Source of the DNA: Acidobacteriota bacterium
GTDB lineage: Bacteria > Acidobacteriota > Terriglobia > Bryobacterales > Bryobacteraceae
Direction of reading: 5' to 3'
NCBI GenBank assembly: GCA_029776225.1
Contig: JAKOTR010000022.1
Span: 124,001-188,000 of the forward strand
DNA: 64,000 nt
Positions 1-64,000 of the stretch are shown here, one piece after another. A model generated the notes under the pieces. The model had not been told where the DNA came from. It ran no database searches and worked only from the letters and a program-made list of their open reading frames with translations. Numbering within the stretch: the stretch's first letter is position 1; each line of letters opens with the position of its first letter. The translations under genes were made by a program, and so were the position numbers.

Positions 1-369
1 GATGGCGGCCTCCGTGGCCTCGGTTCCGGAGTTGCAGAAGAAGCTGCGCTTCAGGCCGCTGATTTCGGCCAGTTTCTGCGCGAGCCGTCCCTGGTATTCG
101 TGGTAGTAAAGGTTTGAGGAATGAATCAGCCGTGCAGCCTGCTCGCGGATGACACGCATGATACGGGGATGAGCATGGCCGAGAGCGTTCACACCGATTC
201 CGGCTATGAGATCTAGATATCGTTTGCCTTCCAGATCAAAGACATAGCAGCCCTTTCCTCGATGCAGTACGAGCGGATACCGGCTGTAGTTCTGCAGCAG
301 ATGCTGGTGTTCCAGATCAATGATTTCCTGCGCGGCAACCGACGCGCCGGACTCTGACGTCGTAAGCAT
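1..369 (-). CDS. argD: Acetylornithine/ornithine aminotransferase family protein, N-terminal part
   Basis: This is the first 123 codons of a class III pyridoxal-phosphate aminotransferase; the rest lies beyond the left edge of the window. The translation starts MLTTSESGAS and contains the family's N-terminal signature (RGKGCYVFDLEGKRYLDL, then AGIGVNALGHAHP) and the cofactor-phosphate loop FFCNSGTEATEAA. In ArgD-type enzymes this loop binds PLP during transamination of N-acetylornithine in arginine synthesis. The ATG at 369 is the only in-frame start that gives the family's usual N-terminus. The next gene is divergent, with only about 40 bp between the two starts. The family is clear. Whether the substrate is acetylornithine, ornithine or another omega-amino acid cannot be decided from this fragment. 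Confidence 0.85.
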   Translation of the reverse strand, partial: MLTTSESGASVAAQEIIDLEHQHLLQNYSRYPLVLHRGKGCYVFDLEGKRYLDLIAGIGVNALGHAHPRIMRVIREQAARLIHSSNLYYHEYQGRLAQKLAEISGLKRSFFCNSGTEATEAAI

Positions 370-411
370 CTATTCATCATAACCTCTGCGTGCTAACATC
401 GACATAACAGG

Positions 412-1620
412 ATGACTCGCCCGAGTGCCTGCCGGTGCGCGCTGCCGCTGCTCATATTCGTGAGCGCCGCCGCTCTCCGGGGAGCCGTTCTTCCCGCCAG
501 CACCGAGCTGGAAATCCGGCTCAAGACCAGGGTCGCCAGCAACGCCTCGAGACCCGACGATCCCGTGGAAGCCGTTCTAATCCGGCCGGTTGTCGTCGGA
601 GGGGAGATTGCCGTGCCGGCGGGCGTAACCCTGCGCGGCCGGGTGAAGGAAGCTCTAGCGATCTCAAAACCCGATCAGCGCGCCGTGCTCGGAATCGAGT
701 TTTTTGAACTGGGGGGCGTGAAGGTCGAGGCGCGGGTGACGGCGGTAGACAACGCCCGCGAGACAGTGGACGAAACGGGACGCATCATCGGGATTCTCGC
801 CTCCGAGACGATTGCGGCGAGGCTCAACCAGGGCGTGGAGCGCGTCGCGGAGAAATACGGCAAGCTGGGCGGCGTTCTGCAGGCCGTAACCGCGGCCGTT
901 TTCAAGGAGCCGGAGCCGGAAATTATCTACGAACCCGGTGTGGAGATGAAACTGGCGCTCGTGAAGGCGGTGGATTGGAAAGGCGAGGCGGCTGCCCAGC
1001 CGCCGGTCGATCCCGTATCGCCGGAAGAAGAGATTTACGCGCTGGTGAATTCCCAGCCCTGGCAGACCACCACCGAAGGGCGGCAGCCCATTCCCTCGGA
1101 CATCACCAATTTGATGTTTCTCGGCTCCCAGGAGCAGCTCTCGAAAGCCTTTGAGGCCGCGGGCTGGTCAACCGCGGCGGCGTTGGACGCGAGTTCGGGG
1201 CTGGAAACAGTGCGAGCTGTGGTCGAATCGCGCGGCTACAAAGAGGCGCCGATGTCGATACTGCTGCTGGAAGGGAAAAAGCCGGACCTGGTCTTCCAGA
1301 AGCAGAACAACACGTTCGCCATGCGGCACCATCTCCGCATCTGGCGCAGGCCGGGCGAGTTCCAGGGCCGCGCCATCTGGGTGTGCGCCGCGACGCACGA
1401 CATCGGCATCGAGTTCTCACCCGAGCAGCGTACCTTCATCCACAAAATCGATTCGCAGATCGATCGCGAGCGGGCCAAGGTGGTGAGCGACCTTTTGTTC
1501 GCGGGAAGCGTGCAGGCCCTTTCGCTGGTTGAGCGTCCCGAGGTGCCGCAACTCAGCCAGAACGCCACCGGGGACAATCTGGAGACGGACGGGCGCATGG
1601 CCGTGCTCCTGCTGAAGTGA
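412..1620 (+). CDS. Secreted protein with C-terminal LssY_C-like domain
   Basis: A 402-residue protein with an N-terminal signal peptide (about residues 1-25, hydrophobic stretch ALPLLIFVSAAAL). The N-terminal half resembles the small beta-rich domain common in Acidobacteria that begins with a TELEIRLKTRV-type strand and a PAGVTLRGRV turn. From about residue 215 the protein matches the LssY C-terminal pattern (PSDITNLMFLGSQEQL, then FEAAGWSTA, a HHLRIWR core and a GIEFSP segment). That domain is best known at the end of LssY/DedA-type membrane proteins, and its role is not known. Here it is attached to a secreted module with no membrane-spanning phosphatase domain. It stands alone between a divergent aminotransferase gene and iorA. 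Family assignment is from motif recall only. Confidence 0.65.
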   Translation: MTRPSACRCALPLLIFVSAAALRGAVLPASTELEIRLKTRVASNASRPDDPVEAVLIRPVVVGGEIAVPAGVTLRGRVKEALAISKPDQRAVLGIEFFELGGVKVEARVTAVDNARETVDETGRIIGILASETIAARLNQGVERVAEKYGKLGGVLQAVTAAVFKEPEPEIIYEPGVEMKLALVKAVDWKGEAAAQPPVDPVSPEEEIYALVNSQPWQTTTEGRQPIPSDITNLMFLGSQEQLSKAFEAAGWSTAAALDASSGLETVRAVVESRGYKEAPMSILLLEGKKPDLVFQKQNNTFAMRHHLRIWRRPGEFQGRAIWVCAATHDIGIEFSPEQRTFIHKIDSQIDRERAKVVSDLLFAGSVQALSLVERPEVPQLSQNATGDNLETDGRMAVLLLK

Positions 1621-1744
1621 TCCCGGGGCTGTTCGAAAAATACGCCTCCAATACCTGACCAACCTAATGCGACTCCGAAATGAGCCCGTTTTTTCCGTCC
1701 GCGGGGAAGAGTAGTATTGAGAGTTCAGGAGCGGGAAAACGGAT

Positions 1745-2221
1745 ATGCAGCAAACCATTTCCTTCACGCTCAATGGGAAGCCGGTCAAGCTGGCGGTCGA
1801 TGGCGACCGTATGCTGCTCTGGGTGCTGCGCAACGATCTCGGCCTGACCGGCACGAAATTCGGATGCGGTGAGGGCCTCTGCGGCGCCTGTACGGTGGTT
1901 GTGGACAGGGAGGCAGTCCGGTCCTGCGCGATACCGGTGAAAGACGTCGCGGGCAAGCAAGTGCTGACGATCGAGGGTCTCGGGCAGGAGCGGCTCCACC
2001 CGCTTCAGGAGGCGTTCATCAACCACAACGCGTTCCAGTGCGGATTCTGCACGCCCGGCATGATTATGAACGCGTATGCGCTGCTTCTGAAAACGCCCCG
2101 GCCGACGCGCGAAGAAATCATCCGGCACATGGACGACAACCTCTGCCGGTGCGGTTCGTACCCGCGCATCGTGCAGGCGATTCAGCAAGTCGCCGGCGCG
2201 ATGAAAGGAGGCGCGCGATGA
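1745..2221 (+). CDS. iorA: Isoquinoline 1-oxidoreductase-type [2Fe-2S] subunit
   Basis: A 158-residue small subunit of a xanthine-oxidase-family molybdenum hydroxylase. The N-terminal plant-type ferredoxin domain carries the first cluster motif (FGCGEGLCGACTVV, about residues 39-52, with a fourth Cys near 59). The C-terminal helical domain carries the second cluster (CGFCTPGM about 99-106 and NLCRCGSYPRI about 133-143). These clusters pass electrons from the Mo site of the partner subunit. The start is preceded by an AGGAGCGGG-type ribosome site. The stop overlaps the start of the next gene in an ATGA, so the two are translationally coupled. No gene for an FAD subunit lies nearby, which fits the two-subunit Ior type rather than classical xanthine dehydrogenase. 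Confidence 0.88.
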   Translation: MQQTISFTLNGKPVKLAVDGDRMLLWVLRNDLGLTGTKFGCGEGLCGACTVVVDREAVRSCAIPVKDVAGKQVLTIEGLGQERLHPLQEAFINHNAFQCGFCTPGMIMNAYALLLKTPRPTREEIIRHMDDNLCRCGSYPRIVQAIQQVAGAMKGGAR

Positions 2222-4317
2222 CACGGGATATGAAACGCCGCGAATTTCTGGCCCTGGCCGGGCCGGGACTGCTGGTGATTTTCCCCGTACCGGCGCCCGC
2301 CGCGTTCCTGCAACGGCGGGGAGGGCCTCCGTCGGATGTCAACGCTTACCTAAAAATCAACCCGGACGGCCGGGTGACGTGCCTGGTCGGAAAAGTCGAG
2401 CTGGGCCAGGGATCGAAAACCGCACTGGCGCAGTTGCTGGCGGAGGAACTCGACGTGGCGCTCGATGCGGTGGACATGGTGATGGGCGATACCGACCAGT
2501 GCCCCTGGGACGGAGGAACGTACGGATCACTCAGCGTGCGGTCGTTCGGCCCCGTGCTGCGCGGCGCGGCGGCAGAGGCGCGGGCGGTGCTGCTTCAAAT
2601 GGCGGCCGAAAAACTCGGGGAGCCAGCGGAGCGGCTGAGCGTGAAGGCGAGCGTGGTGAGCGGCTCCAGGGGCAAGGTCAGCTACGCGCAACTGGTGGGC
2701 GGCAGGCGGATCGAGCGGCGCATGGAGAAGGCCCCGGTGAAACCCGTCTCTGCGTACACCATTGTGGGGCAGTCGCCGCGCCGCAAGGACGCCCTGGAAA
2801 AGGTGACCGGCAAGGCTCAGTTCGCCGGCGACATCTCGCTTCCTGGCATGCTGCACGCGCGGATCCTCAGGCCGCCGGCTCACGGCGCTACGCTCCGCGA
2901 GGTGGACACCTCCGCAGCAGAAAAATTCCCCGGCGCGCGCGTGGTGAAGGAGGGCGACTTCATCGCGGTGCTGCACGAGCGGCGCGACCTTGCCGACCAG
3001 ACGCTCGGGTTGATCAAGGCGCAGTTCGACCGCCCTCGCCCCTCAACGGACGACCGGAGCATCTTCGATCACCTGGTCAAGGCAGCGCCGCCGGCGCGCA
3101 TCGTCCATGAGAGCGGCAGCCTGGAGGAAGGGCGGAAGCTTGCCGCGACTCTCGTCGAGCAAACGTATTTAAACAGCTACGTAGCGCACGCGCCCATGGA
3201 GCCGCACTCGGCCACCGCGTCGATCGAGGGCGGGAAGGTGACGGTGTGGGCGGGAACGCAGACGCCGTTTCCCGTGCAGCAGCAGGTGGCGCAGGCGCTC
3301 GGCGTTGCACCGGAGAACGTGCGGATCATCACGCCTTACGTGGGCGGCGGCTTCGGCGGGAAAAGCGCGTCGCAGCAGGCAATCGAAGCGGCGCGGCTGG
3401 CGAAAGCCACCGGAAGGCCTGTGCAGGTGATGTGGGACCGCGCCGAGGAGTTCTTCTTCGACACGTTCCGTCCGGCGGCGGTGGTGAGAATCAGCTCGGG
3501 ATTGACCGCCGAAAAGAAGATCGCGTTCTGGGATTTCATGGTTTACTGCGCGGGCGACCGCGAAGCGAGGCAGTTCTACGACATCCCGCACCAGCGCACC
3601 GCGGCGGCGGGAGGATGGAGCGGCAATCAGCCTCCGGGACTGCACCCGTTCGCCGTCGGTCCGTGGCGCGCCCCGTCGGTCAATACAAACACGTTCGCGC
3701 GCGAAGTGCACATCGACATGCTGGCGGAGAAGGCGGGGGCTGACCCCCTGGAATTCCGCCTGAACCATCTGAGCGACAGCCGGATGCGGCGCGTGCTGGA
3801 AGCGGCAGCGAAACGGTTCGGCTGGAAACCGCGACGCGCGCCCACGGGGCGCGGCATGGGCGTGGCTTGCGCGATATATCTAGGCACCTACGTCGCGACA
3901 ATGGCCGAGGTGGCCGTGGACAAGGCAACCGGCCGCGTGCAGGTCAAACGCGTGGTATGCGCGCAGGACCAGGGGGTCACGGTAAATCCCGAGGGCTCGC
4001 GGCAGCAGATCGAAGGCGGCATCATCATGGGGCTGGGCTACACGCTGACCGAGGAAGTGCGCTTCAAGGACGGCGAAGTCCTGCACCGCAACTTCGACAC
4101 CTACGAGCTGCCGCGATTCTCCTGGACGCCCACAATTGAGGCGGTGCTGATTGACAACCCCACGACTCCGGCGTCCGGCTGCGGCGAACCGCCCATAGTC
4201 AACATGGGCGCTGTTGTGGCGAACGCGATTTACGACGCGATCGGGGTGAGGTTGTTCCAACTGCCGATGACCCCGGAACGTGTGCTCGCGGCGCTAAAAG
4301 GCGCGCGCCCGGCTTAG
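2218..4317 (+). CDS. iorB: Isoquinoline 1-oxidoreductase-type molybdopterin subunit, Tat-exported
   Basis: The large catalytic subunit, 699 residues from the ATG at 2218 (ATGA overlap with iorA). A longer reading frame extends upstream but overlaps iorA and is not credible. The N-terminus has a twin-arginine signal ([11 protein letters not shown], then a hydrophobic stretch), so a folded Mo-cofactor protein is probably sent to the periplasm, as known for IorB-like subunits. Recognisable features are the [16 protein letters not shown] cofactor-binding segment near residue 60, the GGGFGGK glycine loop near 380, [15 protein letters not shown], and a C-terminal GCGEPP motif holding the Glu expected to act as base at the Mo centre. 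The substrate is unknown: N-heterocycles or aldehydes are typical for the family. Its stop overlaps that of the convergent serS gene by four bases. Confidence 0.85.
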
Positions 4318-5597
4318 CGGAACTCGCCCCGCCGGGTGATGCACTCGGCGTTCAGGTAGGGCCGCAGCGCTTCGGGGATGAGCACGCTGCCATCGGCCTG
4401 CTGGTAGTTTTCGATCACCGCAACCCATGTGCGGCCGACCGCCAGGCCGCTGCCGTTCAGCGTGTGTACGTACTCGGCTTTGCCCTTCCCCGCCTTGCAG
4501 CGGATGGAAGCCCGGCGCGCCTGAAACGCCTCAAAATTCGAGCACGAAGAAATCTCTTTGAACTCGTTCAAGCCGGGCAGCCAGACCTCGATATCGTACG
4601 TTTTCGCGCTCGAAAAGCCCAGATCGCCGGTCGAAAGCACCACGGTGCGGTACGGCAGCCCGAGCCGCTGCAGGATGTCCTCGGCGTCCCTGGTGAGCGA
4701 CTCCAGTTCGTCGTAGCTCTGCTCGGGGCGGGTGAATTTCACCAGTTCCACTTTCTGAAACTGGTGCTGGCGGATGATGCCGCGCACGTCGCGGCCATAG
4801 GAGCCCGCTTCGCTGCGGAAGCACGGCGTGTACGCGCACAGCCGGATCGGAAGCCGGTCGGCGTCGAGTGTTTCGTCGCGGAACAGGTTCGTCACCGGCA
4901 CTTCGGCTGTCGGCGCAAGCCAGAAGTCCGAGCTTTCCACCTTGAAGAGGTCCGCGGCGAACTTTGGCAATTGGCCGGTGCCGAACAGGCTCGCTGAATT
5001 GATCATGAACGGCGGGAGCACTTCGGTATAGCCGTGCTCGCGCGTATGCACGTCGAGCATGAAATTCGTCAACGCGCGTTCAAGCTTCGCCCCGAGGTCC
5101 CAGTAGACGGCGAAGCGCGCGCCGGTGATCTTCGCCGCGCGCTCGAAATCGAGCACGCCCAGTTCCGGGCCGAGATCCCAGTGCGCTTTCGGCTGGAAAT
5201 TCATCGGGCGGGGCTGCCCCCAGCGCCGCACCTCGACGTTGTCCTTCTCGCTGCGGCCGGTGGGCACGGATTCATGCGGTAAATTCGGCACGCTGGCCAG
5301 CGCCTGCCGGAACTCTTCGTCCAGCTTTGCCGCTTCCGCGTCGAGTTCGGATATCCGCTCGCCGATGGCGCGCACGGCCTGCTGCCGCTCGGTCGTATCC
5401 ACACCCTGCTTGCGCAGCTTGGCAATCTCCGCGGATTCGGCGTTGCGCTGCGCCTTTAATCGCTCGGCCTCGGTGAGGGCCGCGCGGCGCCGGTTATCGA
5501 GCTCGCGAAATTCCTCCACATTCAACACGAATCCGCGGTCCGCGAGCCGCGCCGCAATCGCGTCCAGGTTTGTTCGAAAAAATGACAGATCGTACAT
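4314..5597 (-). CDS. serS: Seryl-tRNA synthetase
   Basis: A 427-residue class II aminoacyl-tRNA synthetase of the usual bacterial length. Residues 1-110 form the long antiparallel coiled-coil tRNA-binding arm (rich in Glu, Arg and Ala, with [19 protein letters not shown]). The catalytic core shows the serine-binding TAEVP near 210, motif 2 ([14 protein letters not shown], about 250-263) and motif 3 ([12 protein letters not shown] and then [18 protein letters not shown] near the C-terminus). It charges tRNA-Ser with serine in the cytoplasm. The upstream M28 peptidase gene on the same strand ends three bases before this start, so the two are probably co-transcribed. The 3' end overlaps iorB by four bases in convergent orientation. 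Confidence 0.97.
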
Positions 5598-5600
5598 GCC

Positions 5601-7097
5601 TCAGTTGCCTTTGCGTTCCTTCCAGGCTTTCAAATAGGGCGCCGCCTTCGGGTTGGCTTCGTTCCACTTCGGCGGCTCGGGATTGTTTGCGATCATCAGC
5701 ACGCCGAGGGCCGCCGTCCTGACCACCTTCGCCATGTTGGCGTAATCGAGCTTGTGCCACTCGTCGCCCGGACGGTGATAGTCGGGGAACTCGTAGACCA
5801 CCAGGAACGTGTGCGCCGGAACTCCTACATCGGCCAGCGCCTGATTATCGCTGCGCGCGAAAAAGGCATCGCTCTTCTTTTCATTTTTATACACGCGGAC
5901 CCCGGTGAGCTTCCCCGCCTCGGCGAAAATCAGGCCGATCTCGCTGTAGTCGAAGCCGGTCAGGGTCGCGCCGGCCACTTCGGGACCGTCATTGTCGTCG
6001 GTGCGGCCGAGCTGCTCCAGGTTGATATTCGCCACCGTCTGATTCAGCGGAACGGAAGGGTTCCGCGCGTAGTAGCGCGATCCGAACAGCCCCTTTTCCT
6101 CGCCGAAATAGGCGATGAAAACCAGGCTCCGCTTAGGCTTCACGCGCATCTTCGAAAAAGCGCGCGCGATTTCGATCATCGCAGCCGTGCCGCTCGCGTT
6201 ATCGTTCGCGCCGTTGAAGACGCGGTCCTCGCCGCTGGCACGCACGCCGACGTGATCATAGTGCGCCGAAACGATCACGTAGGTGTTCTTCAAAACGGGA
6301 TCGGAGCCGGGCAGAATTCCGATGACGTTGCGCAGCATCACCGGCTCCTGAGCGGGCGGCGGCAGCTTCAGTGTGGCCGTTCCGCCCTGCATCGTCTCCC
6401 AGGCTTTTCGCAGGCCAGGATCGTAGACCTGGAGCGTGATGGGGTCCGCCAGCGACGGATCGCCGGGGTCCACCAGCCGCGGGTTCAAGTTCCGGGGCGG
6501 CTCGCGCCGCACCAGCAGGATGATGGCAGCCGGCTTCGCCCTCGCCACATTGCGGCTGAACTCGCGCATGGATGCCATGAGCTTCGCGCGTTCCTCCGCC
6601 GCGTAGGATCCGAAGTCGGGCAGTTCGGTGATGACCACTTTCCCGGCCACGTCGCCCAGCGGCTCGCCGATGGTTGCCTTGACCAGCGGGGCGTTTTCGA
6701 TGTCGAGACCGCGCAGGGTCCGGCCGATGGAGACACTATCCGGCGCGGGCTGGAACGTCTGCCCTCCGATCTCGAAAACCAGCCGCATTCCGCTGTAGTC
6801 CGGCTTCATCGTGATGAACCGGGCGGGCTCGAAATAGCCGTCCTTGCCGCCTAGCTCCAGCCCGGCGGCGCGGAACTGCGAGGCAATGTACTCGCCGGCG
6901 ATTTCAAGGCCCGGCGAGGGCGTGTCGCGGCCCTGGAGGACGTCGGAAGCCAGAAACGAGACGTGGCCTTTCAGGGAATCGGCCGCGATCTCATCCAGCG
7001 TCGCGCTGACAGCGGGAGTGAGCGCGAACTCCGCTCCCACCAGCAACAGCGGTGCCGCAAGAAGGAAGAGCGCCCGCAAGCCAGTGTGTGGTCGCAT
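5601..7097 (-). CDS. Secreted M28-family zinc metallopeptidase
   Basis: A 498-residue protein with a signal peptide (residues 1-22, LRALFLLAAPLLLVGA). It is built like other secreted M28 peptidases with an inserted PA domain at about 110-260. The two-zinc site can be read directly: His279 in SAHYDHVG, Asp299 in NGANDNASG, the catalytic Glu pair near 332-333 in YFGEEKGLFGS, Glu361 in NLEQLGR and His441 in FPDYHRPGDEWH. Such enzymes remove N-terminal residues from peptides outside the cytoplasm. The gene is directly upstream of serS with a 3-bp gap, probably in one transcript. The link to serS looks positional, not functional. The family is certain; exact peptide preference is not. Confidence 0.93.
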   Translation of the reverse strand: MRPHTGLRALFLLAAPLLLVGAEFALTPAVSATLDEIAADSLKGHVSFLASDVLQGRDTPSPGLEIAGEYIASQFRAAGLELGGKDGYFEPARFITMKPDYSGMRLVFEIGGQTFQPAPDSVSIGRTLRGLDIENAPLVKATIGEPLGDVAGKVVITELPDFGSYAAEERAKLMASMREFSRNVARAKPAAIILLVRREPPRNLNPRLVDPGDPSLADPITLQVYDPGLRKAWETMQGGTATLKLPPPAQEPVMLRNVIGILPGSDPVLKNTYVIVSAHYDHVGVRASGEDRVFNGANDNASGTAAMIEIARAFSKMRVKPKRSLVFIAYFGEEKGLFGSRYYARNPSVPLNQTVANINLEQLGRTDDNDGPEVAGATLTGFDYSEIGLIFAEAGKLTGVRVYKNEKKSDAFFARSDNQALADVGVPAHTFLVVYEFPDYHRPGDEWHKLDYANMAKVVRTAALGVLMIANNPEPPKWNEANPKAAPYLKAWKERKGN

Positions 7098-7156
7098 GGA
7101 TTAAGATCAATGATCGCACATCACCGGCTGCGCGGCTTCCCTGCTCTGCCTCGACG

Positions 7157-8281
7157 CTAGCGTTGATCGATGGGGACCCACGGGCGGCCGTCGGGTTCGC
7201 CTTTGTACTCGGCCCTCGGGCGGATCAAGCGGTTGTTGCGCTGCTGTTCCATGATGTGGGCAGTCCAGCCGGACATGCGGCTCACCGCGAACACCGGCGT
7301 AAACATGTCGGGCGGAATGCCGAGGGCGTAATAGGTCGAGGCCGAGTAGAAATCCACGTTGGCGTTCAACCCCTTCTGCTCCTTGACCGCCCGCTCGATT
7401 TCGCGCGAAATCTCAAACAGCTCCTGATGGCCGGTGCGGCGCCCGAGCTCCTCGGAAAGAACGCGCAGGTGCGTCGCACGCGGGTCCTCCGTATGGTAAA
7501 CGCGGTGGCCGAAACCAGGCACCTTAACCTTCAGACCGAGCCGGTCGCGCACCATCTTGAGCGCCTGCGTGGGGCTGCCTGCCTCCAGCAGCAGCTTGAT
7601 CACTTCCTGGTTGGCGCCGCCGTGCAGCGGGCCCTTTAGAGCGCCAATGGCCGAGGTGACGGCCGAATACATGTCGGAAAGCGTCGCCGCCGTCACACGC
7701 GCGGCGAAGGTGGAGGCGTTGAACTCGTGGTCGGCGTGCAGAATCAGCGCCACGTCGAAAGCGCGCTCCATGACTTCATCGGGCCTGTTCCCGGTGAGTG
7801 TGTACAGGAAGTTGGCGGCGAAGCCCAGTTTCGGATCGCCCGGCACCACAGGCTTCTGGTTCCGCAGGCGGTCGAAGGTGGTGAGAATCGTGGCCGTTTG
7901 GGCCATGAGCTTCTGGGCTTTCCGCATGTTGGCCTCTTCCGAGTTGTCGCCCGCGAGCGGGTCGTAGAGGCTTAACGCCGAGACCGCCGTGCGGAGCACA
8001 TCCATCGGATTGGCCTGTGGTACTCTCCCCAGAAAGTCGACGATAGGCAACGGGATCGGCCGGTTGGCCACGAGCGCCGCCTTCAGGTCCTCAAGTTCCG
8101 CGCGATTGGGCAGGCGTCCGTTCCAGAGCAGGAAAATGACCTCCTCCAAGGTGGCGTTTTCCGCTAAGGTGTGGATGTTGTAGCCGTGGTAACTGAGGAT
8201 CCCGGCCTCGCCGTCGATGAAGCAGATCCTGGATTCCGCGGCGACCACCCCCTCAAGCCCCGCGGCCCTCACAGTGCTCAT
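7157..8281 (-). CDS. gltA: Citrate synthase
   Basis: A 374-residue citrate synthase of the shorter type II/methylcitrate-like length. It condenses oxaloacetate with acetyl-CoA to start the citric acid cycle. The catalytic triad is visible: His220 in GPLHGGANQEV, His259 in PGFGHRVYHTEDPR and Asp310 in NVDFYSAS. The substrate-binding HADHEFNAST segment is at 182-191. The ATG at 8281 gives the standard MSTVRAAGLEGVVAAES start. The gene is divergent from the fused E1 dehydrogenase, and the 149-bp gap must hold both promoters. Some enzymes of this size prefer propionyl-CoA (2-methylcitrate synthase). No prp genes lie in the window to support that reading. Confidence 0.93.
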   Translation of the reverse strand: MSTVRAAGLEGVVAAESRICFIDGEAGILSYHGYNIHTLAENATLEEVIFLLWNGRLPNRAELEDLKAALVANRPIPLPIVDFLGRVPQANPMDVLRTAVSALSLYDPLAGDNSEEANMRKAQKLMAQTATILTTFDRLRNQKPVVPGDPKLGFAANFLYTLTGNRPDEVMERAFDVALILHADHEFNASTFAARVTAATLSDMYSAVTSAIGALKGPLHGGANQEVIKLLLEAGSPTQALKMVRDRLGLKVKVPGFGHRVYHTEDPRATHLRVLSEELGRRTGHQELFEISREIERAVKEQKGLNANVDFYSASTYYALGIPPDMFTPVFAVSRMSGWTAHIMEQQRNNRLIRPRAEYKGEPDGRPWVPIDQR

Positions 8282-8430
8282 AGGTTTGATTAGCCCCTTT
8301 TTCTGCCTCCATTTTAGCGCCGTGGGGAGTACTTGGGCATATCACCACAGTGCTGTGGTTCTCACCTCCGTTCCTCTCTTTCACATTCACTAACTCTCGG
8401 TTACACTTGGACTGGGAGGCGCTATCCGTA

Positions 8431-10533
8431 ATGGCCGCGCGCACGAGAACGGAGATCGCCGGCGAGGCGCCGGCCCGCCTCGGCGGAGTCGAACGCGAGG
8501 CTCTCATCCACTCCTTCCGGATCATGTACCTGTCCCGCCGCCTGGACGACCGCGAGATCCTTCTGAAGCGCCAGAACAAGATCTTTTTCCAGATCAGCGG
8601 CGCGGGGCACGAAGCGATCGGCGCTGCCGCGGGCATGGCGCTGCGTGCGGGGCACGACTGGTTCTATCCGTATTACCGCGACCGCGCGCTCTGCCTCATG
8701 CTCGGGGTGACGGCGGAACAGATGCTGCTTGCGGCCGTGGGCGCCGCCGCCGACATCTCTTCGGGCGGCCGCCAAATGCCCTCGCACTGGGGAGCGCCGC
8801 ACCTGAACATTGTCAGCGCCTCCTCGCCGACAGGCACGCAGTTTCTTCAGGCAGTGGGATGCGCGGACGCAGGACGCAGGCTGGGCCGCGAAGGCGAGGT
8901 GGTTCTGGTGTGTTCCGGAGACGGAGCCACGAGCGAAGGCGAATTCTGGGAAGCAATAAACGTTGCGTGCCTGGAGCGCCTGCCGGTGCTGTTTCTGGTG
9001 GAGGATAACCGGTGGGCCATTTCCGTTCCGGTGGAGAGGCAGACCGCGGGGGGCAACATCGCGCGGCTGGTGGCATCATTTCCCGGGCTGTTCGTGCGGG
9101 AGGTGGACGGCACCGATTTCATCGCGAGCCTGCAAGCGATGCGGGACGCCGCGGCCTGGTGCCGCGAGGGCCGGGGGCCGGCGCTGGTGCGAGCGGAGAC
9201 GATCCGCCCGTATTCGCACTCGCTGTCAGACGATGAGCGGCTCTACAAGACCGAAGCCGAGCGCGCCGCCGAAGCTGCGCGCGACCCCGTTATCCGGTTC
9301 CCGGAACTTCTGCTCGCCGAGGGCGTGCTGGACAGCTACGCGCTTCAGTTGATCGTGCACGAAGTGGACGAGGAGGTCCAGCGGGCAACCGAAGAAGCGC
9401 TGCGCGCGCCCGCTCCGCCGCGCGGCTCGGCGCTGCTGCATTTGTATTCCGAGAAGATCGATCCCACTTCGGCGCAGTTCTCGACGCCTCCGCGGTTTGA
9501 GGGCAAGGCGCGCACGATGGTGGACGAGATCAACCTGACACTGGCGGAAGAGATGCGCCGCGACCCGCGCATCGTGGTGTTCGGCGAGGACGTCGCCGAT
9601 TGCAGCCGCGAGGCGAACCTTGCGGAAGTCAAGGGCAAGGGAGGCGTGTTCAAGGCCACGGCGGGGCTGCAACGCGAGTTCGGCTATAGCCGGTGCTTCA
9701 ACACTCCGCTGGCCGAGGCGGCGATTATCGGCCGCGCGATCGGGATGGCGACGCGAGGCCTGAAACCGGTGGCCGAAATCCAGTTCTTCGATTACATCTG
9801 GCCGGCGATGATGCAGTTGCGCAACGAACTGGCGACACTGCGCTGGCGTTCAAACAACGGTTTTTCCTGCCCCGTAGTGGTGCGCGTGGCGATCGGAGGC
9901 TATCTTGGCGGCGGGGCGATTTACCACAGCCAGAGCGGCGAGGTGTTGTTCACGCACATTCCGGGGCTGCGGGTGGTGATGCCCTCGAACGCGCTGGATG
10001 CTTGCGGGCTGCTGCGCACCGCGCTGCGGGCTGACGACCCGGTGCTGTTTCTCGAACATAAGCGCCTGTACCGCGAGCCGTACAACCGCTCGCCGCACCC
10101 CGGGCCGGAGTACATGATCCCGTTCGGCAAAGCGAACGTGGTGAAAGCGGGCCGGAACCTGACGATCGTGACCTACGGCGCGCTGGTTCAAAGATCGCTG
10201 CAGGCGGCGGCGCAGATCGAGCGGCGGCAGCCTGGCGTGAGCGTCGAGGTGATCGATTTGCGCAGCCTGTCGCCCTACGACTGGGAAGCGATCCGGGCGA
10301 GCGTCGAGAAGACCAGCCGAGCGCTTATCGTACACGAGGACTGCCTGTCCTTCGGCTACGGCGCCGAGATCGCCGCACGGATTGCGGGCGAATTGTTCGA
10401 ATACCTTGACGCTCCGGTTGGCCGCGTGGCCGCGCTGGATACATGGATCGGGTACAACCCGCAGTTGGAGAACGAGATTCTCCCGCAGGTGGAAGACGTT
10501 GCGCGGGAGGCCGAGCGGCTGCTGGAGTATTGA
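8431..10533 (+). CDS. Fused 2-oxoacid dehydrogenase E1 (alpha-beta) subunit
   Basis: A 700-residue thiamine-diphosphate enzyme joining E1 alpha and beta in one chain. I chose the ATG at 8431, which follows a GGGAGG at 8413, over an upstream in-frame start. The alpha half (about 20-340) has the ThDP motif [11 protein letters not shown] at 163-173, closed by EDN at 191-193. The beta half begins near residue 360 ([18 protein letters not shown]) and carries GEDVAD, the [12 protein letters not shown] segment and a C-terminal transketolase-type domain. Separate chains form branched-chain 2-oxoacid or pyruvate dehydrogenase; fused versions occur in Bacteroidota and Acidobacteriota. It decarboxylates a 2-oxoacid and acylates lipoyl-E2. 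No E2 or E3 gene is next to it, so the substrate (branched-chain oxoacid or pyruvate) remains open. Confidence 0.9.
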
Positions 10534-10748
10534 GCGCGACAGGCGAATTGACGTAGTTCTCAGCCGCCCCATCCGGCACCTAGTTCCCAGCACAAGCTTG
10601 TAAGTAGATAGCTCTTACCCTGCATACGAGTACGCTCGCGCCCGGTAGTGCCCGAATTCCATGTCGGCGAGATAGGCTCCAGGGCATGCGCCCACGGGGG
10701 CTTCCAGTAAGGTATGCTGTCTTTGCTTCGCAGCAGGAAAGGATCACT

Positions 10749-11978
10749 ATGACCAGCAGGAGAACCTTTTTGGTGGGCTCAGGGCTGAGCGTTGCCCTGT
10801 CGCGTTCAGCCGTTGGCGCAAACGACCGTATTCGCGTGGGAATCCTGGGGGCTGGCACGCGCGGCGCTTACATGGCTCCCATTTTCGCCGAGAATCCGGA
10901 TTGCGAGGTTGTGGCTGTTTGTGACGTGTACAAGCCGAATCGCGAGAAAACGGCGGCCGCGCTGCCGAAGTCTCCGCGGCTCGAGGTGGATTACCGGAAA
11001 GTACTTGAGAGCAAAGACGTCGACGCGGTGCTGATCGCCACTCCCGACCACTGGCACGCGCCGATGATCATCGAGGCATGCGCTGCCGGCAAAGACGTCT
11101 ATTGCGAAAAGCCGCTCTCCAACAGCATCGAAACCGCATTGGCCGCGGTGGAGGCCGTCAAAAAACACAAGCGAGTGGTGCAGATCGGACTTCAGCAGCG
11201 CAGTTGGGACCACTTCCAGCTCTGCTGCCAGTGGGTGCAGGATGGGAGGCTCGGCCAGATCTATCATGCGCAACTGCACTGGCAGGGAACCTATACGCGC
11301 CCGGTGGAGGCGCCGAGCGATCCGCCCGCAGACCTCGACTGGGAGCTGTTCCAGGGGCCCGCGCCGCGCAAGCCCTATAGCCGCAGCAGGCAGCGAAGCT
11401 GGCGGAGCTTTTACGATTACGGCGGCGGCATCATCACCGATCAGGGCGTGCACCTGGCGGACGTCGTGACATGGTATCTGAACGCAGGCGCGCCGAAATC
11501 GGTGGCCGCCTCGGCCCAATGGGTGCGCGTGAGCCAGCCGAACTCCGAGCAGCCGCCCGACACGTTCGCGATCACGTGGCAATACGACAACTTCGTGATG
11601 AGCTTCGCCAATACCATGTGGCCGATGCCGGATTTCAATAACGAGCACGGCGTCTATTTCTATGGAACTCGGGGCGCGCTGCACGTCGCCCGGACGAACT
11701 ACACGATGCGGCCGCTGCCGGCCAGAAGACCGTCGAACCAGGAGGCGCCGCCTCCGCCCTCCTTCGAACCGGTGCACAAGAGCTTCCCGTATGTGGGCGG
11801 CCCGTCGGACAGGGCCCATGTGAGGAACTTTTTGGATTGCGTGAAGTCGCGGCAGAAGCCCCTCACGGACGTTGAAGTGGGCTTTAACTCCACGCTGCCG
11901 CTGTTGTTGGGCGTGCTGGCGTGTAAGACCGGCAAGCAGTACACCTGGAACGGCAAGACCGCGGTTGCGTGCGGGTGA
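10749..11978 (+). CDS. Gfo/Idh/MocA-family oxidoreductase, Tat-exported
   Basis: A 409-residue NAD(P)-dependent oxidoreductase starting at the ATG 10749, behind an AGGAAAGG site. The longer frame upstream lacks a ribosome site. The N-terminus MTSRRTFLVGSG is a twin-arginine signal, so it probably works in the periplasm with tightly bound cofactor. The Rossmann fingerprint is GILGAGTRG (31-39). The EKPLSNS lysine motif at 120-126 is the family's catalytic/cofactor site. DYGGGIITDQGVHLADV provides the C-terminal domain residues. Members oxidise or reduce ring hydroxyls of sugars, inositols and glycosides. It is followed after 7 bp by a Tat-exported sugar isomerase gene, which suggests one operon and sequential action. 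The substrate is unknown. Confidence 0.9.
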   Translation: MTSRRTFLVGSGLSVALSRSAVGANDRIRVGILGAGTRGAYMAPIFAENPDCEVVAVCDVYKPNREKTAAALPKSPRLEVDYRKVLESKDVDAVLIATPDHWHAPMIIEACAAGKDVYCEKPLSNSIETALAAVEAVKKHKRVVQIGLQQRSWDHFQLCCQWVQDGRLGQIYHAQLHWQGTYTRPVEAPSDPPADLDWELFQGPAPRKPYSRSRQRSWRSFYDYGGGIITDQGVHLADVVTWYLNAGAPKSVAASAQWVRVSQPNSEQPPDTFAITWQYDNFVMSFANTMWPMPDFNNEHGVYFYGTRGALHVARTNYTMRPLPARRPSNQEAPPPPSFEPVHKSFPYVGGPSDRAHVRNFLDCVKSRQKPLTDVEVGFNSTLPLLLGVLACKTGKQYTWNGKTAVACG

Positions 11979-11985
11979 GGGAGCC

Positions 11986-12906
11986 ATGAAGCGAAGGGAT
12001 TTCGTGAAGTCCGTTGCGTGCGCCGGATTGGGCGTGGCACTGGCCGGGAGGGCGCAGGCTGCCGGCGAACGCATGTACGTGTCGCTGAACAGCACGCTCA
12101 CCCCCGGAAAGATCTCCTGGCCGGAGTTCGCCAGGCTTGCGGCAAAGACCGGCTATGGCGGCGTGGATCTCAACCTCGGCGCGGCGATGGAGGAAGGCAT
12201 CGAGGCGACGCAAAAGCTGCTCAGCGAACTGAAGCTGAAGCCGGCCTGCTGCGCCTGCCCGGTCAACGTCGGCCGCGACGAGACAACCTTCAAGGCCGGG
12301 TTGGAGAAGCTCGACGACGCCGCCCGGTTCGCAGCCGCGGTGGGGTGCAACCGCATGACCGCCATCCTGCCCGCGGGCAGCCAAACTCCGAAAGACGAGC
12401 TGCGGAAGATTTACAAGGAGCGCTACACGGCGGTTGCCTCCGTACTGGCCAAACACAACGTACGGCTGGGGTTCGAGTTTCTCGGCCCGCTGCAATTCCG
12501 TACGCGCTCGCCTCATGAGTTCCTCTGGCGCATGAACGAAGTCGTCGATTTCTGCAAAGAGGTTGGCCCGAACACGGGCCTGTTGCTCGATGCGTGGCAC
12601 TGGCACCACGCCGGCGCCACGGTGCAGGACATTTTGAACGCCGGCAAGTCGCGCATCGTGACCGTGCACGTCGCCGACTGCGCAAAGCTGGCGCCGGAGG
12701 ACGTCAGAGACAACCAGCGGCTGCTACCCGGCGAAGGCGTCATCGACCTGGTTGGATTCTTCAGGGCGCTGAAACAGATCGGCTACGTGGACGGGGTCAG
12801 CCCGGAGCCGCTGGGCCGGATCCCGGCGGGTACGCCGCCCGAAGAGGGCGCCAGAATGGGCCTGGAAAGCACGCTGGGCGTGATGAAGAAAGCCGGCGTC
12901 ATCTGA
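11986..12906 (+). CDS. Sugar phosphate isomerase/epimerase-like TIM barrel, Tat-exported
   Basis: A 306-residue xylose-isomerase-like TIM barrel starting at ATG 11986. The signal is MKRRDFVKSVACAGLGVAL, a twin-arginine leader. Likely metal-site residues sit in GFEFLGP, LLDAWHWHHAG, VTVHVADC and SPEPLG, following the usual Glu-Asp-His-Glu order of the family. The enzyme probably isomerises or epimerises a sugar, or lyses a keto-glycoside, outside the cytoplasm. It follows the Gfo/Idh/MocA gene by 7 bp. Exported pairs of this kind are a recurring acidobacterial arrangement, and related TIM barrels pair with oxidoreductases in 3-keto-glycoside and C-glycoside breakdown. The pairing supports a role on an oxidised sugar, but the substrate is not known. 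Confidence 0.82.
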   Translation: MKRRDFVKSVACAGLGVALAGRAQAAGERMYVSLNSTLTPGKISWPEFARLAAKTGYGGVDLNLGAAMEEGIEATQKLLSELKLKPACCACPVNVGRDETTFKAGLEKLDDAARFAAAVGCNRMTAILPAGSQTPKDELRKIYKERYTAVASVLAKHNVRLGFEFLGPLQFRTRSPHEFLWRMNEVVDFCKEVGPNTGLLLDAWHWHHAGATVQDILNAGKSRIVTVHVADCAKLAPEDVRDNQRLLPGEGVIDLVGFFRALKQIGYVDGVSPEPLGRIPAGTPPEEGARMGLESTLGVMKKAGVI

Positions 12907-12930
12907 ACCCGGGGGAGTGCCCCTGGGTTC
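12905..12930 (+). terminator. Hairpin at the end of the Gfo/Idh-isomerase operon
   Basis: GAACCC-GGGG at 12905-12914 pairs with CCCC-(bulged T)-GGGTTC at 12920-12930 around a five-base loop. It starts in the last codon of the isomerase gene. There is no run of T after it, so it is either a weak terminator or an mRNA 3'-end stabiliser. Confidence 0.35.
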
Positions 12931-13070
12931 GCGTCGTGACAGGCTGACCGGCGCGTCCGAGATCGCGTGTCCTTAGTCCAGGATAGGAAAAGCAGAAAAA
13001 ACCTTTTGGTCGTCATTTTTCGCCGTCGATTTCTTTCATTACCGGGTACACTGCGTACTTTGGAGGAGAT

Positions 13071-14279
13071 GTGACCGGAAACGAGTGGCTGCAAACGCTG
13101 GCAGCGTCGCAGGAAGTGCTGGGAAAGTTGCTGGGCCCGGATTTCGAGGCCCGCGAGGCCGCCGGTTACGGTCACACCCTGGCTGAGATTTGCCAGCAGC
13201 CGGAAACGTGGGTCGAGACGGCGCAGCGGGCCATAGAGCAGCGGGCAAAGTTACTGGAGGCGGTGGACGGCTGCGCGTGGCTGATGCTCACCGGGTCCGG
13301 GAGTTCTCAGTACGCCGGGGAGTGCGTGCATCCGGTTCTGCAAAAGGAAACACAAGTCCCCGCAAGCACCCTGGGTGGCGGCAGTCTGCTGATCGAAGGG
13401 CTGGCTGCCGCGCCTCCCGCCCGGCCGGGGCTTCTGATTTCGCTCGCCCGCTCCGGAGACAGCCCGGAGAGCGCCGGAGTCTTGGACCGTTTCCTGGAAG
13501 ACTCCGGGGTCCGGCACCTGGTTCTCACCTGCAACGCCGCCGGGCGCCTGGCCACTCGCTACAGAGACAACGGGCGCGTGTCTGTCTTCTTGCTTCCGCC
13601 GCAGACAAACGACCGCAGCCTCGTAATGACCAGCAGTTTCACCAGTCTGGTAATCGCCGGCCGGTCGCTGGGACTGCTGCACGAGCCGGACCGCTATCTG
13701 CGGATCGTGGAACATCTGGCGCGGGCCGCAAAAGAAATTTTGCTGCGGCATACCGATAGCCTGGCGCAAGTGGCCCGGAGCGGCTTCCGCAGGGCGGTGT
13801 ACCTGGCGCATGGATGCCGGTTGGGGGCCGCCCGAGAGTCCGCTTTGAAAATGCTGGAGATGAACGCGGGCCGCGTGCCAACCATGGCGGAAACGTTCTT
13901 GGGGCTGCGGCACGGACCGATGTGCCTAGTGGATTCCGAAACCCTGGTGGTCTGTTTTCTGGACACGGAGCCAGTGGCGCGCGCCTATGAGGAGGACCTG
14001 CTGGAGGAACTAAACGCCAAAGGGCTGGGCTTCTCGAAGGTCATTGTCGGCGAGAACATCCCGCCGCATCTCGTGAGCGATAACGGCACGGCTATCGAAA
14101 TTCCGGGACTGGGCGCGCTGGGCGACGCGAATGCGCCCGTGCTGGACGTCTTAACCGGGCAACTGCTGGCCTTTTTCCGCTGCCTGGAGGAAGGGCTCAA
14201 GCCGGACATGCCTTCCGATGGCGTCATCAACCGCGTGGTGAACGAGTTTCCCCTGCACCGCGCAATGGGGATGAAGTAG
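13071..14279 (+). CDS. SIS-domain sugar isomerase, AgaS-like (tagatose-6-phosphate ketose/aldose isomerase type)
   Basis: A 402-residue double SIS-domain protein. The start is GTG 13071, preceded by GGAGGA at 13062-13067. The first SIS domain holds the phosphosugar-binding LTGSGSSQYAGE (73-84) and LISLARSGDSPES. The second holds YLAHGCRLGAARESALKMLEMNAGRV and the FLGLRHGPM catalytic loop. This layout matches AgaS and related ketose/aldose isomerases that deaminate or isomerise amino-sugar phosphates, such as galactosamine-6-phosphate to tagatose-6-phosphate. It has no export signal, so it acts in the cytoplasm. It lies between an exported oxidoreductase/isomerase pair and a secreted barrel protein, with a GntR/UTRA regulator (often amino-sugar responsive) nearby. 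That context suggests amino-sugar catabolism but does not prove it. Confidence 0.82.
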   Translation: MTGNEWLQTLAASQEVLGKLLGPDFEAREAAGYGHTLAEICQQPETWVETAQRAIEQRAKLLEAVDGCAWLMLTGSGSSQYAGECVHPVLQKETQVPASTLGGGSLLIEGLAAAPPARPGLLISLARSGDSPESAGVLDRFLEDSGVRHLVLTCNAAGRLATRYRDNGRVSVFLLPPQTNDRSLVMTSSFTSLVIAGRSLGLLHEPDRYLRIVEHLARAAKEILLRHTDSLAQVARSGFRRAVYLAHGCRLGAARESALKMLEMNAGRVPTMAETFLGLRHGPMCLVDSETLVVCFLDTEPVARAYEEDLLEELNAKGLGFSKVIVGENIPPHLVSDNGTAIEIPGLGALGDANAPVLDVLTGQLLAFFRCLEEGLKPDMPSDGVINRVVNEFPLHRAMGMK

Positions 14280-14326
14280 GGCTCCTGCACTGCATTTTTT
14301 TGCTTTTTCAAGGGGGTGCGGGAGCC
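14280..14326 (+). other. Long imperfect inverted repeat after the AgaS-like gene
   Basis: GGCTCCTGCAC at 14280-14290 can pair with GTGCGGGAGCC at 14316-14326 (one G-U pair), leaving a T-rich 25-base loop. No T tract follows on the plus strand, so it does not look like a standard terminator. It begins directly after the stop codon and may protect or end the transcript. Confidence 0.35.
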
Positions 14327-14482
14327 AAAACAAGGCCGGGTTTCGGATCACAAAGAACATCCTGGACCGGATGATCTCAAAGAACATCGTGATAGGTAAC
14401 TGAGAGCGGAACGCGGGGCTGTGCCGCCTGACTGCTGGCAACACCCCGGCGCCGCCAGGTGTGCGGCAGATTGGAGCTGGAG

Positions 14483-16111
14483 ATGAGACGAAGGATACCG
14501 GAATTTAATTCTGTTCTTGTGTTTGCTGTTGTTTTGGGCTTGCTCTTGGGCGTTCAGCCCGCTGGGGCCGAGCGCCTCATTTACCACGAAATCAAAACCG
14601 ATGAGAGCGGCAAGATCGTTCCGTGGGCGGGTCCACCGTCTCAGGCCTATGACCACGTCATCCGCCTGGTCTGGAAATTTTGGCGCGATATGGAGAAGTG
14701 CGAGAACGGCCTGCCCTATTACATGCAACACATGATCTGGAGCAAGGACCGGCACGGAAACGGTCTCGGCGGCGACCAGATCAACATGGCGCTGTCTTCG
14801 TGGAACCTGCTGTACGGGTATCTCGGCGAAGAGGCTGTCAAGCAGAACATGATTTTCATGGCGGACTACTGGCTGGATCACGGCTTGAGCAAGCCTACTG
14901 ACGCGTGGCCCAACATGGTCTTTCCTTACGACACCGTGAAGCACTCCGGCATTTACGACGGAGATATGGTCGCGGGCAAGGGCTTTCTGCAACCCGATAA
15001 GGCCGCGACCTTCGGCGCCGAGCTCATCACGCTCTATAAGATGACGGGCAATGAGCGTTACCTGAACGCGGCAATCAAGATAGCCGATACGATGGCCAAA
15101 CACGTCAAGCCCGGAGACAACGACCACTCACCCTGGCCCTATCGCGTGAACGCCGCAACCGGCGATACCGCGACCGGCAAGATGGTCATCGAGTACTTCG
15201 AGGCGCCGGTGCCCGGACAGGTGGACATGAAGCGAACCCACCGGACTTCGGCGTCCTACACCACGAACTGGACCGGAGCGCTGAGGCTGTTCGATGGCCT
15301 GATCGCACTCAAGCAGGGCAACGTCAACGCTTACGCGCGCGCAAGGGATATGCTGAGTGCCTGGCTGAAAGCGTATCCCCTGAAGACGAATAAATGGGGG
15401 CCATTTTTCGAGGACGTCCCCACGGGAATGTGGTCGGACACGGAGACCAATGCCGACACGATGGCCTGGTACATCCTCGAAAATCCGCAGTGGGATCCGC
15501 AATGGCGGGAACTGGCCAAGCGCGCCCTGGAGTGGAGCTATGCAACGTTCGCCAACCGCGGCTGGGAAGATTTGGGCGTGATCGTGATTGATGAGCAGAC
15601 CGTCTACAGGCAACCCGGCAACAGCCACACAGCCAGGCATGCGTCCGTGGAGTTGCTGTACGCGGAAAAAACAGGCGACTACTCCAACCGCGAGGCGGCG
15701 ATCCGCCGGCTGAACTGGGCCACGTATATGGTGGACCATGACGGCAAGAACATGTACCCGGCAACGACGCGCGCCAACGCCGGCAAACCGGGCGTCGGCG
15801 CCGGCATCTGGCTGACCGATGGCTATGGCGACTATGTGCGGCACTATTTGCGCGCTATGGCCAGCCTTCCCGAACTGGCGCCGGACGATCAGAACCACCT
15901 TTTGCGGACCAGCTCGGTGATCCGCAGCATCAGCTACGGAGCGGACGAGATTCGCTATGAGAAATTCGACGCTTCGTCGGTTGAGCGTTTCAAGCTCGGC
16001 GCATGGAGGCCTGGGAAGGTTACCGGCGGCAGGATGCGCTGGGACGCAAAATCGAAGGTGCTGACGGTGGAGGCGAACTCCAAAAACGTTGTGATCACGA
16101 GAGCGCGGTAG
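14483..16111 (+). CDS. Secreted alpha-helical-barrel protein (putative six-hairpin glycosidase-like)
   Basis: From the ATG at 14483 (GGAG site just upstream) the product is 542 residues with a signal peptide (about 1-29, VLVFAVVLGLLLGVQPAGA). The body is rich in Trp, Tyr and Asp and has helical repeats such as AATFGAELITLYKMTGNERYL, LNAAIKIADTMAKHV and NREAAIRRLNWATYMV. These look like an (alpha/alpha)6 barrel as in unsaturated glucuronyl hydrolases, GH88/GH105 and uronyl epimerases. I cannot assign a family or name catalytic residues with confidence. It sits between a sugar isomerase and a GntR regulator, so a role in extracellular polysaccharide or oligosaccharide attack is the most likely reading. 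Confidence 0.65.
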   Translation: MRRRIPEFNSVLVFAVVLGLLLGVQPAGAERLIYHEIKTDESGKIVPWAGPPSQAYDHVIRLVWKFWRDMEKCENGLPYYMQHMIWSKDRHGNGLGGDQINMALSSWNLLYGYLGEEAVKQNMIFMADYWLDHGLSKPTDAWPNMVFPYDTVKHSGIYDGDMVAGKGFLQPDKAATFGAELITLYKMTGNERYLNAAIKIADTMAKHVKPGDNDHSPWPYRVNAATGDTATGKMVIEYFEAPVPGQVDMKRTHRTSASYTTNWTGALRLFDGLIALKQGNVNAYARARDMLSAWLKAYPLKTNKWGPFFEDVPTGMWSDTETNADTMAWYILENPQWDPQWRELAKRALEWSYATFANRGWEDLGVIVIDEQTVYRQPGNSHTARHASVELLYAEKTGDYSNREAAIRRLNWATYMVDHDGKNMYPATTRANAGKPGVGAGIWLTDGYGDYVRHYLRAMASLPELAPDDQNHLLRTSSVIRSISYGADEIRYEKFDASSVERFKLGAWRPGKVTGGRMRWDAKSKVLTVEANSKNVVITRAR

Positions 16112-16118
16112 AGCGAGT

Positions 16119-16148
16119 GGGCGGCGCCGTCGCAGCCGGCGCCCGCCC
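16119..16148. terminator. GC-rich hairpin between convergent genes
   Basis: GGGCGGCGCC at 16119-16128 pairs with GGCGCCCGCCC at 16138-16148 with one bulged C. It fills the short gap between the convergent barrel-protein and GntR genes, so it could end transcripts from both sides. There is no T tract. Confidence 0.45.
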
Positions 16149-16936
16149 TACACGGAGCCTCTCTCTGTCTCGAGAAATCTGCCCTGCGCGTAGCGCGCCG
16201 GCTGGATGCCCCCGAGCCTGCTGTGAAACTCGTAGGCATCGCCGCGATACAGAGTGCGTTCGGTCCAGAGCGGCTTGCCTCCAGTGAGGTAGCCGACGGA
16301 ACTGATCAGCAGTCCCGCGGCGCCGTCGCGGACCCGCAGCGCCCGCGCTTCCGCACCGCGCAGGTTGACCGCGCGAATCCGCTCATCGGCTCCCTCAATG
16401 GAGAGCTGATACCGGTCCGTCCAGACCCTGTACAGGGATTTTGCGAGATCCGCCCGGGTCAGGTCGGGGCAATACTCGGCCACGATGTAGCGCCTCTCCA
16501 GGATGACCGGCACGTCGTCTGCGAGCCTTAACCGCTCCACGTAATACAACAGGCTGTCGGGCCCAACCTGCAACAGTTGCGGAACTTCGTCCAGAACGTT
16601 GCGCGGGCTGACCTTGGAGAAGTGAAGCACTCTGGTGCTGGGGTGCTTGCCTGCAGCGATGGCTTCCTCGGTAAAGCTCACCAGGGCATGCAGGTTGTAG
16701 TCCAGCGCGCGGGCTTTGACGAAGGTGCCCACGCCCTTGCGGAACTCAAGAAGGCCCTCCGAAACCAGGTTCGAGAGCGCCTTATTGGCGGTGGCGCGGC
16801 TGATTCCAAATTTCTCGCAGATCTGCCTTTCCGTCAGGAACTTCGCCCCAACCGGGTACGCTCCCGAGGTGATCAAACGTCGCAGATGACTGTTGAGCTG
16901 ATGGTAGATAGGTTCCTTGACGATTGCAGGAAACAT
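16148..16936 (-). CDS. GntR-family transcriptional regulator with UTRA domain
   Basis: A 262-residue regulator from the ATG at 16936. An in-frame ATG at 16957 lies directly on a GGGAGG and is less likely. Residues about 8-75 form the winged helix-turn-helix (IYHQLNSHLRRLI, FLTERQICEKFGISRATANKALSNLVSEGLL, KGVGTFV). Residues about 85-250 form a UTRA effector-binding domain with LLYYVERLRLADDVPVILERRYI, the pattern found in NagR/HutC-type regulators that bind sugar phosphates or amino-acid-derived ligands. It probably controls the surrounding sugar genes. GGTTGA repeats just upstream could be its own operator. The ligand is unknown. Confidence 0.9.
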   Translation of the reverse strand: MFPAIVKEPIYHQLNSHLRRLITSGAYPVGAKFLTERQICEKFGISRATANKALSNLVSEGLLEFRKGVGTFVKARALDYNLHALVSFTEEAIAAGKHPSTRVLHFSKVSPRNVLDEVPQLLQVGPDSLLYYVERLRLADDVPVILERRYIVAEYCPDLTRADLAKSLYRVWTDRYQLSIEGADERIRAVNLRGAEARALRVRDGAAGLLISSVGYLTGGKPLWTERTLYRGDAYEFHSRLGGIQPARYAQGRFLETERGSV

Positions 16937-16963
16937 AGTGGCTATGCCTCCAATCATCCTCCC

Positions 16964-17028
16964 GGTTGAGCAGAGATGTCAAGCGGTATTTCCGAGGGTT
17001 GAGAATATGTAATGTCCCTGATTCAACC
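16964..17028. promoter_or_regulatory. Candidate GntR operator repeats
   Basis: GGTTGAG occurs at 16964-16970 and again at 16997-17003, and the inverted form TCAACC is at 17023-17028. The second and third copies make an inverted repeat. They lie just upstream of the GntR/UTRA gene start, where an autoregulatory operator would be expected. This is inference from position and symmetry only. Confidence 0.3.
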
Positions 17029-17043
17029 AGATAGACATTTCTT

Positions 17044-17080
17044 CCACCGAAGAGGCCATAAGTGCAGGCGGGTCACGCGG
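17044..17080 (+). repeat. 37-bp direct repeat, copy 1
   Basis: This copy and the one at 17110-17146 match at 33 of 37 positions; the 3' 18 bases (TGCAGGCGGGTCACGCGG) are identical. The copies are 66 bp apart start to start. No gene overlaps them. They may belong to a dispersed intergenic repeat family. Confidence 0.7.
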
Positions 17081-17109
17081 GCACCGAGGCTGGATGGGAG
17101 GCCCGCAAC

Positions 17110-17146
17110 CCACCCAAGAGGTCATCAATGCAGGCGGGTCACGCGG
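17110..17146 (+). repeat. 37-bp direct repeat, copy 2
   Basis: Second copy of the repeat at 17044-17080. It differs at four positions, all in the 5' half. The 66-bp period is not a multiple of a helical turn that would clearly suggest a protein-binding array. Confidence 0.7.
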
Positions 17147-17525
17147 AGGGATGTGTCCGGGCGGCAAGAGGCGGGAGTCAGGCAAAGAGAGGCGGGTGGC
17201 CGCAGCGCAAGGCTCGGCACAGTGCAACCGGCGCTTCTCGATTGGCGCCGGTCCGGGGTCCACAGAGCCGCCGCGGGGAAGCACGGTCACTCTGGGGGCA
17301 GGAGCCCGAGCCGAGGGCGCGACGGAAGCCCCGCTTTCCTTGCGCACGATTTTCTTGGGGGGCCCCAACCGGAATGGCGTGCCAATCCAGCGTTGGAACC
17401 CTTGCTGATAATAGGGCACTTCGAAGCCAGTACGTCCTCGTTCGATGCCGCCTCTCGGGCTTTGGTAGAGGCATCCGGCGCCTGCCATTCCTGGCGGCGG
17501 ATGGCGGCGCAGGCGTGATCTGTGG

Positions 17526-17560
17526 TTGACACGACCCGCTCGATATGTTAAGTAATATCG
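17526..17560 (+). promoter_or_regulatory. Promoter with internal palindrome upstream of the isomerase operon
   Basis: A perfect TTGACA -35 box lies at 17526-17531. AT-rich -10 candidates are TAAGTA (17-bp spacing) and TAATAT at 17553-17558 (21-bp spacing). An inverted repeat CGATAT-N8-ATATCG at 17541-17560 covers the spacer and -10 region, where a repressor would block polymerase. The start codon of the next gene is 31 bp downstream. Confidence 0.5.
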
Positions 17561-17591
17561 TGGCTTGTGGACTAGCCTGTAGGCTCTGACC

Positions 17592-18463
17592 GTGACACGA
17601 AACAATCTTCCCCGGCGTGAATTCATCCGGATGGGTGGCGCCGCCTGTGCAGCCGCTGCTTGTCCCTCGCTCGCGGCCGCGCAGCGCACGGCGCCCGTGG
17701 CGCTCCAATTGTACTCACTGCGCAACGAGTGTAAAGCCGACTTGCCGGGCACGCTGGCCGCCAACGCCAAAATGGGCTTTTCGGGCGTCGGATGGTTCGG
17801 CTGGGGCGGCTATTTCAACCGCTCGCCAAAAGAGCTGCGCATGATGCTGGACGACAACAACCTGAAGACTTGCAGCGACCACATCCACGTGTTTGCTCTC
17901 CAGGGCGACCGGTTCAAACGCACAATCGAGCTTCATCAGACGCTCGGAAACAAGCTGCTCACGCTTTCGGATCTGACCGGATTCAAAGGGAACCGCAAGA
18001 CCGCGCAGTTTTGCCTTGAAGCCGCGAAACAGTGGAACGAACTCGCGGAGAAGCTGAAACCTTATGGGATGCGTTTGGGTCTGCATAACCACTCGGCCGA
18101 GTTTGTACGGCTGGCGGACGGACGCGTGCCTTGGGAGATTATTTTCGACAACACGAGCAAGGATTTCGCCCAGCAGCTCTACATCGCCGGCGCTCTCGCG
18201 CGGGGCTTTGACCCCGCAGACTATCTGAAGCGCTACCCGGGACGCACCCTGACCATGCACATGGTCGACTGGCGCCCGGGAAGAAAGAGCTGCTGCTGGG
18301 AGAAGGCGAAGCGAACTGGCAACAGATTTTCCAGCTTGCGGAAAGGGTCGGCGGCATCGAGTGGTACATGGTGGAGCAGGAAACGCACCCATTCCCTCCC
18401 ATGGAATCTGTCGCGAGATCACTTAGCAACCTCCGCCGGCTGCTGGCGCAGCGCGAGGTGTGA
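17592..18463 (+). CDS. Sugar phosphate isomerase/epimerase-like protein, Tat-exported, 3' end frameshifted
   Basis: A xylose-isomerase-like TIM barrel that starts at GTG 17592 with a Tat leader (LPRREFIRMGGAACAAAA). Family segments include VALQLYSLRNE, SDHIHVFA, LGLHNHSAEF and TMHMVDW. After the codons for DWRP (about 18276-18280) the reading frame turns to unrelated Arg/Ser-rich sequence that runs to 18527. In the plus-two frame the sequence continues sensibly from GKKELLLGEGEANWQQIF through GGIEWYMVEQETHPFP to a stop at 18461-18463. Adding one G in the CCCGGGAAG run restores a single protein of about 290 residues. It is either a recent null mutation or a sequencing error. It leads an operon with deoC-like, DMT and Gfo/Idh/MocA genes. 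The expected role is sugar isomerisation outside the cytoplasm. Confidence 0.78.
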
Positions 18464-18601
18464 GCCGCAGTGCGGGCGTCCGGCAGCGGAACTGGTGCTC
18501 AAGTGGTTTAGGCTGGGCTCCGCGTAGTGGACCAGGCGTCGGGCGGCATGCGGCCGGCCGCCGCCGCGCGGTAATCGGGGACGTAACTTGAGGTGACCAA
18601 T

Positions 18602-19315
18602 ATGGATTACACATACAGACAAATCGCCAAAATGATCGACCACTCCCTCCTCAATCCGGTGCTGACCGATCGGGAACTGGAAGCCGGTTGCCGCCTTGCG
18701 CGAGAGTACGACGTCGCATCCGTGTGCATAAAGCCGTACTATCTGGCGCGATGCGCCGAACTGCTTGCCGGCAGCGGCGTCGCGCCGGGTACTGTGATAG
18801 GATTCCCCCACGGCGGGCATGCCACGGCAATCAAACTGGCGGAGACAAAACAGGCCTTGCGCGACGGCGGAACCGAGCTGGACGTGGTGGTGAACATCGG
18901 CAAGGTGCTCAGTGAGGACTGGGCATTTGTGCGCGAGGACATCCGGGCAGTGGTGGAGGCGGCACACGAGGGGCAGGCGATTGTTAAGGTGATCTTCGAA
19001 AACTGTTACCTTCAGGACAGCCATAAGATTCGCTTGTGCGAGATCTGTGCGGAGGTTGGAGCGGATTTCGTAAAGACGTCCACCGGCTACGGCAGCGGCG
19101 GCGCAACCCTCGCGGATTTGAAGTTGATGAGGAAGCACTCGCCCCCCTCCGTTAAAGTGAAGGCCGCAGGAGGCATCCGCACACTGGATGCTTTGTTGGA
19201 AGTTCGCTCGCTCGGCGTCGCAAGGTGCGGCGCGACCCGCACTGCCGAGATACTGGACGAATGCAGGCGCCGTATCGAAACCGCGGCACACGAAGCCGCG
19301 GTGAAGCACGATTGA
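18602..19315 (+). CDS. deoC: Deoxyribose-phosphate aldolase-family protein
   Basis: A 237-residue class I aldolase beginning at ATG 18602 after a GAGG site (18589-18592). An in-frame GTG at 18593 overlaps that site and is rejected. The Schiff-base lysine is Lys158 in ADFVKTSTGYGSGGAT. The proton-relay lysine lies in VKVKAAGGIRT (about 183-193), and the LDVVVNIGK strand is at 93-101. DeoC cleaves 2-deoxyribose-5-phosphate to glyceraldehyde-3-phosphate and acetaldehyde. No nucleoside phosphorylase or phosphopentomutase gene is nearby; the neighbours are an exported isomerase, a transporter and an oxidoreductase. It may therefore split a different deoxy- or keto-sugar phosphate made by the local pathway. 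The family is certain, the substrate less so. Confidence 0.9.
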   Translation: MDYTYRQIAKMIDHSLLNPVLTDRELEAGCRLAREYDVASVCIKPYYLARCAELLAGSGVAPGTVIGFPHGGHATAIKLAETKQALRDGGTELDVVVNIGKVLSEDWAFVREDIRAVVEAAHEGQAIVKVIFENCYLQDSHKIRLCEICAEVGADFVKTSTGYGSGGATLADLKLMRKHSPPSVKVKAAGGIRTLDALLEVRSLGVARCGATRTAEILDECRRRIETAAHEAAVKHD

Positions 19316-19384
19316 CGGAACGAAGACGATGAACAGGGCCGCCGGCCGCGGCCTCTTGAGACTTACTTACTTGGGAGGATGGAC

Positions 19385-19828
19385 ATGAAAGTGCATCTTT
19401 ACGTGCTTACGATGTTCCTGGGAGTAATTCTGGCGGTTCACCTGGCGATGAACGGGAAGGTCGGCGCAGTGCTCAATAACGCGCGCATCGGGAACGCGCT
19501 CTTCTGGTGTATCGGCGCAGCCGGCGCGGTTCTCATCGGACTTACAGGATGGCGGAGTGGAGCGCTGGCCCCGCTGAAGGAAGTCCATCCTGCCCTCTTC
19601 ACGGCCGGGATTCTGGGCGCCACGTTGGTTTTCGCGATCGCCTGGCTGATTCCCCAGGTCGGGGCGGGGCCGGTTATGATTACGCTGTTGGCCGGCCAGG
19701 TGCTCGGCGGCCTTATCATGTCGCATTTCGGTTGGCTCGGCTCCCCTGTACAGCCGATAACGCTGGCGAAAGTGATCGGCGTTCTGGTTATGGTCGGCGG
19801 AGTCGCAATCGCTACTTATTCTAAGTGA
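19385..19828 (+). CDS. DMT/YdcZ-type (DUF606) small membrane transporter
   Basis: A 147-residue membrane protein with four to five hydrophobic helices (VLTMFLGVILAVHLAMNG, ALFWCIGAAGAVLIGL, FTAGILGATLVFAIAWLI, VMITLLAGQVLGGLIM and a last VIGVLVMVGGVAIATY). The GQVLGGLIMSHFGWLG segment and overall length fit the DUF606/YdcZ half-size members of the drug/metabolite transporter superfamily, which usually work as dimers. The ATG at 19379 abuts GGGAGG, so the second ATG at 19385 (6-bp spacing) is the likely start. In this operon it may move a sugar or breakdown product across the inner membrane; the substrate is unknown. Confidence 0.8.
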   Translation: MKVHLYVLTMFLGVILAVHLAMNGKVGAVLNNARIGNALFWCIGAAGAVLIGLTGWRSGALAPLKEVHPALFTAGILGATLVFAIAWLIPQVGAGPVMITLLAGQVLGGLIMSHFGWLGSPVQPITLAKVIGVLVMVGGVAIATYSK

Positions 19829-19837
19829 GGGAGTGGA

Positions 19838-20956
19838 ATGGCAAACAACGGTTTTCCCGGTTTTGAATGGCCATCTTTTCGGCCGCCGCTTGAAAATTAC
19901 AAACTTGATTACCGCATCGGCATCGTCGGTTATGCGGGCATCATTCGGGCGCAGCAACTTACTGCTTACCGGCTGGCCGGCTATCAGGTGGTCGCGGCCG
20001 CTGACATCAAGCCCGAGCGCAGGGAACTGGCGGTGCTCGACGGCATACCGCACGTCTACGAAGACTATCGGGATCTTCTCCAGCGAGACGACGTCGATAT
20101 CATCGACTGCGCCGTAGACCACTCGGACATGCCGGCGCGCGTGCAAATCCTGAAGGACGCCGCCAAGGCAGGCAAGGCGGTGCTGATGCAGAAGCCCATG
20201 GCGACGGACCTCCAGACCGCGGAAGAGATGGTGAAAATTGCCGAGGACCATGGGATCCCGTATGCCGTGAACCAGAACCTGCGTTTTGACCCGACGATTT
20301 ATCTAACCAAGCAGTTCCTCAGCCCGGACCGCTTCGGCAAGCCCGGTTTCATACAGTTTGCAAACATCTCCATCGAAGGCCCCAAGTTCGCATTCGGGCC
20401 GTGCGGCGTGGTGCTGGCGTGGCAAATCCATGCGCTCGACTCGATCCGCTGGCTGGCCGGCGGCGATCCGGTGTCCATCTACTGCACGAACCAGAACAAC
20501 GCCTCGATGTACCAGATCGCGTTCTCGAGCGGCGCCGTGTGCAGCTACTTCGAATATCACAACGAGGACAACTTCCGGAACGAGACTCCCTTCCGGGTAT
20601 GGGCGGAGCGGGGCGCCATACGGGCCAATCACCGCTGGAACCCGACGTCGCGCTGGGAGAGGGATCTCGTCGAGGTGCGCGGCTATGACTGGCCGAAAGA
20701 GATCGGCTGGATCACTTACAACCTTCCCGACGATCTCACTTACCGCGACGTGTTCATCAAGCCGAAGTACGACGAGTGCGCGTCGATCGGGGGGTTCATC
20801 GGCATGATGGGCGAGTTCATGCAATCCCTGCACGAGAAACGCCCGGCGCTGACAAACGGCCGCGACAACCTGATGTCACTGCGCATGTATTTTGCCGGCC
20901 AGCTTTCCGCCGAAAAGAAGAGGCCGGTTGATCCTCGCACCATGACGGTGATGTAG
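19838..20956 (+). CDS. Gfo/Idh/MocA-family oxidoreductase, cytoplasmic
   Basis: A 372-residue NAD(P)-dependent oxidoreductase without a signal peptide. The Rossmann motif is GIVGYAGIIRA (28-38). The lysine motif is MQKPMAT (117-123), where EKP is more usual. The C-terminal domain has LAWQIHALDSIRWLAGGDP, with the His expected near the active site. The start is 9 bp after the transporter gene, within one operon with the isomerase and aldolase. Unlike the two other Gfo/Idh/MocA proteins of this region it would act inside the cell. It could reduce or oxidise the product brought in by the transporter. A strong hairpin with a T tract follows the gene. Confidence 0.88.
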   Translation: MANNGFPGFEWPSFRPPLENYKLDYRIGIVGYAGIIRAQQLTAYRLAGYQVVAAADIKPERRELAVLDGIPHVYEDYRDLLQRDDVDIIDCAVDHSDMPARVQILKDAAKAGKAVLMQKPMATDLQTAEEMVKIAEDHGIPYAVNQNLRFDPTIYLTKQFLSPDRFGKPGFIQFANISIEGPKFAFGPCGVVLAWQIHALDSIRWLAGGDPVSIYCTNQNNASMYQIAFSSGAVCSYFEYHNEDNFRNETPFRVWAERGAIRANHRWNPTSRWERDLVEVRGYDWPKEIGWITYNLPDDLTYRDVFIKPKYDECASIGGFIGMMGEFMQSLHEKRPALTNGRDNLMSLRMYFAGQLSAEKKRPVDPRTMTVM

Positions 20957-20968
20957 GCACAAGTTGGG

Positions 20969-21049
20969 CCACCGGCGGTTCGGCCAACGGATGCCCCGCT
21001 TGCCCGCTGAAGGGCAAGCTGCGTACCGAGCCGCCGGTGGTCTTTTTTT
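20969..21049 (+). terminator. Branched intrinsic terminator after the Gfo/Idh/MocA operon
   Basis: The outer stem pairs CCACCGGCGGTTCGG (20969-20983) with CCGAGCCGCCGGTGG (21026-21040), 15 bp with one G-U pair. It is followed at once by TCTTTTTTT. Inside it a second perfect hairpin pairs GCTTGCCC (20998-21005) with GGGCAAGC (21012-21019). The stem plus T run is a convincing Rho-independent terminator. The inner hairpin makes it larger than needed. Confidence 0.8.
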
Positions 21050-21061
21050 GAATGCGTTTGT

Positions 21062-21217
21062 CTAACGGGGAAGGCGGCGTGCGTCAGCGTTCCCTTCCCT
21101 GATCCACTCGCGCATCCGGACTCCGCGCGTGAGTTCTTTCGGATCGAGCCGCTCCCAATAGGGGTATTCCCGCTGCATCAGGCGTCCGGTTACACGTGTG
21201 CCCGAGCGCAGGCGCAC
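21062..21217 (-). CDS. Small unrecognised ORF or gene remnant
   Basis: On the minus strand a frame ending in TAG at 21062-21064 encodes a charged C-terminus (RVTGRLMQREYPYWERLDP, then KELTRGVRMREWIREG) that reads like real protein. It stays open upstream past 21300 without a good start. GTG at 21217 would give 51 residues and ATG at 21178 would give 38. No ribosome site is seen. It may be the tail of a decayed gene or a short protein. I do not recognise it. Confidence 0.3.
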   Translation of the reverse strand: MRLRSGTRVTGRLMQREYPYWERLDPKELTRGVRMREWIREGNADARRLPR

Positions 21218-21258
21218 CCTCGGCAAGTGCGAAGTTCCGTCCGGACAAAGGCTGACGG

Positions 21259-21287
21259 CCTTCGTCTTAACAAAAGTTAAGTGAAGG
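21259..21287. promoter_or_regulatory. Inverted repeat upstream of the aldo/keto reductase gene
   Basis: CTTAAC-AAAA-GTTAAG (21266-21281) is a perfect palindrome. It is extended by CCTTC (21259-21263) and GAAGG (21283-21287) across a small internal loop. It lies about 64 bp upstream of the reductase start. It could be an operator or an RNA hairpin in the leader. Confidence 0.4.
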
Positions 21288-21350
21288 CGAGTTACAGACC
21301 TGAAAGGAACGCTCCCACATGGACTATCCGGGTATGATACTGTGACTTAC

Positions 21351-22241
21351 ATGTCCAGATTCAGCAGGCGAGACTTCTTCAAGAGCACGGCTGCGGCGGC
21401 CGGCCTTCTGGTTGCGGGCCGCACACCCGCCCTGGCGGCCAAGAGATCGGCGACCGATTGGGTCACTCTGGGTAACTCCGGCGTGAAGGTGACGCGGCTT
21501 GCTTTTGGCACCGGCACTTATGGAGGCCGCGTGCAACGCGAGCTGGGACAGGACGGGTTCACGAGGCTCGTGCGGCACGCCTATGACCGCGGCATCCGCT
21601 TTTTCGAAACGGCGGACGCTTACCGGGGGATGCCGCAAATGCTTGCCACTGCGCTCAAGGGCATCCCGCGCGACACTTACAAGCTGATGACCAAGTACCG
21701 CCTCCGCCCCGAAGACGATCCCAAAGCAACCATAGACCGGCTGCGCAGGGACCTCAACACCGAGTACGTCGACATCCTGCTGCTGCACTGCGTGCGCACG
21801 GCGGACTGGCCCGAGCAATTCAAGCGGCTGCGGGACGAGTTCTCCGAAGCCAAGGCGAAAAAGATAATCCTGGCGCACGGCGCGTCGTGCCATGGCTTAC
21901 TGCCGCTCCGGGCATGCCCGGGAACCACCTGGCTCGATGTAGCGCTGGTCCGCGTGAATCACAACGGCACGCGGATGGACACCCTGCAGGGCGGCGAAGA
22001 CGACGTGAAGGGCGACGTGAACGAGGTGGTCGCCCAGGTCAAGAAGATCCACGCGCAGGGCACCGGCGTGCTTGGCATGAAGCTGATGGGCGAGGGCCGC
22101 TTCACGAACCCGGAGGACAGGGACGCCTCGATCAAGTTCGTGGTTGGGCTCGGAACCGTCGATGCATTCACGATCGGCTTCAAGAGCACGGCCGAGATCG
22201 ACGAGGCCATCGAGAGGATCAACAAACACCTCAACGCATAG
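21351..22241 (+). CDS. Aldo/keto reductase, Tat-exported
   Basis: A 296-residue aldo/keto reductase starting at ATG 21351; an in-frame GTG at 21342 is possible but not needed. The leader MSRFSRRDFFKSTAAAAGLLVAG is a twin-arginine signal, so the folded, NADP(H)-loaded enzyme is probably periplasmic. The TIM-barrel catalytic set is visible: Asp and Tyr in FFETADAYRG, Lys in YKLMTKYRL and His in DILLLHCVRT. Such proteins reduce or oxidise sugar aldehydes and ketones. It is the last rightward gene of the sugar region and is convergent with an MFS transporter gene. Its substrate is unknown; the shared export route with the neighbouring oxidoreductases suggests joint work on a sugar. Confidence 0.87.
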   Translation: MSRFSRRDFFKSTAAAAGLLVAGRTPALAAKRSATDWVTLGNSGVKVTRLAFGTGTYGGRVQRELGQDGFTRLVRHAYDRGIRFFETADAYRGMPQMLATALKGIPRDTYKLMTKYRLRPEDDPKATIDRLRRDLNTEYVDILLLHCVRTADWPEQFKRLRDEFSEAKAKKIILAHGASCHGLLPLRACPGTTWLDVALVRVNHNGTRMDTLQGGEDDVKGDVNEVVAQVKKIHAQGTGVLGMKLMGEGRFTNPEDRDASIKFVVGLGTVDAFTIGFKSTAEIDEAIERINKHLNA

Positions 22242-22266
22242 CCCGCTCTCCCGGCCGTGGCATGCC

Positions 22267-22301
22267 GCGGCGGTTGCCGCCCGCCGCCAGCGGTGACCGC
22301 T
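22267..22301. terminator. Hairpin pair between convergent AKR and MFS genes
   Basis: GCGGCGG (22267-22273) pairs with CCGCCGC (22281-22287), and a second small hairpin AGCGGT/ACCGCT follows at 22289-22301, reaching the MFS stop codon. They lie between convergent genes, where bidirectional termination is expected. No T tract is present. Confidence 0.3.
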
Positions 22302-23481
22302 ACGCGGCGGCGCTTTGTGCCTTCCGCTTGCCCAGCAGCGGGCGGAGCGCCAGGTTCACGACAATCATCGCGACTGAGAACGCCGGGAGCAGAAGCAGTG
22401 CCGTTTGCAGGCGCTTGGGGTCCTCTCCGGCGATGCTGCCGATGATGCGGGAACTCACGGCCAGGCCGATCCAGCCGCAGGTGATCACGAATCCCATGGC
22501 GGTCGCAGTGGCTTTCGGGAACGCGTCGCCAACCATGGCAAGCGTGGTCGGAAACACGGGCGCCATGGCCACGCCGGCCAGGAAGACGGCCACCCAGGCA
22601 ACCGTCACGTCGGTGGTTTGCAGCACCCAGAACGTGGTTACAGCCATCAGAATGGCCGAAACCAGCGTCACCGTGGGAGCGGAGACTTTAATCAAGATCC
22701 GGGATACCACCACGCGGCCGATCAACATCCCCAGCGCGAAGCCGAGCGACAGAATGCGGAGCGCACTGGCTTCTGGGATACCCTGCGCGGTCAGGTGCCG
22801 CGCCAGCCAGTTCCACATCCCCACCTCGCAGGCGACGTAAAGGAACAGGAACAGCGCCAGCAGCCAGAGGGCTCCGCGGCCGGCGATCTCCCCCACTTCG
22901 GAGGCCTTGAAGCCCCGTTCTCCGCTGGGCGCCGGCATCGGCGTGGTGGCGTGGAAGATGAATGTGGCCGCTGCGAGGATCGCCGCGGTATAGGCCAGCC
23001 GCACGGCGTCACCGCCGATCATGGAAGCAGCCAGCGGCGTGACGAGCCCGCCCAGCCCGAAGAACAGGTTCAACAGATTCAGCATTGACGCGCGGCGCTC
23101 TTCGTTGACGTCGGCCGCCAGGGCGTTGCCGGCGGTGACGATGATGCCGCCGCCGAACCCGAGCAGGAACAGGGCAGCCAGAATGGAACCGTACCCTCCC
23201 GCGTTGGACAGACCGAAGAGCGCGATGGCAACCAGGCCGAGACCGAGCAGGAGCCCCGCCTTCTTGCCTTTGTTGTCGATCAGCGGACCGGCGGAAACCG
23301 ACGCGATGATCAGACCGAGCGCCTGGGCAAGCGCGATGTTTCCGTTTTGTTCCGGCGTGAGATTGAAGGTTTCGGAAAGGGACGGCAGAATCGTCCCCAG
23401 CATCGCGGCGATCACCCCGTAGACGAAAATCGCGAGAATCGCCGCGACGATCAGTCTTGCAGTGGAAATCTTTGCGGGCAT
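22300..23481 (-). CDS. Major facilitator superfamily transporter
   Basis: A 393-residue membrane protein with about twelve hydrophobic helices, of typical MFS length. The first helix is LIVAAILAIFVYGVIAAMLG. The loop between helices 2 and 3 has a variant of motif A (GPLIDNKGKKAGLL). A longer central loop near residues 180-200 (PSGERGFKASEVGE) divides the two six-helix halves. The second half repeats the pattern with GFALGMLIGRVVVSRI. The family moves sugars and organic acids by proton symport; the exact substrate cannot be told. It lies downstream of a Tat-exported Gfo/Idh/MocA gene on the same strand (127-bp gap with a strong hairpin), so the two may be separately controlled. Confidence 0.9.
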   Translation of the reverse strand: MPAKISTARLIVAAILAIFVYGVIAAMLGTILPSLSETFNLTPEQNGNIALAQALGLIIASVSAGPLIDNKGKKAGLLLGLGLVAIALFGLSNAGGYGSILAALFLLGFGGGIIVTAGNALAADVNEERRASMLNLLNLFFGLGGLVTPLAASMIGGDAVRLAYTAAILAAATFIFHATTPMPAPSGERGFKASEVGEIAGRGALWLLALFLFLYVACEVGMWNWLARHLTAQGIPEASALRILSLGFALGMLIGRVVVSRILIKVSAPTVTLVSAILMAVTTFWVLQTTDVTVAWVAVFLAGVAMAPVFPTTLAMVGDAFPKATATAMGFVITCGWIGLAVSSRIIGSIAGEDPKRLQTALLLLPAFSVAMIVVNLALRPLLGKRKAQSAAA

Positions 23482-23564
23482 AAACGCAACACTCCTCTAT
23501 TCCGGCTCAAAGGCCAACTGCTCAGAGTATCAGGTTGCGAGGCTGTGTGGGCAGGGGCAGGTGG

Positions 23565-23596
23565 CCAGGCGCGGGCCGCCCGGGGCCCGCGCCTGG
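23565..23596 (-). terminator. Perfect 13-bp GC hairpin after the Gfo/Idh/MocA gene
   Basis: CCAGGCGCGGGCC (23565-23577) pairs perfectly with GGCCCGCGCCTGG (23584-23596) around a six-base loop. For the minus-strand gene ending at 23608 it begins 11 bases after the stop. There is no T tract on either side, so it may pause or protect the transcript rather than act as a classical terminator. Confidence 0.5.
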
Positions 23597-23607
23597 AGCG
23601 TTGCACG

Positions 23608-24873
23608 CTAGACGAAGCGGTATTTCTGAGTCTTCTGGTCCCAGATGATCTTCCTGCCGCGGCGGTAGGAGAGCGTGGCCATGTGCCCGCCGATGGCGGC
23701 TTCCTGGCCCACAGTGGCCGGCGCGACCGGCTTGGCCTTCCCCAGCACGGATTCCAGGAAGTTCTTGATGTGGGCCTGCACGGCAAGGTTATCGTTGTTT
23801 GGCACGTGCAGGTTGATCGGCTTGCGGGCGGCAATTTGCGGCCCGCGGACTTTTTCCGGATAGTAGTTCAGGTACTGCCGTCCGATCACCTCGATCATGC
23901 CGTCATTGCCCATGAACTGCTCGCCGTAATCGAAGTGGCGGTTTCCGAAGTAGCAGCTATAGTTGAGGTGGAACTTCGAATCCGGGTACTCGTAGAGAGC
24001 GCTGAAGGTGTCCGGAACTTCGCGGTCATCATCCGGATCGGTCCAGCGGTAGATGCCGCCGGAAGCCATGCAGGAGTACGGGACCGTCTTGCCGCAGACG
24101 AAGTTGGTGATATCGGTCTGGTGGACCAGCAGGTCGGTCGAGATGCCGCCCGAGTAGTCCCAGTACAGCCGCCACTGGCGGTAACGGCGGGGATCAAACG
24201 GCCGCTTTCTGGCCGGTCCGAGGAACTTTTCCCAATCGGCGGTCTGTTCGCTGAGGCCTTCCTGAATCGCGTAGCGCCAGGCGGGCTCGGTGTCCAGCGA
24301 GTTGCGGTACCAGAACGCGCGCACGTAGTGGACGTCGCCGATCAGGCCTTCGGCAATCATTTCCTTGGCCTTGATATACAGCGAGTTGCTGCGGTTCTGG
24401 GTGCCCACCTGAACGACTTTGCCGGCCTTCTCGGCCTCGCGCAGGATTTCAAAGCCTTCCTCGATGGTGTGGGCCAGAGGCTTTTCCAGGTAGATGTGCT
24501 TGCCGGCCCGGAGGGCGGCGATGGCCATGCTGTGATGCAGGTGTTCGGGCGTAGCAATGATCACCGCATCAATGGAAGGATCCGCCAGCAGCTCCCGGTA
24601 ATCGACAAAGGTCTTGGGTGCGCTGTTCTCCTTGGACATCACCTGGTCCTTGGCCTTGGCGATAGCGCCCTGGAAAGCATCGCAAACGGCTGTCACCGTG
24701 AACAGTTCCGGGCTGCCCGTGTAAGCCTGGGTCAGGAGGTACGAGCCCCGGCTGCCGGTCCCGATCCAGCCTACCCTCAGCCTGTTGTTGGCGCCGAGAA
24801 CGGGCAGGACCGCCGGCCCAACGGCCAGCGCCGCGCCTTTTACGAAACTCCGACGCGAGAATTCGTCGCTCAT
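23608..24873 (-). CDS. Gfo/Idh/MocA-family oxidoreductase, Tat-exported (second exported copy)
   Basis: A 421-residue protein from ATG 24873, with AGGAG seven bases upstream; a longer frame lacks a good start. The leader MSDEFSRRSFVKGAALAVG is a twin-arginine signal. The Rossmann motif GWIGTGSRG (35-43) and the catalytic EKPLAHT (130-136) define the family. A Tyr/Trp-rich C-terminal domain includes YWDYSGGISTDLLVHQTDI. It resembles the exported protein at 10749 in layout but is clearly different in sequence, so it may act on a different glycoside or ring position. It may be transcribed ahead of the MFS gene. It is divergent from the rimP operon with about 250 bp between. Confidence 0.9.
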   Translation of the reverse strand: MSDEFSRRSFVKGAALAVGPAVLPVLGANNRLRVGWIGTGSRGSYLLTQAYTGSPELFTVTAVCDAFQGAIAKAKDQVMSKENSAPKTFVDYRELLADPSIDAVIIATPEHLHHSMAIAALRAGKHIYLEKPLAHTIEEGFEILREAEKAGKVVQVGTQNRSNSLYIKAKEMIAEGLIGDVHYVRAFWYRNSLDTEPAWRYAIQEGLSEQTADWEKFLGPARKRPFDPRRYRQWRLYWDYSGGISTDLLVHQTDITNFVCGKTVPYSCMASGGIYRWTDPDDDREVPDTFSALYEYPDSKFHLNYSCYFGNRHFDYGEQFMGNDGMIEVIGRQYLNYYPEKVRGPQIAARKPINLHVPNNDNLAVQAHIKNFLESVLGKAKPVAPATVGQEAAIGGHMATLSYRRGRKIIWDQKTQKYRFV

Positions 24874-25053
24874 TGCAGGTCTCCTATGAAGATCGTGCGC
24901 CGGTATGTGCCTGACGGCTTTCAACAGCCTCGGCTGCAAGAACACGAGAACGCTCTGGTAAACTCTGGCGCACTCACAGCTAGGATATCAATGCAAAGGG
25001 GAAAGTGGGGGCTGGTACCCAAAAATGGAATTTCCTAAATCTCCCGGTGGGTG

Positions 25054-25107
25054 TATAATTGGATAAGAAGTCGAGCCACAGAAGTGGGCGAAAGCCCATT
25101 TTTTTTT
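25054..25107 (+). promoter_or_regulatory. rimP-operon promoter and leader attenuator
   Basis: A consensus TATAAT at 25054-25059 has no clear -35 partner. About 20 bases after it a stem at 25082-25089/25094-25101 (core TGGGC-GAAA-GCCCA) is closed by a GAAA tetraloop and followed by T to 25107. This is a ready-made terminator 24 bp ahead of the rimP start. Short terminator-like leaders in front of rimP are found in several phyla and are thought to attenuate the operon, perhaps under NusA control. Confidence 0.7.
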
Positions 25108-25130
25108 GGCCGGCCGGATACCCAGGAGCC

Positions 25131-25595
25131 ATGAAGGAAGCGGTTATCGCCCGAGTGACGGAGATCGCTGAACGTGTGGGCCGGTCGGAAGGGATCGAGA
25201 TTGTGGACGTGCAACTCCTGGGCGGGGGCGCGAGGCGGATGCTGAGAATTGTGATCGACAAGCCGGGTGGCATATCCCACGCCGATTGTGAACTCATTTC
25301 CCAGCAGGTGGGGACCATTCTCGACGTCGAGGATGTCGTTCCCGGAGGGAGGTATACCCTCGAAGTCAGTTCTCCGGGCGTGGAGCGGCCCCTGACGAAG
25401 CCGCGCGATTTCGAGCGGTTCGTGGGCAGCAAAGCGCAGGTCACCCTGCGGGAGCCCGTTGAGAAACGGCGCAAGTGGGAAGGGGTTCTGGCCGGCATCT
25501 CCGGCGAGATTGTCACGCTTGAGCCCGAGAAGGGCAAATACATCCAATTCGCTCTCCACCAGGTCGCGAAGGCGAACCTGAAGTTCGACTGGTAA
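25131..25595 (+). CDS. rimP: Ribosome maturation factor RimP
   Basis: A 154-residue protein from ATG 25131, behind AGGAG at 25123. It needs no upstream extension. The N-terminal alpha/beta domain carries EGIEIVDVQLLGGGARRMLRIVIDKPGG, then SHADCELISQQVG, and the linker VEDVVPGGRYTLEVSSPGVERPL is the family signature. The C-terminal SH3-like barrel is the second half. RimP binds the free 30S subunit and is needed for its maturation. It opens the conserved rimP-nusA-infB-rbfA group, as in most bacteria. A terminator-like leader precedes it. Length and motifs are normal. Confidence 0.95.
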   Translation: MKEAVIARVTEIAERVGRSEGIEIVDVQLLGGGARRMLRIVIDKPGGISHADCELISQQVGTILDVEDVVPGGRYTLEVSSPGVERPLTKPRDFERFVGSKAQVTLREPVEKRRKWEGVLAGISGEIVTLEPEKGKYIQFALHQVAKANLKFDW

Positions 25596-25626
25596 TCTCC
25601 TGACAGTTTGAAAAAGAGGATAAACC

Positions 25627-27078
25627 TTGGGAACGATCTACCAATCCATAGAGATCCTGAGCAAAGAAAAGGGCATTGATCCGCAGATCGTGATTGACGC
25701 GGTCAAGGATGCCATGCTGGTCGCTGCCAGGAAGCACTACCACACCAATGAAGACTTAGTAGCGGAATTCGACGAGCAGACCGGCGCCATCCTGATCTTT
25801 GCCGTAAAGAAGGTTGTCGAAACCGTGGAAGACCCGGTGACCCAAATTTCCGTTGAGGAGGCCCGGCGCTACGACCCCTCGGCGGAGCCCGGGGCCGAGA
25901 TCCGGTTCCCCAAACCGACTGAGATGCTGGGCCGGATCTCCGCGCAGACCGCCAAGCAGGTGATCCTGCAAAAGGTGCGCGAAGCCGAGCGGGAAACCAT
26001 CTACCAGGAATACTCCGGGCGCGTAGGCGAGTTGATCAACTGCACGGTGAAGCGCATCGAGGGCCAGGACCTGGTGGTGGACATCGGAAAGACCGAGGCG
26101 CGGCTTCCGAAGAAAGAGCAGTCAAAGCTGGAAAGCTTCAGCGTAGGCGATCGTGTGCGCTGCGTCATCCGCAGCGTGGAGAAGACCGGAAAGAACCCCG
26201 GCGTGGTGGTGTCCCGGGCGGCGCCAGAATTGGTGGTGCGGCTGTTCGAGCAGGAAGTCCCAGAAATTTATGACAATACCGTCGTCATCAAGGGATGCGC
26301 GCGGGAGGCCGGCGAGCGGACGAAGATCGCCGTGCAGAGCCGGGACCGCGACGTGGACAGCGTGGGCGCCTGTGTCGGAATGAAAGGCATGCGCGTGCAG
26401 TCCATCATCCGCGAGCTGCGCGGGGAGAAGATCGACATCATCGAGTATTCCGACGATCCGGTGACCTTCGCCACGCATGCGCTCAGCCCCGCGAAAATCA
26501 GCCGGGTCAGCATCATCGACAGCGCCGAGAAGCACATGGAAGTGATCGTGGACGATTCCCAGCTCTCGCTGGCCATAGGCAAGAAAGGCCAGAACGTGCG
26601 GCTGGCGGCCAAACTCCTCGGCTGGCGCATCGATATCAAGAGCGAGGAGGAGAAGCGGCAGGAAGTGGAGTCGCAGATGGCGGCGCTGGCTGTGGCGGGC
26701 GCTCCGGTATCGGTTCTGGTGGATCACGGACTCAGCGAGAAAGTAGTCGAGAAGCTGCTTGAGTCCGGGGTCGGAACGGTGGAGAAGCTCGGCGGAATGA
26801 CGCCCGAGCAGTTGGAAGAAATTCAAGGTATCGGCCCGAAAACGGTAGGGACGATTCAGATGGCGGTCAACAGCTACTACGCGCAGTATGAAGACGTGCC
26901 GGCGCAGGAGGCCGCGGCGCCGGAGGCGGCGCTGGAAGAAGTCCCGCCGTTTTACGAGGGCGAGAACGCAACCGGGGCGGAGGAAAGCCCCACCGTAGCG
27001 GAAGCAGGGCCGGGCGGCGCCGAGGACGCGCTGGCAACGCCGGAGCCCGAACCGACGGGTTCGCCGGAAAGCGAATAG
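25627..27078 (+). CDS. nusA: Transcription termination/antitermination factor NusA
   Basis: A 483-residue NusA. The start is TTG 25627, after GAGGA at 25615; the next in-frame ATG would remove the start of the RNA-polymerase-binding domain. Domains in order are the N-terminal domain (about 1-125), S1 (about 130-200, VGELINCTVKRIEGQDLVVDIG), two KH domains (about 205-345, with VDSVGACVGMKGMRVQ and LSLAIGKKGQNVRLAAKL) and a helix-hairpin-helix region (about 385-420, GGMTPEQLEEIQGIGPKT). An acidic tail rich in Glu, Ala and Pro follows. NusA rides on elongating RNA polymerase and controls pausing, termination and antitermination. It can regulate its own operon through the leader upstream. Confidence 0.96.
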   Translation: MGTIYQSIEILSKEKGIDPQIVIDAVKDAMLVAARKHYHTNEDLVAEFDEQTGAILIFAVKKVVETVEDPVTQISVEEARRYDPSAEPGAEIRFPKPTEMLGRISAQTAKQVILQKVREAERETIYQEYSGRVGELINCTVKRIEGQDLVVDIGKTEARLPKKEQSKLESFSVGDRVRCVIRSVEKTGKNPGVVVSRAAPELVVRLFEQEVPEIYDNTVVIKGCAREAGERTKIAVQSRDRDVDSVGACVGMKGMRVQSIIRELRGEKIDIIEYSDDPVTFATHALSPAKISRVSIIDSAEKHMEVIVDDSQLSLAIGKKGQNVRLAAKLLGWRIDIKSEEEKRQEVESQMAALAVAGAPVSVLVDHGLSEKVVEKLLESGVGTVEKLGGMTPEQLEEIQGIGPKTVGTIQMAVNSYYAQYEDVPAQEAAAPEAALEEVPPFYEGENATGAEESPTVAEAGPGGAEDALATPEPEPTGSPESE

Positions 27079-27224
27079 ATTGTATCGAATTTGATACGAT
27101 GAAGGTCACGGCTGAACCCGGAGGCCAGGGCAAGACTCGAAAGGCCAGCGTGCGGCGGACTCCCTGTAAGGAGGTAGACGCCAGTGTTGTGTCGCCCTGA
27201 TCCGGGAGGTTTTTGATCGAACGT

Positions 27225-30200
27225 ATGAAAAAAATTCGAATAAACGAGCTGGCGCGGGAATGCGAGCAACCCAACGCCGTAATCATCGCACTGCTCCCGC
27301 AGTTCGGCGTTACCGAAAAGAAAACGCACTCCAGCTCAATCGACGAGGATGTAGCCGACCAGATCCGGCGGCATTTTGGCGTCATCGTCGATAAGCGGGA
27401 AGCTGAAGTTGAAGCTCCCGCGAAGAAAGAGGCGGAGCCTGCGCCCGCACCGGCGCCGGCTGAGGTTGAGGCAAAGACTGAGGAGCCGAAGGCAGCCCCG
27501 GTTGTCGCAGAGCCGCCCGCACCCGTTCAGAAAGAAAAACCAGCCGAGACGAAGCCCAGCGGCATCGGGCTGACGGAGAGGCTGGCGACACGCCCCGCAG
27601 CGCAACCGCTGCGTCCGCCGCTGGCCACGCGCCGCCCCGCGGCACCCGAGCCCGCGCGCCCGGCGCCTCAACAACCGCCGGCTGCCGTGGTTATCCCACC
27701 ACAGCCGGAGAAGCCACCCGCGCAACCGCCTGCGCCGCAGCAGCCTGCACCGCAGCAGGCGCAGCCGCCCGTGCAGCAGGTACAACCTCCCGCACAGCCG
27801 CAGGAGCAGCCGCCTGCGCAGCCGCGTTTGACCCCGCCGGTCGCCGCCAAGCCGCTGCCGTCGCCACGGCCCGGCCAGATCATCTCCGGTCCGAGGCAGC
27901 CGTTTCCGGCGATTCCAGGAGAAATTCCGGGGCGTCCCGCGCCGCGGCCCGGACAGGTCGTGCAGCCGCCGCAACCGCGCCGTCCGGCGCAGCCGGCCGC
28001 GCCTCAGCAGCCGGCGGCTACTCAACCGTCTCAGCCCGCCGCTCAGACCGGCCAGCGCCCTCTTGCCGGCCAGCCTGTCGCGCGGCCCGTGGTGCCGCCG
28101 CGTCCCGACCTGGTAGCCAGGCTTCAACAGACCAAGGCGATGCCGGGTCAGCCCCAGGCTCGTCCTGGAACTCCCCGACCGCCCACGACGCCCATTCCGG
28201 GCCAGCCCATCTATCAGCCGCGAGGACCCCTCCGTCCGGGCCAGCCCTTGGCGCGCACCGGACGTCCGGGAGCTCCCGGTGCGCCCGGCCGCGGCCGCGG
28301 GCTACATCCCACGTCGCCGCTGCGTCCCGAGCCGGCTGTTGTTCCGGCCGCCGAGCAGCGCCGTCCGCAAAAATCGCATGCGCGGCAGGTAATTGATCGC
28401 GAAGTTGAGCGCGAAGGGAAAATCGCCCGCCCGGCTGCGCGTCGCGAGGATATCACCAAGCTCGCGGAGGGCAAGGAGATCACCATTGCCGAGGGGATCA
28501 CGGTCAAGGAGCTCTCCGAGAAGCTTGGCCTGAAGGCCAACGTGATCATCAAGCGGCTGGTCGAGAAGAAAATTTTCGCGACCATCAATCAGACGCTCGA
28601 CGTCAAGCTCGCCGAGCAACTGGCAAGAGAGTTTGGCGCCATTCCATCGCAGGTCAGCTACGAGGAAGAAGCGATTCTCCAGGAAGCGGACCTGGCCGAA
28701 GACGATGCCGGGCCGGTGAAGCGGCCGCCGGTGGTGACCATCATGGGCCACGTCGATCACGGGAAGACCTCGCTGCTCGACGCCATCCGGCTCACCAACG
28801 TTGTGGACAAGGAAGCCGGCGGGATCACGCAGCACATCGGCGCCTACCAGGTGGAGAAGGACGGCCGGCTGATCACCTTCATCGACACCCCGGGCCACGA
28901 AGCGTTCACCCGCATGCGCGCCCGCGGCGCCAAGGTGACGGACCTGGTGGTTCTGGTGGTGGCGGCCGATGACGGCGTGATGCCCCAGACGCTGGAAGCC
29001 ATTGACCACTCGCGTGCCGCGGGGGTTCCGCTGCTTGTGGCGATCAACAAGATCGACAAGCCAGACGCCCAGCCCGAGCGCGTGAAGCAACAGCTTTCCG
29101 ACCGCGGGCTGGTGCCCGAAGAGTGGGGCGGCGATACGGTAATGGTGCCGGTATCGGCGCGCACGAAACAGAATCTGGACCTGCTGCTCGAGATGATCCT
29201 GCTGGTTTCCGACCTGCAGGAATTGAAGGCGAATCCCCACCGGCCCGCTCTGGCGACGGTGCTGGAAGCGAAACTGGACCGCGGCCGGGGCCCGGTCGCC
29301 ACGGTGCTGGTGCGCAACGGCACGCTGCGGGTGGGGGATTACTTCATCTGCGGCTCGGTGTTCGGCAAGGTCCGTGCCCTGTATAACGACCGGGGCGAGT
29401 CGATCAGGGAAGCCGAGCCATCCCAGCCCGCCGAAGTGCTTGGTCTGGAAGCCCTTCCCGAGGTCGGCGAGACTTTGCAGGTTGTAACCGACACGGCGAA
29501 GGCGAAACAGATCGTGATGTACCGCGAAGCGAAGGCCCGCGAGTCGGCGATGGCCAAGAGCTCGCGCGTCACGCTCGATCAGTTGCACCAGCAGATCAAG
29601 GAAGGCGAGGTCAAGGAGCTTCGCATCATTCTGAAGGCCGACGTAGGCGGCAGCGCCGAAGTGCTTTCCGACACGCTGCAGAAGCTCTCCACCGACAAGG
29701 TGAAGATCCGGGTGATTCACAGCGGCGTGGGCGCTATCACCGAGACCGACGTGCTGCTGGCCTCAGCTTCGAACGCCATCGTGATCGGCTTCAACGTCCG
29801 GCCGGACCGCAACGCCGCAGCCGTGGCCGAGCAGGAGAAGGTTGACATCCGGCTGCACACGATCATCTACGACCTGACGGACGAGATCAAGCGCGCGATG
29901 ACCGGTATGCTCGAGCCGGTGTTCAAGGAGACGTTCCGAGGCCGGGCCGAGGTGAAGGAGACGTTCCGCATTTCGAAGATCGGCACGGTGGCCGGCTGCC
30001 TGGTGGTCGACGGCTCGATCACCCGCGATAGCGAGATCCGCGTGCTCCGCGACAACGTCGTGGTGTACAAGGGCAAGATCGGTTCACTGAAGAGGTTTAA
30101 GGATGACGCCAGCGAGGTCCGCAGCGGCCTCGAGTGCGGCATCGCGATTGAGAATTTTAACGACATCAAGCCGGGAGACGTACTGGAAGCGTTCGTTACC

Positions 30201-30230
30201 GAGCGCGTAGCGCCAGAAGTCCTGGTCTGA
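27225..30230 (+). CDS. infB: Translation initiation factor IF-2
   Basis: A 1,001-residue IF-2. ATG 27225 gives the family start MKKIRINELARE. A TTG at 27213 lies only 3 bp from GGGAGG, while the ATG is 15 bp away, so the start is uncertain by four codons. After the N-terminal domain comes a linker of about 320 residues made mostly of Pro, Gln and Ala (about 65-385). A second IF2_N domain follows near 415-465. The GTPase has G1 GHVDHGKT (about 507), DTPGHE and NKID. Domains II-IV follow to the C-terminus. IF-2 brings initiator fMet-tRNA to the 30S subunit and drives subunit joining. The gene follows nusA after about 130 bp without ylxR or ylxQ. Confidence 0.95.
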   Translation: MKKIRINELARECEQPNAVIIALLPQFGVTEKKTHSSSIDEDVADQIRRHFGVIVDKREAEVEAPAKKEAEPAPAPAPAEVEAKTEEPKAAPVVAEPPAPVQKEKPAETKPSGIGLTERLATRPAAQPLRPPLATRRPAAPEPARPAPQQPPAAVVIPPQPEKPPAQPPAPQQPAPQQAQPPVQQVQPPAQPQEQPPAQPRLTPPVAAKPLPSPRPGQIISGPRQPFPAIPGEIPGRPAPRPGQVVQPPQPRRPAQPAAPQQPAATQPSQPAAQTGQRPLAGQPVARPVVPPRPDLVARLQQTKAMPGQPQARPGTPRPPTTPIPGQPIYQPRGPLRPGQPLARTGRPGAPGAPGRGRGLHPTSPLRPEPAVVPAAEQRRPQKSHARQVIDREVEREGKIARPAARREDITKLAEGKEITIAEGITVKELSEKLGLKANVIIKRLVEKKIFATINQTLDVKLAEQLAREFGAIPSQVSYEEEAILQEADLAEDDAGPVKRPPVVTIMGHVDHGKTSLLDAIRLTNVVDKEAGGITQHIGAYQVEKDGRLITFIDTPGHEAFTRMRARGAKVTDLVVLVVAADDGVMPQTLEAIDHSRAAGVPLLVAINKIDKPDAQPERVKQQLSDRGLVPEEWGGDTVMVPVSARTKQNLDLLLEMILLVSDLQELKANPHRPALATVLEAKLDRGRGPVATVLVRNGTLRVGDYFICGSVFGKVRALYNDRGESIREAEPSQPAEVLGLEALPEVGETLQVVTDTAKAKQIVMYREAKARESAMAKSSRVTLDQLHQQIKEGEVKELRIILKADVGGSAEVLSDTLQKLSTDKVKIRVIHSGVGAITETDVLLASASNAIVIGFNVRPDRNAAAVAEQEKVDIRLHTIIYDLTDEIKRAMTGMLEPVFKETFRGRAEVKETFRISKIGTVAGCLVVDGSITRDSEIRVLRDNVVVYKGKIGSLKRFKDDASEVRSGLECGIAIENFNDIKPGDVLEAFVTERVAPEVLV

Positions 30231-30237
30231 CCCCGTA

Positions 30238-30525
30238 ATGGCTAGTATCGGTGTGCTCACTCTGGAGATGCGGCTCAACGGGTCGCACTCGCTAAAGGAA
30301 AAACGCCACGTTGTGCAGAGCCTGAAGGAACGCCTTCGGCACAAATTCAACGTAGCGGTGGCGGAGATCGACTGCCAGGACCTCTGGCAGCGAGCCGTGC
30401 TGGCGGCCGTAACGGTGTCGAGCGACCACGGGCACGCCGCTGTGGTTCTCCAGTCGGTGGAACGCGAGGCGGCTTCCTTGCTTGGGCCGGAGCTGATCAA
30501 CGCCACCGTGGAGTGGCTGGAGTGA
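30238..30525 (+). CDS. ylxP: YlxP/DUF503 family protein
   Basis: A 95-residue protein of the DUF503 family, known as YlxP in Firmicutes. The pattern is clear: GVLTLEMRLNGSHSLKEKRHVVQSLKERLRHKFNVAVAEID, then WQRAVLAAVTVSSD. It begins 7 bp after infB and ends 7 bp before rbfA. That position between infB and rbfA is where ylxP sits in many genomes. Related proteins are small ferredoxin-like folds, suspected to act in ribosome assembly or RNA binding. The exact function is not established. Confidence 0.9.
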   Translation: MASIGVLTLEMRLNGSHSLKEKRHVVQSLKERLRHKFNVAVAEIDCQDLWQRAVLAAVTVSSDHGHAAVVLQSVEREAASLLGPELINATVEWLE

Positions 30526-30532
30526 GTCAAAG

Positions 30533-30895
30533 ATGGAACCCCACCGCGCGGAACGCATCTCCGAGGCGATTCGCGAGGAGTTGTCGGAGATCATCGAGTA
30601 CGAGCTTGGTGATCCCCGGGTGGACAATGTAGCCGTGGCGGCGGTGCATGTCACCCCGGACCTGCGGCATGCGCACGTGATGGTAGTTTCGGAGGGCACG
30701 GCCGAAGAGAAACGGCAGGCTCTCGAAGGGCTGGCGCACGCTTCCCACTTTCTGCGACGGGAGCTGGCCAGCCGGATCCGGGTATGGCGCATCCCCGAAC
30801 TGCATTTCGAGGCGGAGTCGTCCGGAGCCGCCAGCCGGGTGGAACAACTGCTCGAACGCGTACGAAAAAGCCGTAAAAATAAGAGCGAAAAATAG
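30533..30895 (+). CDS. rbfA: 30S ribosome-binding factor RbfA
   Basis: A 120-residue RbfA with the KH-like fold. The signature is RAERISEAIREELSEIIEYELGDPRV at the N-terminus, then VHVTPDLRHAHVMVVSEG, LRRELASRIRVWRIPELHFEAE, and a charged tail. RbfA binds the 30S subunit near the 5' end of 16S rRNA and helps its late maturation. It follows ylxP by 7 bp and precedes apbE by 7 bp. Length and motifs are normal. It ends the ribosome-factor part of the operon. Confidence 0.95.
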   Translation: MEPHRAERISEAIREELSEIIEYELGDPRVDNVAVAAVHVTPDLRHAHVMVVSEGTAEEKRQALEGLAHASHFLRRELASRIRVWRIPELHFEAESSGAASRVEQLLERVRKSRKNKSEK

Positions 30896-30902
30896 CCCTA
30901 CG

Positions 30903-31916
30903 ATGCCGCGGTTCGTGCTACTTTTGTTCTTGTTGGCGCAGGGAGCGCAGGTTTCCCGCCTGTGCTTCGCTGCTGCGGGCGGCACGGTTCCCCAGGAAGC
31001 CCGCCAGCTTCTCCGGCTCGAGGAAAGCGTGGATGCCATGGGCTCCACCTACTCGGTGGTGATCTATGGCTACGACCGGAACCAAATGGTCGCTGCCATG
31101 GAGGCGGCTTTCGATGAAGTGCGGCGGATCGACCATCTGCTCTCGAATTACCGGCTCAACAGCGAGCTAAGCGAGATTAACCGTTTCGCCGCAGAGCGTC
31201 CCGTCAAAGTGACGCCCGAGGTTTTCCGGTTGCTTTCGAAGTGCATAGAGATCAGCCGCGAAAGCGAGGGCGCCTTCGACATCAGCGTTGGTCCGCTGAT
31301 GAAGGTCTGGGGATTTTACAGAGGCAGGGGCCGCCTGCCGAGCAAGGACGAGGTGGCTCAGGCACTGAAAAAGACGGGGTATCAAAAGATCCAACTGGAC
31401 GCCGAAAACCGGACAGTGCGCTTCACCGAAGCCGGTGTGGAACTGGATCCGGGCGGGATAGGCAAAGGGTACGCAGTGGACCGCATGGTCGAGATTCTGA
31501 AAGAAAACGGCATCACCTCGGCTCTGGTCACCGCCGGAGGCAGCAGTATTTACGGGCTTGGCGACCCGAATAACGGCAAGGGCTGGGAAGTCAAGATCCG
31601 CGACCCCAAGAATCCGCGCAAGACCGTGGCCGAGGTCTATCTGAGAAACGAGTCCCTGTCCACCTCCGGCAATTACGAGAAGTTTTTCGAGGCCGAGGGC
31701 AAGATATACAGCCACATCATGGATCCTCGCACCGGCTATCCCGCAAGCGGCGTGCTTGCCGTTTCGGTGATTGCTCCGAAAACCCTGGACAGCGAGGCCT
31801 GGACCAAGCCCTACTTCATCCTCGGCCGCCAGTGGGCGGCCAAGCACAAACCCAAAAACTTTCGTGTTTTTATATGCGAGGACAAAGCGGAACAGCCATG
31901 CGCATGGCTCCAATGA
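30903..31916 (+). CDS. apbE: FAD:protein FMN transferase (ApbE family)
   Basis: A 337-residue ApbE protein with a signal-like N-terminus (PRFVLLLFLLAQGAQVSRLC). ApbE transfers FMN from FAD to a Thr of target proteins such as NqrB, NqrC, RnfD/G or flavinylated extracellular reductases. Family landmarks are VDAMGSTYSVVIYG, the region around DISVGPLMKVWGFYRG, the GIGKGYAVDRMVE glycine loop, TAGGSSIYGLG, and STSGNYEKFF with HIMDPRTGYPA near the C-terminus (metal and FAD site). It starts 7 bp after rbfA, and its stop overlaps the hemE start in an ATGA. No obvious substrate protein is encoded nearby. Confidence 0.92.
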   Translation: MPRFVLLLFLLAQGAQVSRLCFAAAGGTVPQEARQLLRLEESVDAMGSTYSVVIYGYDRNQMVAAMEAAFDEVRRIDHLLSNYRLNSELSEINRFAAERPVKVTPEVFRLLSKCIEISRESEGAFDISVGPLMKVWGFYRGRGRLPSKDEVAQALKKTGYQKIQLDAENRTVRFTEAGVELDPGGIGKGYAVDRMVEILKENGITSALVTAGGSSIYGLGDPNNGKGWEVKIRDPKNPRKTVAEVYLRNESLSTSGNYEKFFEAEGKIYSHIMDPRTGYPASGVLAVSVIAPKTLDSEAWTKPYFILGRQWAAKHKPKNFRVFICEDKAEQPCAWLQ

Positions 31917-32935
31917 ACAGCCGTTTTTTGGACGCCTGCCGGCGCCGGCCCACCGATGTGCGGCCAGTGTGGTTTATGCGCCAGGCGGGACGTTATCTGA
32001 AACAGTATCGCGAGATCCGTGCCAAGCATGGCATTTTGGAAATCTGCAAGCGGCCGGATCTGGCCGCGGCAGTAACCCTGCAACCTGTAGAGATCCTCGA
32101 CGTAGACGCAGCCATCATTTTCGCCGACCTGCTGCTGCCGGTCGAGCCGATGGGGTTGAGGTTGCGATTCGTCAGCGGCGAGGGCCCGGTGATCGAGAAT
32201 CCGGTGCGCACCTCCGAGGACATTGATACGCTGTCGATTTCCAACACGGACGACCTCGGCTACGTGGGCGAGGCGATTCAGATGGTTGTGAAGGCCCTGG
32301 CGGGCAAGGTTCCCGTGATTGGGTTCGTCGGAGCGCCTTTCACGCTGGCCAGCTACATCATCGAGGGCGGCCCGTCCCGCACCTTCCTGAAGACCAAGCA
32401 GATGATGTACTCCAACGAGACGCTGTGGCGGCGTCTGATGGGGAAGCTGGTCGACGTGCTGGGCCCCTACGCGATCTTGCAGGTGGCCGCGGGCGCCCGC
32501 GCCATCCAGGTGTTCGATAGCTGGGTGGGCGCGCTGGGGCCCGACGATTATGTCCGCTACGTGGCGCCATATTCTCGCGCGCTGATCGAGCGGATCCGCT
32601 CGACCGGAGTGCCGGTGATTCACTTCGGCACGGGCGCGGGCGGCTTTTTCCGCGAGCTGCACGCGGCCGGCGGGGACGTCCTCGGCATCGACTGGCGCGT
32701 CAACATTGACCAGGCGTGGATGGATATCAGCTATCGCTCGGCCATCCAGGGCAACCTGGACCCCGCTGTGCTCTTTGCGCCGCTGCCCGAGCTGAAAATG
32801 CGCACGCACGAGTTGCTGAAGCGCACCGGGACGCGTCCCGGCCACATTTTCAACCTGGGCCACGGAATATTCCCGGAAACGCCGGTGGAGAATGTAAAGG
32901 CCCTGGTGCAGTTTGTCCGGGAGTTCCGCCCGTGA
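31913..32935 (+). CDS. hemE: Uroporphyrinogen decarboxylase
   Basis: A 340-residue HemE starting at ATG 31913, inside the apbE stop codon (ATGA overlap). A longer upstream frame only adds apbE-shadow sequence. The signature WFMRQAGRYLKQYREIR near the N-terminus and the catalytic Asp in DADAAIIFADLLLP-type sequence (here DVDAAIIFADLLLPVEPMG) are present, as are GFVGAPFTLASYIIEGG and NLGHGIFPETP. The enzyme removes four carboxyl groups from uroporphyrinogen III to give coproporphyrinogen III. The gene leads a hemE-hemH-hemY set, the same order as in Bacillus subtilis. Confidence 0.95.
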   Translation: MNSRFLDACRRRPTDVRPVWFMRQAGRYLKQYREIRAKHGILEICKRPDLAAAVTLQPVEILDVDAAIIFADLLLPVEPMGLRLRFVSGEGPVIENPVRTSEDIDTLSISNTDDLGYVGEAIQMVVKALAGKVPVIGFVGAPFTLASYIIEGGPSRTFLKTKQMMYSNETLWRRLMGKLVDVLGPYAILQVAAGARAIQVFDSWVGALGPDDYVRYVAPYSRALIERIRSTGVPVIHFGTGAGGFFRELHAAGGDVLGIDWRVNIDQAWMDISYRSAIQGNLDPAVLFAPLPELKMRTHELLKRTGTRPGHIFNLGHGIFPETPVENVKALVQFVREFRP

Positions 32936-32948
32936 GAACGGGGGAGAG

Positions 32949-33833
32949 TTGAAGCAGGCAGTCCTTCTGCTCGCCCATGGCGCTCCCGAAAACCTGGACG
33001 GCATACCCGAATACCTGAAGAACGTCCTCGGCGGCCGGCCGGTGCCGCCGCAAGTCGAAGAAGAAGTCCGGCGGCGCTATGTCGAAATCGGCGGGGGTTC
33101 CCCGCTGCTGGCGCGGACGCGCGAGCAGGCATCGGCCCTGGAGGCGGTGCTGGGCCTGCCGGTCTATTTCGGGATGCGCAACTGGCACCCGTCCATCAAG
33201 CAAACGATGGGCCGGCTTCAAGCCGATAACATCGAGCGCGCCGTCGCCATCTGCCTGGCGCCACAGTATTCCAAAGCCAGCGTTGGCCTCTATTTCCGGC
33301 GGGTTCAGGAGGCCAAGCGGGAACTCAACGCTAAAGTGGAGATTGTCTGGGCCAAGAGCTTCCACGATTCCCCGCTGCTGCTGGAAGCGTTCGCGAGCAA
33401 GCTCACGCCGTTGTTGCCCGCCGAAAAAGTCCTGTTCACCGCGCACAGCCTGCCGGAGCGCCTGCTGTCGCGCGCCGATCCCTACGACGCAGAATCCAGA
33501 GCCACGGCGGCCGGCGTGGCCGCGCGCGCCGGCCTCACGGCTTGGGATTTCGCTTATCAGAGCCAGGGCTTCAGCCGGGAGAAGTGGCTCGGGCCGGCCG
33601 TCGAGACGCAGCTTGACCTCTATGCCGCTCAAGGCGTTCGCGACGTCGTGCTGGCGCCCATCGGATTTGTCTCCGACCACGTGGAGATCCTCTACGACGT
33701 CGACATCGCCTTCCGGAACTACGCACGCGAACGCGGCATCACTCTGCGCCGCACCGAATCCCTGAATGCCTGCCCCGCCTTCATCGCCGCGCTGGCCGAG
33801 GTTGCGAAACGGAAACTATGCGCAGGGCGTTGA
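32949..33833 (+). CDS. hemH: Ferrochelatase
   Basis: A 294-residue ferrochelatase. TTG 32949 follows GGGGAGAG closely and gives the family start LKQAVLLLAHGAP; an upstream frame starting inside hemE is less likely. Landmarks are GGGSPLLARTREQA, the metal-site His in FTAHSLPER, YQSQGFSREKWLGP, and VVLAPIGFVSDHVEILYDVDI near the C-terminus. It inserts Fe(II) into a porphyrin, either protoporphyrin IX or, in the coproporphyrin-dependent branch, coproporphyrin III. The protein is on the short side for the family and no C-terminal extension is present. Its 3' end overlaps the next gene by 16 bp. Confidence 0.92.
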   Translation: MKQAVLLLAHGAPENLDGIPEYLKNVLGGRPVPPQVEEEVRRRYVEIGGGSPLLARTREQASALEAVLGLPVYFGMRNWHPSIKQTMGRLQADNIERAVAICLAPQYSKASVGLYFRRVQEAKRELNAKVEIVWAKSFHDSPLLLEAFASKLTPLLPAEKVLFTAHSLPERLLSRADPYDAESRATAAGVAARAGLTAWDFAYQSQGFSREKWLGPAVETQLDLYAAQGVRDVVLAPIGFVSDHVEILYDVDIAFRNYARERGITLRRTESLNACPAFIAALAEVAKRKLCAGR

Positions 33834-35194
33834 TCATTGGGGGCGGAATTTCCGGCCTCTCCGCCGCCTACTACCTCTCGAAGGCCGGAGTGCCCTCGAC
33901 CCTGGTGGAGCGCAGGCCGAGGCTGGGCGGCGTCATTGAGACCGAAACGATCCACGGCTGCGTCCTGGAAACCGGACCGGACAGCTTCCTCTCTGCCAAG
34001 CCGTGGGCGATGGACCTCATCCGCGAACTCGGGCTCGAAGGTGACGTCATCGGCTCCAACGACCATGCCCGCGTGACCTACGTCCGCAAGAACGGCCGGC
34101 TCGTACCGCTGCCCGACGGGCTGATGCTGATGATTCCCACCAAGATCGTGCCGCTGCTGACGACTTCGCTGCTGGGTTGGGGCACGAAAATCAAAATGGG
34201 GCTGGAGTGGTTCCGGCGGCCGGACGGCGCGATTCGCCCGGACCGGTCCGTGGCGGACTTCATCGCGGAACACTACGGGCAGGAGGCAGTCGACTACCTG
34301 GCTGAGCCCCTGCTAGCGGGCGTTTATGGCGGGGATCCGAATAAGCTCAGCGTGGCCAGCGTGCTGCCGCGTTTTACCGAACTCGAAGCCAAATACGGCA
34401 GCCTCACCAAAGGCGTTCTGCATGAGCGGCGCAAAGCTGCGAAACAGGCCAAGGGACGGCCTCTGTTTCAGACGTTGAAAGGCGGCCTCGGCCAGCTCAT
34501 TTCCGCGATGGCGGCCTCCGCCAATCCCCGGCTGGAGGTCGTCCATGGTACGGCCGAGGCGCTGGAGCGGTCGGCGCCGGGCTGGCGCGTGCGGGTGGAT
34601 GGCGCATGGCTTGAAGCCGCGAACGTCGTTCTGGCCTGCCAGGCATACGAGGCCGGCGCGCTTATTTCCGGCGTGGACCCCGAACTGGGTTCTCTGCTGA
34701 ACGGGGTGTCCCACTCCTCGTCCATCACGATTTCCCTCGGGTACGAGAAAGCCGGCTTTGCTCATCCGCTCAACGGATTCGGGTTCCTGATCCCGAAGCG
34801 CGAGCGCAAGCTCGTGGTGGCCTGCACCTGGGTCGCGACGAAGTTTTCCCACCGCGTCCCGGACAATCTGGTTGTGCTGCGGTGCTTTGTGGGCGGGGAG
34901 GATGAAACCGTGCTGCGGGAATCGGATGAGGCGCTGGTGGAAGCCGTCCGCCAGGAGCTTCGCGAAATCATGGGAGTGACCGAAACGCCTGTTTTCAGCC
35001 GGGTGGCGCGCTGGCCGCGTTCGATGGCACAGTACACGGTCGGCCACCAGGAGCGGATGAAGGCCGTGGAAGCCCGCAAGGCGGCGCTCCCCGGGCTGCA
35101 TTTGGCTGGAAACGCGTACACCGGCATCGGCATTCCGGACTGTATCCGCATGGGCAAGCAGGCAGCCGAACGGATACGGGAAGCGGAACTCTGA
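33818..35194 (+). CDS. hemY: Protoporphyrinogen/coproporphyrinogen III oxidase, HemY/PgoX type
   Basis: A 458-residue flavoprotein of the HemY type (also named HemG in some annotations). It begins with an FAD-binding dinucleotide motif ALIIGGGISGLSAAYYL (4-20) and VERRPRLGGVIET. The family signature GPDSFLSAKPWAMDLIRELGL follows near 48-68. The C-terminal LHLAGNAYTGIGIPDCIRMG (about 428-447) closes the FAD site. It oxidises protoporphyrinogen IX or coproporphyrinogen III with oxygen. It overlaps hemH by 16 bp, so expression is coupled. No chdC/hemQ gene is seen in the window, so which branch is used cannot be settled here. Confidence 0.93.
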   Translation: MRRALIIGGGISGLSAAYYLSKAGVPSTLVERRPRLGGVIETETIHGCVLETGPDSFLSAKPWAMDLIRELGLEGDVIGSNDHARVTYVRKNGRLVPLPDGLMLMIPTKIVPLLTTSLLGWGTKIKMGLEWFRRPDGAIRPDRSVADFIAEHYGQEAVDYLAEPLLAGVYGGDPNKLSVASVLPRFTELEAKYGSLTKGVLHERRKAAKQAKGRPLFQTLKGGLGQLISAMAASANPRLEVVHGTAEALERSAPGWRVRVDGAWLEAANVVLACQAYEAGALISGVDPELGSLLNGVSHSSSITISLGYEKAGFAHPLNGFGFLIPKRERKLVVACTWVATKFSHRVPDNLVVLRCFVGGEDETVLRESDEALVEAVRQELREIMGVTETPVFSRVARWPRSMAQYTVGHQERMKAVEARKAALPGLHLAGNAYTGIGIPDCIRMGKQAAERIREAEL

Positions 35195-35207
35195 TCTCTA
35201 AAGCTTG

Positions 35208-36614
35208 TCAGGACAGCGGCACCCTCGCTGCACCCACGCGGACGCAGACAAACCGGGGCGACTCGCCTAGCAGATGGACATGCGCCGCGCCTTTACACTG
35301 CAAGAGTTGCTGATACGATGCCTTGTCGATAATCAGTACTTGAGGTGAACACTCCCGGAGCGCGGCATACAAGTCCTGGGCGCTAAGCAGGAATCTCGTG
35401 TAACGAGCCGAATACCACACAAACTGATTCCGGTAATCGAAGCCGGGCTCGCCGGATGTGTACATCAGAACCCGTTCCCCAGGTGCGGTGTTCCGCTCGG
35501 CAATAGGAGCGAGGGTGCGCATATCAACGCCTCTTTCGGGAGCCGGAAAGACAATCTTGCCCACGGTGATGCAGAGCAGGAGCACGCAACCAGTGTAGTA
35601 GGCCGCAGACATCTTCCGGCGCGGAATGATTCTCTGCAGCGTGAGCGCTGTCATCAGCGCCAGTGCCGGAAACGTTGGAAGGAGATAGCGGCCGTACTTG
35701 GGAGTCGTGAAACTTAGCGGGATGATAAAAATTCCAAACCATATCAGCGGCAAAAACCACAGCGGGTCAATGCGCTTTCGAACCGATTCCCGAACATAAA
35801 TTACTAAGCCAATTAATAAGATCGGGAACCATGGCAGGTAGTGCCTGGCCAGTAGCCAACCATACTCGAGAGATGGCGCACTGGCTTTCCCGATGAGGAA
35901 GTAGAGGTGCTCCGGTGAAGATCGCAGCACGAACCACCACGCCGGGAGAGCTAAACCGGTAAGGACGCCAACGATGAACCGCTTCGACCAAAGCACACAG
36001 GTGCGCCGTGACGCTACCAGGTGTATGGCCATAGTTGCGATCGGAACCACGCCTACAATTGAGCGGATCATAATTCCACAACCGGTAGCTAATCCCATCG
36101 GGATAAAGTACCTGGGGTTCCGCAGACCTTTGATGTAGAACAGAATCGCGGCGGTAACGAAGAACGCGAACGGAACGTCGGGCATTGCGTGCGTCGCGTT
36201 CTTTGCAAACAAGAGCGACGTCGTCAGCACCAGCATCGAGGTAAGGCCCAGCCACGAATCGCCCGTCAGTTCCTGTACAAGATGGTAGAGCAGGAGGATC
36301 GTCCCGATCCCGGTGAGCGCCGATGGTATTTTCGCCGCAAAATCATTAGCGCCGAAAAGCGCTATGGAAGCCGCTTCCAGCCAGACGAACATCGGAGGGT
36401 GCTCATGATTGATCTCGCCTCCAAATTGCACACGAGTCCAGTCGCGGCTTTGCAGCATTTCTTTGGCCTCTTGGGCATAAAGAGCATCATCGTATCCGCT
36501 GAGTCCGCCGCGATCCAGGCCCGCGAACAGTAAAGCAGAGGCCAGAAGCGCCAGCAGAAGGAACTTCAATCGGGACGGATCTTGAGTCCCCAGGAAAAGC
36601 CTGAGTGATGTCAT
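35208..36614 (-). CDS. GT39-type (ArnT-like) membrane glycosyltransferase
   Basis: A 468-residue integral membrane protein from ATG 36614; a TTG at 36644 would add ten codons. The N-terminal loop carries GGLSGYDDALYAQEAKEML, whose acidic residues sit where dolichyl-/undecaprenyl-phosphate-sugar transferases (GT39, PMT_2) keep their catalytic Asp. NHEHPPMFVWLEA follows, as in ArnT. About ten to twelve hydrophobic helices cover the first 380 residues (such as FLLLALLASALLFAGL and FPILLIGLVIYV). A C-terminal soluble domain ends the chain. Such enzymes move a sugar from undecaprenyl phosphate to lipid A or an exported polymer. The acceptor is unknown. The gene is convergent with hemY. Confidence 0.8.
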   Translation of the reverse strand: MTSLRLFLGTQDPSRLKFLLLALLASALLFAGLDRGGLSGYDDALYAQEAKEMLQSRDWTRVQFGGEINHEHPPMFVWLEAASIALFGANDFAAKIPSALTGIGTILLLYHLVQELTGDSWLGLTSMLVLTTSLLFAKNATHAMPDVPFAFFVTAAILFYIKGLRNPRYFIPMGLATGCGIMIRSIVGVVPIATMAIHLVASRRTCVLWSKRFIVGVLTGLALPAWWFVLRSSPEHLYFLIGKASAPSLEYGWLLARHYLPWFPILLIGLVIYVRESVRKRIDPLWFLPLIWFGIFIIPLSFTTPKYGRYLLPTFPALALMTALTLQRIIPRRKMSAAYYTGCVLLLCITVGKIVFPAPERGVDMRTLAPIAERNTAPGERVLMYTSGEPGFDYRNQFVWYSARYTRFLLSAQDLYAALRECSPQVLIIDKASYQQLLQCKGAAHVHLLGESPRFVCVRVGAARVPLS

Positions 36615-36660
36615 TGCTTCTCTAAGACAACCAGAGAGGTGCAATTTTCAAGGAGAGCCG

Positions 36661-37242
36661 TCAGCGGGCGATCACAACTCTCACTTCGGAGAAGCTCACT
36701 TCGAGGCGGTCGATCCGGTGGGCCAGCTCAAACGGCTTGCCGACCTTGGCATCGGGGTAGTAGGCCCACAGAAAATTCCGGATGAGGTAATCCAGGGTGC
36801 TGCCGCTGATTGTGATCCCCGAAATCACGACCTGTTCCACGTCCACGACGGCACGGCCGCTGCCCGAACGGATTCTGGCATCCACGCGCACCGGCCTCTC
36901 CCCTGAGAGCAGCGTCTCCACAAGCCAGCTCGGCGTCTGCCCCTGCGATCGCTGGAGCTTGGCGAAATCCACGTGGGCGAACGCGGTGGCGAAGTTGTTG
37001 CCCAGCTCAAGCCGCGGGTTCCGGACGCCCTGGGGCGCTACCAGCCGTACTTCCCTTTCCACGTAGGCGTTCAGCTCGGATTTCTTCAGGATCACCGCCG
37101 AGCCGGCGGGCACCGCCTCCCGGCGGATCAGGTCAATTTTCCTTTGGGCGGAAAGGTACTCCGATGACTCCGAAGCCGGAAGGAAAACGGCCAACGCCAG
37201 AGAAGCCGGCACGAGAAACAGGCGGCGCGTGTGCTGCCCCAT
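36661..37242 (-). CDS. Hypothetical secreted protein
   Basis: A 193-residue protein with a signal peptide (residues about 1-24, RLFLVPASLALAVFLPAS). The mature part has LKKSELNAYVEREVRLVAPQG, which looks like the start of a lipid- or membrane-interacting beta sandwich, and ends in a strand-rich KPFELAHRIDRLEVSFSEVRVV segment. I do not recognise the family. It is upstream of the GT39-type gene on the same strand with about 46 bp between, so the two may share a transcript and an envelope role. It is divergent from a small hypothetical gene. Confidence 0.6.
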   Translation of the reverse strand: MGQHTRRLFLVPASLALAVFLPASESSEYLSAQRKIDLIRREAVPAGSAVILKKSELNAYVEREVRLVAPQGVRNPRLELGNNFATAFAHVDFAKLQRSQGQTPSWLVETLLSGERPVRVDARIRSGSGRAVVDVEQVVISGITISGSTLDYLIRNFLWAYYPDAKVGKPFELAHRIDRLEVSFSEVRVVIAR

Positions 37243-37292
37243 ATACTCAATACCGACGTCCGGCGAGCCACGCCGGTTGCCTTGGGTTTATA

Positions 37293-37604
37293 ATGCAGAG
37301 GACCGCTCTGGGTACCACTGCTGTGGCAAACGAACGCGAAACTCCTTTTGACAGCATCGAAAGCGCGCAGCAGTTTGTGGAATTGCTGGTGGAAGCGGTT
37401 GAGGAAGCGCGCCGGGAAGTCGAGAGCGAAATGGCGAATCCTCAGCCGGAACGCCGGTTGGAGGCGCTCCGCCTGGTTTCCTACAAGCTGGCCACGCTGT
37501 CGAACCGCCTGAACAGCAGCGCCCGTATTCTCAACGACTTGCGCATGCTGCGGCGTTTGCTTTTCCGCGAACGCACCCTCGAGGAGGAGCCGGCCGAACA
37601 CTAG
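37293..37604 (+). CDS. Hypothetical small helical protein
   Basis: A 103-residue protein that is mostly charged helix (FDSIESAQQFVELLVEAVEEAR, then LVSYKLATLSNRLNSSARIL). It probably forms a coiled coil and has no signal or membrane segment. The ATG at 37293 overlaps a consensus TATAAT (37289-37294). If that is the real -10 box, translation must begin downstream, for example at GTG 37323. No ribosome site decides between them. I do not recognise it. It is divergent from a secreted hypothetical protein. Confidence 0.55.
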   Translation: MQRTALGTTAVANERETPFDSIESAQQFVELLVEAVEEARREVESEMANPQPERRLEALRLVSYKLATLSNRLNSSARILNDLRMLRRLLFRERTLEEEPAEH

Positions 37605-37659
37605 GGCCCGGCCGCGGCCCCTCCGGGGCGCTTAAAAGGCCGTGCGTGGGCGCAGTCCC

Positions 37660-39843
37660 CTACTCCACTGCAAGCTCGTAGTAGACGGTCCGGTGCTCCG
37701 GCTGCATTTTCAGGACGACGCTGTCACCGTCCACCGATAGCGGCACCTGCGCCCGCCGCTTGCCGGTCACATCCAGGGTCCATGCCTTCAGCTTTCCGGC
37801 GTGGCTGCTGCGTATCCGCAGATCGCCCACAATCGCCTCGAGCATAGCCGGTCCTTCGCCAACGGATTTCAGCCGCCAGTACGGCCCCAGCCTCCCGCGC
37901 TGCGTGGTCAGTTCGTACTCCATCCCCTGGCTCCGCGCCGGCCCGACCGCCGTTACCAGCAGCCGCCTGGCAGACCGGATGGGGCTCAACCCCGATATGG
38001 CCGTCACATACACCGCGCCAAACCTGTTCGCGCATTGCAGCCGCACGTCGTTGAGAATGTGCCCCTGCGATGAGAGGAAGCCGACCATCACCTGCGATCG
38101 CGGGGTGTTGACGTGGACCACTCCGTACCGGGCATCCCAGCTCAGCTCTCCAGTGATCGAGCGCGCCACCAGCCTTTCGGGATCCCAGTACTTGCTGATG
38201 TCCCGGACCACCGGCTTGCGCCGCTCCTGCACGAACCGGTAACCCACCTTGCCCACCAGCGCCGCAGCCACCGGCAGCGGTTTCCGGTCTTCCGTCCACT
38301 CGAAAACGCTTTCGGTATCGTACAGCGACTCGGCCACCAGCGGCGCCTCTGTCACGTCCTGCCGGTGCCACATCGTGGCTGCCGCCGGGAACTGCAGGAT
38401 TTGCGGAGGATTCCCGAACAGATCGAACGAGCCCTGCCCCAGGCTGTCGCGGAAGTCCGTGCTGAAATAGCCGAATTGCATCGACCCGTCCCAGCCCTGC
38501 AACAGCCCGTAGGCCGTCATCAGGGGCGTGCCTTCGAGCGAGAACTCGTTCGGCAGGCACGTATTCCATTCGCTGATCGTCATCGGCCGGCCCAGCACCT
38601 GCTCCCAGGCCTTGTCCGTCACCAGGTTGCCGACGCCCAGATACACGAGCGTGTCCTGATCCGGGCGCACGGCCTTGATCATCGGCAGATTATGAAACAG
38701 CGCCGTCGCAATCCGCCATTTCAGGTCGCCTTCCCCGGCCGGGTGGTCCCAGTAGCCGTGGCGGTCGATGTAATCAAATTTGCTCATACTCAGCATGTGG
38801 ATTCGGGTCGGGAACCCGTGTCCCTGCCAGTTGGTGCCGGCAATCGGCACTTTCACCCCGGCTTTGCGCATCACCTCGCGGCTGGCCGACCAGTACTTTT
38901 CCTCCAGCTCGTAATAGAACCGAAGCTGATCCTGCCCGCGGAGGCGGCGTTCGGGGTGTTCCTTCAGGTGGCGCTCGGTGAACTGGGAATTCGGGTACAG
39001 GGCCACGCGCTGCCCGGCCTCGATCCCTTCTCCGGCCGCCAGCGGCGACTTCCCGTCGACCCGCCACGCCCGCTCGAGGCCCTCGTTGTTCTTGTACTTT
39101 CTGCGCAGCCAGTCAGCGAACTTCTGCTCGAGTTCCGTGCGCCAGGGTTCCTGTATCGTTCCCCAGAACAACGAATCCTCGTTCAGAATCTCCACTGCCG
39201 CAATCGTCGGGTCATCCGCATACCGCTTCTTCGTATACGGATTGAAGTGGGTAAAGACGTCGCGCATCCGCTGGTGGATGATGGAAGCGACCTTATCGTT
39301 GATGAACTGCGCGTGTGGCGCAGGCCCGCCGTTGGGAAGCCCCGGGATGTTATCTCCCGGCTTGAATTGGAGGATGAGGGGATAGTGGACGTCCAAGATG
39401 ATATAAATGCCGTTTTGCCCCAGTTTGTAAATGAGATAGTCGAGGCGGTCCCAGGCCTCCTTGTTGTAGTCGAACGAGGTCTTGCCGTTGCGGTCGTTCA
39501 GGAATTCGAGACCGTGCAGGCGGGTGATATTGATTCCCTGGCGCCTCATGCGCCGCACGGTGTAGTCCGCCTGCTCTTTCCGCGGCACGTTCATCTGCGC
39601 GCCGAAGAACCGCACCGGCGTGCCGTCCTGGAAAACGAAACGGTCCCCCTTCACAGTCAAAAAGCCGTGCTTGCCGGTGGGCGCCTCGATGTAGCTGCTG
39701 ACGTCCAGCGCGTTGGGCGCGAAATCGTCCTTGGCGATTTCCATCGGAAAAGGGGTGGTGGTGTCTGCCGCTCCCGGCAAGACCGTCACACCTACGAGTG
39801 CGAGGGCTGCAAGACCTGCAACCTGCACGCTGATTTTCTTCAT
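37660..39843 (-). CDS. Secreted GH5-like glycoside hydrolase
   Basis: A 727-residue protein with a signal peptide (MKKISVQVAGLAALALVGVTVLPGAA). Residues about 55-450 look like a clan GH-A TIM barrel: RFVFQDGTPVRFFGAQMN, then GINITRLHG, YIILDVHYP, the likely acid/base Glu222 after Asn221 in VEILNEDSLFW, and the likely nucleophile Glu425 in MTISEWNT. The C-terminal 250 residues are strand-rich and probably an accessory domain. The family resembles cellulase-type GH5 or mannanase, but I cannot name the subfamily. Two micro-ORFs joined by ATGA overlaps lie directly upstream and may couple translation. It is downstream of the TonB receptor gene, separated by a strong terminator. Confidence 0.75.
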   Translation of the reverse strand: MKKISVQVAGLAALALVGVTVLPGAADTTTPFPMEIAKDDFAPNALDVSSYIEAPTGKHGFLTVKGDRFVFQDGTPVRFFGAQMNVPRKEQADYTVRRMRRQGINITRLHGLEFLNDRNGKTSFDYNKEAWDRLDYLIYKLGQNGIYIILDVHYPLILQFKPGDNIPGLPNGGPAPHAQFINDKVASIIHQRMRDVFTHFNPYTKKRYADDPTIAAVEILNEDSLFWGTIQEPWRTELEQKFADWLRRKYKNNEGLERAWRVDGKSPLAAGEGIEAGQRVALYPNSQFTERHLKEHPERRLRGQDQLRFYYELEEKYWSASREVMRKAGVKVPIAGTNWQGHGFPTRIHMLSMSKFDYIDRHGYWDHPAGEGDLKWRIATALFHNLPMIKAVRPDQDTLVYLGVGNLVTDKAWEQVLGRPMTISEWNTCLPNEFSLEGTPLMTAYGLLQGWDGSMQFGYFSTDFRDSLGQGSFDLFGNPPQILQFPAAATMWHRQDVTEAPLVAESLYDTESVFEWTEDRKPLPVAAALVGKVGYRFVQERRKPVVRDISKYWDPERLVARSITGELSWDARYGVVHVNTPRSQVMVGFLSSQGHILNDVRLQCANRFGAVYVTAISGLSPIRSARRLLVTAVGPARSQGMEYELTTQRGRLGPYWRLKSVGEGPAMLEAIVGDLRIRSSHAGKLKAWTLDVTGKRRAQVPLSVDGDSVVLKMQPEHRTVYYELAVE

Positions 39844-39853
39844 CGTTTCAGGC
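39816..39853 (-). repeat. 38-bp perfect direct repeat, copy at the glycosidase start
   Basis: This 38-bp sequence is identical to 39886-39923, 70 bp away. It includes the first nine codons of the glycoside hydrolase gene and the ten bases before its ATG. The copies point to a recent tandem duplication. Confidence 0.9.
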
Positions 39854-39872
39854 CCGCCGCTCTGTCAGTCAT
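39840..39872 (-). CDS. Micro-ORF 2 in the glycosidase leader
   Basis: A ten-codon frame (MTDRAAGLKR) begins at ATG 39872 after an AGGGAGG site. Its TGA overlaps the ATG of the glycoside hydrolase gene in an ATGA. This is a typical layout for translational coupling. Whether it is translated is unknown. Confidence 0.4.
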   Translation of the reverse strand: MTDRAAGLKR

Positions 39873-39913
39873 ATTTTCCTCCCTTCTGCAACCTGCACGC
39901 TGATTTTCTTCAT
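39869..39913 (-). CDS. Micro-ORF 1 in the glycosidase leader
   Basis: A 14-codon frame (MKKISVQVAEGRKI) starts at ATG 39913 with AGGAG about eight bases upstream. It repeats the first nine residues of the glycosidase signal peptide, because it lies in the duplicated segment. Its TGA overlaps the start of micro-ORF 2 in an ATGA. Confidence 0.4.
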   Translation of the reverse strand: MKKISVQVAEGRKI

Positions 39914-39923
39914 CGTTTCAGGC
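39886..39923 (-). repeat. 38-bp perfect direct repeat, upstream copy
   Basis: Identical to 39816-39853. It carries an ATG that gives a short peptide instead of the full signal sequence. This copy has the better ribosome site. Confidence 0.9.
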
Positions 39924-39935
39924 TCCTAATAACAC

Positions 39936-39975
39936 AAAAATGCGGATGGCTCCGGCTGAACCGGAGCCATCCGCA
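39936..39975 (-). terminator. Rho-independent terminator of the TonB receptor gene
   Basis: A perfect 15-bp stem (39941-39955 with 39961-39975) closes a five-base loop. On the minus strand it is followed by TTTTTGTG. It begins 18 bases after the receptor stop codon and is a textbook intrinsic terminator. Confidence 0.93.
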
Positions 39976-39993
39976 ACGAGGTCAAGCAAGAAG

Positions 39994-42900
39994 TTACCAG
40001 GTCAGTCGTGCGCCGAACTGCAGGACGCGCGCGGCCTGGCCGGAGTTGCGCGTGCTCAGAATGCCGTCACCTCCGATGCTGTTCGGATTGCCCGGAGCAT
40101 TCAGCACGTTGAAGAAGTCCGCGTTGACACGGACGTTCACGCGCTCACCGAAGCGTACGTTCTTGAACAGCGATGCGTCCAGACCCCACTGCCGCACACC
40201 CGGCATGTATTGGTTCCGCCACGGATGCAGGCCTGGGTTGTAGGCCTGGCGCCGGACCGAGCCGTCTTTCATCGGAATCCAGACGTCGTTGCTGTCCCAG
40301 TGATTCTGAATGTTGGTGTCCGGAGGAGCGTTGGGCGGCAACTCCGTGGTGCCCCACGGAATCAGCGGGGTCACCGCCGGCTTGTAGTGGTCCGGAACAC
40401 CCATGATGCCGTTGGGTTTCCCTGTCACAGGATCGTAGCTGTTGATCCTGTTCGAAGGAATATACCCGTTCCACCAGAGATAGCCGGGTTGGCACTGGCC
40501 GCTGCGGCAGTCCTGGATGGGGTATTTGTACCCGTAGATCTCTATCTTCTCGCCTGTGATGTTCCAGTTGCCGGTCGGCAGCGAGAAGTAGTTGCTCCTC
40601 AGGTTCCCCATCCCGGCGATCTGCCAGCCGCCGATGATCTTGTCCAGAACACCGCTGGCATTGCCGCCGATCAGCTTGCCGCTGCCAAACGGCAGGTCCA
40701 CGATCCAGTTCCAGCGCACGCGGTGCTTCGGAACGTCGGTATCGCGCCTGTAGTTCAGGAAGCGGTTCAGTTCATCGAAGTTTTCGGGAACCGCGCCCGG
40801 CATGAACTGGTTGGTCGCCGGAATCACACCCGGACTCCAGGTCGCGCCGGTCGCCAGCGTATTGCCCACAACGTAGGACAACTGGAATCCCACGCCCTTG
40901 CTGTAGCGCCGCTCAACCTCAAACTCCATGCCGCCGTAGTTGGACCAACCCGTCTTGGTGTACTCGCGAATCGTCCCCCACAGCGTCTGGTCGAAGGCAC
41001 GCCGCGCCGTGCCGGCATAAAGCCCCGTCGGCGTCGGCAAACCCGTGGTCGCATACCAAATGTAATCCGGCATGCTCCCGTTGTACTCCCAGTATTGCTC
41101 GAGGTGGCCCGTGTGGTTGCCAAGGTAGCGCACTCTCGTCACGATGTTCTGCGCCACCTCCTTCTCGATGGTCAGGTTCCAGCTATGAACACGGGCGTCC
41201 GGCTGCTCCTTCGCGAAGTAGGAGATCGACGGGCTGCCCGGATTGATGCCCTGGGCAACCGCCACGCTGACGGCGTCCCGCGAGTTCACGCCCATAATGA
41301 TCGGCGGCGCCGCCCGCAGCAGGTAGCTGGGAATGCCGTCCGGCGACTGCGCCGAATCATTCAGGTTGTTGCTGAACGTCGCGAACGTGGGATAGTTCGT
41401 AAACATCCGGTCCACGAAGGTGAACAGCGGCACCGGGAAGTAGGCCACGCTGTAGCCGCCGCGGATGACGAACGACTTGCGGCCGTCACCCGCACGGTAG
41501 GCAAACCCGAGGCGCGGTCCGAAGTCACGCTTGCCCGCCGTCGCGAAGTTCCGCGGCAGACCCGCCTGATCGTAGGTCTGGATCGTCATGCCCAGCTGCT
41601 GCAGGCGGTTGATGAGCGACGGTGTGGAGTTCCCAAGCGCGTAGAAGTCCTCAAGCGGCGCACCAAGCACCAGCGCCTTGTTGGACTTGTTGAAGCCCGA
41701 CAACATGCCGTGCTTCTCGTTGTAGAACGGCCAATACTCCCACCGCAGGCCCAGGTTCAGCGTCAGCCTCGGGGTCACCCGCCAGTTGTCCTGAACGTAC
41801 AAGGCGTACTCACCCCCGCGGAAATAGAAGAACTTCCGGTTCAGGTTGTTCTGGTAACGCGCGATCCCCAGGAACATGTTGGCCAGGTTGTGCCCGGTCA
41901 GCGGCATCCCCTGGGGGTTCTGCGGATTCGATGAGGGATCGTACAGCGTGGTCGCCGCGACGTCGAAGTAGTGGAGACCCTCGACCCAGGTCTGGTCCGG
42001 AAGAATATTCAACTGGTCATACCGCAGGTGCCCGCCGAACTGAATCTCATGCTTCCCAACGATCTTCGTCGCGTTGTTGTCGATGACGAAGTTGTTGAAG
42101 ATGCCCTTCTTCCACGTGTTCGTGCGGAAGTCGTATCCGCTCAGCCCTGTGCTGGTGAACTGCGGAATCGCCTCCGTCGTCACGCCAAACGGGTTCGGCG
42201 TCCCCATCATGTCAATGAAATTGATCTTGTCGGGGTTGTTGTTCCCGCCATACCAGTCCTGGCGCTTGGCGCTGATGAGCAGCTCGTTGAACATGGTCGG
42301 CCCGAACGTGTGAATCCAGGTCGAGCTCAAGCTCGAGTGCGTGATCATGCCGACCTCGCGGCCGTAGACATCGTTGAGCATTACCTGCCCGCCGCCGCAG
42401 TTGCCGCCGCAGTTATACAGGTCAAAGCTGTCCGCTATCGACGCCCGCACGAAGAAGTTGTCGCTATCGCTGAACCGGTGGTCCAGTCTGCTCGTGAAGC
42501 TCCACCACCTGGCCCTGCTCGGAATCGTGCCGACGTAGTTAATGTCCTTCATGGGGTTCAGGTCGTTGGTGGGAACCCGGGTGACATCGAAGAGGTACTT
42601 GGCCGTCGGGCTCAACAGAGACGGATCGATCACGTTCAGCCTTCCCCCATGCCGGAAGGGCTGCCGCGACCAGTCCGCCGCTGTGCTCCACGGGTCGTAC
42701 AGCGTGATCAGCCGGTCCTGGGTGTCCCTCAAATCACTGAAATCGCCCTGCCGCATCGCCATCGTCGGCACGCGATACTGGGCGGTCGAGTTCGTCAACT
42801 GCCGCCGTCCCTCGTAGGAGGCAAACCAGAAGGTCCGGTCCTTGCCGTTGTAAATCTTCGGCAGGAACACCGGCCCGCCGATGCTGCCTCCGAACTCGTG

Positions 42901-43683
42901 CCGGTTCAGGTAAGGAGCCTTTGTGAAACTGTCCTCTCTGCGACGCGCCACGCCGATTCCGCTGTTCCGCGCCGTTTCGAACAATGTTCCATGGATCTCG
43001 TTGGTGCCGCTCCTCGTGGAAATGACAATGCTGGTGGGCCGGCTGAACTTCGCCGAAACCGCATTCATTTCGACGCGGAACTCTTCCACGGCATCCAACG
43101 CCACCGGGGGAGCGTTACCCCACCGGCGGTCGACTTCCTGCGCGCCGTCCCAGACATACTCCGCCGAGCCCTGCCGCGTGCCGAAGAAACGCTGGCCCTC
43201 AACACCCGGCAGCGTCTGAAGCAGGCTGCTGATGCTGCGCCCGTTGATCGGCAGTTGTTCGACAAACGAACGCGTCAGCGTCGTAGCCACCGTCGGGTTG
43301 TCCGTGGTGACCAGCGGCGTAACATCCACCACCTCCACCATCGTTTGCGTCCCGGCGGGCTGCAAGACCGGGTCGATAACGACGCTTTGGCGGACCTCAA
43401 CCGTCAAGGCGCCCTCGAACTTTTGCATACCCGGTACTTCAACGGTCAACCGGTAGTTGCCCGGTATTACGCCCGGAAACAGAAAGAACCCCACTTCGTT
43501 CGTGGTGGTCCTCGTTGTTACGTTAGTGGCCGTGTTAACCAGCACTACCTGCGTGTTGGGAATTACGGCCCCTGAAGTGTCTCTCACCGTCCCGCTCACC
43601 TGCCCCATACTGGTCTGCGACCAGGCATACGGAGCTGTAAGCAGTCCGATGACGCACATCAAAATGAACAGTCGTGACCTCAT
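39994..43683 (-). CDS. TonB-dependent receptor-like outer membrane protein (Oar type)
   Basis: A 1,229-residue protein starting at ATG 43683 after AGGGG. Signal peptide about 1-23. Residues about 28-110 form a carboxypeptidase-regulatory-like beta-sandwich (GQVSGTVRDTSGAVIPNTQVVL, then NYRLTVEVPGM). A plug-like region follows (about 115-230, LPINGRSISSLLQTLPGV) and a long aromatic-rich beta-barrel. The end YLGNH, LGLRWEYWP and the terminal ARVLQFGARLTW strand fit an outer-membrane barrel. Acidobacteria carry many of these Oar-like proteins; they probably take up oligosaccharides or adhere, but no ligand is known for this one. A sigma70 promoter with a leader of about 215 bases and a terminator frame the gene, so it is a single-gene transcript. 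Confidence 0.9.
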   Translation of the reverse strand: MRSRLFILMCVIGLLTAPYAWSQTSMGQVSGTVRDTSGAVIPNTQVVLVNTATNVTTRTTTNEVGFFLFPGVIPGNYRLTVEVPGMQKFEGALTVEVRQSVVIDPVLQPAGTQTMVEVVDVTPLVTTDNPTVATTLTRSFVEQLPINGRSISSLLQTLPGVEGQRFFGTRQGSAEYVWDGAQEVDRRWGNAPPVALDAVEEFRVEMNAVSAKFSRPTSIVISTRSGTNEIHGTLFETARNSGIGVARRREDSFTKAPYLNRHEFGGSIGGPVFLPKIYNGKDRTFWFASYEGRRQLTNSTAQYRVPTMAMRQGDFSDLRDTQDRLITLYDPWSTAADWSRQPFRHGGRLNVIDPSLLSPTAKYLFDVTRVPTNDLNPMKDINYVGTIPSRARWWSFTSRLDHRFSDSDNFFVRASIADSFDLYNCGGNCGGGQVMLNDVYGREVGMITHSSLSSTWIHTFGPTMFNELLISAKRQDWYGGNNNPDKINFIDMMGTPNPFGVTTEAIPQFTSTGLSGYDFRTNTWKKGIFNNFVIDNNATKIVGKHEIQFGGHLRYDQLNILPDQTWVEGLHYFDVAATTLYDPSSNPQNPQGMPLTGHNLANMFLGIARYQNNLNRKFFYFRGGEYALYVQDNWRVTPRLTLNLGLRWEYWPFYNEKHGMLSGFNKSNKALVLGAPLEDFYALGNSTPSLINRLQQLGMTIQTYDQAGLPRNFATAGKRDFGPRLGFAYRAGDGRKSFVIRGGYSVAYFPVPLFTFVDRMFTNYPTFATFSNNLNDSAQSPDGIPSYLLRAAPPIIMGVNSRDAVSVAVAQGINPGSPSISYFAKEQPDARVHSWNLTIEKEVAQNIVTRVRYLGNHTGHLEQYWEYNGSMPDYIWYATTGLPTPTGLYAGTARRAFDQTLWGTIREYTKTGWSNYGGMEFEVERRYSKGVGFQLSYVVGNTLATGATWSPGVIPATNQFMPGAVPENFDELNRFLNYRRDTDVPKHRVRWNWIVDLPFGSGKLIGGNASGVLDKIIGGWQIAGMGNLRSNYFSLPTGNWNITGEKIEIYGYKYPIQDCRSGQCQPGYLWWNGYIPSNRINSYDPVTGKPNGIMGVPDHYKPAVTPLIPWGTTELPPNAPPDTNIQNHWDSNDVWIPMKDGSVRRQAYNPGLHPWRNQYMPGVRQWGLDASLFKNVRFGERVNVRVNADFFNVLNAPGNPNSIGGDGILSTRNSGQAARVLQFGARLTW

Positions 43684-43792
43684 CAACCCCTATCCTTTGG
43701 TGTAAGCATGCTAAGGTTACCCGTGGCGGATGCACCCTGATACGCGGCGAGACTATCGCGCAATTTTTTCTTAATCCGCCCCGGTAAGATTA

Positions 43793-43826
43793 AAGTTTAG
43801 TCGGAACAACGCCCGACTGTAAACTT
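43793..43826 (-). promoter_or_regulatory. Hairpin in the TonB receptor leader
   Basis: AAGTTTA-GTCGG (43793-43804) pairs with CCGAC-TG-TAAACTT (43813-43826) around an eight-base loop with a two-base bulge. It lies about 110 bases before the receptor start. It may regulate translation or RNA stability, or serve as a protein site in DNA. Confidence 0.5.
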
Positions 43827-43905
43827 ACCAATCCTTATTTACTATTATTTTTAGTTTTCTGTTGTTACTTTTTCCCCTCAGCTATCACCACCTTTCTGCG
43901 GTCAT

Positions 43906-43934
43906 ATTTTAGTCAAATTCCCGGTACTCTGCAA
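43906..43934 (-). promoter_or_regulatory. Sigma70-type promoter for the TonB receptor gene
   Basis: Read on the minus strand: TTGCAG (43934-43929), a 17-base spacer, then TAAAAT (43911-43906). Both boxes match the consensus well and the spacing is ideal. Transcription would start near 43899, giving a 5' leader of about 215 bases. Confidence 0.65.
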
Positions 43935-44125
43935 CTAGGGCGGGTTCGCTAGGGATTCCAATATTAAAAAAGCTTACTTTTGATTGTCGCCGCCGAAACC
44001 TGCCAGGCAAGCCCGGCTGGCGTGGACAGGATGAAGCGCTTTTCATTTTCCGCCATCATCGCGAAGCATCTGCGTCCATGAGCCGGGACGGTGGACACAG
44101 GCCAGCGTGATCCAGACAGCGGCCT

Positions 44126-45313
44126 TTAGCGGCGGCTCTTTGCAGCGTCCCTTCGAGCTTGGGCGGCCTGCTGGCCGGCGGCTACCGGGGCAAAGCGGCC
44201 ATCGGGGAAAATCACATAGCGGCGGCCGCGCCAGCTTATGGTGTCGCCGAAGAAGCCGGCGATCCACAGCAGGAAGCTGGCAAGATCCTGCAGGGGCAGC
44301 AGCCACCACTTCCGGGCGGTGAGCGAATCGTGCAGCACCCAACCCGCGGTGGCCCATGCGGCAGCCGCCCGCGCCACCACGGCGCCAACAGCCAGCGGCC
44401 ACCACTCCGGCGCCACCGCGGCCAGCAGCAGCGCCAGCGGCAGCGGATAGGTGAATACCTGCCCGAAATAGCCCGCCGGGCGCGACCGCCGGGTCGAGCG
44501 CGCCCAGCGAAGCCGGTGCTGGAGGTTGGGCCGGAAGCGCTGTGAGCCGATCCGGTGCTCGATGACGCAGGAAGACAGCGCGGTCCCGTAGCCGGCTTCG
44601 GCGGCGAGCTTGCCCATCATGAAGTCCTCGGCCAGGTAATCCTTCAGGGCGTCGAAGCCGCCGATCCGCTCAAGCACCTCGCGCCGCACGGCCATACCCG
44701 GCCCCACGCCGAACTTCATTCCCTCCAGCATGCGCGCCACCAGGATGCCGGCAATAAACTCGGTGTTCATGCCGATGGTTTCCAGCGTGGACCAGAAGGA
44801 GCGCCCCGGTATGCCGCGGTAGGGGCAGGTGGTCAGGCCGAGGCGTGGATCTTCGAACTCCGCGGCGAGGCCACGGAGCAGGTCCGGCCGGGCGCGGGTG
44901 TCGCTGTCAGTCATGACCAGCAGGTCGTAGCGGGCCGCGGCGAGCATGCTGTCGAGTGCGAACACCTTCGCGTTGGCATAGGGCGGTTCGCCGGTGACAA
45001 TCAGGCGCGCGGGAACGCCGGGGTATTCCACGCGAAGCTTCTCGAAGACCGCCGCCGCGGGGTCGCTGGCGTTGCGCACGGCGCAGAGAATCTCAAAGTT
45101 GGGATAGTCCTGCGCGAAGTAGCTGCGCAGGTTCTCCTCCAGCCCCTCATCGAGACCGGAGAGGGGTTTCAAGATGGAGATCGGCGGGAAGGTGGAAGCG
45201 GGCTGCGTTCGCCGGCACGCCGCCAGATACTGCCGCGCGGCGACGATCACGAGCGCCGCGTATACGGACGATCCCGCCACGAGCAGTACGAGTACCGCCG
45301 CGACGAGGTCCAT
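44126..45313 (-). CDS. Membrane glycosyltransferase, ceramide glucosyltransferase/HpnI type
   Basis: A 395-residue GT2/GT21-type glycosyltransferase. An N-terminal membrane helix (about 3-25) is followed by the catalytic domain with PPISILKPLSGLDEGLEENL, the metal-binding VMTDSDTRARPDLL, LAEDFMMGKLAAEAGY and the acceptor-site RHRLRWARSTR-like HRLRWARSTRR. Two or three C-terminal helices anchor it. Members put a sugar on ceramide or, as HpnI, on bacteriohopanetetrol in hopanoid synthesis. Acidobacteria make hopanoids, so HpnI is a fair guess, but no other hpn genes are in the window. The gene starts 3 bp after thrS on the same strand. Confidence 0.85.
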   Translation of the reverse strand: MDLVAAVLVLLVAGSSVYAALVIVAARQYLAACRRTQPASTFPPISILKPLSGLDEGLEENLRSYFAQDYPNFEILCAVRNASDPAAAVFEKLRVEYPGVPARLIVTGEPPYANAKVFALDSMLAAARYDLLVMTDSDTRARPDLLRGLAAEFEDPRLGLTTCPYRGIPGRSFWSTLETIGMNTEFIAGILVARMLEGMKFGVGPGMAVRREVLERIGGFDALKDYLAEDFMMGKLAAEAGYGTALSSCVIEHRIGSQRFRPNLQHRLRWARSTRRSRPAGYFGQVFTYPLPLALLLAAVAPEWWPLAVGAVVARAAAAWATAGWVLHDSLTARKWWLLPLQDLASFLLWIAGFFGDTISWRGRRYVIFPDGRFAPVAAGQQAAQARRDAAKSRR

Positions 45314-45316
45314 GGG

Positions 45317-47257
45317 TCACTCGGCCGTCGACTTCGCGGCGATCAACTGAGTGATCTCCTGGATGAAAACGTCGACCGCCTTGGCCCCCTGGTCGCCGTG
45401 TTTGCGGTTGCGGACGGAAACCGTGCCGGCTTCGGCTTCCCGGTCGCCGACGACTAGCATGTAGGGAACCTTCTGGAGCTGGGCCTCACGAATCTTGAAA
45501 TTGACCTTCTCCTTACGGTCGTCCAGCGTGGCTCGAAGCCCGGCTTCCTGAAGGCGCCGCGTGACCTGCTGCGCGTAAGGCAGGTGACGGTCGGTGATGG
45601 GCAGCACGACGGCCTGCACCGGCGCGAGCCAGACGGGAAACGCTCCGGCATAGTGTTCGAGCAGGATGCCGAAGAAGCGCTCCACCGAGCCGTAGAGTGC
45701 GCGATGCACCATCAGCGGCTGGTGCGGCTTGCCGTCCTCCGCGATGTATTCCAGGTTGAACCGGCGCGGCAGCGTGAAATCGAACTGGACGGTGGAAAGC
45801 TGCCAGAGGCGGCCGATGGCGTCCACCAGCTTCACATCGATTTTCGGGCCGTAGAAAGCCGCTTCGTCCGGCACCACCTTGATCTGCATGTTCAGCCGTT
45901 CGCAAGCATGCTTCAAAGCGTTTTCGGCCAGGTTCCACTGCTCCGGCGTGCCGTCGTACTTGCCGCTGGCGCCGCCGTCCCAGGTGGAAAGCTCCGCCTG
46001 GTACTGCTCGAAGCCGAAGGTGTGCAGGACGTCGAGCGCGAACCCGAGACAGTTGACTACTTCGTCCTCGATCTGTTCGGGCGTGCAGAAGATGTGCGCA
46101 TCGTCCTGGGTAAAGCCGCGGACGCGCATGAGGCCATGCATGACGCCGGAACGTTCATATCGGTAAACGGTGCCGAGCTCGCTGAGGCGCACCGGCAGGT
46201 CGCGGTAGCTCCTCAACCGGTCCTGGTAGATCAGGATGTGGAACGGGCAGTTCATCGGCTTGAGCTGGTATTCGGCGTCGTCCAGCTCCATGCGCTTGAA
46301 CATGTTCTCGGCGTAGAAGCCGTAATGACCGGAGGTCTTCCAGAGGTCCGAGCGCGCGATGTGCGGCGTATAGACGAGCGAGTACCCGCGAGCGACGCAC
46401 TGGTCGCGCATCCAGTCCTCCAGGATGCGGCGCACGGTGGCGCCCTTGGGATGGAAGAAGATCAGCCCAGGCCCGGCCAGCTCCTGGATGCTGAACAGGT
46501 CGAGTTCCTGGCCAAGCTTGCGGTGATCGCGCTTCTTGGCCTCTTCGAGCTGGCGGAGGTAGTCCTCGAGCTCCTTGCGGGTGAAGAACGCCGTGCCGTA
46601 GATGCGCTGGCCCTGGCGGTTGCGCTCGTCGCCTTTCCAGTACGCGCCCGCGATCGAAAGAAGCTTGAACGCCTTGATCTTCGAAGTGGAGGGCACGTGC
46701 GGCCCGCGGCAGAAGTCGATGAACTTCGGCCCGAGAGTGTACTCGGAAAAGACCTCGCCGGCTTTCTCCTCGATCAGCTCGCACTTGAGGTTCTCGCCCA
46801 TTTCGGCGTACTTCTTGAGCCCTTCTTCCTTGGGCGTCAGCTTGCGCTCGTATGGCAGGTCCGCGCGCTGCAGCTCCCACATCCGGGCCTCGATCTTTTC
46901 CAGGTCCTCGGGAGTGAACGGTTCGTCGCGGTAAAAATCGTAAAAGAAGCCCGTTTCCGTGGCCGGGCCGATGCCCAGCCGGGTGCCTGGAAACAGATCG
47001 AGGACAGCCGCTGCCAGCAAGTGGGCGGTCGAGTGGCGATACACCTCGAGCGCCTCGGGGTTCCCCAGAGTGAGAATCTCCAGGGTGGCATCGCTCTCAA
47101 TAGGCTGGCAGAGGTCGACAAGTTGGCCGTTCACCCGGGCGACAAGAGCATCGTCGGCGAGCCGGCGGCTGATCGATCTGGCAAGGTCGAGAGGCGTGGT
47201 GCCCGCCTGCACGCTCTGACGGCTCCCGTCGGGGAGAGTAATGGTGATCTCGCTCAT
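45317..47257 (-). CDS. thrS: Threonyl-tRNA synthetase
   Basis: A 646-residue class II synthetase starting at ATG 47257 (MSEITITLPDGS). A longer frame upstream is not supported. Domains in order are TGS (about 1-62), the editing domain (about 65-225, STAHLLAAAVLDLFPG and FCRGPHVPST), the catalytic domain (about 270-535, motif 2 FKRMELDDAEYQLKPMNCPFH and RGFTQDDAHIFCT, motif 3 HRALYGSVERFFGILLEH) and the anticodon-binding domain (about 545-640). It charges tRNA-Thr and removes misattached serine. The glycosyltransferase gene follows after 3 bp and is probably co-transcribed. Length and motifs are standard. Confidence 0.97.
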   Translation of the reverse strand: MSEITITLPDGSRQSVQAGTTPLDLARSISRRLADDALVARVNGQLVDLCQPIESDATLEILTLGNPEALEVYRHSTAHLLAAAVLDLFPGTRLGIGPATETGFFYDFYRDEPFTPEDLEKIEARMWELQRADLPYERKLTPKEEGLKKYAEMGENLKCELIEEKAGEVFSEYTLGPKFIDFCRGPHVPSTSKIKAFKLLSIAGAYWKGDERNRQGQRIYGTAFFTRKELEDYLRQLEEAKKRDHRKLGQELDLFSIQELAGPGLIFFHPKGATVRRILEDWMRDQCVARGYSLVYTPHIARSDLWKTSGHYGFYAENMFKRMELDDAEYQLKPMNCPFHILIYQDRLRSYRDLPVRLSELGTVYRYERSGVMHGLMRVRGFTQDDAHIFCTPEQIEDEVVNCLGFALDVLHTFGFEQYQAELSTWDGGASGKYDGTPEQWNLAENALKHACERLNMQIKVVPDEAAFYGPKIDVKLVDAIGRLWQLSTVQFDFTLPRRFNLEYIAEDGKPHQPLMVHRALYGSVERFFGILLEHYAGAFPVWLAPVQAVVLPITDRHLPYAQQVTRRLQEAGLRATLDDRKEKVNFKIREAQLQKVPYMLVVGDREAEAGTVSVRNRKHGDQGAKAVDVFIQEITQLIAAKSTAE

Positions 47258-47395
47258 AAACGCTTGAGTTAACAGCGTAACATGTCGGAAGCGCTGGACG
47301 CCCAAACAGCGTGGTTTGGGAAGGGCGCGGCGGCTTCTCAGCGTGAGGGCCGTCTCTACTGCTATGTTAAAGTATGAATCCTGGAGTTCGTTTGA

Positions 47396-48022
47396 ATGAT
47401 CCAACGCGTAGGGCAAACTAGCGGGTTTGATGAAGCGGCCTTAGTAGCCCAAGCCCAACGCGGAGATGTGGAGGCGTTCACTGAACTGGTGAACCGTTAT
47501 GAAGGTGGCATTTTCAGGCTGGCAAGACATATCACCCAGAATCCGGAAGATGCCGAAGACGTTCTCCAGGAGACCTTTCTCAAGGCGTATGAACACCTGG
47601 AAGATTTCCAGGGCAATTCGAAATTCTACACCTGGCTGGTGCGCATTGCCGTTAACCAGTCCCTGATGAAGCTCCGGAAACGGAAGTCGGACGCCTCGGT
47701 ATCGCTCGACGAGCCGTTCGATACCGGAGAAGAAAATCTGGCGCGCGAAATCGCGGTCTGGGATCCGAATCCCGAGCTGCTTTACTCACGGGAGGAGATC
47801 CGGGCGATTCTCGAGAAAGCAGTGGAAAGCCTGCCACCTGCGTTTCGCGCAGTCTTCGCGTTGCGTGATATCGAGGAACTCTCGACCGAGGAGACAGCCG
47901 CAGTATTGAATCTTTCCGTGCCAGCCGTCAAGAGCCGCCTCCTGCGAGCACGCTTGCGGTTGCGGGAAAAGCTGACCCGCTATTTCAAGCGAAAGGGGGA
48001 AGATTTGTTTGATTACCTGTAA
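47396..48022 (+). CDS. ECF RNA polymerase sigma factor
   Basis: A 208-residue extracytoplasmic-function sigma factor from ATG 47396, with GGAG about nine bases upstream. Region 2 (about 25-90) has NRYEGGIFRLARHITQNPEDAEDVLQETFLKAYEHL, then FYTWLVRIAVNQSLMKLRKRK. Region 4 (about 135-190) has SLPPAFRAVFALRDIEELSTEETA and LSVPAVKSRLLRARLRLRE. It is of the RpoE-like length. A small zinc anti-sigma gene overlaps its 3' end by 14 bases, the usual arrangement for a sigma/anti-sigma pair. The signal it answers to is unknown. Confidence 0.94.
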   Translation: MIQRVGQTSGFDEAALVAQAQRGDVEAFTELVNRYEGGIFRLARHITQNPEDAEDVLQETFLKAYEHLEDFQGNSKFYTWLVRIAVNQSLMKLRKRKSDASVSLDEPFDTGEENLAREIAVWDPNPELLYSREEIRAILEKAVESLPPAFRAVFALRDIEELSTEETAAVLNLSVPAVKSRLLRARLRLREKLTRYFKRKGEDLFDYL

Positions 48023-48254
48023 GGATTTTCTCAGCGAGCTGAACGAGTTCCTCGACGACGAGTGCAGTGCGAAGGTCCGCCAGGAATTGGAGCAGCATCT
48101 GAGCGAGTGTCCCAACTGCTGGGTAATCTGCGACACCACCAAAAAGACGATCAATATTTACCGCGGCACGGAGCACTACGTGGTTCCGCCCGAGGTGCAT
48201 GAGCGGCTGATCACGGCGCTGCGCAACAAGGCAAGCAAGCTTCGCCATAGCTGA
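48009..48254 (+). CDS. Soluble zinc-finger anti-sigma factor (ZAS type)
   Basis: An 81-residue protein starting at TTG 48009, with GGGGGAAG just before, inside the end of the sigma gene. It contains the zf-HC2/ZAS motif: Cys4 and then His-x3-Cys-x2-Cys in HLSECPNC (about 30-37). There is no membrane segment, unlike many anti-sigma factors, so the sensor is probably cytoplasmic and zinc/redox-linked. It would bind the sigma factor and release it when the zinc site is oxidised or by another signal. Four-gene context (a ferredoxin gene next to it) is compatible with redox sensing but does not prove it. Confidence 0.85.
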   Translation: MITCKDFLSELNEFLDDECSAKVRQELEQHLSECPNCWVICDTTKKTINIYRGTEHYVVPPEVHERLITALRNKASKLRHS

Positions 48255-48347
48255 GGCCGGAACGTCCCGGCCGCGCCTGCCACAAACACCCCTTCAACAA
48301 GCGATGACGCGGGCGGCTTGCGCACGCCCGCCGAAGCCTCTCCGGTT

Positions 48348-48740
48348 TCAGGCCTGCTCTGGCGTCGCTCCGTCGGAGCCGCGCAGCGGTCCCAGAGCGA
48401 AGAGGTACTCTTCAACCGGCTTGCCGCCGACAAGGTGTTCCTGGATGATGCGCTCGAGCACTTCCGGGGTGGCCGAGTGATACCAGGCGCCTTCGGGATA
48501 GACAACGGCGATCGGGCCCTGCTGGCAGATGCGGAGGCAACTCACCTTCGAGCGGTAGACGTTCACAAGGCCGAGTTCGACGATTCGCTTCTTCAGGTAC
48601 TCCCAGGAAGCCATACCGGCCTCGTAGGAGGCGCACTTGGGGTTGGTGTGGGCGCAAATAAAAATATGGCGGCTGAGGCCATCGAGACCGCGCTTCCGCG
48701 CAATCTCTTGCAAACGCTCTCTGGCCGCGGGATCAATCAT
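48348..48740 (-). CDS. Thioredoxin-like [2Fe-2S] ferredoxin
   Basis: A 130-residue protein with the NuoE/thioredoxin-like [2Fe-2S] fold. The cysteines are in [18 protein letters not shown] and [19 protein letters not shown]. That spacing (Cys-x8-Cys, then about 34 residues, then Cys-x3-Cys) fits the family of small ferredoxins related to the 24-kDa complex I subunit. The C-terminus [21 protein letters not shown] is characteristic. It carries single electrons between unknown partners. It is convergent with the anti-sigma gene and divergent from a metallopeptidase gene (about 26 bp). Confidence 0.87.
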
Positions 48741-48766
48741 GAAAGTCCTCCGGATGGTTGATTACA

Positions 48767-49162
48767 ATGTGGATGCGGATGAGTCCCGCCGAATTCGACA
48801 GGCTGGTGGAGAAGGCACTCAGGGCGATTCCGCCGCGCTTCCGCCGCCGGCTGAAAAACGTCGCATTCATCGTCGAACCCGAGCCTCCATCACCGAACCT
48901 GCTGGGGTTGTATCAGGGGCGTCCGCTGCCCTACCGCAGCGTGAGCGACGGCTTCACCCTGCCCGACCGGATCACGATCTACCAGGGGCCGCACGAGCGC
49001 CTCGCGCGCAACCGCCGCCACCTCGAACAATTGATTGTAGACACAGTATGGCACGAGGTGGCCCATTACTTCGGCATGGACGAGAGCAGGGTACGCCGGG
49101 CGGAACAGAGGCGGAGGATTTTGCGGGAGCGGGGCATCCCCGGACCGGATGAGCGGTTCTGA
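48767..49162 (+). CDS. Zincin-like metallopeptidase (DUF1025 family)
   Basis: A small protein of the zincin-type metallopeptidase family. The zinc-binding HExxH is in TVWHEVAHYFGMDE, near residue 106. Upstream is RDRLVEKALRAIPPRF-like sequence (FDRLVEKALRAIPPRFRRRL) and LLGLYQGRPLPYR, as in other members. ATG 48767 gives 131 residues, but in-frame ATGs at 48773 and 48779 are equally possible because no strong ribosome site is visible. The third zinc ligand is expected to be the Asp or Glu in GMDESRVR. The substrate is not known. Confidence 0.85.
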   Translation: MWMRMSPAEFDRLVEKALRAIPPRFRRRLKNVAFIVEPEPPSPNLLGLYQGRPLPYRSVSDGFTLPDRITIYQGPHERLARNRRHLEQLIVDTVWHEVAHYFGMDESRVRRAEQRRRILRERGIPGPDERF

Positions 49163-49184
49163 TTCCGGGCTACTTGATGGCGCC

Positions 49185-50702
49185 TCACCTCGGACCGGAA
49201 CTCGCTGGGTTAGAGCCGAAACTCGACGGGCCGGACTGGAACCCGGGCTGCGGAAAGCTGCCCGGCTGCCGCTGCGTGCCGGGCTGCTGCCCACCCAACT
49301 GCGGACCCATCATAAGCGGATTCATGAGCTCCTGGCGCGGATCGTACACGAATTCCCACTCGTTGTACTTGTTGCGCTCCTTGTAGACCTTGATGCCGTA
49401 AGCTTCAAGCTTGCTGGCAACCCCCGCGATTCCGCCGCCGATCACCTGACTGCCCATTGCGAAGCCCGGCTGAGCTCCGGGCTGCCTCAGCATCCGGTCT
49501 ATCATGGCGGGGACTGGCGTAGTGCCAGAAGCCGGGCCGGGCGGCGTTGCCCCCGCTGGGGGAGCGGGAGGCGCCTGCGTGTAGCCCGTGGGATCCTGCT
49601 GGGTCTGGGTCGGATAAGGGCTGCCTGGCGAAACCAGTGAGGGCTGGATGGGCAAACCGGGGACGGCAGGACCGTAACCCGGCTGCATTCCCGGTTGTAT
49701 GCCTGGCTGCTGTGTACCCTCCTGCTGCATGCCAGGCTGCATTCCCGGTTGCATTCCCGGATACTGCTGTCCCTGCTGGCCAGGCGTCAACGGAATAGGC
49801 TGCCCGGGTTGCACGCCGGGTTGCATCCCCGGCTGCATGACAGGATACGGCTGTCCGGGCTGGCCCGGGGTCAATGGTACCGGCTGTCCCGGCATGCCGG
49901 GTTGCATTCCCGGTTGCATGCCCGGATACTGCTGTCCCTCCTGGCCGGGCGTCAACGGAATAGGCTGCCCCTGCTGCATGCCGGGCTGCATCCCCGGTTG
50001 CATGACCGGATATGGCTGTCCAGGCTGACCCGGCTGCATGACTGGATACTGCTGGCCGGGCGCCAAGGGAACCGGCTGGCCCGGCTGGAACTGCACGGGC
50101 TGATCAGGCTGAACGCCGGGATACTGCGCGACGGGCTGCCCCGGTGCTTCGGGATTCCAACCCGGACTCGTGCTGCCGGCAAAGCCCGGCATGACAACCG
50201 TGCCTCCGGCACTCTCACTCGGTCTGAGCCGCGGCACCATGGAGGGGACAGCGGGGGCGTTCGGGTCGGATGCCTGCCCGCTCGATCCGATGGGGGTTCC
50301 GATGCTGGAGCCCATCTGCCCTTCCTGTTTCACCTGCGGCGGCTTCTGGACGAGCGAGTCGAGGAGCACGCCGCCGGGGCCGGCATGAATGAGCCGCCAG
50401 TCGTCGCTGTTCGTCATCGGGTCCTTATAGCGGCGGCGAAGAAAGCGGATGTTGTTCGTATTTTCAAGCTGGTCGATGCTGGCGGGATATCTGCCGGGGA
50501 ACTTGCGCATGTACAACTGAATGGCGCGGACGTACTGCTCGCCGCGCTCGATGAGCAGTTCCTCTTTCTCGCGCTGAGCTTGAAAGGCAACGCGAGGCAG
50601 CTCCATGTAGAGCATGATCGAAACCATGGCCGCCATCGCGAACACGAACAGCAGGGCGAATCCCGACTCCTGTTTTCCTACCGCGCGGCGGCCTGGTTTC
50701 AT
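49185..50702 (-). CDS. Pseudopilin-like protein with long Met-Gln-Pro-Gly repeat region
   Basis: A 505-residue protein with a pilin-like start: KQESGFALLFVFAMAAMVSIMLYMEL has the Gly-Phe cleavage site and helix of type IV pilins, but position +5 is Phe instead of Glu, as in minor pseudopilins. Residues about 50-110 (LLIERGEQYVRAIQLYMRKF, YPASIDQLENTN, RRRYKDPMT) look like a short GspG-type globular part. From about 200 to 340 runs a low-complexity repeat with units such as YPVMQPGMQPGM and GQPIPLTPGQ. A folded-looking end follows (GGGIAGVASKLEAYGIKVYKERNKYNEWEFVYDP). It is the last gene of the assembly operon (ATGA overlap with its neighbour). It may be a surface fibre or spacer. Confidence 0.75.
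   Translation of the reverse strand: MKPGRRAVGKQESGFALLFVFAMAAMVSIMLYMELPRVAFQAQREKEELLIERGEQYVRAIQLYMRKFPGRYPASIDQLENTNNIRFLRRRYKDPMTNSDDWRLIHAGPGGVLLDSLVQKPPQVKQEGQMGSSIGTPIGSSGQASDPNAPAVPSMVPRLRPSESAGGTVVMPGFAGSTSPGWNPEAPGQPVAQYPGVQPDQPVQFQPGQPVPLAPGQQYPVMQPGQPGQPYPVMQPGMQPGMQQGQPIPLTPGQEGQQYPGMQPGMQPGMPGQPVPLTPGQPGQPYPVMQPGMQPGVQPGQPIPLTPGQQGQQYPGMQPGMQPGMQQEGTQQPGIQPGMQPGYGPAVPGLPIQPSLVSPGSPYPTQTQQDPTGYTQAPPAPPAGATPPGPASGTTPVPAMIDRMLRQPGAQPGFAMGSQVIGGGIAGVASKLEAYGIKVYKERNKYNEWEFVYDPRQELMNPLMMGPQLGGQQPGTQRQPGSFPQPGFQSGPSSFGSNPASSGPR
49690..50110 (-). repeat. Coding tandem repeat (PGMQPG type) within the pseudopilin gene
   Basis: Imperfect tandem repeats of about 9-12 bases and larger units of about 130 bases encode Gln-Pro-Gly and Met-Gln-Pro-Gly runs. 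Larger units begin with GQPIPLTPGQ or GQPVPLTPGQ and are near copies of each other. Such repeats readily gain or lose units by slippage. Confidence 0.8.
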
Positions 50703-51388
50703 CCGGTCTGCTCCATCTGCAGAGTCTGCTGGTGCTTCGACTGAGTGTCCTCGACGACGCAGGAGTTGATCCCGATCTTCACGATCCGGTAGCGCCGCTG
50801 TATGAGTTCACCTTCCTCGGCGACCACAATCTCGTCGCCCTGGAGGAAAAAGGCCCGCTGAACCCCTTTCGGCGAAGGGCTGGCGTAGCCGTAAAACTTG
50901 AGCGGGATCGGCGGGGGAGGCGGTTTGGGCGGCTCCACCGGCTTTGGGGCCTCATCCGGCTGCTTTTCGACGACCGGCTTCGGGATGATTTTCGGCTCGG
51001 GCGTCTTGGGCATGGGCGCGGGGCCGAACTGGAACAGGTTGCGCGCGCCGCCCTGGAGAGTCACGTTCTGAACCTTGGCGAGCAGGTCGAGCCGCAGCGT
51101 GGGATCCACGGTAGTCGGATCGACACGCCTGTCCCTGAGGCTGAGGCGCAAGCCGCCGGAATCGGGACGCAGGGCCGGGCGCGGACGCGTCTCCGCGGGC
51201 GGCTGGCTCAAAGCGCTGCCTGCGGGGGCGGGGTTTGGCGCTACTGAGGTTGGCGCCGCTGCGCGCGCCGGAGTCCGGGCGGCCTGCGGCGGTGCGTCTC
51301 CTCCCCAGTTCGAGAACAGAAAAAACGCCAGGACGAGCAGAAGCCCGGCGAGCAACGCCACTTTTTTCGGTTCAGCTCCTACCTTCAT
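50699..51388 (-). CDS. PilP-like/GspC-like assembly protein
   Basis: A 229-residue protein with one N-terminal membrane helix (about 9-26, VALLAGLLLVLAFFLFSNW). A Pro/Ala-rich linker follows, then a C-terminal domain: ILKFYGYASPSP-like sequence PLKFYGYASPSPKGVQRAFFLQGDEIVVAEEGE. The latter resembles the homology region of PilP and GspC, which bridges the inner-membrane platform and the outer-membrane secretin. It overlaps pilO by an ATGA and the pseudopilin gene by an ATGA. Position after PilM-N-O supports the PilP role. Sequence alone is only suggestive. Confidence 0.7.
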   Translation of the reverse strand: MKVGAEPKKVALLAGLLLVLAFFLFSNWGGDAPPQAARTPARAAAPTSVAPNPAPAGSALSQPPAETRPRPALRPDSGGLRLSLRDRRVDPTTVDPTLRLDLLAKVQNVTLQGGARNLFQFGPAPMPKTPEPKIIPKPVVEKQPDEAPKPVEPPKPPPPPIPLKFYGYASPSPKGVQRAFFLQGDEIVVAEEGELIQRRYRIVKIGINSCVVEDTQSKHQQTLQMEQTG

Positions 51389-52185
51389 TGGATTTCCCTA
51401 GCTCCTGGCATCCGCCGCGGCGGCCGGGGCAAGAACCCGCGCGCCGGGCCTGGACTGGAAACCGCCGCCGGCGCTGCGGGCGCGGGCGGTGCGGCTTGCA
51501 CTGCGGTCGGGGCGCCGGCCTGCGCCGCCGGTTGCGGCTCCTCAGCGGCAGCGCGGGCGGGAGGCTCAGGCTCTACTTCGGGCGCCTCGGCCGGCGGTTC
51601 GCCTCCCTCGCGGACGAACCCGCAGAGCTTGAGCGTGGCGCCCAGCGTCAGACCGGATTGCTGCGGCGCCGCCGCAAGGCTCTCGATGATGAGAAAACGC
51701 TCGGAGCGGTCCAGCAGATTCAGAAACTCCATCAGGTCGGCGTAGGTGCCCTCGAAAATGCCGGTGATGGTCACCTTGGTGAGCGATTCGCTGCCCTCCA
51801 CAGGCTCGAAGGCGAACGCGGTTTCCTTCTGCCGCATACCGGCTTTCTGCGCGGTGCGGACGAGTTCCTGGACCAGCGCGGAGGCCATCGAGCGCTTCGA
51901 AAGCAGGTAGGTCTGTTCGAAGCGATCGCCGTCGCTGCGCGCCGTCTCCACTTTGTCGACGATGGCCCGCAGCCGCTCCAGCTCCCTCTCTCTCTGTTGA
52001 ACCTGCTGGCGCAGCGAGGATGCCTGCTGTTCGAGTTCCTCCACCGAACTGGCCCACGGCTTCAAGACGAATACGGCCGCCACCAGATTCGCGGCCAGCA
52101 GCGCGCCAAGGCCGAGGCGGACCATCATTCGCGGGTCCTTTCTACTCGATCTGGCGAAGCGGATGAGGCGTTCAAGCATGGTCAC
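51385..52185 (-). CDS. pilO: PilO-like inner-membrane assembly protein
   Basis: A 266-residue protein. A short cytoplasmic N-terminus is followed by one membrane helix (about 20-42, VRLGLGALLAANLVAAVFVL), then a coiled coil (VEELEQQASSLRQQVQQRERELERLRAI) and a ferredoxin-like domain (TKVTITGIFEGTYADLMEFLNLLDRSERFL), exactly as in PilO/GspM. The C-terminus is Ala/Pro-rich. The start is either GTG 52185, in a GTGA overlap with pilN, or ATG 52179. It pairs with PilN to form the inner-membrane platform. Confidence 0.85.
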   Translation of the reverse strand: MTMLERLIRFARSSRKDPRMMVRLGLGALLAANLVAAVFVLKPWASSVEELEQQASSLRQQVQQRERELERLRAIVDKVETARSDGDRFEQTYLLSKRSMASALVQELVRTAQKAGMRQKETAFAFEPVEGSESLTKVTITGIFEGTYADLMEFLNLLDRSERFLIIESLAAAPQQSGLTLGATLKLCGFVREGGEPPAEAPEVEPEPPARAAAEEPQPAAQAGAPTAVQAAPPAPAAPAAVSSPGPARGFLPRPPRRMPGAREIQ

Positions 52186-52754
52186 AACTTCTGCGAATAA
52201 TTTACGCTCACCCTGTATCGCAACAGGGGCTCGTTTTGCGACGGCGGCATGAAATTGTGGATCAGCGTCGCACCGAACTCCGGCGCGCGCTCGAGTTGCG
52301 CAAGCATCCGGATGACCGGTTCGCTCGATTCCGCTCCCACCACCATTTCCAGAGAGATCTGGTTTTCCGAGTTCACCTGCGGGCGAATGGAAATCAGCCG
52401 CACGTTGTGGGGCATGATCTTTTCGAGATCGTCAAACAGCCGCGTCCAACTGATGCCCTTGGCGTAGATGAGGTTGTTGAGAAACAGGCTGCGCTCCAGC
52501 ACCGCGGCGTTCTCCGGCTTGCGCAGTACGGCCTCGAGCTTTGCCTGCTCGGCGGCCAGCGTGCGCAGGCGTGCTTCGAGTTCGTTGATGGCTTTCCGGG
52601 TCTCGGCGGCCTGGCCCGTCTCCATCACGGAGAGAGAAATCAAAAGGACCAGCAGGCCGGTGAGCAGCACGGCAATGCCCGCCGAAGCCGCCAGGACCGG
52701 CCGCGTGCGCTGGAAGGGTTCAGTGGCCAGATTGATCGGGATCTTCAACCTCAC
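52182..52754 (-). CDS. pilN: PilN-like inner-membrane assembly protein
   Basis: A 190-residue protein beginning at GTG 52754 with GGAGG just before it. The start KIPINLATEPFQRTR includes the INLA-type motif that binds PilM in type IV pili. A membrane helix follows (about 20-44), then a coiled coil (TRKAINELEARLRTLAAEQAKLE) and a ferredoxin-like domain (NVRLISIRPQVNSENQISLEMVV). It overlaps pilM and pilO in GTGA overlaps. It links the cytoplasmic PilM ring with periplasmic PilO. The family is well supported by motif and context. Confidence 0.87.
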   Translation of the reverse strand: MRLKIPINLATEPFQRTRPVLAASAGIAVLLTGLLVLLISLSVMETGQAAETRKAINELEARLRTLAAEQAKLEAVLRKPENAAVLERSLFLNNLIYAKGISWTRLFDDLEKIMPHNVRLISIRPQVNSENQISLEMVVGAESSEPVIRMLAQLERAPEFGATLIHNFMPPSQNEPLLRYRVSVNYSQKL

Positions 52755-53647
52755 GCAACCTCCTCAATTCTTTCCAGGCAGCCCAGCAGGCCGGCGTCGT
52801 GAGGACGCGGGACGCCGAAGCGCGAGCGCAACGGTTCGATTGCCGGGCCGTCGCCATTGCCCAATTCCTGACTCAAAGGCCCGGCAAGAGAACCCGGAGC
52901 GCAAAGCAGCACTTTTTCGGGTTTGGCTTCGAGCTGGTCCTCAATATAGGCGAAAGTCGGGAAGAGGTGGGAGGCGATCTCGGCGGCGCTTCCGTCCGCC
53001 ACCTCCAGGGTGCGAAGCAGCTTCAAAGTGCCGTCCCGCGTGACAGCGAGCGTCAGCGTGTGTCCGCTGACTTTCACCAGCACGGAGACGCCGGCGTCCT
53101 TCACCAATTCCAGCGCGCACAACGCAGAGGTGGTCACCAGTCCGGGATGGAAACCGGCCGCTCTGAACGGCGCCTCGTATCGCGCGAGAATTTCAAGCGG
53201 CGTCACGGCGACCACCACGTCCCGGCTCTTGCCGTGTGCTCCGTTGGGCTGCGGGTAATAGCTGACACAGGCCGAGTCGAGATCGAACGGCAGGCTTTTC
53301 TTTATCCGGAACTTTACGAGCGAGAGCTGCTGAGCGGGGTCCGAGGGGAATGCATCGAAATCGAGAACAGAGACGCGCACGCTGAAATCGGGCAGAATCA
53401 GCACGGCGCGCTGGGGCTTTTTTTCATTCTGGGGCGCGAGCTCCTTCACCTTCGCCAGCAGCACGTCCGGGCGAAGCACGTTATCGCGGACAGGCGAGAC
53501 CGCAATCACGTCCGGCTCGAGCGGCTGAAACCCGATCTGCGGCGGGCGGCCGTTTCGAGCCGCAGCGATTCCGGCCGCGGACAGTTCGAAAACGTACCGC
53601 GGCGGCGGGTCCTGGATGAGTCTCGCGATGAAAGAAGGCAACCGCAT
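52751..53647 (-). CDS. pilM: PilM-like cytoplasmic actin-like assembly ATPase
   Basis: A 298-residue protein of the PilM type (actin-like fold). Segments include VFELSAAGIAAARNG, VLILPDFSVRVSVLDFDAFP, QQLSLVKFRIKKSLPFDLD, VVVAVTPLEILARYEAPFRAAGF and VSGHTLTLAVTRDGTLKLLRTLE. PilM binds the N-terminal peptide of PilN and connects it to the motor ATPase. It is slightly short, and the first segment does not show a fully canonical phosphate-1 loop, so nucleotide binding may be weak. It lies between the motor ATPase gene and pilN in the assembly operon. Confidence 0.85.
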   Translation of the reverse strand: MRLPSFIARLIQDPPPRYVFELSAAGIAAARNGRPPQIGFQPLEPDVIAVSPVRDNVLRPDVLLAKVKELAPQNEKKPQRAVLILPDFSVRVSVLDFDAFPSDPAQQLSLVKFRIKKSLPFDLDSACVSYYPQPNGAHGKSRDVVVAVTPLEILARYEAPFRAAGFHPGLVTTSALCALELVKDAGVSVLVKVSGHTLTLAVTRDGTLKLLRTLEVADGSAAEIASHLFPTFAYIEDQLEAKPEKVLLCAPGSLAGPLSQELGNGDGPAIEPLRSRFGVPRPHDAGLLGCLERIEEVA

Positions 53648-53657
53648 ATGTCTTCCG

Positions 53658-55283
53658 TCAACCCTCGATGAAGGTGACCTTGTTGATCTCCCTCAGGGTG
53701 GTAATTCCGGCCCGCGCTTTGTCCAGCGCGCACTCGCGCAGGAACGTCATTCCCTCCTCACGGGCCACCCGCTTGATTTCCGACGTGGGCCGCTTGTCGA
53801 GAATCATTTCGCGGATGCGTTCGCTCAGATCGAGCAGTTCGGTAATCGCGGTCCGCCCGCGGAAACCGGTGCCGCCGCATTCAAAGCAACCCTCGCCTTC
53901 ATAGAGGGGAACGTCGCGCCACTTCTCCGGATCGAGGCCGCTTTCGATGAGGTACGCGTCGGTGTAGTGCGCTCGGCGCTTGCAATGCTCGCAGATCACG
54001 CGGACAAGCCGCTGCGCCAGAATGCAGTTGAGCGCCGAAACGAAGTTGTACGGCTCGACGCCCATGTTCAGGAAACGTCCCAGCACGTCGAACACATTGT
54101 TCGCGTGGACGGTGGTGAAAACCAGGTGGCCGGTGAGCGCGGCGTTGATGGCGATCTGGGCGGTTTCCTGGTCGCGGATTTCGCCGACCATGATTTTGTC
54201 GGGGTCGTGCCGCAAAATTGAGCGCAGCCCGCGCGCGAAGGTGAGGCCCTTCTTTTCGTTCACCGGAATCTGGGTGATGCCCTTCACCTGGTATTCGACC
54301 GGGTCTTCGATCGTGATGATCTTGTCTTCGTCGTTCTTGATCTCGCTCAGCGCGGCGTAAAGCGTGGTAGTCTTGCCCGATCCGGTGGGGCCGGTGACGA
54401 GCACCATCCCGTAAGGCTCCTTGATGTACCGCCGGAACTTGGCCAGGTCGCTTTCCGGAAACCCGACCACATCGAGGGTGAGCTTGGCGAACTTTTCGCT
54501 CATCGACTCCTTGTCGAGCACGCGGAGCACGGCGTCCTCGCCGTGTATGGTGGGCATGATCGACACGCGGAAGTCGATAAGCCGGTTCTTGTAGCGGACG
54601 CGAAAGCGGCCATCCTGGGGCACGCGGCGCTCGGCGATGTCGAGTTCCGACATGACCTTGATGCGCGAAAGGATGGTGGAGTGCCACTCCTTGGCGATGG
54701 GCGGCATGGCATAGTGCAGCACGCCATCGATGCGGTACTTGATGGCTACTTCGGTGTCGCGCGTTTCGATATGTATGTCCGATGCGCGGCGCTCAAGCGC
54801 GTTAAAGATGGTGGTATCGACCAGGCGGATGACGGGAGCGATGTCGCTCTCAGCCCCGGTCAGGCGGTCGATGGAAAGCGTTTCCTCGGCGTTCTCCTCA
54901 TCGGCGACGACATCGAGCGTGAAGCTTTCGGTGACCTCCTCGAGCACGCGCTGCGACTGCTCGGTTTTCTTCAGCAGGTCGGAGATCTGCGACAGCGACG
55001 CCACCTTCACGCGCAGCTTCTTCTGCAGCAGGATGGTGAGTTCGTCGATGAGATTGAGGTTCCGCGGGTCGGCCAGCGCGATTTCGAGCGTCCCGTTCTC
55101 CGCGCGCAGCGGGACGAAGTTGTACCGGAACATCAGTTCCACGGGTATCGAGCGGAACAGGTCGTGGTCGATGTGCCCTTCCCGGAGATCGACATACTCG
55201 TAGCGGTAACGGCGCGCCAGTTCCTGAGCCTGCAAGGCCTCCTGAGCTGGATCCGCGATTTTCGAACGTTCCGTGGTGGCCAA
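53658..55283 (-). CDS. pilB: GspE/PilB-family assembly motor ATPase
   Basis: A 541-residue AAA-like secretion ATPase. TTG 55283, with GGAG seven bases before it, is the best start. The N-terminal MshEN-type domain (about 20-150) is followed by the ATPase: Walker A GPTGSGKTT (about 298-306), the Asp box and Walker B region (IITIEDPVEYQVKGITQIPVNEKKGLTFARGLRSILRHDPDKIMVGEIRD, in parts) and His box LVFTTVHANN. The tetra-Cys zinc motif (CEHC and later CFECGG, about 430-470) is intact. ATP hydrolysis drives polymerisation of pilins or pseudopilins. Downstream pilM-N-O suggest a pilus-type machine, but the ATPase could also serve a type II-like secretion role. Confidence 0.93.
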   Translation of the reverse strand: MATTERSKIADPAQEALQAQELARRYRYEYVDLREGHIDHDLFRSIPVELMFRYNFVPLRAENGTLEIALADPRNLNLIDELTILLQKKLRVKVASLSQISDLLKKTEQSQRVLEEVTESFTLDVVADEENAEETLSIDRLTGAESDIAPVIRLVDTTIFNALERRASDIHIETRDTEVAIKYRIDGVLHYAMPPIAKEWHSTILSRIKVMSELDIAERRVPQDGRFRVRYKNRLIDFRVSIMPTIHGEDAVLRVLDKESMSEKFAKLTLDVVGFPESDLAKFRRYIKEPYGMVLVTGPTGSGKTTTLYAALSEIKNDEDKIITIEDPVEYQVKGITQIPVNEKKGLTFARGLRSILRHDPDKIMVGEIRDQETAQIAINAALTGHLVFTTVHANNVFDVLGRFLNMGVEPYNFVSALNCILAQRLVRVICEHCKRRAHYTDAYLIESGLDPEKWRDVPLYEGEGCFECGGTGFRGRTAITELLDLSERIREMILDKRPTSEIKRVAREEGMTFLRECALDKARAGITTLREINKVTFIEG

Positions 55284-55293
55284 TGTCTACTCC

Positions 55294-56505
55294 TTATCCC
55301 AAAGTGTCCGCGAGCGAAAAGATCGGCAGATATAGGGCCACGAGTACGAACGCCACAAAGACGCCCATAAAAATCATGATTGCCGGCTCGATGAGCGAGA
55401 GGGCCGCCTGCATGCGCGTATTGACGTCGTCCTCATAAAACTCCGCCACGCTGGAAAGCATCGAGGGCAAGGCTCCGGTCGATTCACCCACCTCGATCAT
55501 CTCGATGCAAAGAGTGGGAAACAGTTTGGTCGAGGACAGGGCCGTGGAAAGCGACTGCCCCTCCTTCACGAGCTTTTGAGCCTGTTCCAGCGCTATCTTC
55601 AGCAGGCTGGCGCCGATCGACTGCGCCGCCGTTTCCAGCGCCTGCACCAGCGGAATGCCGCCGGTCAGCAGCGTGCTCAGCACGCGCGAAAACTGCGCGA
55701 CCTGGTACTTCAGCCAGATCTCGCCGAATATGGGCGTGGCCATCTTCATGCGGTCGACCTTCGTGCGGGCGGCTTCGCTCCGCGACCACAGACGAAAGAT
55801 GACCAGGCCCGCGATAAGCGCCAGGAAGGCGGCCAAAACATAGTTCCGCGCCGTAGTGCCGACGGCAATCAGGATGAGGGTCATCTGCGGCAGCCGCGCC
55901 TCCATGCTGCTGTAAAGCTGGGCGAAATTGGGCACTACGTAGGTGATCAGAAATACGATCAACCCGAAAACCAGCACCAGCAGCACCGAGGGGTAGATCA
56001 GCGACACAAGAACCTTCTTCCGCACCGCCAGCGCCATTTTCTGATAGGCGATAAAGCGCTCCAGCACCTCGGACAAGCTGCCGCTCTTCTCCCCCGCCAT
56101 GATCGAGGTGACGTAGGCGGGCGGAAAGACCCCCTGGTTGCGGAACGCCTCGGAAAGCTGCACCCCGTTTTTCACGTCGTCGCGGACGGCCTGGATATAG
56201 CGGCGGAGTTTGGCATCGGAAAGGCGGTCGGCGAGCAGATCCAGTCCCTTGAGAATCGGCAACCCGGCGCGGACGAGAGTCACAAACTGCTGGTTGAAAA
56301 TCAGGAACTTTTCTAAATTGACCTTCTTGCGGGGGGCACGGATGGCCGGCGAGAGCGTGCCGATTCCGCCGCGCGGCCGCACGGAATAGATCAGGTAGCC
56401 TTGCTGTGCAAAGCGCTCGCGAACCTCCTCCTCGGAGGCGCCGGTAGCCACCTGCTGGTGCAATTCGCCCCGGCTATCGGCGTATTTCAGGACCCACTCC
56501 GCCAT
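55294..56505 (-). CDS. pilC: GspF/PilC-family inner-membrane platform protein
   Basis: A 403-residue platform protein of standard length with two GspF repeats. Helices are in VLVSLIYPSVLLVLVFGLIVFLITYVVPNF (about 170-195), YVLAAFLALIAGLVIF (about 220) and the C-terminal IEPAIMIFMGVFVAFVLVALYLPIF. Each repeat has a helix-rich cytoplasmic domain (FLIFNQQFVTLVRAGLPILKGL, then QFSRVLSTLLTGGIPLVQALE). It anchors the motor ATPase and moves pilin subunits out of the membrane. It lies between lolA and the ATPase gene. Confidence 0.94.
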   Translation of the reverse strand: MAEWVLKYADSRGELHQQVATGASEEEVRERFAQQGYLIYSVRPRGGIGTLSPAIRAPRKKVNLEKFLIFNQQFVTLVRAGLPILKGLDLLADRLSDAKLRRYIQAVRDDVKNGVQLSEAFRNQGVFPPAYVTSIMAGEKSGSLSEVLERFIAYQKMALAVRKKVLVSLIYPSVLLVLVFGLIVFLITYVVPNFAQLYSSMEARLPQMTLILIAVGTTARNYVLAAFLALIAGLVIFRLWSRSEAARTKVDRMKMATPIFGEIWLKYQVAQFSRVLSTLLTGGIPLVQALETAAQSIGASLLKIALEQAQKLVKEGQSLSTALSSTKLFPTLCIEMIEVGESTGALPSMLSSVAEFYEDDVNTRMQAALSLIEPAIMIFMGVFVAFVLVALYLPIFSLADTLG

Positions 56506-56514
56506 GGCCGCGCC

Positions 56515-57147
56515 CTACTGGTCCCTCTCCACGATTTCAGCGCCCTCGGGCGCGGTGAACTTGAACAGCGAGTCCTTGAGCGGCGGGTTCAGCTTTTCGT
56601 TCTCGAAACGGAACTGCATGATCGAGTTGTCCTGCCCAATGATCTCCAGCTCGCGAATCTCGTAATCCGGCCCCACGCGGAACTCCACCTGCGTGAAGGT
56701 GGCGTTTTCCGATTTCGGTTCGGCGATGATCGACAATGACTCGCCGTCCTGCCGCAACACAAACCTCTTGAAATCCCGCCGGAAATCCAGTTTTCCCAGC
56801 AAAAAGGCTAGCGGAGCGCGCAAATCGTCGCTTTCCTTTACTTTAGACTTTTCCACACGGTTGTTGGCGGGCGTATAGAGGTAGATGTACTTGCCGTCGC
56901 TGATGAAGAGCTTGCCCTTGGGCACGGAATATTCCCAGCGCATCCGGCCAGGTTTCCGCAGATAAAGCTCTCCCGATTCGGTCCTGGCCGCGCGCCTCGG
57001 AGCGTCGGTGACTTGCTGGAACGACACTTCGAGCGTCCGGGCCCGGTTATACCGGTTCTCGACGCCTTTAAGAATCTCAGAGATGTCGGGGGTTCCGGCC
57101 CACGCCGACACGGCGAGCAGGCAGACCCCAATCGCAAATCGGGTCAC
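56515..57147 (-). CDS. lolA: LolA-family outer-membrane lipoprotein carrier
   Basis: A LolA-like protein. GTG 57147 gives 210 residues with a clear signal peptide (TRFAIGVCLLAVSAWAG); an ATG at 57264 would add an unlikely 39-residue leader. The mature part has the LolA pattern: IEQVLQ-like region (ISEILKGVENRYNRARTLEVSFQQ), GELYLRKPGRMRWEYSVPKGKLFISDGKYIYLYTP (in parts), and PLAFLLGKLDFRRDF. LolA ferries lipoproteins from the inner membrane to LolB at the outer membrane. Its place in front of the pilus genes is unusual and may only be positional. Confidence 0.85.
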   Translation of the reverse strand: MTRFAIGVCLLAVSAWAGTPDISEILKGVENRYNRARTLEVSFQQVTDAPRRAARTESGELYLRKPGRMRWEYSVPKGKLFISDGKYIYLYTPANNRVEKSKVKESDDLRAPLAFLLGKLDFRRDFKRFVLRQDGESLSIIAEPKSENATFTQVEFRVGPDYEIRELEIIGQDNSIMQFRFENEKLNPPLKDSLFKFTAPEGAEIVERDQ

Positions 57148-57297
57148 ATAGGATTGACGTGCCCGTGGCCAGAATCGTGTAGCCAAAAAGCCCGGGCCGG
57201 GGCCATCCGGCAACTTATTGACCAGGCAGGCACTTAAATCTTCAAGGGCGCCCATATGCTGCATTATGCACGCATTAGGGCGGCGTAATGCGAGCGG

Positions 57298-57711
57298 TCA
57301 AGCCGGCGTCACGGTGATCCGCCGGGTGTCGTCGATCGCCTCCAGGCGGATCTCTATGCGGTTGGGGGGCCACAGATTCGGGAAGCGCTCGCCCCATTCC
57401 ACGAGGATTACGGCGTCGCGGTCCAGAAGCTCGTCCAGGCCCAGGGAGCGAACCTCGCGCTCTTCATCGATGCGGTAGAGATCGACGTGATAGACGCGGT
57501 CGCCGTATTCGTGAATCAGCGTGAAGGTGGGGCTGGAGACTTCCTCGGGCGCGGCCGCGCCCAGGCCTTTCACGATGCCCTTGGCGAGGGTGGTCTTGCC
57601 CGCCCCCAGGTTGCCAATCAACAGGATGAGAGCGTGGCTGGGCAGGCCCCGGCCGATCTCTTCCCCCACCGCGATGGTTTCGTCCTCGGAGTAAGTCTCA
57701 AACACACGCAT
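57298..57711 (-). CDS. tsaE: tRNA threonylcarbamoyladenosine biosynthesis ATPase TsaE
   Basis: A 137-residue TsaE (YjeE family). Walker A is IGNLGAGKTTLAKGIVKGLG (about 33-52), the switch-like SSPTFTLIHEYGDRVYHVDLYRI follows (about 58-80), and LDELLDRDAVILVEWGERFPNLWP completes the signature. It works with TsaB and TsaD to make the t6A modification at position 37 of ANN-decoding tRNAs; neither partner gene is in the window. The start lies inside the 3' end of the nnr gene (14-bp overlap). Length and motifs are complete. Confidence 0.95.
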   Translation of the reverse strand: MRVFETYSEDETIAVGEEIGRGLPSHALILLIGNLGAGKTTLAKGIVKGLGAAAPEEVSSPTFTLIHEYGDRVYHVDLYRIDEEREVRSLGLDELLDRDAVILVEWGERFPNLWPPNRIEIRLEAIDDTRRITVTPA

Positions 57712-59236
57712 TGATCGCCGCAGGGTAGAAGCGTAGCAGGTCGGTTGCGATCAGGCTCTTTTCGCCCCATTCGGCGGCGCCGAGCTGGCCCGCCATTCCG
57801 TGCAGCCAGACCGCTCCGGCCACGGCCCGGTCGCGGTCATTGGGGAACTGCCCGAGGAAGGCCGCGATGGTGCCCGTCAAAATGTCGCCCGTGCCGCCGG
57901 AGGCCAGCGCGGGCGTGCCGGTGGGGTTGATCCAGACGCGGCCGTCGGCGAAGGCGATGACCGTGCGGTGGCCCTTGAGGACCAGCGTGACCTGGCGCTC
58001 CATAGCGAACGCCCTGGCCACGCCCAGGCGGTCGGCCTGCACCTGAGCGGTTTTCATCCCCGCTAGGCGGCCCATCTCGCCGGGGTGCGGCGTGAGGACC
58101 AGGACGCGACCCCTGCCGGAGAACGCGGTCCCGGCAAGAGCATTCAGGCCGTCGGCATCCACGACCATGGGCAAATCGCAGGTCTCCACGATGCGCCGGA
58201 CCGCTTCGACGGTCTCATTCGCCGTTCCCAGCCCGGGGCCGATCGCCAGCACGGTTTTCCCGGCGGTGATCTTTTCAAACCTGCCGTCGTCAAAAAGGCG
58301 GCGCGAGATGGAGCCGGTTTCGGTCTCCGGCAGCGGCTCGGTCATCAGCTCGGGAGCATGGGACGCGATCACGGGGATCGCGGATCCGGCCGAGGCCACC
58401 GTAACCAGGCCGGCGCCAGCGCGCAGCGCCGCCATACCGCTCATAGCCGCCGCGCCTGTCTTTCCGCGCGAGCCGGCAACGATCAGCACGTGGCCGAAGT
58501 CGCCCTTGTGGGAGGACAAGGCGCGCGGGCGGAACAGCGGGGCCAGCATTGCCGGCTCCACGAGGGAAAGGTAAATCGAATCGTCATCCTCGTAGAGCGA
58601 CGGGGGGCTGCCGATCGCAGCGACCCGCAGTTCCCCCACCCGCTCGCAGTTTGGCGGAAGCACCTGGCCGATTTTCGGAGCGGTGAAGGTCACGGTGTAA
58701 TCGGCGCGGACGGTCTCGCCCTGCGTGTTCGCCGTGTCGCTTTCCACGCCCGAGGGGATATCGACCGCCACAATTTTGGCAAGCGGAAAGCCGGAGTTGA
58801 TCTCGCGAACCCAATCCAGCATGGGTCCGGTGACGGGACCTCTCAGGCCCGTTCCGAGGAGCGCATCGATTACGAGCGTGGCGTCGCGCATGGCGGGCGT
58901 GATCTCGCGAGCCACGGGGCAGCCGCAGACTTCCAGCATGCGATAGTTGGCCAGCGCGTCGCCCTTGAGCTCGGCGGGGTCGCCCGCCAGGACCACATGC
59001 AGCGCCTTCGGGCGGAGCCGCGTCCATAGCTGCCGGGCGATCACCATGCCGTCGCCGCCGTTGTTGCCTTTTCCGCAGACAATCACCACGCGCTGCTCCG
59101 AGAGCGGCGCGAAGCGCTCCAACAGAAAGTCGACGACGCGGTTGCCCGCGTTTTCCATCAGCACGATGCCCGGTATTCCGAGTTCGATGGTGCGGCGGTC
59201 CACTTCGCGCATCTGCGCGGCGGTCAGTACTTTCAA
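57698..59236 (-). CDS. nnr: Bifunctional NAD(P)H-hydrate epimerase/dehydratase
   Basis: A 512-residue protein that repairs hydrated NADH and NADPH. TTG 59236 gives the usual start LKVLTAAQMREVDRRT. Another TTG at 59260 is further upstream and does not fit the family. The N-terminal epimerase (NnrE/YjeF_N, about 1-215) has VIVCGKGNNGGDGMVIAR and IVAVDIPSGVESD. The C-terminal ATP/ADP-dependent dehydratase (NnrD, about 225-510) has HVLIVAGSRGKTGAAAMSG, LAIGPGLG, VVDADGLNAL, LTPHPGEMGRL and TGGTGDILTG-like SGGTGDILTGTIAAFL. It starts 7 bp after the phosphatase gene and overlaps tsaE by 14 bp. Confidence 0.94.
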   Translation of the reverse strand: MKVLTAAQMREVDRRTIELGIPGIVLMENAGNRVVDFLLERFAPLSEQRVVIVCGKGNNGGDGMVIARQLWTRLRPKALHVVLAGDPAELKGDALANYRMLEVCGCPVAREITPAMRDATLVIDALLGTGLRGPVTGPMLDWVREINSGFPLAKIVAVDIPSGVESDTANTQGETVRADYTVTFTAPKIGQVLPPNCERVGELRVAAIGSPPSLYEDDDSIYLSLVEPAMLAPLFRPRALSSHKGDFGHVLIVAGSRGKTGAAAMSGMAALRAGAGLVTVASAGSAIPVIASHAPELMTEPLPETETGSISRRLFDDGRFEKITAGKTVLAIGPGLGTANETVEAVRRIVETCDLPMVVDADGLNALAGTAFSGRGRVLVLTPHPGEMGRLAGMKTAQVQADRLGVARAFAMERQVTLVLKGHRTVIAFADGRVWINPTGTPALASGGTGDILTGTIAAFLGQFPNDRDRAVAGAVWLHGMAGQLGAAEWGEKSLIATDLLRFYPAAINACV

Positions 59237-59243
59237 GGCAGTG

Positions 59244-61184
59244 TCAAATCCTCCTGGCAAGCAGCAGCGTCATATCATCCTGCAACTCCGGCGAGCCGGT
59301 CCATTCGCGCACGGAATCCATGATGGCGCAAACGATCTCGCCGGGGTCGCGGCTGGCGTTCTTGATGATGAGATCGGTCAGCCGGTCCTCTCCGTACATC
59401 TCTCCAAATTCATTTTCGGGCTCGGTAATCCCGTCTGTGAAGCAGACGAGCAGGTCGCCGGGCTCCAGGCGCACGGCGCTCTCCCCGTACTCCGAGAAGG
59501 AAAACGCGCCCACCACCGTGCCGGTGACCTCGAGGCGCTGGGCAACCCCGTTGTGCACCAGAATCGGCGGGATGTGCCCGGCGTTCGTGTAGCGCAGCCA
59601 TCCGGTCTCGTCATCGTACAGGGCGAAGTAGAACGTGGCGAACTTCTCGGGAGGCGTGTAGGTGAAGAGCTGCTGGTTGAGGCGGGAAACCAGCGCGGCG
59701 GTGGACAGCGGGGCCGCCGGTCCGCCATTGCCCGCGACGGCAGCCATTTCGCGCCCGGCCCGCAACTGCGTTCGCATGGTGGATTGCACCGTCGCCATCA
59801 GCAGGGCGGCGGAGATTCCCTTCCCCGCCACGTCGCCGATCGCCAGGGCGATCTGCCGGTTCCCGAGATTGAGATAGTCGTAGTAATCCCCCGAGACCAG
59901 CCGCGCCGGATTGCAGGCCGCGGTGATCCGGATAGATTGCGACTCCGGAGTGCACTTCGGGAAGAGCTGATTCTGAACCTCGCGGGCGATCTCGATCTCC
60001 GATTGCAGGCGCTCTTTCTCCTTGGCGACTTCGACGAGGCGCTCGAGGTTCTCGGTCATGCGGTTGAAGGAATCACCCAGTTCGGCAAGCTGATCGTTGC
60101 CGCGGACCTCGATTCGGTGAGAAAAGTCGCCCTCGCGCACGCGCTGCGTCCCTTCGTACAAGCCATGCACGGCGCTGGTGATCGAGCGCGTCAGCCGTAT
60201 CCCGATGATAACCGAAATCAACTCGACCACCAGGAAGAGGACGGCGAAAAAAGAAAAGAGCCAGCCCGATGCCGATGCCGCCGTAAAGCCTTTCCGCCAC
60301 TCCCCCCGCTCGCCGAAAATCGTGCGGAGCACGGCCGAATAGCGCGTGAGTACGCGCAAGGCGACGTTTTGAGTGCGGCCGGGCTCATCCCAGATGGAAA
60401 CCGCGATCGGCACCATATGGGAGACCTCGAAATCAAACGCGCTCACGGGAGGCGGAACGGCGTTTAAATCCGGCGGGACAAGAATCCGGTTCGCTTCGAA
60501 ATCGCGGACCGCGACCTGGCCGATCCCCGGCACAAGCGCGGTAAGACTTTCCTGGGTGACCGGGACAAGCACCGTAACCTTAACGTTCTCGTGAACCGCA
60601 TGCACCCAGACATAGAGCGCGCCGTCTCTCAAAACGAGGCCCCTGGCGGTATCCCATTGCGCGGGTGGCGCCTGGATGGCGGCGTTCTCCGGGTAACGCC
60701 ACTCGCGGCCGTCCTGAATCAATAGCTCAAAACCGGGGAAGCGCTCCCGGAAGTAGGGGGCGAACCAGCGGGCGCGCTCGTAGCGCTGGGCGGGCGGGGT
60801 CCAAGCCAGGCCGATCGCCGGCTCAAACAGTGTGTTGGAGCGTTTCTCGAGCTCCGTGGTCACCAGGTAGGCGGCGATCTGGCCGGTGAACATGCCCGCG
60901 CCGATCCAGACCAGTATCGCCATGAGCGTGATCGGCACGACGGCGATAAACAGGTAAGCGACAATCAGCCGGTAGCGCAGCCGCCAGATGAGTTTCTTGA
61001 CGCCGATGGCGGCCCAGCGGATCGCCACCGCCACTCCCGCAACGAACGCCAGAAAGGCCAGCAGCAACTCGGCGCCGCCGCCCGGCATCGCGAACCTGGC
61101 AGCCACCGCCAGCGCCAGCAGCGCAAGGAAGGTTTTTTCGAGCCAGCCCAGCCTCCTCAGCGCCGTTTTGAGCCGCAGAGCCAT
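59244..61184 (-). CDS. Membrane-bound SpoIIE-type serine phosphatase with HAMP domain
   Basis: A 646-residue signalling protein. The N-terminus has two or three helices (TFLALLALAVAAR, LLLAFLAFVAGVAVAI, and LIVAYLFIAVVPITLMAIL), then an extracytoplasmic sensing domain (about 110-290) and another helix (WLFSFFAVLFLVVELISVIIG). A HAMP domain (IRLTRSITSAVHGLYEG, about 325-375) joins a coiled coil (LVEVAKEKERLQSEIEIAREVQ) and the PP2C-like SpoIIE domain (about 410-645, VSGDYYDYLNLGN, AIGDVAGKGISAALLMA, YTNAGHIPPILV, VCFTDGITE). It dephosphorylates a serine of a target such as an anti-sigma antagonist. No partner kinase or antagonist gene is next to it. Confidence 0.9.
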   Translation of the reverse strand: MALRLKTALRRLGWLEKTFLALLALAVAARFAMPGGGAELLLAFLAFVAGVAVAIRWAAIGVKKLIWRLRYRLIVAYLFIAVVPITLMAILVWIGAGMFTGQIAAYLVTTELEKRSNTLFEPAIGLAWTPPAQRYERARWFAPYFRERFPGFELLIQDGREWRYPENAAIQAPPAQWDTARGLVLRDGALYVWVHAVHENVKVTVLVPVTQESLTALVPGIGQVAVRDFEANRILVPPDLNAVPPPVSAFDFEVSHMVPIAVSIWDEPGRTQNVALRVLTRYSAVLRTIFGERGEWRKGFTAASASGWLFSFFAVLFLVVELISVIIGIRLTRSITSAVHGLYEGTQRVREGDFSHRIEVRGNDQLAELGDSFNRMTENLERLVEVAKEKERLQSEIEIAREVQNQLFPKCTPESQSIRITAACNPARLVSGDYYDYLNLGNRQIALAIGDVAGKGISAALLMATVQSTMRTQLRAGREMAAVAGNGGPAAPLSTAALVSRLNQQLFTYTPPEKFATFYFALYDDETGWLRYTNAGHIPPILVHNGVAQRLEVTGTVVGAFSFSEYGESAVRLEPGDLLVCFTDGITEPENEFGEMYGEDRLTDLIIKNASRDPGEIVCAIMDSVREWTGSPELQDDMTLLLARRI

Positions 61185-61271
61185 ACGCGTTTACAGTCAG
61201 CCCCAGAGTCGAGAACGGCCTGTGCCGGGCAGTTCCGCGACGAGCGGTATTTTAGCATTCGGGGAACTGCC

Positions 61272-61943
61272 TCATTCCGGACGGTCGGAGGTGCCGGTCC
61301 TTTCCTGTAATACCTTGCCGCTCGAATCCGGATCGGATTCGAACTCGAAAACATGGCCGCCGGCGCGGGCGATGAGACGTCCCGGGCCGAGGGGTTTGCC
61401 CTCGGTGTTGAAGAAAACCGCGCCGTCGGTGGATTCACCGGGCTTGAGTTTCGTGGCGACCAGCGCGATGGCGGACGCCGCCGCGGCTGCCCTTAGCCTG
61501 GGCGAGCCCAGCTCGGCGAGCGCGGATTGGCGGCGCTGCTCGTACCCGTTTGTCGAACGAAAACGGCTGACGCCATAAAGCCCCGCCTCATAGGTGGTAA
61601 TCAGCTTGATTACGTCATTGCGGCTGGCGTTCGCGAGCAGTTGACCTACCACGGTGCGAGCAGGCGTGGCCTGCATAACGGTTCCATCGGCGCGGTGGAA
61701 GCTGAAATCCTCGGGCCGGACGGTCTGAACGGACTCTGAGCCGTTCATGATCCCGACCTGGATGATCGAGTAGTTGCGCAACTGGGCGGGCAGGTGGGCA
61801 AACATGACGGTAAAGCCATCCTGGCTGCGCGTCTGATATTTCAATCCGCCCGATTCGAAATGGATGACCTGCGCGCGCAAACCACAGACGGCAAACGCCG
61901 CCATGGCCGCCAAGGTAAAGGAGCGCAGGCTCATGCTTATCAT
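61272..61943 (-). CDS. Hypothetical secreted protein
   Basis: From ATG 61943 the product is 223 residues with a signal peptide (about 1-22, LRSFTLAAMAAFAVCGLRA). The mature part includes HFESGGLKYQTRSQDGFTVMF and ends in KPGESTDGAVFFNTEGKPLGPGRLIA, which look like beta-rich segments. I do not recognise the family. In-frame ATGs at 61943 and 61934 are both usable, and no ribosome site decides. It is divergent from pckA and upstream of the phosphatase gene on the same strand with about 90 bp between. Confidence 0.6.
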   Translation of the reverse strand: MISMSLRSFTLAAMAAFAVCGLRAQVIHFESGGLKYQTRSQDGFTVMFAHLPAQLRNYSIIQVGIMNGSESVQTVRPEDFSFHRADGTVMQATPARTVVGQLLANASRNDVIKLITTYEAGLYGVSRFRSTNGYEQRRQSALAELGSPRLRAAAAASAIALVATKLKPGESTDGAVFFNTEGKPLGPGRLIARAGGHVFEFESDPDSSGKVLQERTGTSDRPE

Positions 61944-61978
61944 TATGCTATATTGAGCTGAAAGGGGCTGCGTTTCCA

Positions 61979-63577
61979 ATGCAAAACGCAGGAATTCGTC
62001 CAAGCAGGTATGGTCTGCGCGAACATGGCCTGCGGAACTTCAATATTGCCTACTGGAACCTGGGAACAGCACAACTCTTGGAGCGGTCCGTACAGCGCCA
62101 CGAGGGACTGTTCGCCACCGGAGGGCCCTTCGTCGTACGGACGGGCCAGTTTACCGGGCGTTCTCCGAGAGACAAGTTTATTGTTCGGGACGACGTTACC
62201 GAGTCCACGGTGAACTGGGGTCCGGTAAACCAGCCGATGTCGGCAGAACACTTCGACCTGCTGTACAGAAAGATGCTGGCGTACCTCCAGGGCCACGATC
62301 TCTTCGTACACGATTGTTTTGCCGGCGCGGATCCCAGGTACACAATGCCCATACGGGTGATTACACAGCGCGCCTGGCATTGCCTGTTCGCGCGGCAACT
62401 GTTTATCCGCCCCAACCCGCTGAAGACCGAGGACCACGTCCCCGAATTCACCATCTTCTTCCTGCCGGGCTTTCACGCCGACCCCGCCGAGGACGGCACC
62501 AACTCGGAAACCGCCATCGTCATCAACTTCAAAAAGAAGGTGGTGCTGATCGCGGGCACCAGCTATGCCGGGGAGTTGAAAAAGTCCGTCTTCACGGTGC
62601 TCAATTACCTCCTGCCCGAGCGCGGCATTCTGCCCATGCACTGTTCGGCCAATATGGGGGCGGACGGCAAAGTAGCGTTGTTCTTCGGGCTTTCCGGCAC
62701 GGGCAAAACCACGCTATCCGCCGACCCGTCCCGGCGGCTGATCGGCGACGACGAGCACGGCTGGAGCGACGACGGCGTGTTCAATTTCGAGGGCGGGTGC
62801 TACGCCAAGACGATCCGGCTCTCCCGCGAGAAGGAACCGCAGATCTGGAACGCCATACGGTTCGGAACCATTCTCGAAAACGTCGTAATCGACACCGAGA
62901 CGCGGCTTCTGGACTACAACTCCGACGTGCACACCGAGAATACGCGCGCAGCGTTCCGGCTCGCCTTCATGAACAATGCGGTGCTCCCGAGTGTTGCCGG
63001 CCATCCCTCGCACGTTGTGTTTCTGACGGCCGATGCCTTCGGCGTGCTGCCGCCGATCGCGCGCATGGACCCGGACCAGGCCATGTACCACTTCTTGAGC
63101 GGCTACACGGCAAAAGTGGCGGGTACGGAGCGCGGGCTGGGCAAGGAACCCAAGGCAACGTTCAGCGCTGGGTTCGGCGAGCCGTTTCTGCCGCGCAGCC
63201 CGGATGTCTATGCGAAGATGCTCGGCGAACGGATTGCGCGCCACCGGGTATCGTGCTGGCTGGTGAACACGGGATGGAGCGGCGGTCCGTACGGAGTCGG
63301 GGAGCGCATTGAGCTCGAGTACACGCGCGCCATGGTGAGCGCGGCGGTAGAGGGGCACTTGGATAATGTGCCCACGAAGCCCGATCCGATTTTCCATGTG
63401 CACGTGCCCGAGAACGTTCCGGGCGTTCCGCCGGAGCTGCTGAATCCGCGCGGCATGTGGAAGGACAAGGCGGCCTACGACCGCTTCGCGCTCGAGTTGA
63501 GCGCACGTTTTCACGAGAACTTCAAACGCTTTTCGGGCGCTGCCGGCGGCGAGGTGCTTTCGGCCGCTCCGGGTTAG
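61979..63577 (+). CDS. pckA: Phosphoenolpyruvate carboxykinase (ATP)
   Basis: A 532-residue ATP-dependent PEP carboxykinase. Landmarks are RTGQFTGRSPRDKFIVRD near residue 60, the kinase-1a loop GLSGTGKTTLS (about 237-247), the kinase-2 region LIGDDEHGWSDDGVFNFEGGCYAK (in parts) and TRAAFRLAFMNNAV. It converts oxaloacetate to PEP and carbon dioxide using ATP, the entry to gluconeogenesis. AAAGGGG lies a few bases before the start. With citrate synthase and the fused E1 in the same window it fits a heterotroph that grows on acids and amino acids as well as sugars. Its stop overlaps the stop of the convergent next gene. Confidence 0.96.
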   Translation: MQNAGIRPSRYGLREHGLRNFNIAYWNLGTAQLLERSVQRHEGLFATGGPFVVRTGQFTGRSPRDKFIVRDDVTESTVNWGPVNQPMSAEHFDLLYRKMLAYLQGHDLFVHDCFAGADPRYTMPIRVITQRAWHCLFARQLFIRPNPLKTEDHVPEFTIFFLPGFHADPAEDGTNSETAIVINFKKKVVLIAGTSYAGELKKSVFTVLNYLLPERGILPMHCSANMGADGKVALFFGLSGTGKTTLSADPSRRLIGDDEHGWSDDGVFNFEGGCYAKTIRLSREKEPQIWNAIRFGTILENVVIDTETRLLDYNSDVHTENTRAAFRLAFMNNAVLPSVAGHPSHVVFLTADAFGVLPPIARMDPDQAMYHFLSGYTAKVAGTERGLGKEPKATFSAGFGEPFLPRSPDVYAKMLGERIARHRVSCWLVNTGWSGGPYGVGERIELEYTRAMVSAAVEGHLDNVPTKPDPIFHVHVPENVPGVPPELLNPRGMWKDKAAYDRFALELSARFHENFKRFSGAAGGEVLSAAPG

Positions 63578-64000
63578 ACGGAGTCCTCCTCCGCAACTCG
63601 CCGCGGCACGAGGGGCTGGGAAGCGTCCATCGCCTTCAGTTCCTCCTCGGTGACCATCGAGCCTTCCTCGTGATAGTCGGCTTCCACGTTCACCTGCCAG
63701 AGGTCGTAGCGCGCGCCCAGAATGTTGCGCGCGGCCAGCATGGCCGTCAGCATTGAGTGGTCCTGGTTGTTGTAGCGGTGCATGCCGTTCCGCCCGACGA
63801 GCTGAAGGTTCGGCACCACCCGGAGAAACTCGCGCACGGCGGCAAGGCCGCGGCGGTAAACGCCGTCGTAAATCGGGTAGGCCTTTTCAACCCGGAGGAC
63901 AGCGCCGTCCACGACGTTTTTCGGATCGACGAGCCCGAGCGTCTCCAGTTCCTTCTTCGCCATCGCGATCAGATCTGCGTCCGGCGTCGTCCAAAGGCCG
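63574..64000 (-). CDS. FAD-dependent oxidoreductase/amine-oxidase-like protein, C-terminal part
   Basis: The last 141 codons of a protein whose start lies to the right of the window. The frame is open to the edge. It contains VEKAYPIYDGVYRRGLAAVREFL, then NLQLVGRNGMHRYNNQDHSMLTAMLAARNILG, which is the C-terminal FAD-contact segment typical of NAD(P)/FAD-dependent amine-oxidase-like enzymes of the UDP-galactopyranose-mutase or protoporphyrinogen-oxidase group. YDLWQVNVEADYHEEG follows. The exact reaction cannot be told from this part. The stop codon overlaps the pckA stop in convergent orientation. Confidence 0.72.
   Translation of the reverse strand, partial: GLWTTPDADLIAMAKKELETLGLVDPKNVVDGAVLRVEKAYPIYDGVYRRGLAAVREFLRVVPNLQLVGRNGMHRYNNQDHSMLTAMLAARNILGARYDLWQVNVEADYHEEGSMVTEEELKAMDASQPLVPRRVAEEDSV

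Follow-up and report, generated by a model that had tools for sequence, protein, structure and literature searches.

A probable minor pseudopilin with a predicted disordered repeat loop, encoded in a type II secretion-like gene cluster of Acidobacteriota

Many soils are rich in Acidobacteriota. In the part of the literature that was searched, almost nothing was found on the secretion machines of these bacteria. Type IV pili and secretion pistons are built from proteins of the pilin superfamily. In a genome of the order Bryobacterales of this phylum, a stretch of 64,000 nucleotides (further referred to as the window) harbours a gene for a protein that starts like a pilin and continues into a long tract of short repeats. 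This raises the question which type of subunit the protein is, to which machine it belongs, and what a tract of this kind means for a pilin fold.

The gene starts with ATG and its product (Table 1) begins with MKPGRRAVGKQESG, a basic leader of 14 residues whose last residue is Gly. The hydrophobic stretch behind it, FALLFVFAMAAMVSIMLYMELP, has a Pro at position 22 of the mature protein. The junction of Gly and an aromatic residue aligns in 122 homologues, with a mean leader charge of +2.7 and with Pro22 conserved in 117 of them. The sequence therefore carries a class-III leader as known for the type IV pilin and pseudopilin superfamily. An AlphaFold2 (AF2) model, built on a 34-sequence alignment, predicts the long N-terminal helix and the alpha/beta head of this superfamily, and the gene is encoded together with an assembly ATPase and a platform protein. 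Prepilin peptidase genes are present. No family in Pfam or NCBIfam recognises the protein; weak Pfam matches to PycTM and Clr2 were taken as chance. Pfam N_methyl is passed by a relative (L174, 26.3 versus a cut-off of 21.2), while the window protein itself does not pass it. A sequence search of solved structures returned just weak matches, to the N-terminal helices of PilE, PulG and geopilin (best 0.014-0.017), besides several helical-repeat matches that are false hits. Profile matches to PilE and PulG are weak as well and begin at mature residue 1. The leader, the helix and the GspG-type head described below support the pilin-like N-terminus and the pseudopilin identity proposed in an earlier, sequence-only reading of this DNA.

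Table 1 Features of the pseudopilin gene and of the genes upstream of it (positions in the window; residues in the 505-aa product)
Feature	Position	Strand	Basis
Pseudopilin gene, 505 aa	49185..50702	(-)	ORF; homologues in 59/61 relatives; 4-bp overlap with upstream gene
Putative class-III (prepilin) leader, residues 1-14	50661..50702	(-)	Sequence; predicted cut before Phe15
Predicted long N-terminal helix, mature residues 1-53	50502..50660	(-)	AF2 helix 13-67, pLDDT mostly 90+
First head part (YP..L....RFLRR.YKDPMT...WRLIH), residues 68-117	50352..50501	(-)	Invariant columns; own GspG paralog E 3e-12
Low-complexity spacer, residues 118-421	49440..50351	(-)	Predicted disordered loop insertion, pLDDT mostly under 50 (AF2)
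Embedded RxRPS[DE] motif, residues 158-163	50214..50231	(-)	Variant copy, missed by strict pattern
MQPG / QP[IV]PLTPG repeat tract, residues 191-345	49668..50132	(-)	TRF, motif positions, shuffle control
Embedded short amphipathic helix PAMIDRMLRQ, residues 397-406	49485..49514	(-)	AF2 helix 397-406
Second head part (GGGIAGVASK...KYNEWEFVYD), residues 422-456	49335..49439	(-)	pLDDT 88-95; equals GspG C-terminus
Low-complexity P/G/Q/S tail, residues 457-505, and stop	49185..49334	(-)	Sequence
GspC/PilP-like inner-membrane protein	50699..51388	(-)	Weak GspB/YidC-type N-terminal matches; name rests on position
PilO/GspM-like protein	51385..52185	(-)	PF10741 and PF04350 over cut-off
PilN-like protein	52182..52754	(-)	PF05137 E 0.003, below cut-off; synteny
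PilM/GspL-like protein	52751..53647	(-)	Weak TIGR01175 E 0.009; synteny
Assembly ATPase GspE/PilB	53658..55283	(-)	PF00437 436 bits
Platform protein GspF/PilC	55294..56505	(-)	PF00482 199 bits

The Met-Gln-Pro-Gly and QPIPLTPG repeats reported earlier are real. TRF detected an array at 49726-50034 with a period of 84 bp (3.7 copies, score 372) and a second period of 165 bp (1.9 copies, 89% matches, score 509), and residues 191-345 contain MQPG ten times and QP[IV]PL[TA]PG four times. At the DNA level, exact repeats within the spacer reach 23 bp, longer than in any of 200 codon shuffles (mean 11.6, maximum 17); the spacer thus repeats more than expected by chance, and together with the TRF result this rules out chance or composition as the source of the repeats. 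The period of 4 residues is only weakly expressed, with 28% amino acid identity at a lag of 4 versus 48% at a lag of 55, and the array is therefore a compound one. The length of about 140 residues given in the earlier reading has to be corrected: the spacer comprises 304 aa (P 23, Q 18 and G 16 percent), of which about 155 make up the repeat tract. A further low-complexity tandem-repeat region, with a period of 15-24 bp, lies elsewhere in the window at 27728-27822.

In the sequence-only reading the repeats linked the pilin-like N-terminus to a separate C-terminal domain. Every close relative indeed shows two conserved blocks, an N block (residues 1-117 in the window protein) and a C block (422-456; GIAGVASK...GIKVY..R.KYNEWEFVYD), with a low-complexity spacer in between and, in the close sets, a tail of 26-183 aa behind the C block. 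In the AF2 model pLDDT is about 88-97 for residues 21-120 and 421-460, but mostly under 50 between them. VIA-align matches residues 10..452 of this model to PulG pseudopilus structure 5wda (chain 1..129), with 114 of 130 residues aligned and a middling Z of 6.0. Foldseek with the full 505-aa model gave no match, probably because the search was swamped by disorder. The stronger structural match belongs to a shorter relative (L116, 276 aa) and not to the full-length window model: residues 46..232 of the L116 model align with PulG (1t92) at Z 9.1 over 93 of 108 residues, and with EpsG at Z 8.5 (3fu1) and 8.2 (4lw9). Each of these alignments covers both sides of the spacer of L116 itself.

With the C block as its only query, BLASTP found no match to GspG in register (E 0.37), for which reason profiles and structures were needed. 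A profile in which the N and C blocks had been spliced by us matched the GspG paralogs of the same genome with an hhalign E value of 2e-16, reaching their C-terminal YSEW. The splicing was controlled for by shuffling the columns of the C block: the joined profile scored 97.9 with the real block versus 83.9 +/- 1.6 (maximum 91.8) in 100 shuffles, and the C block alone landed on positions 134-156 of the GspG template with a score of 19.7 versus 9.4 +/- 1.8 when shuffled. Furthermore, the two blocks are nearly contiguous in outlying classes of the phylum, with gaps of 8 residues (L183), 11 residues (L171, L185, L186) and 14 residues (L170). Structure, profiles and these almost uninserted relatives together rule out a separate C-terminal domain. 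All of them show residues 11-120 and 421-456 as a single GspG-type pseudopilin head that is completed by the 35-residue C block, and the repeats are a loop insertion in this head rather than a linker to a second domain.

The pseudopilin gene is the last of an operon with the order gspF-gspE-pilM-pilN-pilO-gspC/pilP-pseudopilin, in which 10-bp gaps are followed by four 4-bp overlaps. This order is kept wherever the contig extends far enough among 97 pseudopilin loci, which span 4-15 kb and include some genomes counted twice, from two collections. A gspC/pilP-like gene was found at 96 of these loci, pilN at 92, pilM at 89, gspE at 86, pilO at 83 and gspF at 65. The GspC/PilP-like protein of the window likewise has long Pro-rich linkers, and disorder may be a theme of the machine. 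Two records with an Acidobacteriota operon are titled Arcobacter sp. and Acidimicrobiia (L104, L092) and look like mislabelled metagenome bins.

In a class-level relative (L150) the genes are contiguous in the order gspD-gspG1-gspG2-gspF-gspE-pilM-pilN-gspC/pilP-pseudopilin, with no pilO detected. The components of a type II secretion system, i.e. secretin, ATPase, platform protein, major pseudopilin and inner-membrane complex, are thus found together in this relative, so that the machine is type II secretion-like and the window protein its third pseudopilin. In the genome of the window the machine is split over two contigs, gspD and two GspG-type pseudopilins being located on contig C42. Since the contigs are separate, the link of the pseudopilin to gspD and gspG rests on the one relative; additional secretins and ATPases are present in the genome, and its N_methyl proteins occur at C42, C46 and C14 only. 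The partner secretin on C42 (L153:4156-6600) has TPR repeats at its N-terminus and a cohesin domain at its C-terminus (PF00963, 43.3 bits, cut-off 24.1). To our knowledge, TPR repeats and a cohesin domain are unusual for GspD. At a distance of about 22 kb from the window, a secretin occurs together with a second, Tad-like secretion ATPase (G000:C17:209760-212725), which points to a further filament system nearby.

A Glu at mature position 5 is a mark of GspG, the major pseudopilin. In type 4 filaments this residue of one subunit pairs with the N-terminus of its neighbour, and the subunit that caps the tip complex lacks it (PMC10191384). Glu5 was found in none of 122 close-set homologues and none of 29 phylum-wide homologues (151 sequences; the close sets share some genomes). 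The two GspG paralogs of the same genome (C42:90619 and 91085) carry Glu5 and pass Pfam N_methyl. The GspG model TIGR01710 does not match the window protein, and short relatives reach 16.7-18.1 bits versus a cut-off of 88.85. In these two features the protein departs from the GspG major pseudopilins. Absence of Glu5 is a feature of GspK, in which an alpha-domain is inserted in the pilin beta-sheet and for which a position at the tip has been proposed (PMC8179133). The GspK profile NF037980 does not match the window protein either (one relative scores 11 bits, cut-off 130), and its insert is of low complexity with pLDDT mostly under 50, where a folded alpha-domain would be expected in GspK. An extra segment as in modular pilins is present, with no domain recognised in it by Pfam or NCBIfam.

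The earlier suggestion of a variable, extended surface fibre would make the protein a major or abundant pilin whose repeats form that fibre. The pilin fold and the machine agree with this proposal, as does the length variation among close species described below. A major-fibre role is nevertheless unlikely: no homologue has Glu5, and the machine includes two GspG paralogs that do. Also an ordered fibre is unlikely, since the insert is predicted to be disordered, and many relatives are nearly devoid of repeats. Taken together, a surface fibre is considered quite improbable. Another proposal is that the protein is prepilin-like but never polymerised, residing in the inner-membrane PilMNO/GspC platform where the loop tethers or spaces periplasmic partners. 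Its fixed place beside gspC/pilP with a 4-bp overlap, the Pro-rich linkers of the adjoining GspC/PilP-like protein and the lack of Glu5, which fits a non-polymerising membrane-anchored subunit too, would all be explained. However, the Gly at position -1, Pro22 and the basic leader are conserved, the GspG-type head is complete, and the N-terminus of L174 passes N_methyl, making such a platform subunit unlikely.

The spacer ranges from 43 to 379 aa in the close sets and from 8 to 154 aa in the phylum-wide set, and nearly all close relatives have a low-complexity loop. The repeats therefore differ in length among the relatives; a uniform length would have counted against the sequence-only reading. 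In a tree constructed from the N and C blocks and rooted with GspG paralogs, spacers measure 8-84 residues in deep-branching classes, 34-154 in a Terriglobales-type clade and 58-328 in the clade of the window protein; the wider Bryobacterales set reaches 379 aa. Support is weak for many of the deep forks (23 of 60 inner branches are open), and hence only the overall growth trend is usable. As an overall trend, these sequences indicate that the insertion is derived and that the loop grew from about 10 residues in the outlying classes to 170-380 in Bryobacterales.

Lengths also differ among near relatives. Three relatives with N blocks that are 95-96% identical (L081, L087 and L083) have spacers of 261, 311 and 323 aa, and the differences of 50 and 62 aa between the first and the other two are located in a GYNPQT array. 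Two genus-mates of the window's species have spacers of 206 and 173 aa versus 304 in the window protein. Such between-species differences fit slippage or recombination, and the variability anticipated for the insert is borne out in this respect. The repeat units vary by genus (PGQPQY, GYNPQT, GQPGQP and others), and the longest internal repeat in the many nearly repeat-free relatives is 4-5 aa; it is thus the composition and the presence of the loop that are conserved rather than the repeat.

These data might be taken to mean that the loop has no function and is simply a tolerant surface loop, grown by replication slippage in a GC-rich genome. Genus-specific units are in line with this, and so are a composition that shifts among relatives between P/Q/G, G/S/A and G/N, and spacers whose divergence far outpaces that of the head (e.g. 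80% identity in the N block versus 37% in the spacer). Bryobacterales-type spacers, however, are all above about 170 aa and none has been lost, 107 of 109 spacers are devoid of Cys, and net charge is near zero. Moreover, two short motifs recur far above shuffled spacers. Of 78 long spacers, 50 contain an RRPS[DE]-like motif (shuffles mean 2.8, maximum 7) and 43 have an LIxxLL-like helix ahead of the C block (shuffles mean 0.5, maximum 3), which indicates that the loop is not purely random filler. We therefore regard a neutral loop as a rather doubtful explanation.

The explanation that accounts best for these findings, and the one we hold to be probable, is that the protein is a minor (tip) pseudopilin in a type II secretion-like machine of Acidobacteriota, combining GspK-like features with a GspG-like fold and a predicted disordered loop module. 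In the computed fold the chain leaves the GspG-type head after its first strand, passes through the loop of 304 residues and comes back to complete the head. Prepilin peptidase would cleave the leader, and the subunit may then occupy the tip of a short pseudopilus made of GspG, priming assembly like GspK; a tip position is suggested because no Glu5 contact is possible with a subunit above. A GspK-like working of the window protein can at most be proposed by analogy. Inside the secretin channel or at the channel mouth, the loop, which among relatives turns over by gain and loss of repeats, may serve as a flexible arm or brush. It would be tolerant of changes in sequence and length and engage the secretin, the substrate or the wall via its composition and a few short motifs. 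More tentatively, the fast-evolving disordered loop of this phylum-wide tip pseudopilin, in place of a folded domain, might be the functional module, a length-tunable, genus-specific arm for gating the secretin or for capturing substrates; this is a possibility to which we attach low confidence.

The family represents a conserved machine component that is unrecognised by any Pfam or NCBIfam model. Its almost uninserted state survives in other classes of the phylum, providing a natural length series from 8 to 379 residues, with which the role of inserted modules in secretion pseudopili can be addressed. The sequence-only reading knew of no pilin with such an insert. This holds in part: inserted and grafted modules are known in pilins (PMC8179133), while in the part of the literature that was searched neither a disordered repeat insertion in a pilin nor an Acidobacteriota protein of this kind is described.

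Among known systems, GspG (PulG/EpsG), the major pseudopilin, shares the fold of the head and also its sequence, including DPMTG..W and the terminal YxEW. The window family differs from GspG by the lack of Glu5, an insertion of 8-379 residues and a C-terminal tail. The GspG1 and GspG2 paralogs of the same genome belong to the same head family, and their counterparts in L150 are contiguous with the pseudopilin operon; unlike the window protein they carry Glu5 and have no long insertion. GspK (PulK/XcpX), the tip minor pseudopilin of type II secretion systems, is a minor subunit of the secretion pseudopilus and lacks Glu5 like the window protein. Its insert is a folded alpha-domain, in contrast to the low-complexity, predicted disordered repeats found here, and the head of the window family best matches GspG rather than GspK. 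Modular pilins (Streptococcus sanguinis PilB and PilC, CofB and ComZ) carry an extra module on a pilin module, which is thought to be presented at the tip (PMC8179133). The modules of these proteins are folded domains, whereas that of the window protein is a predicted disordered repeat loop.
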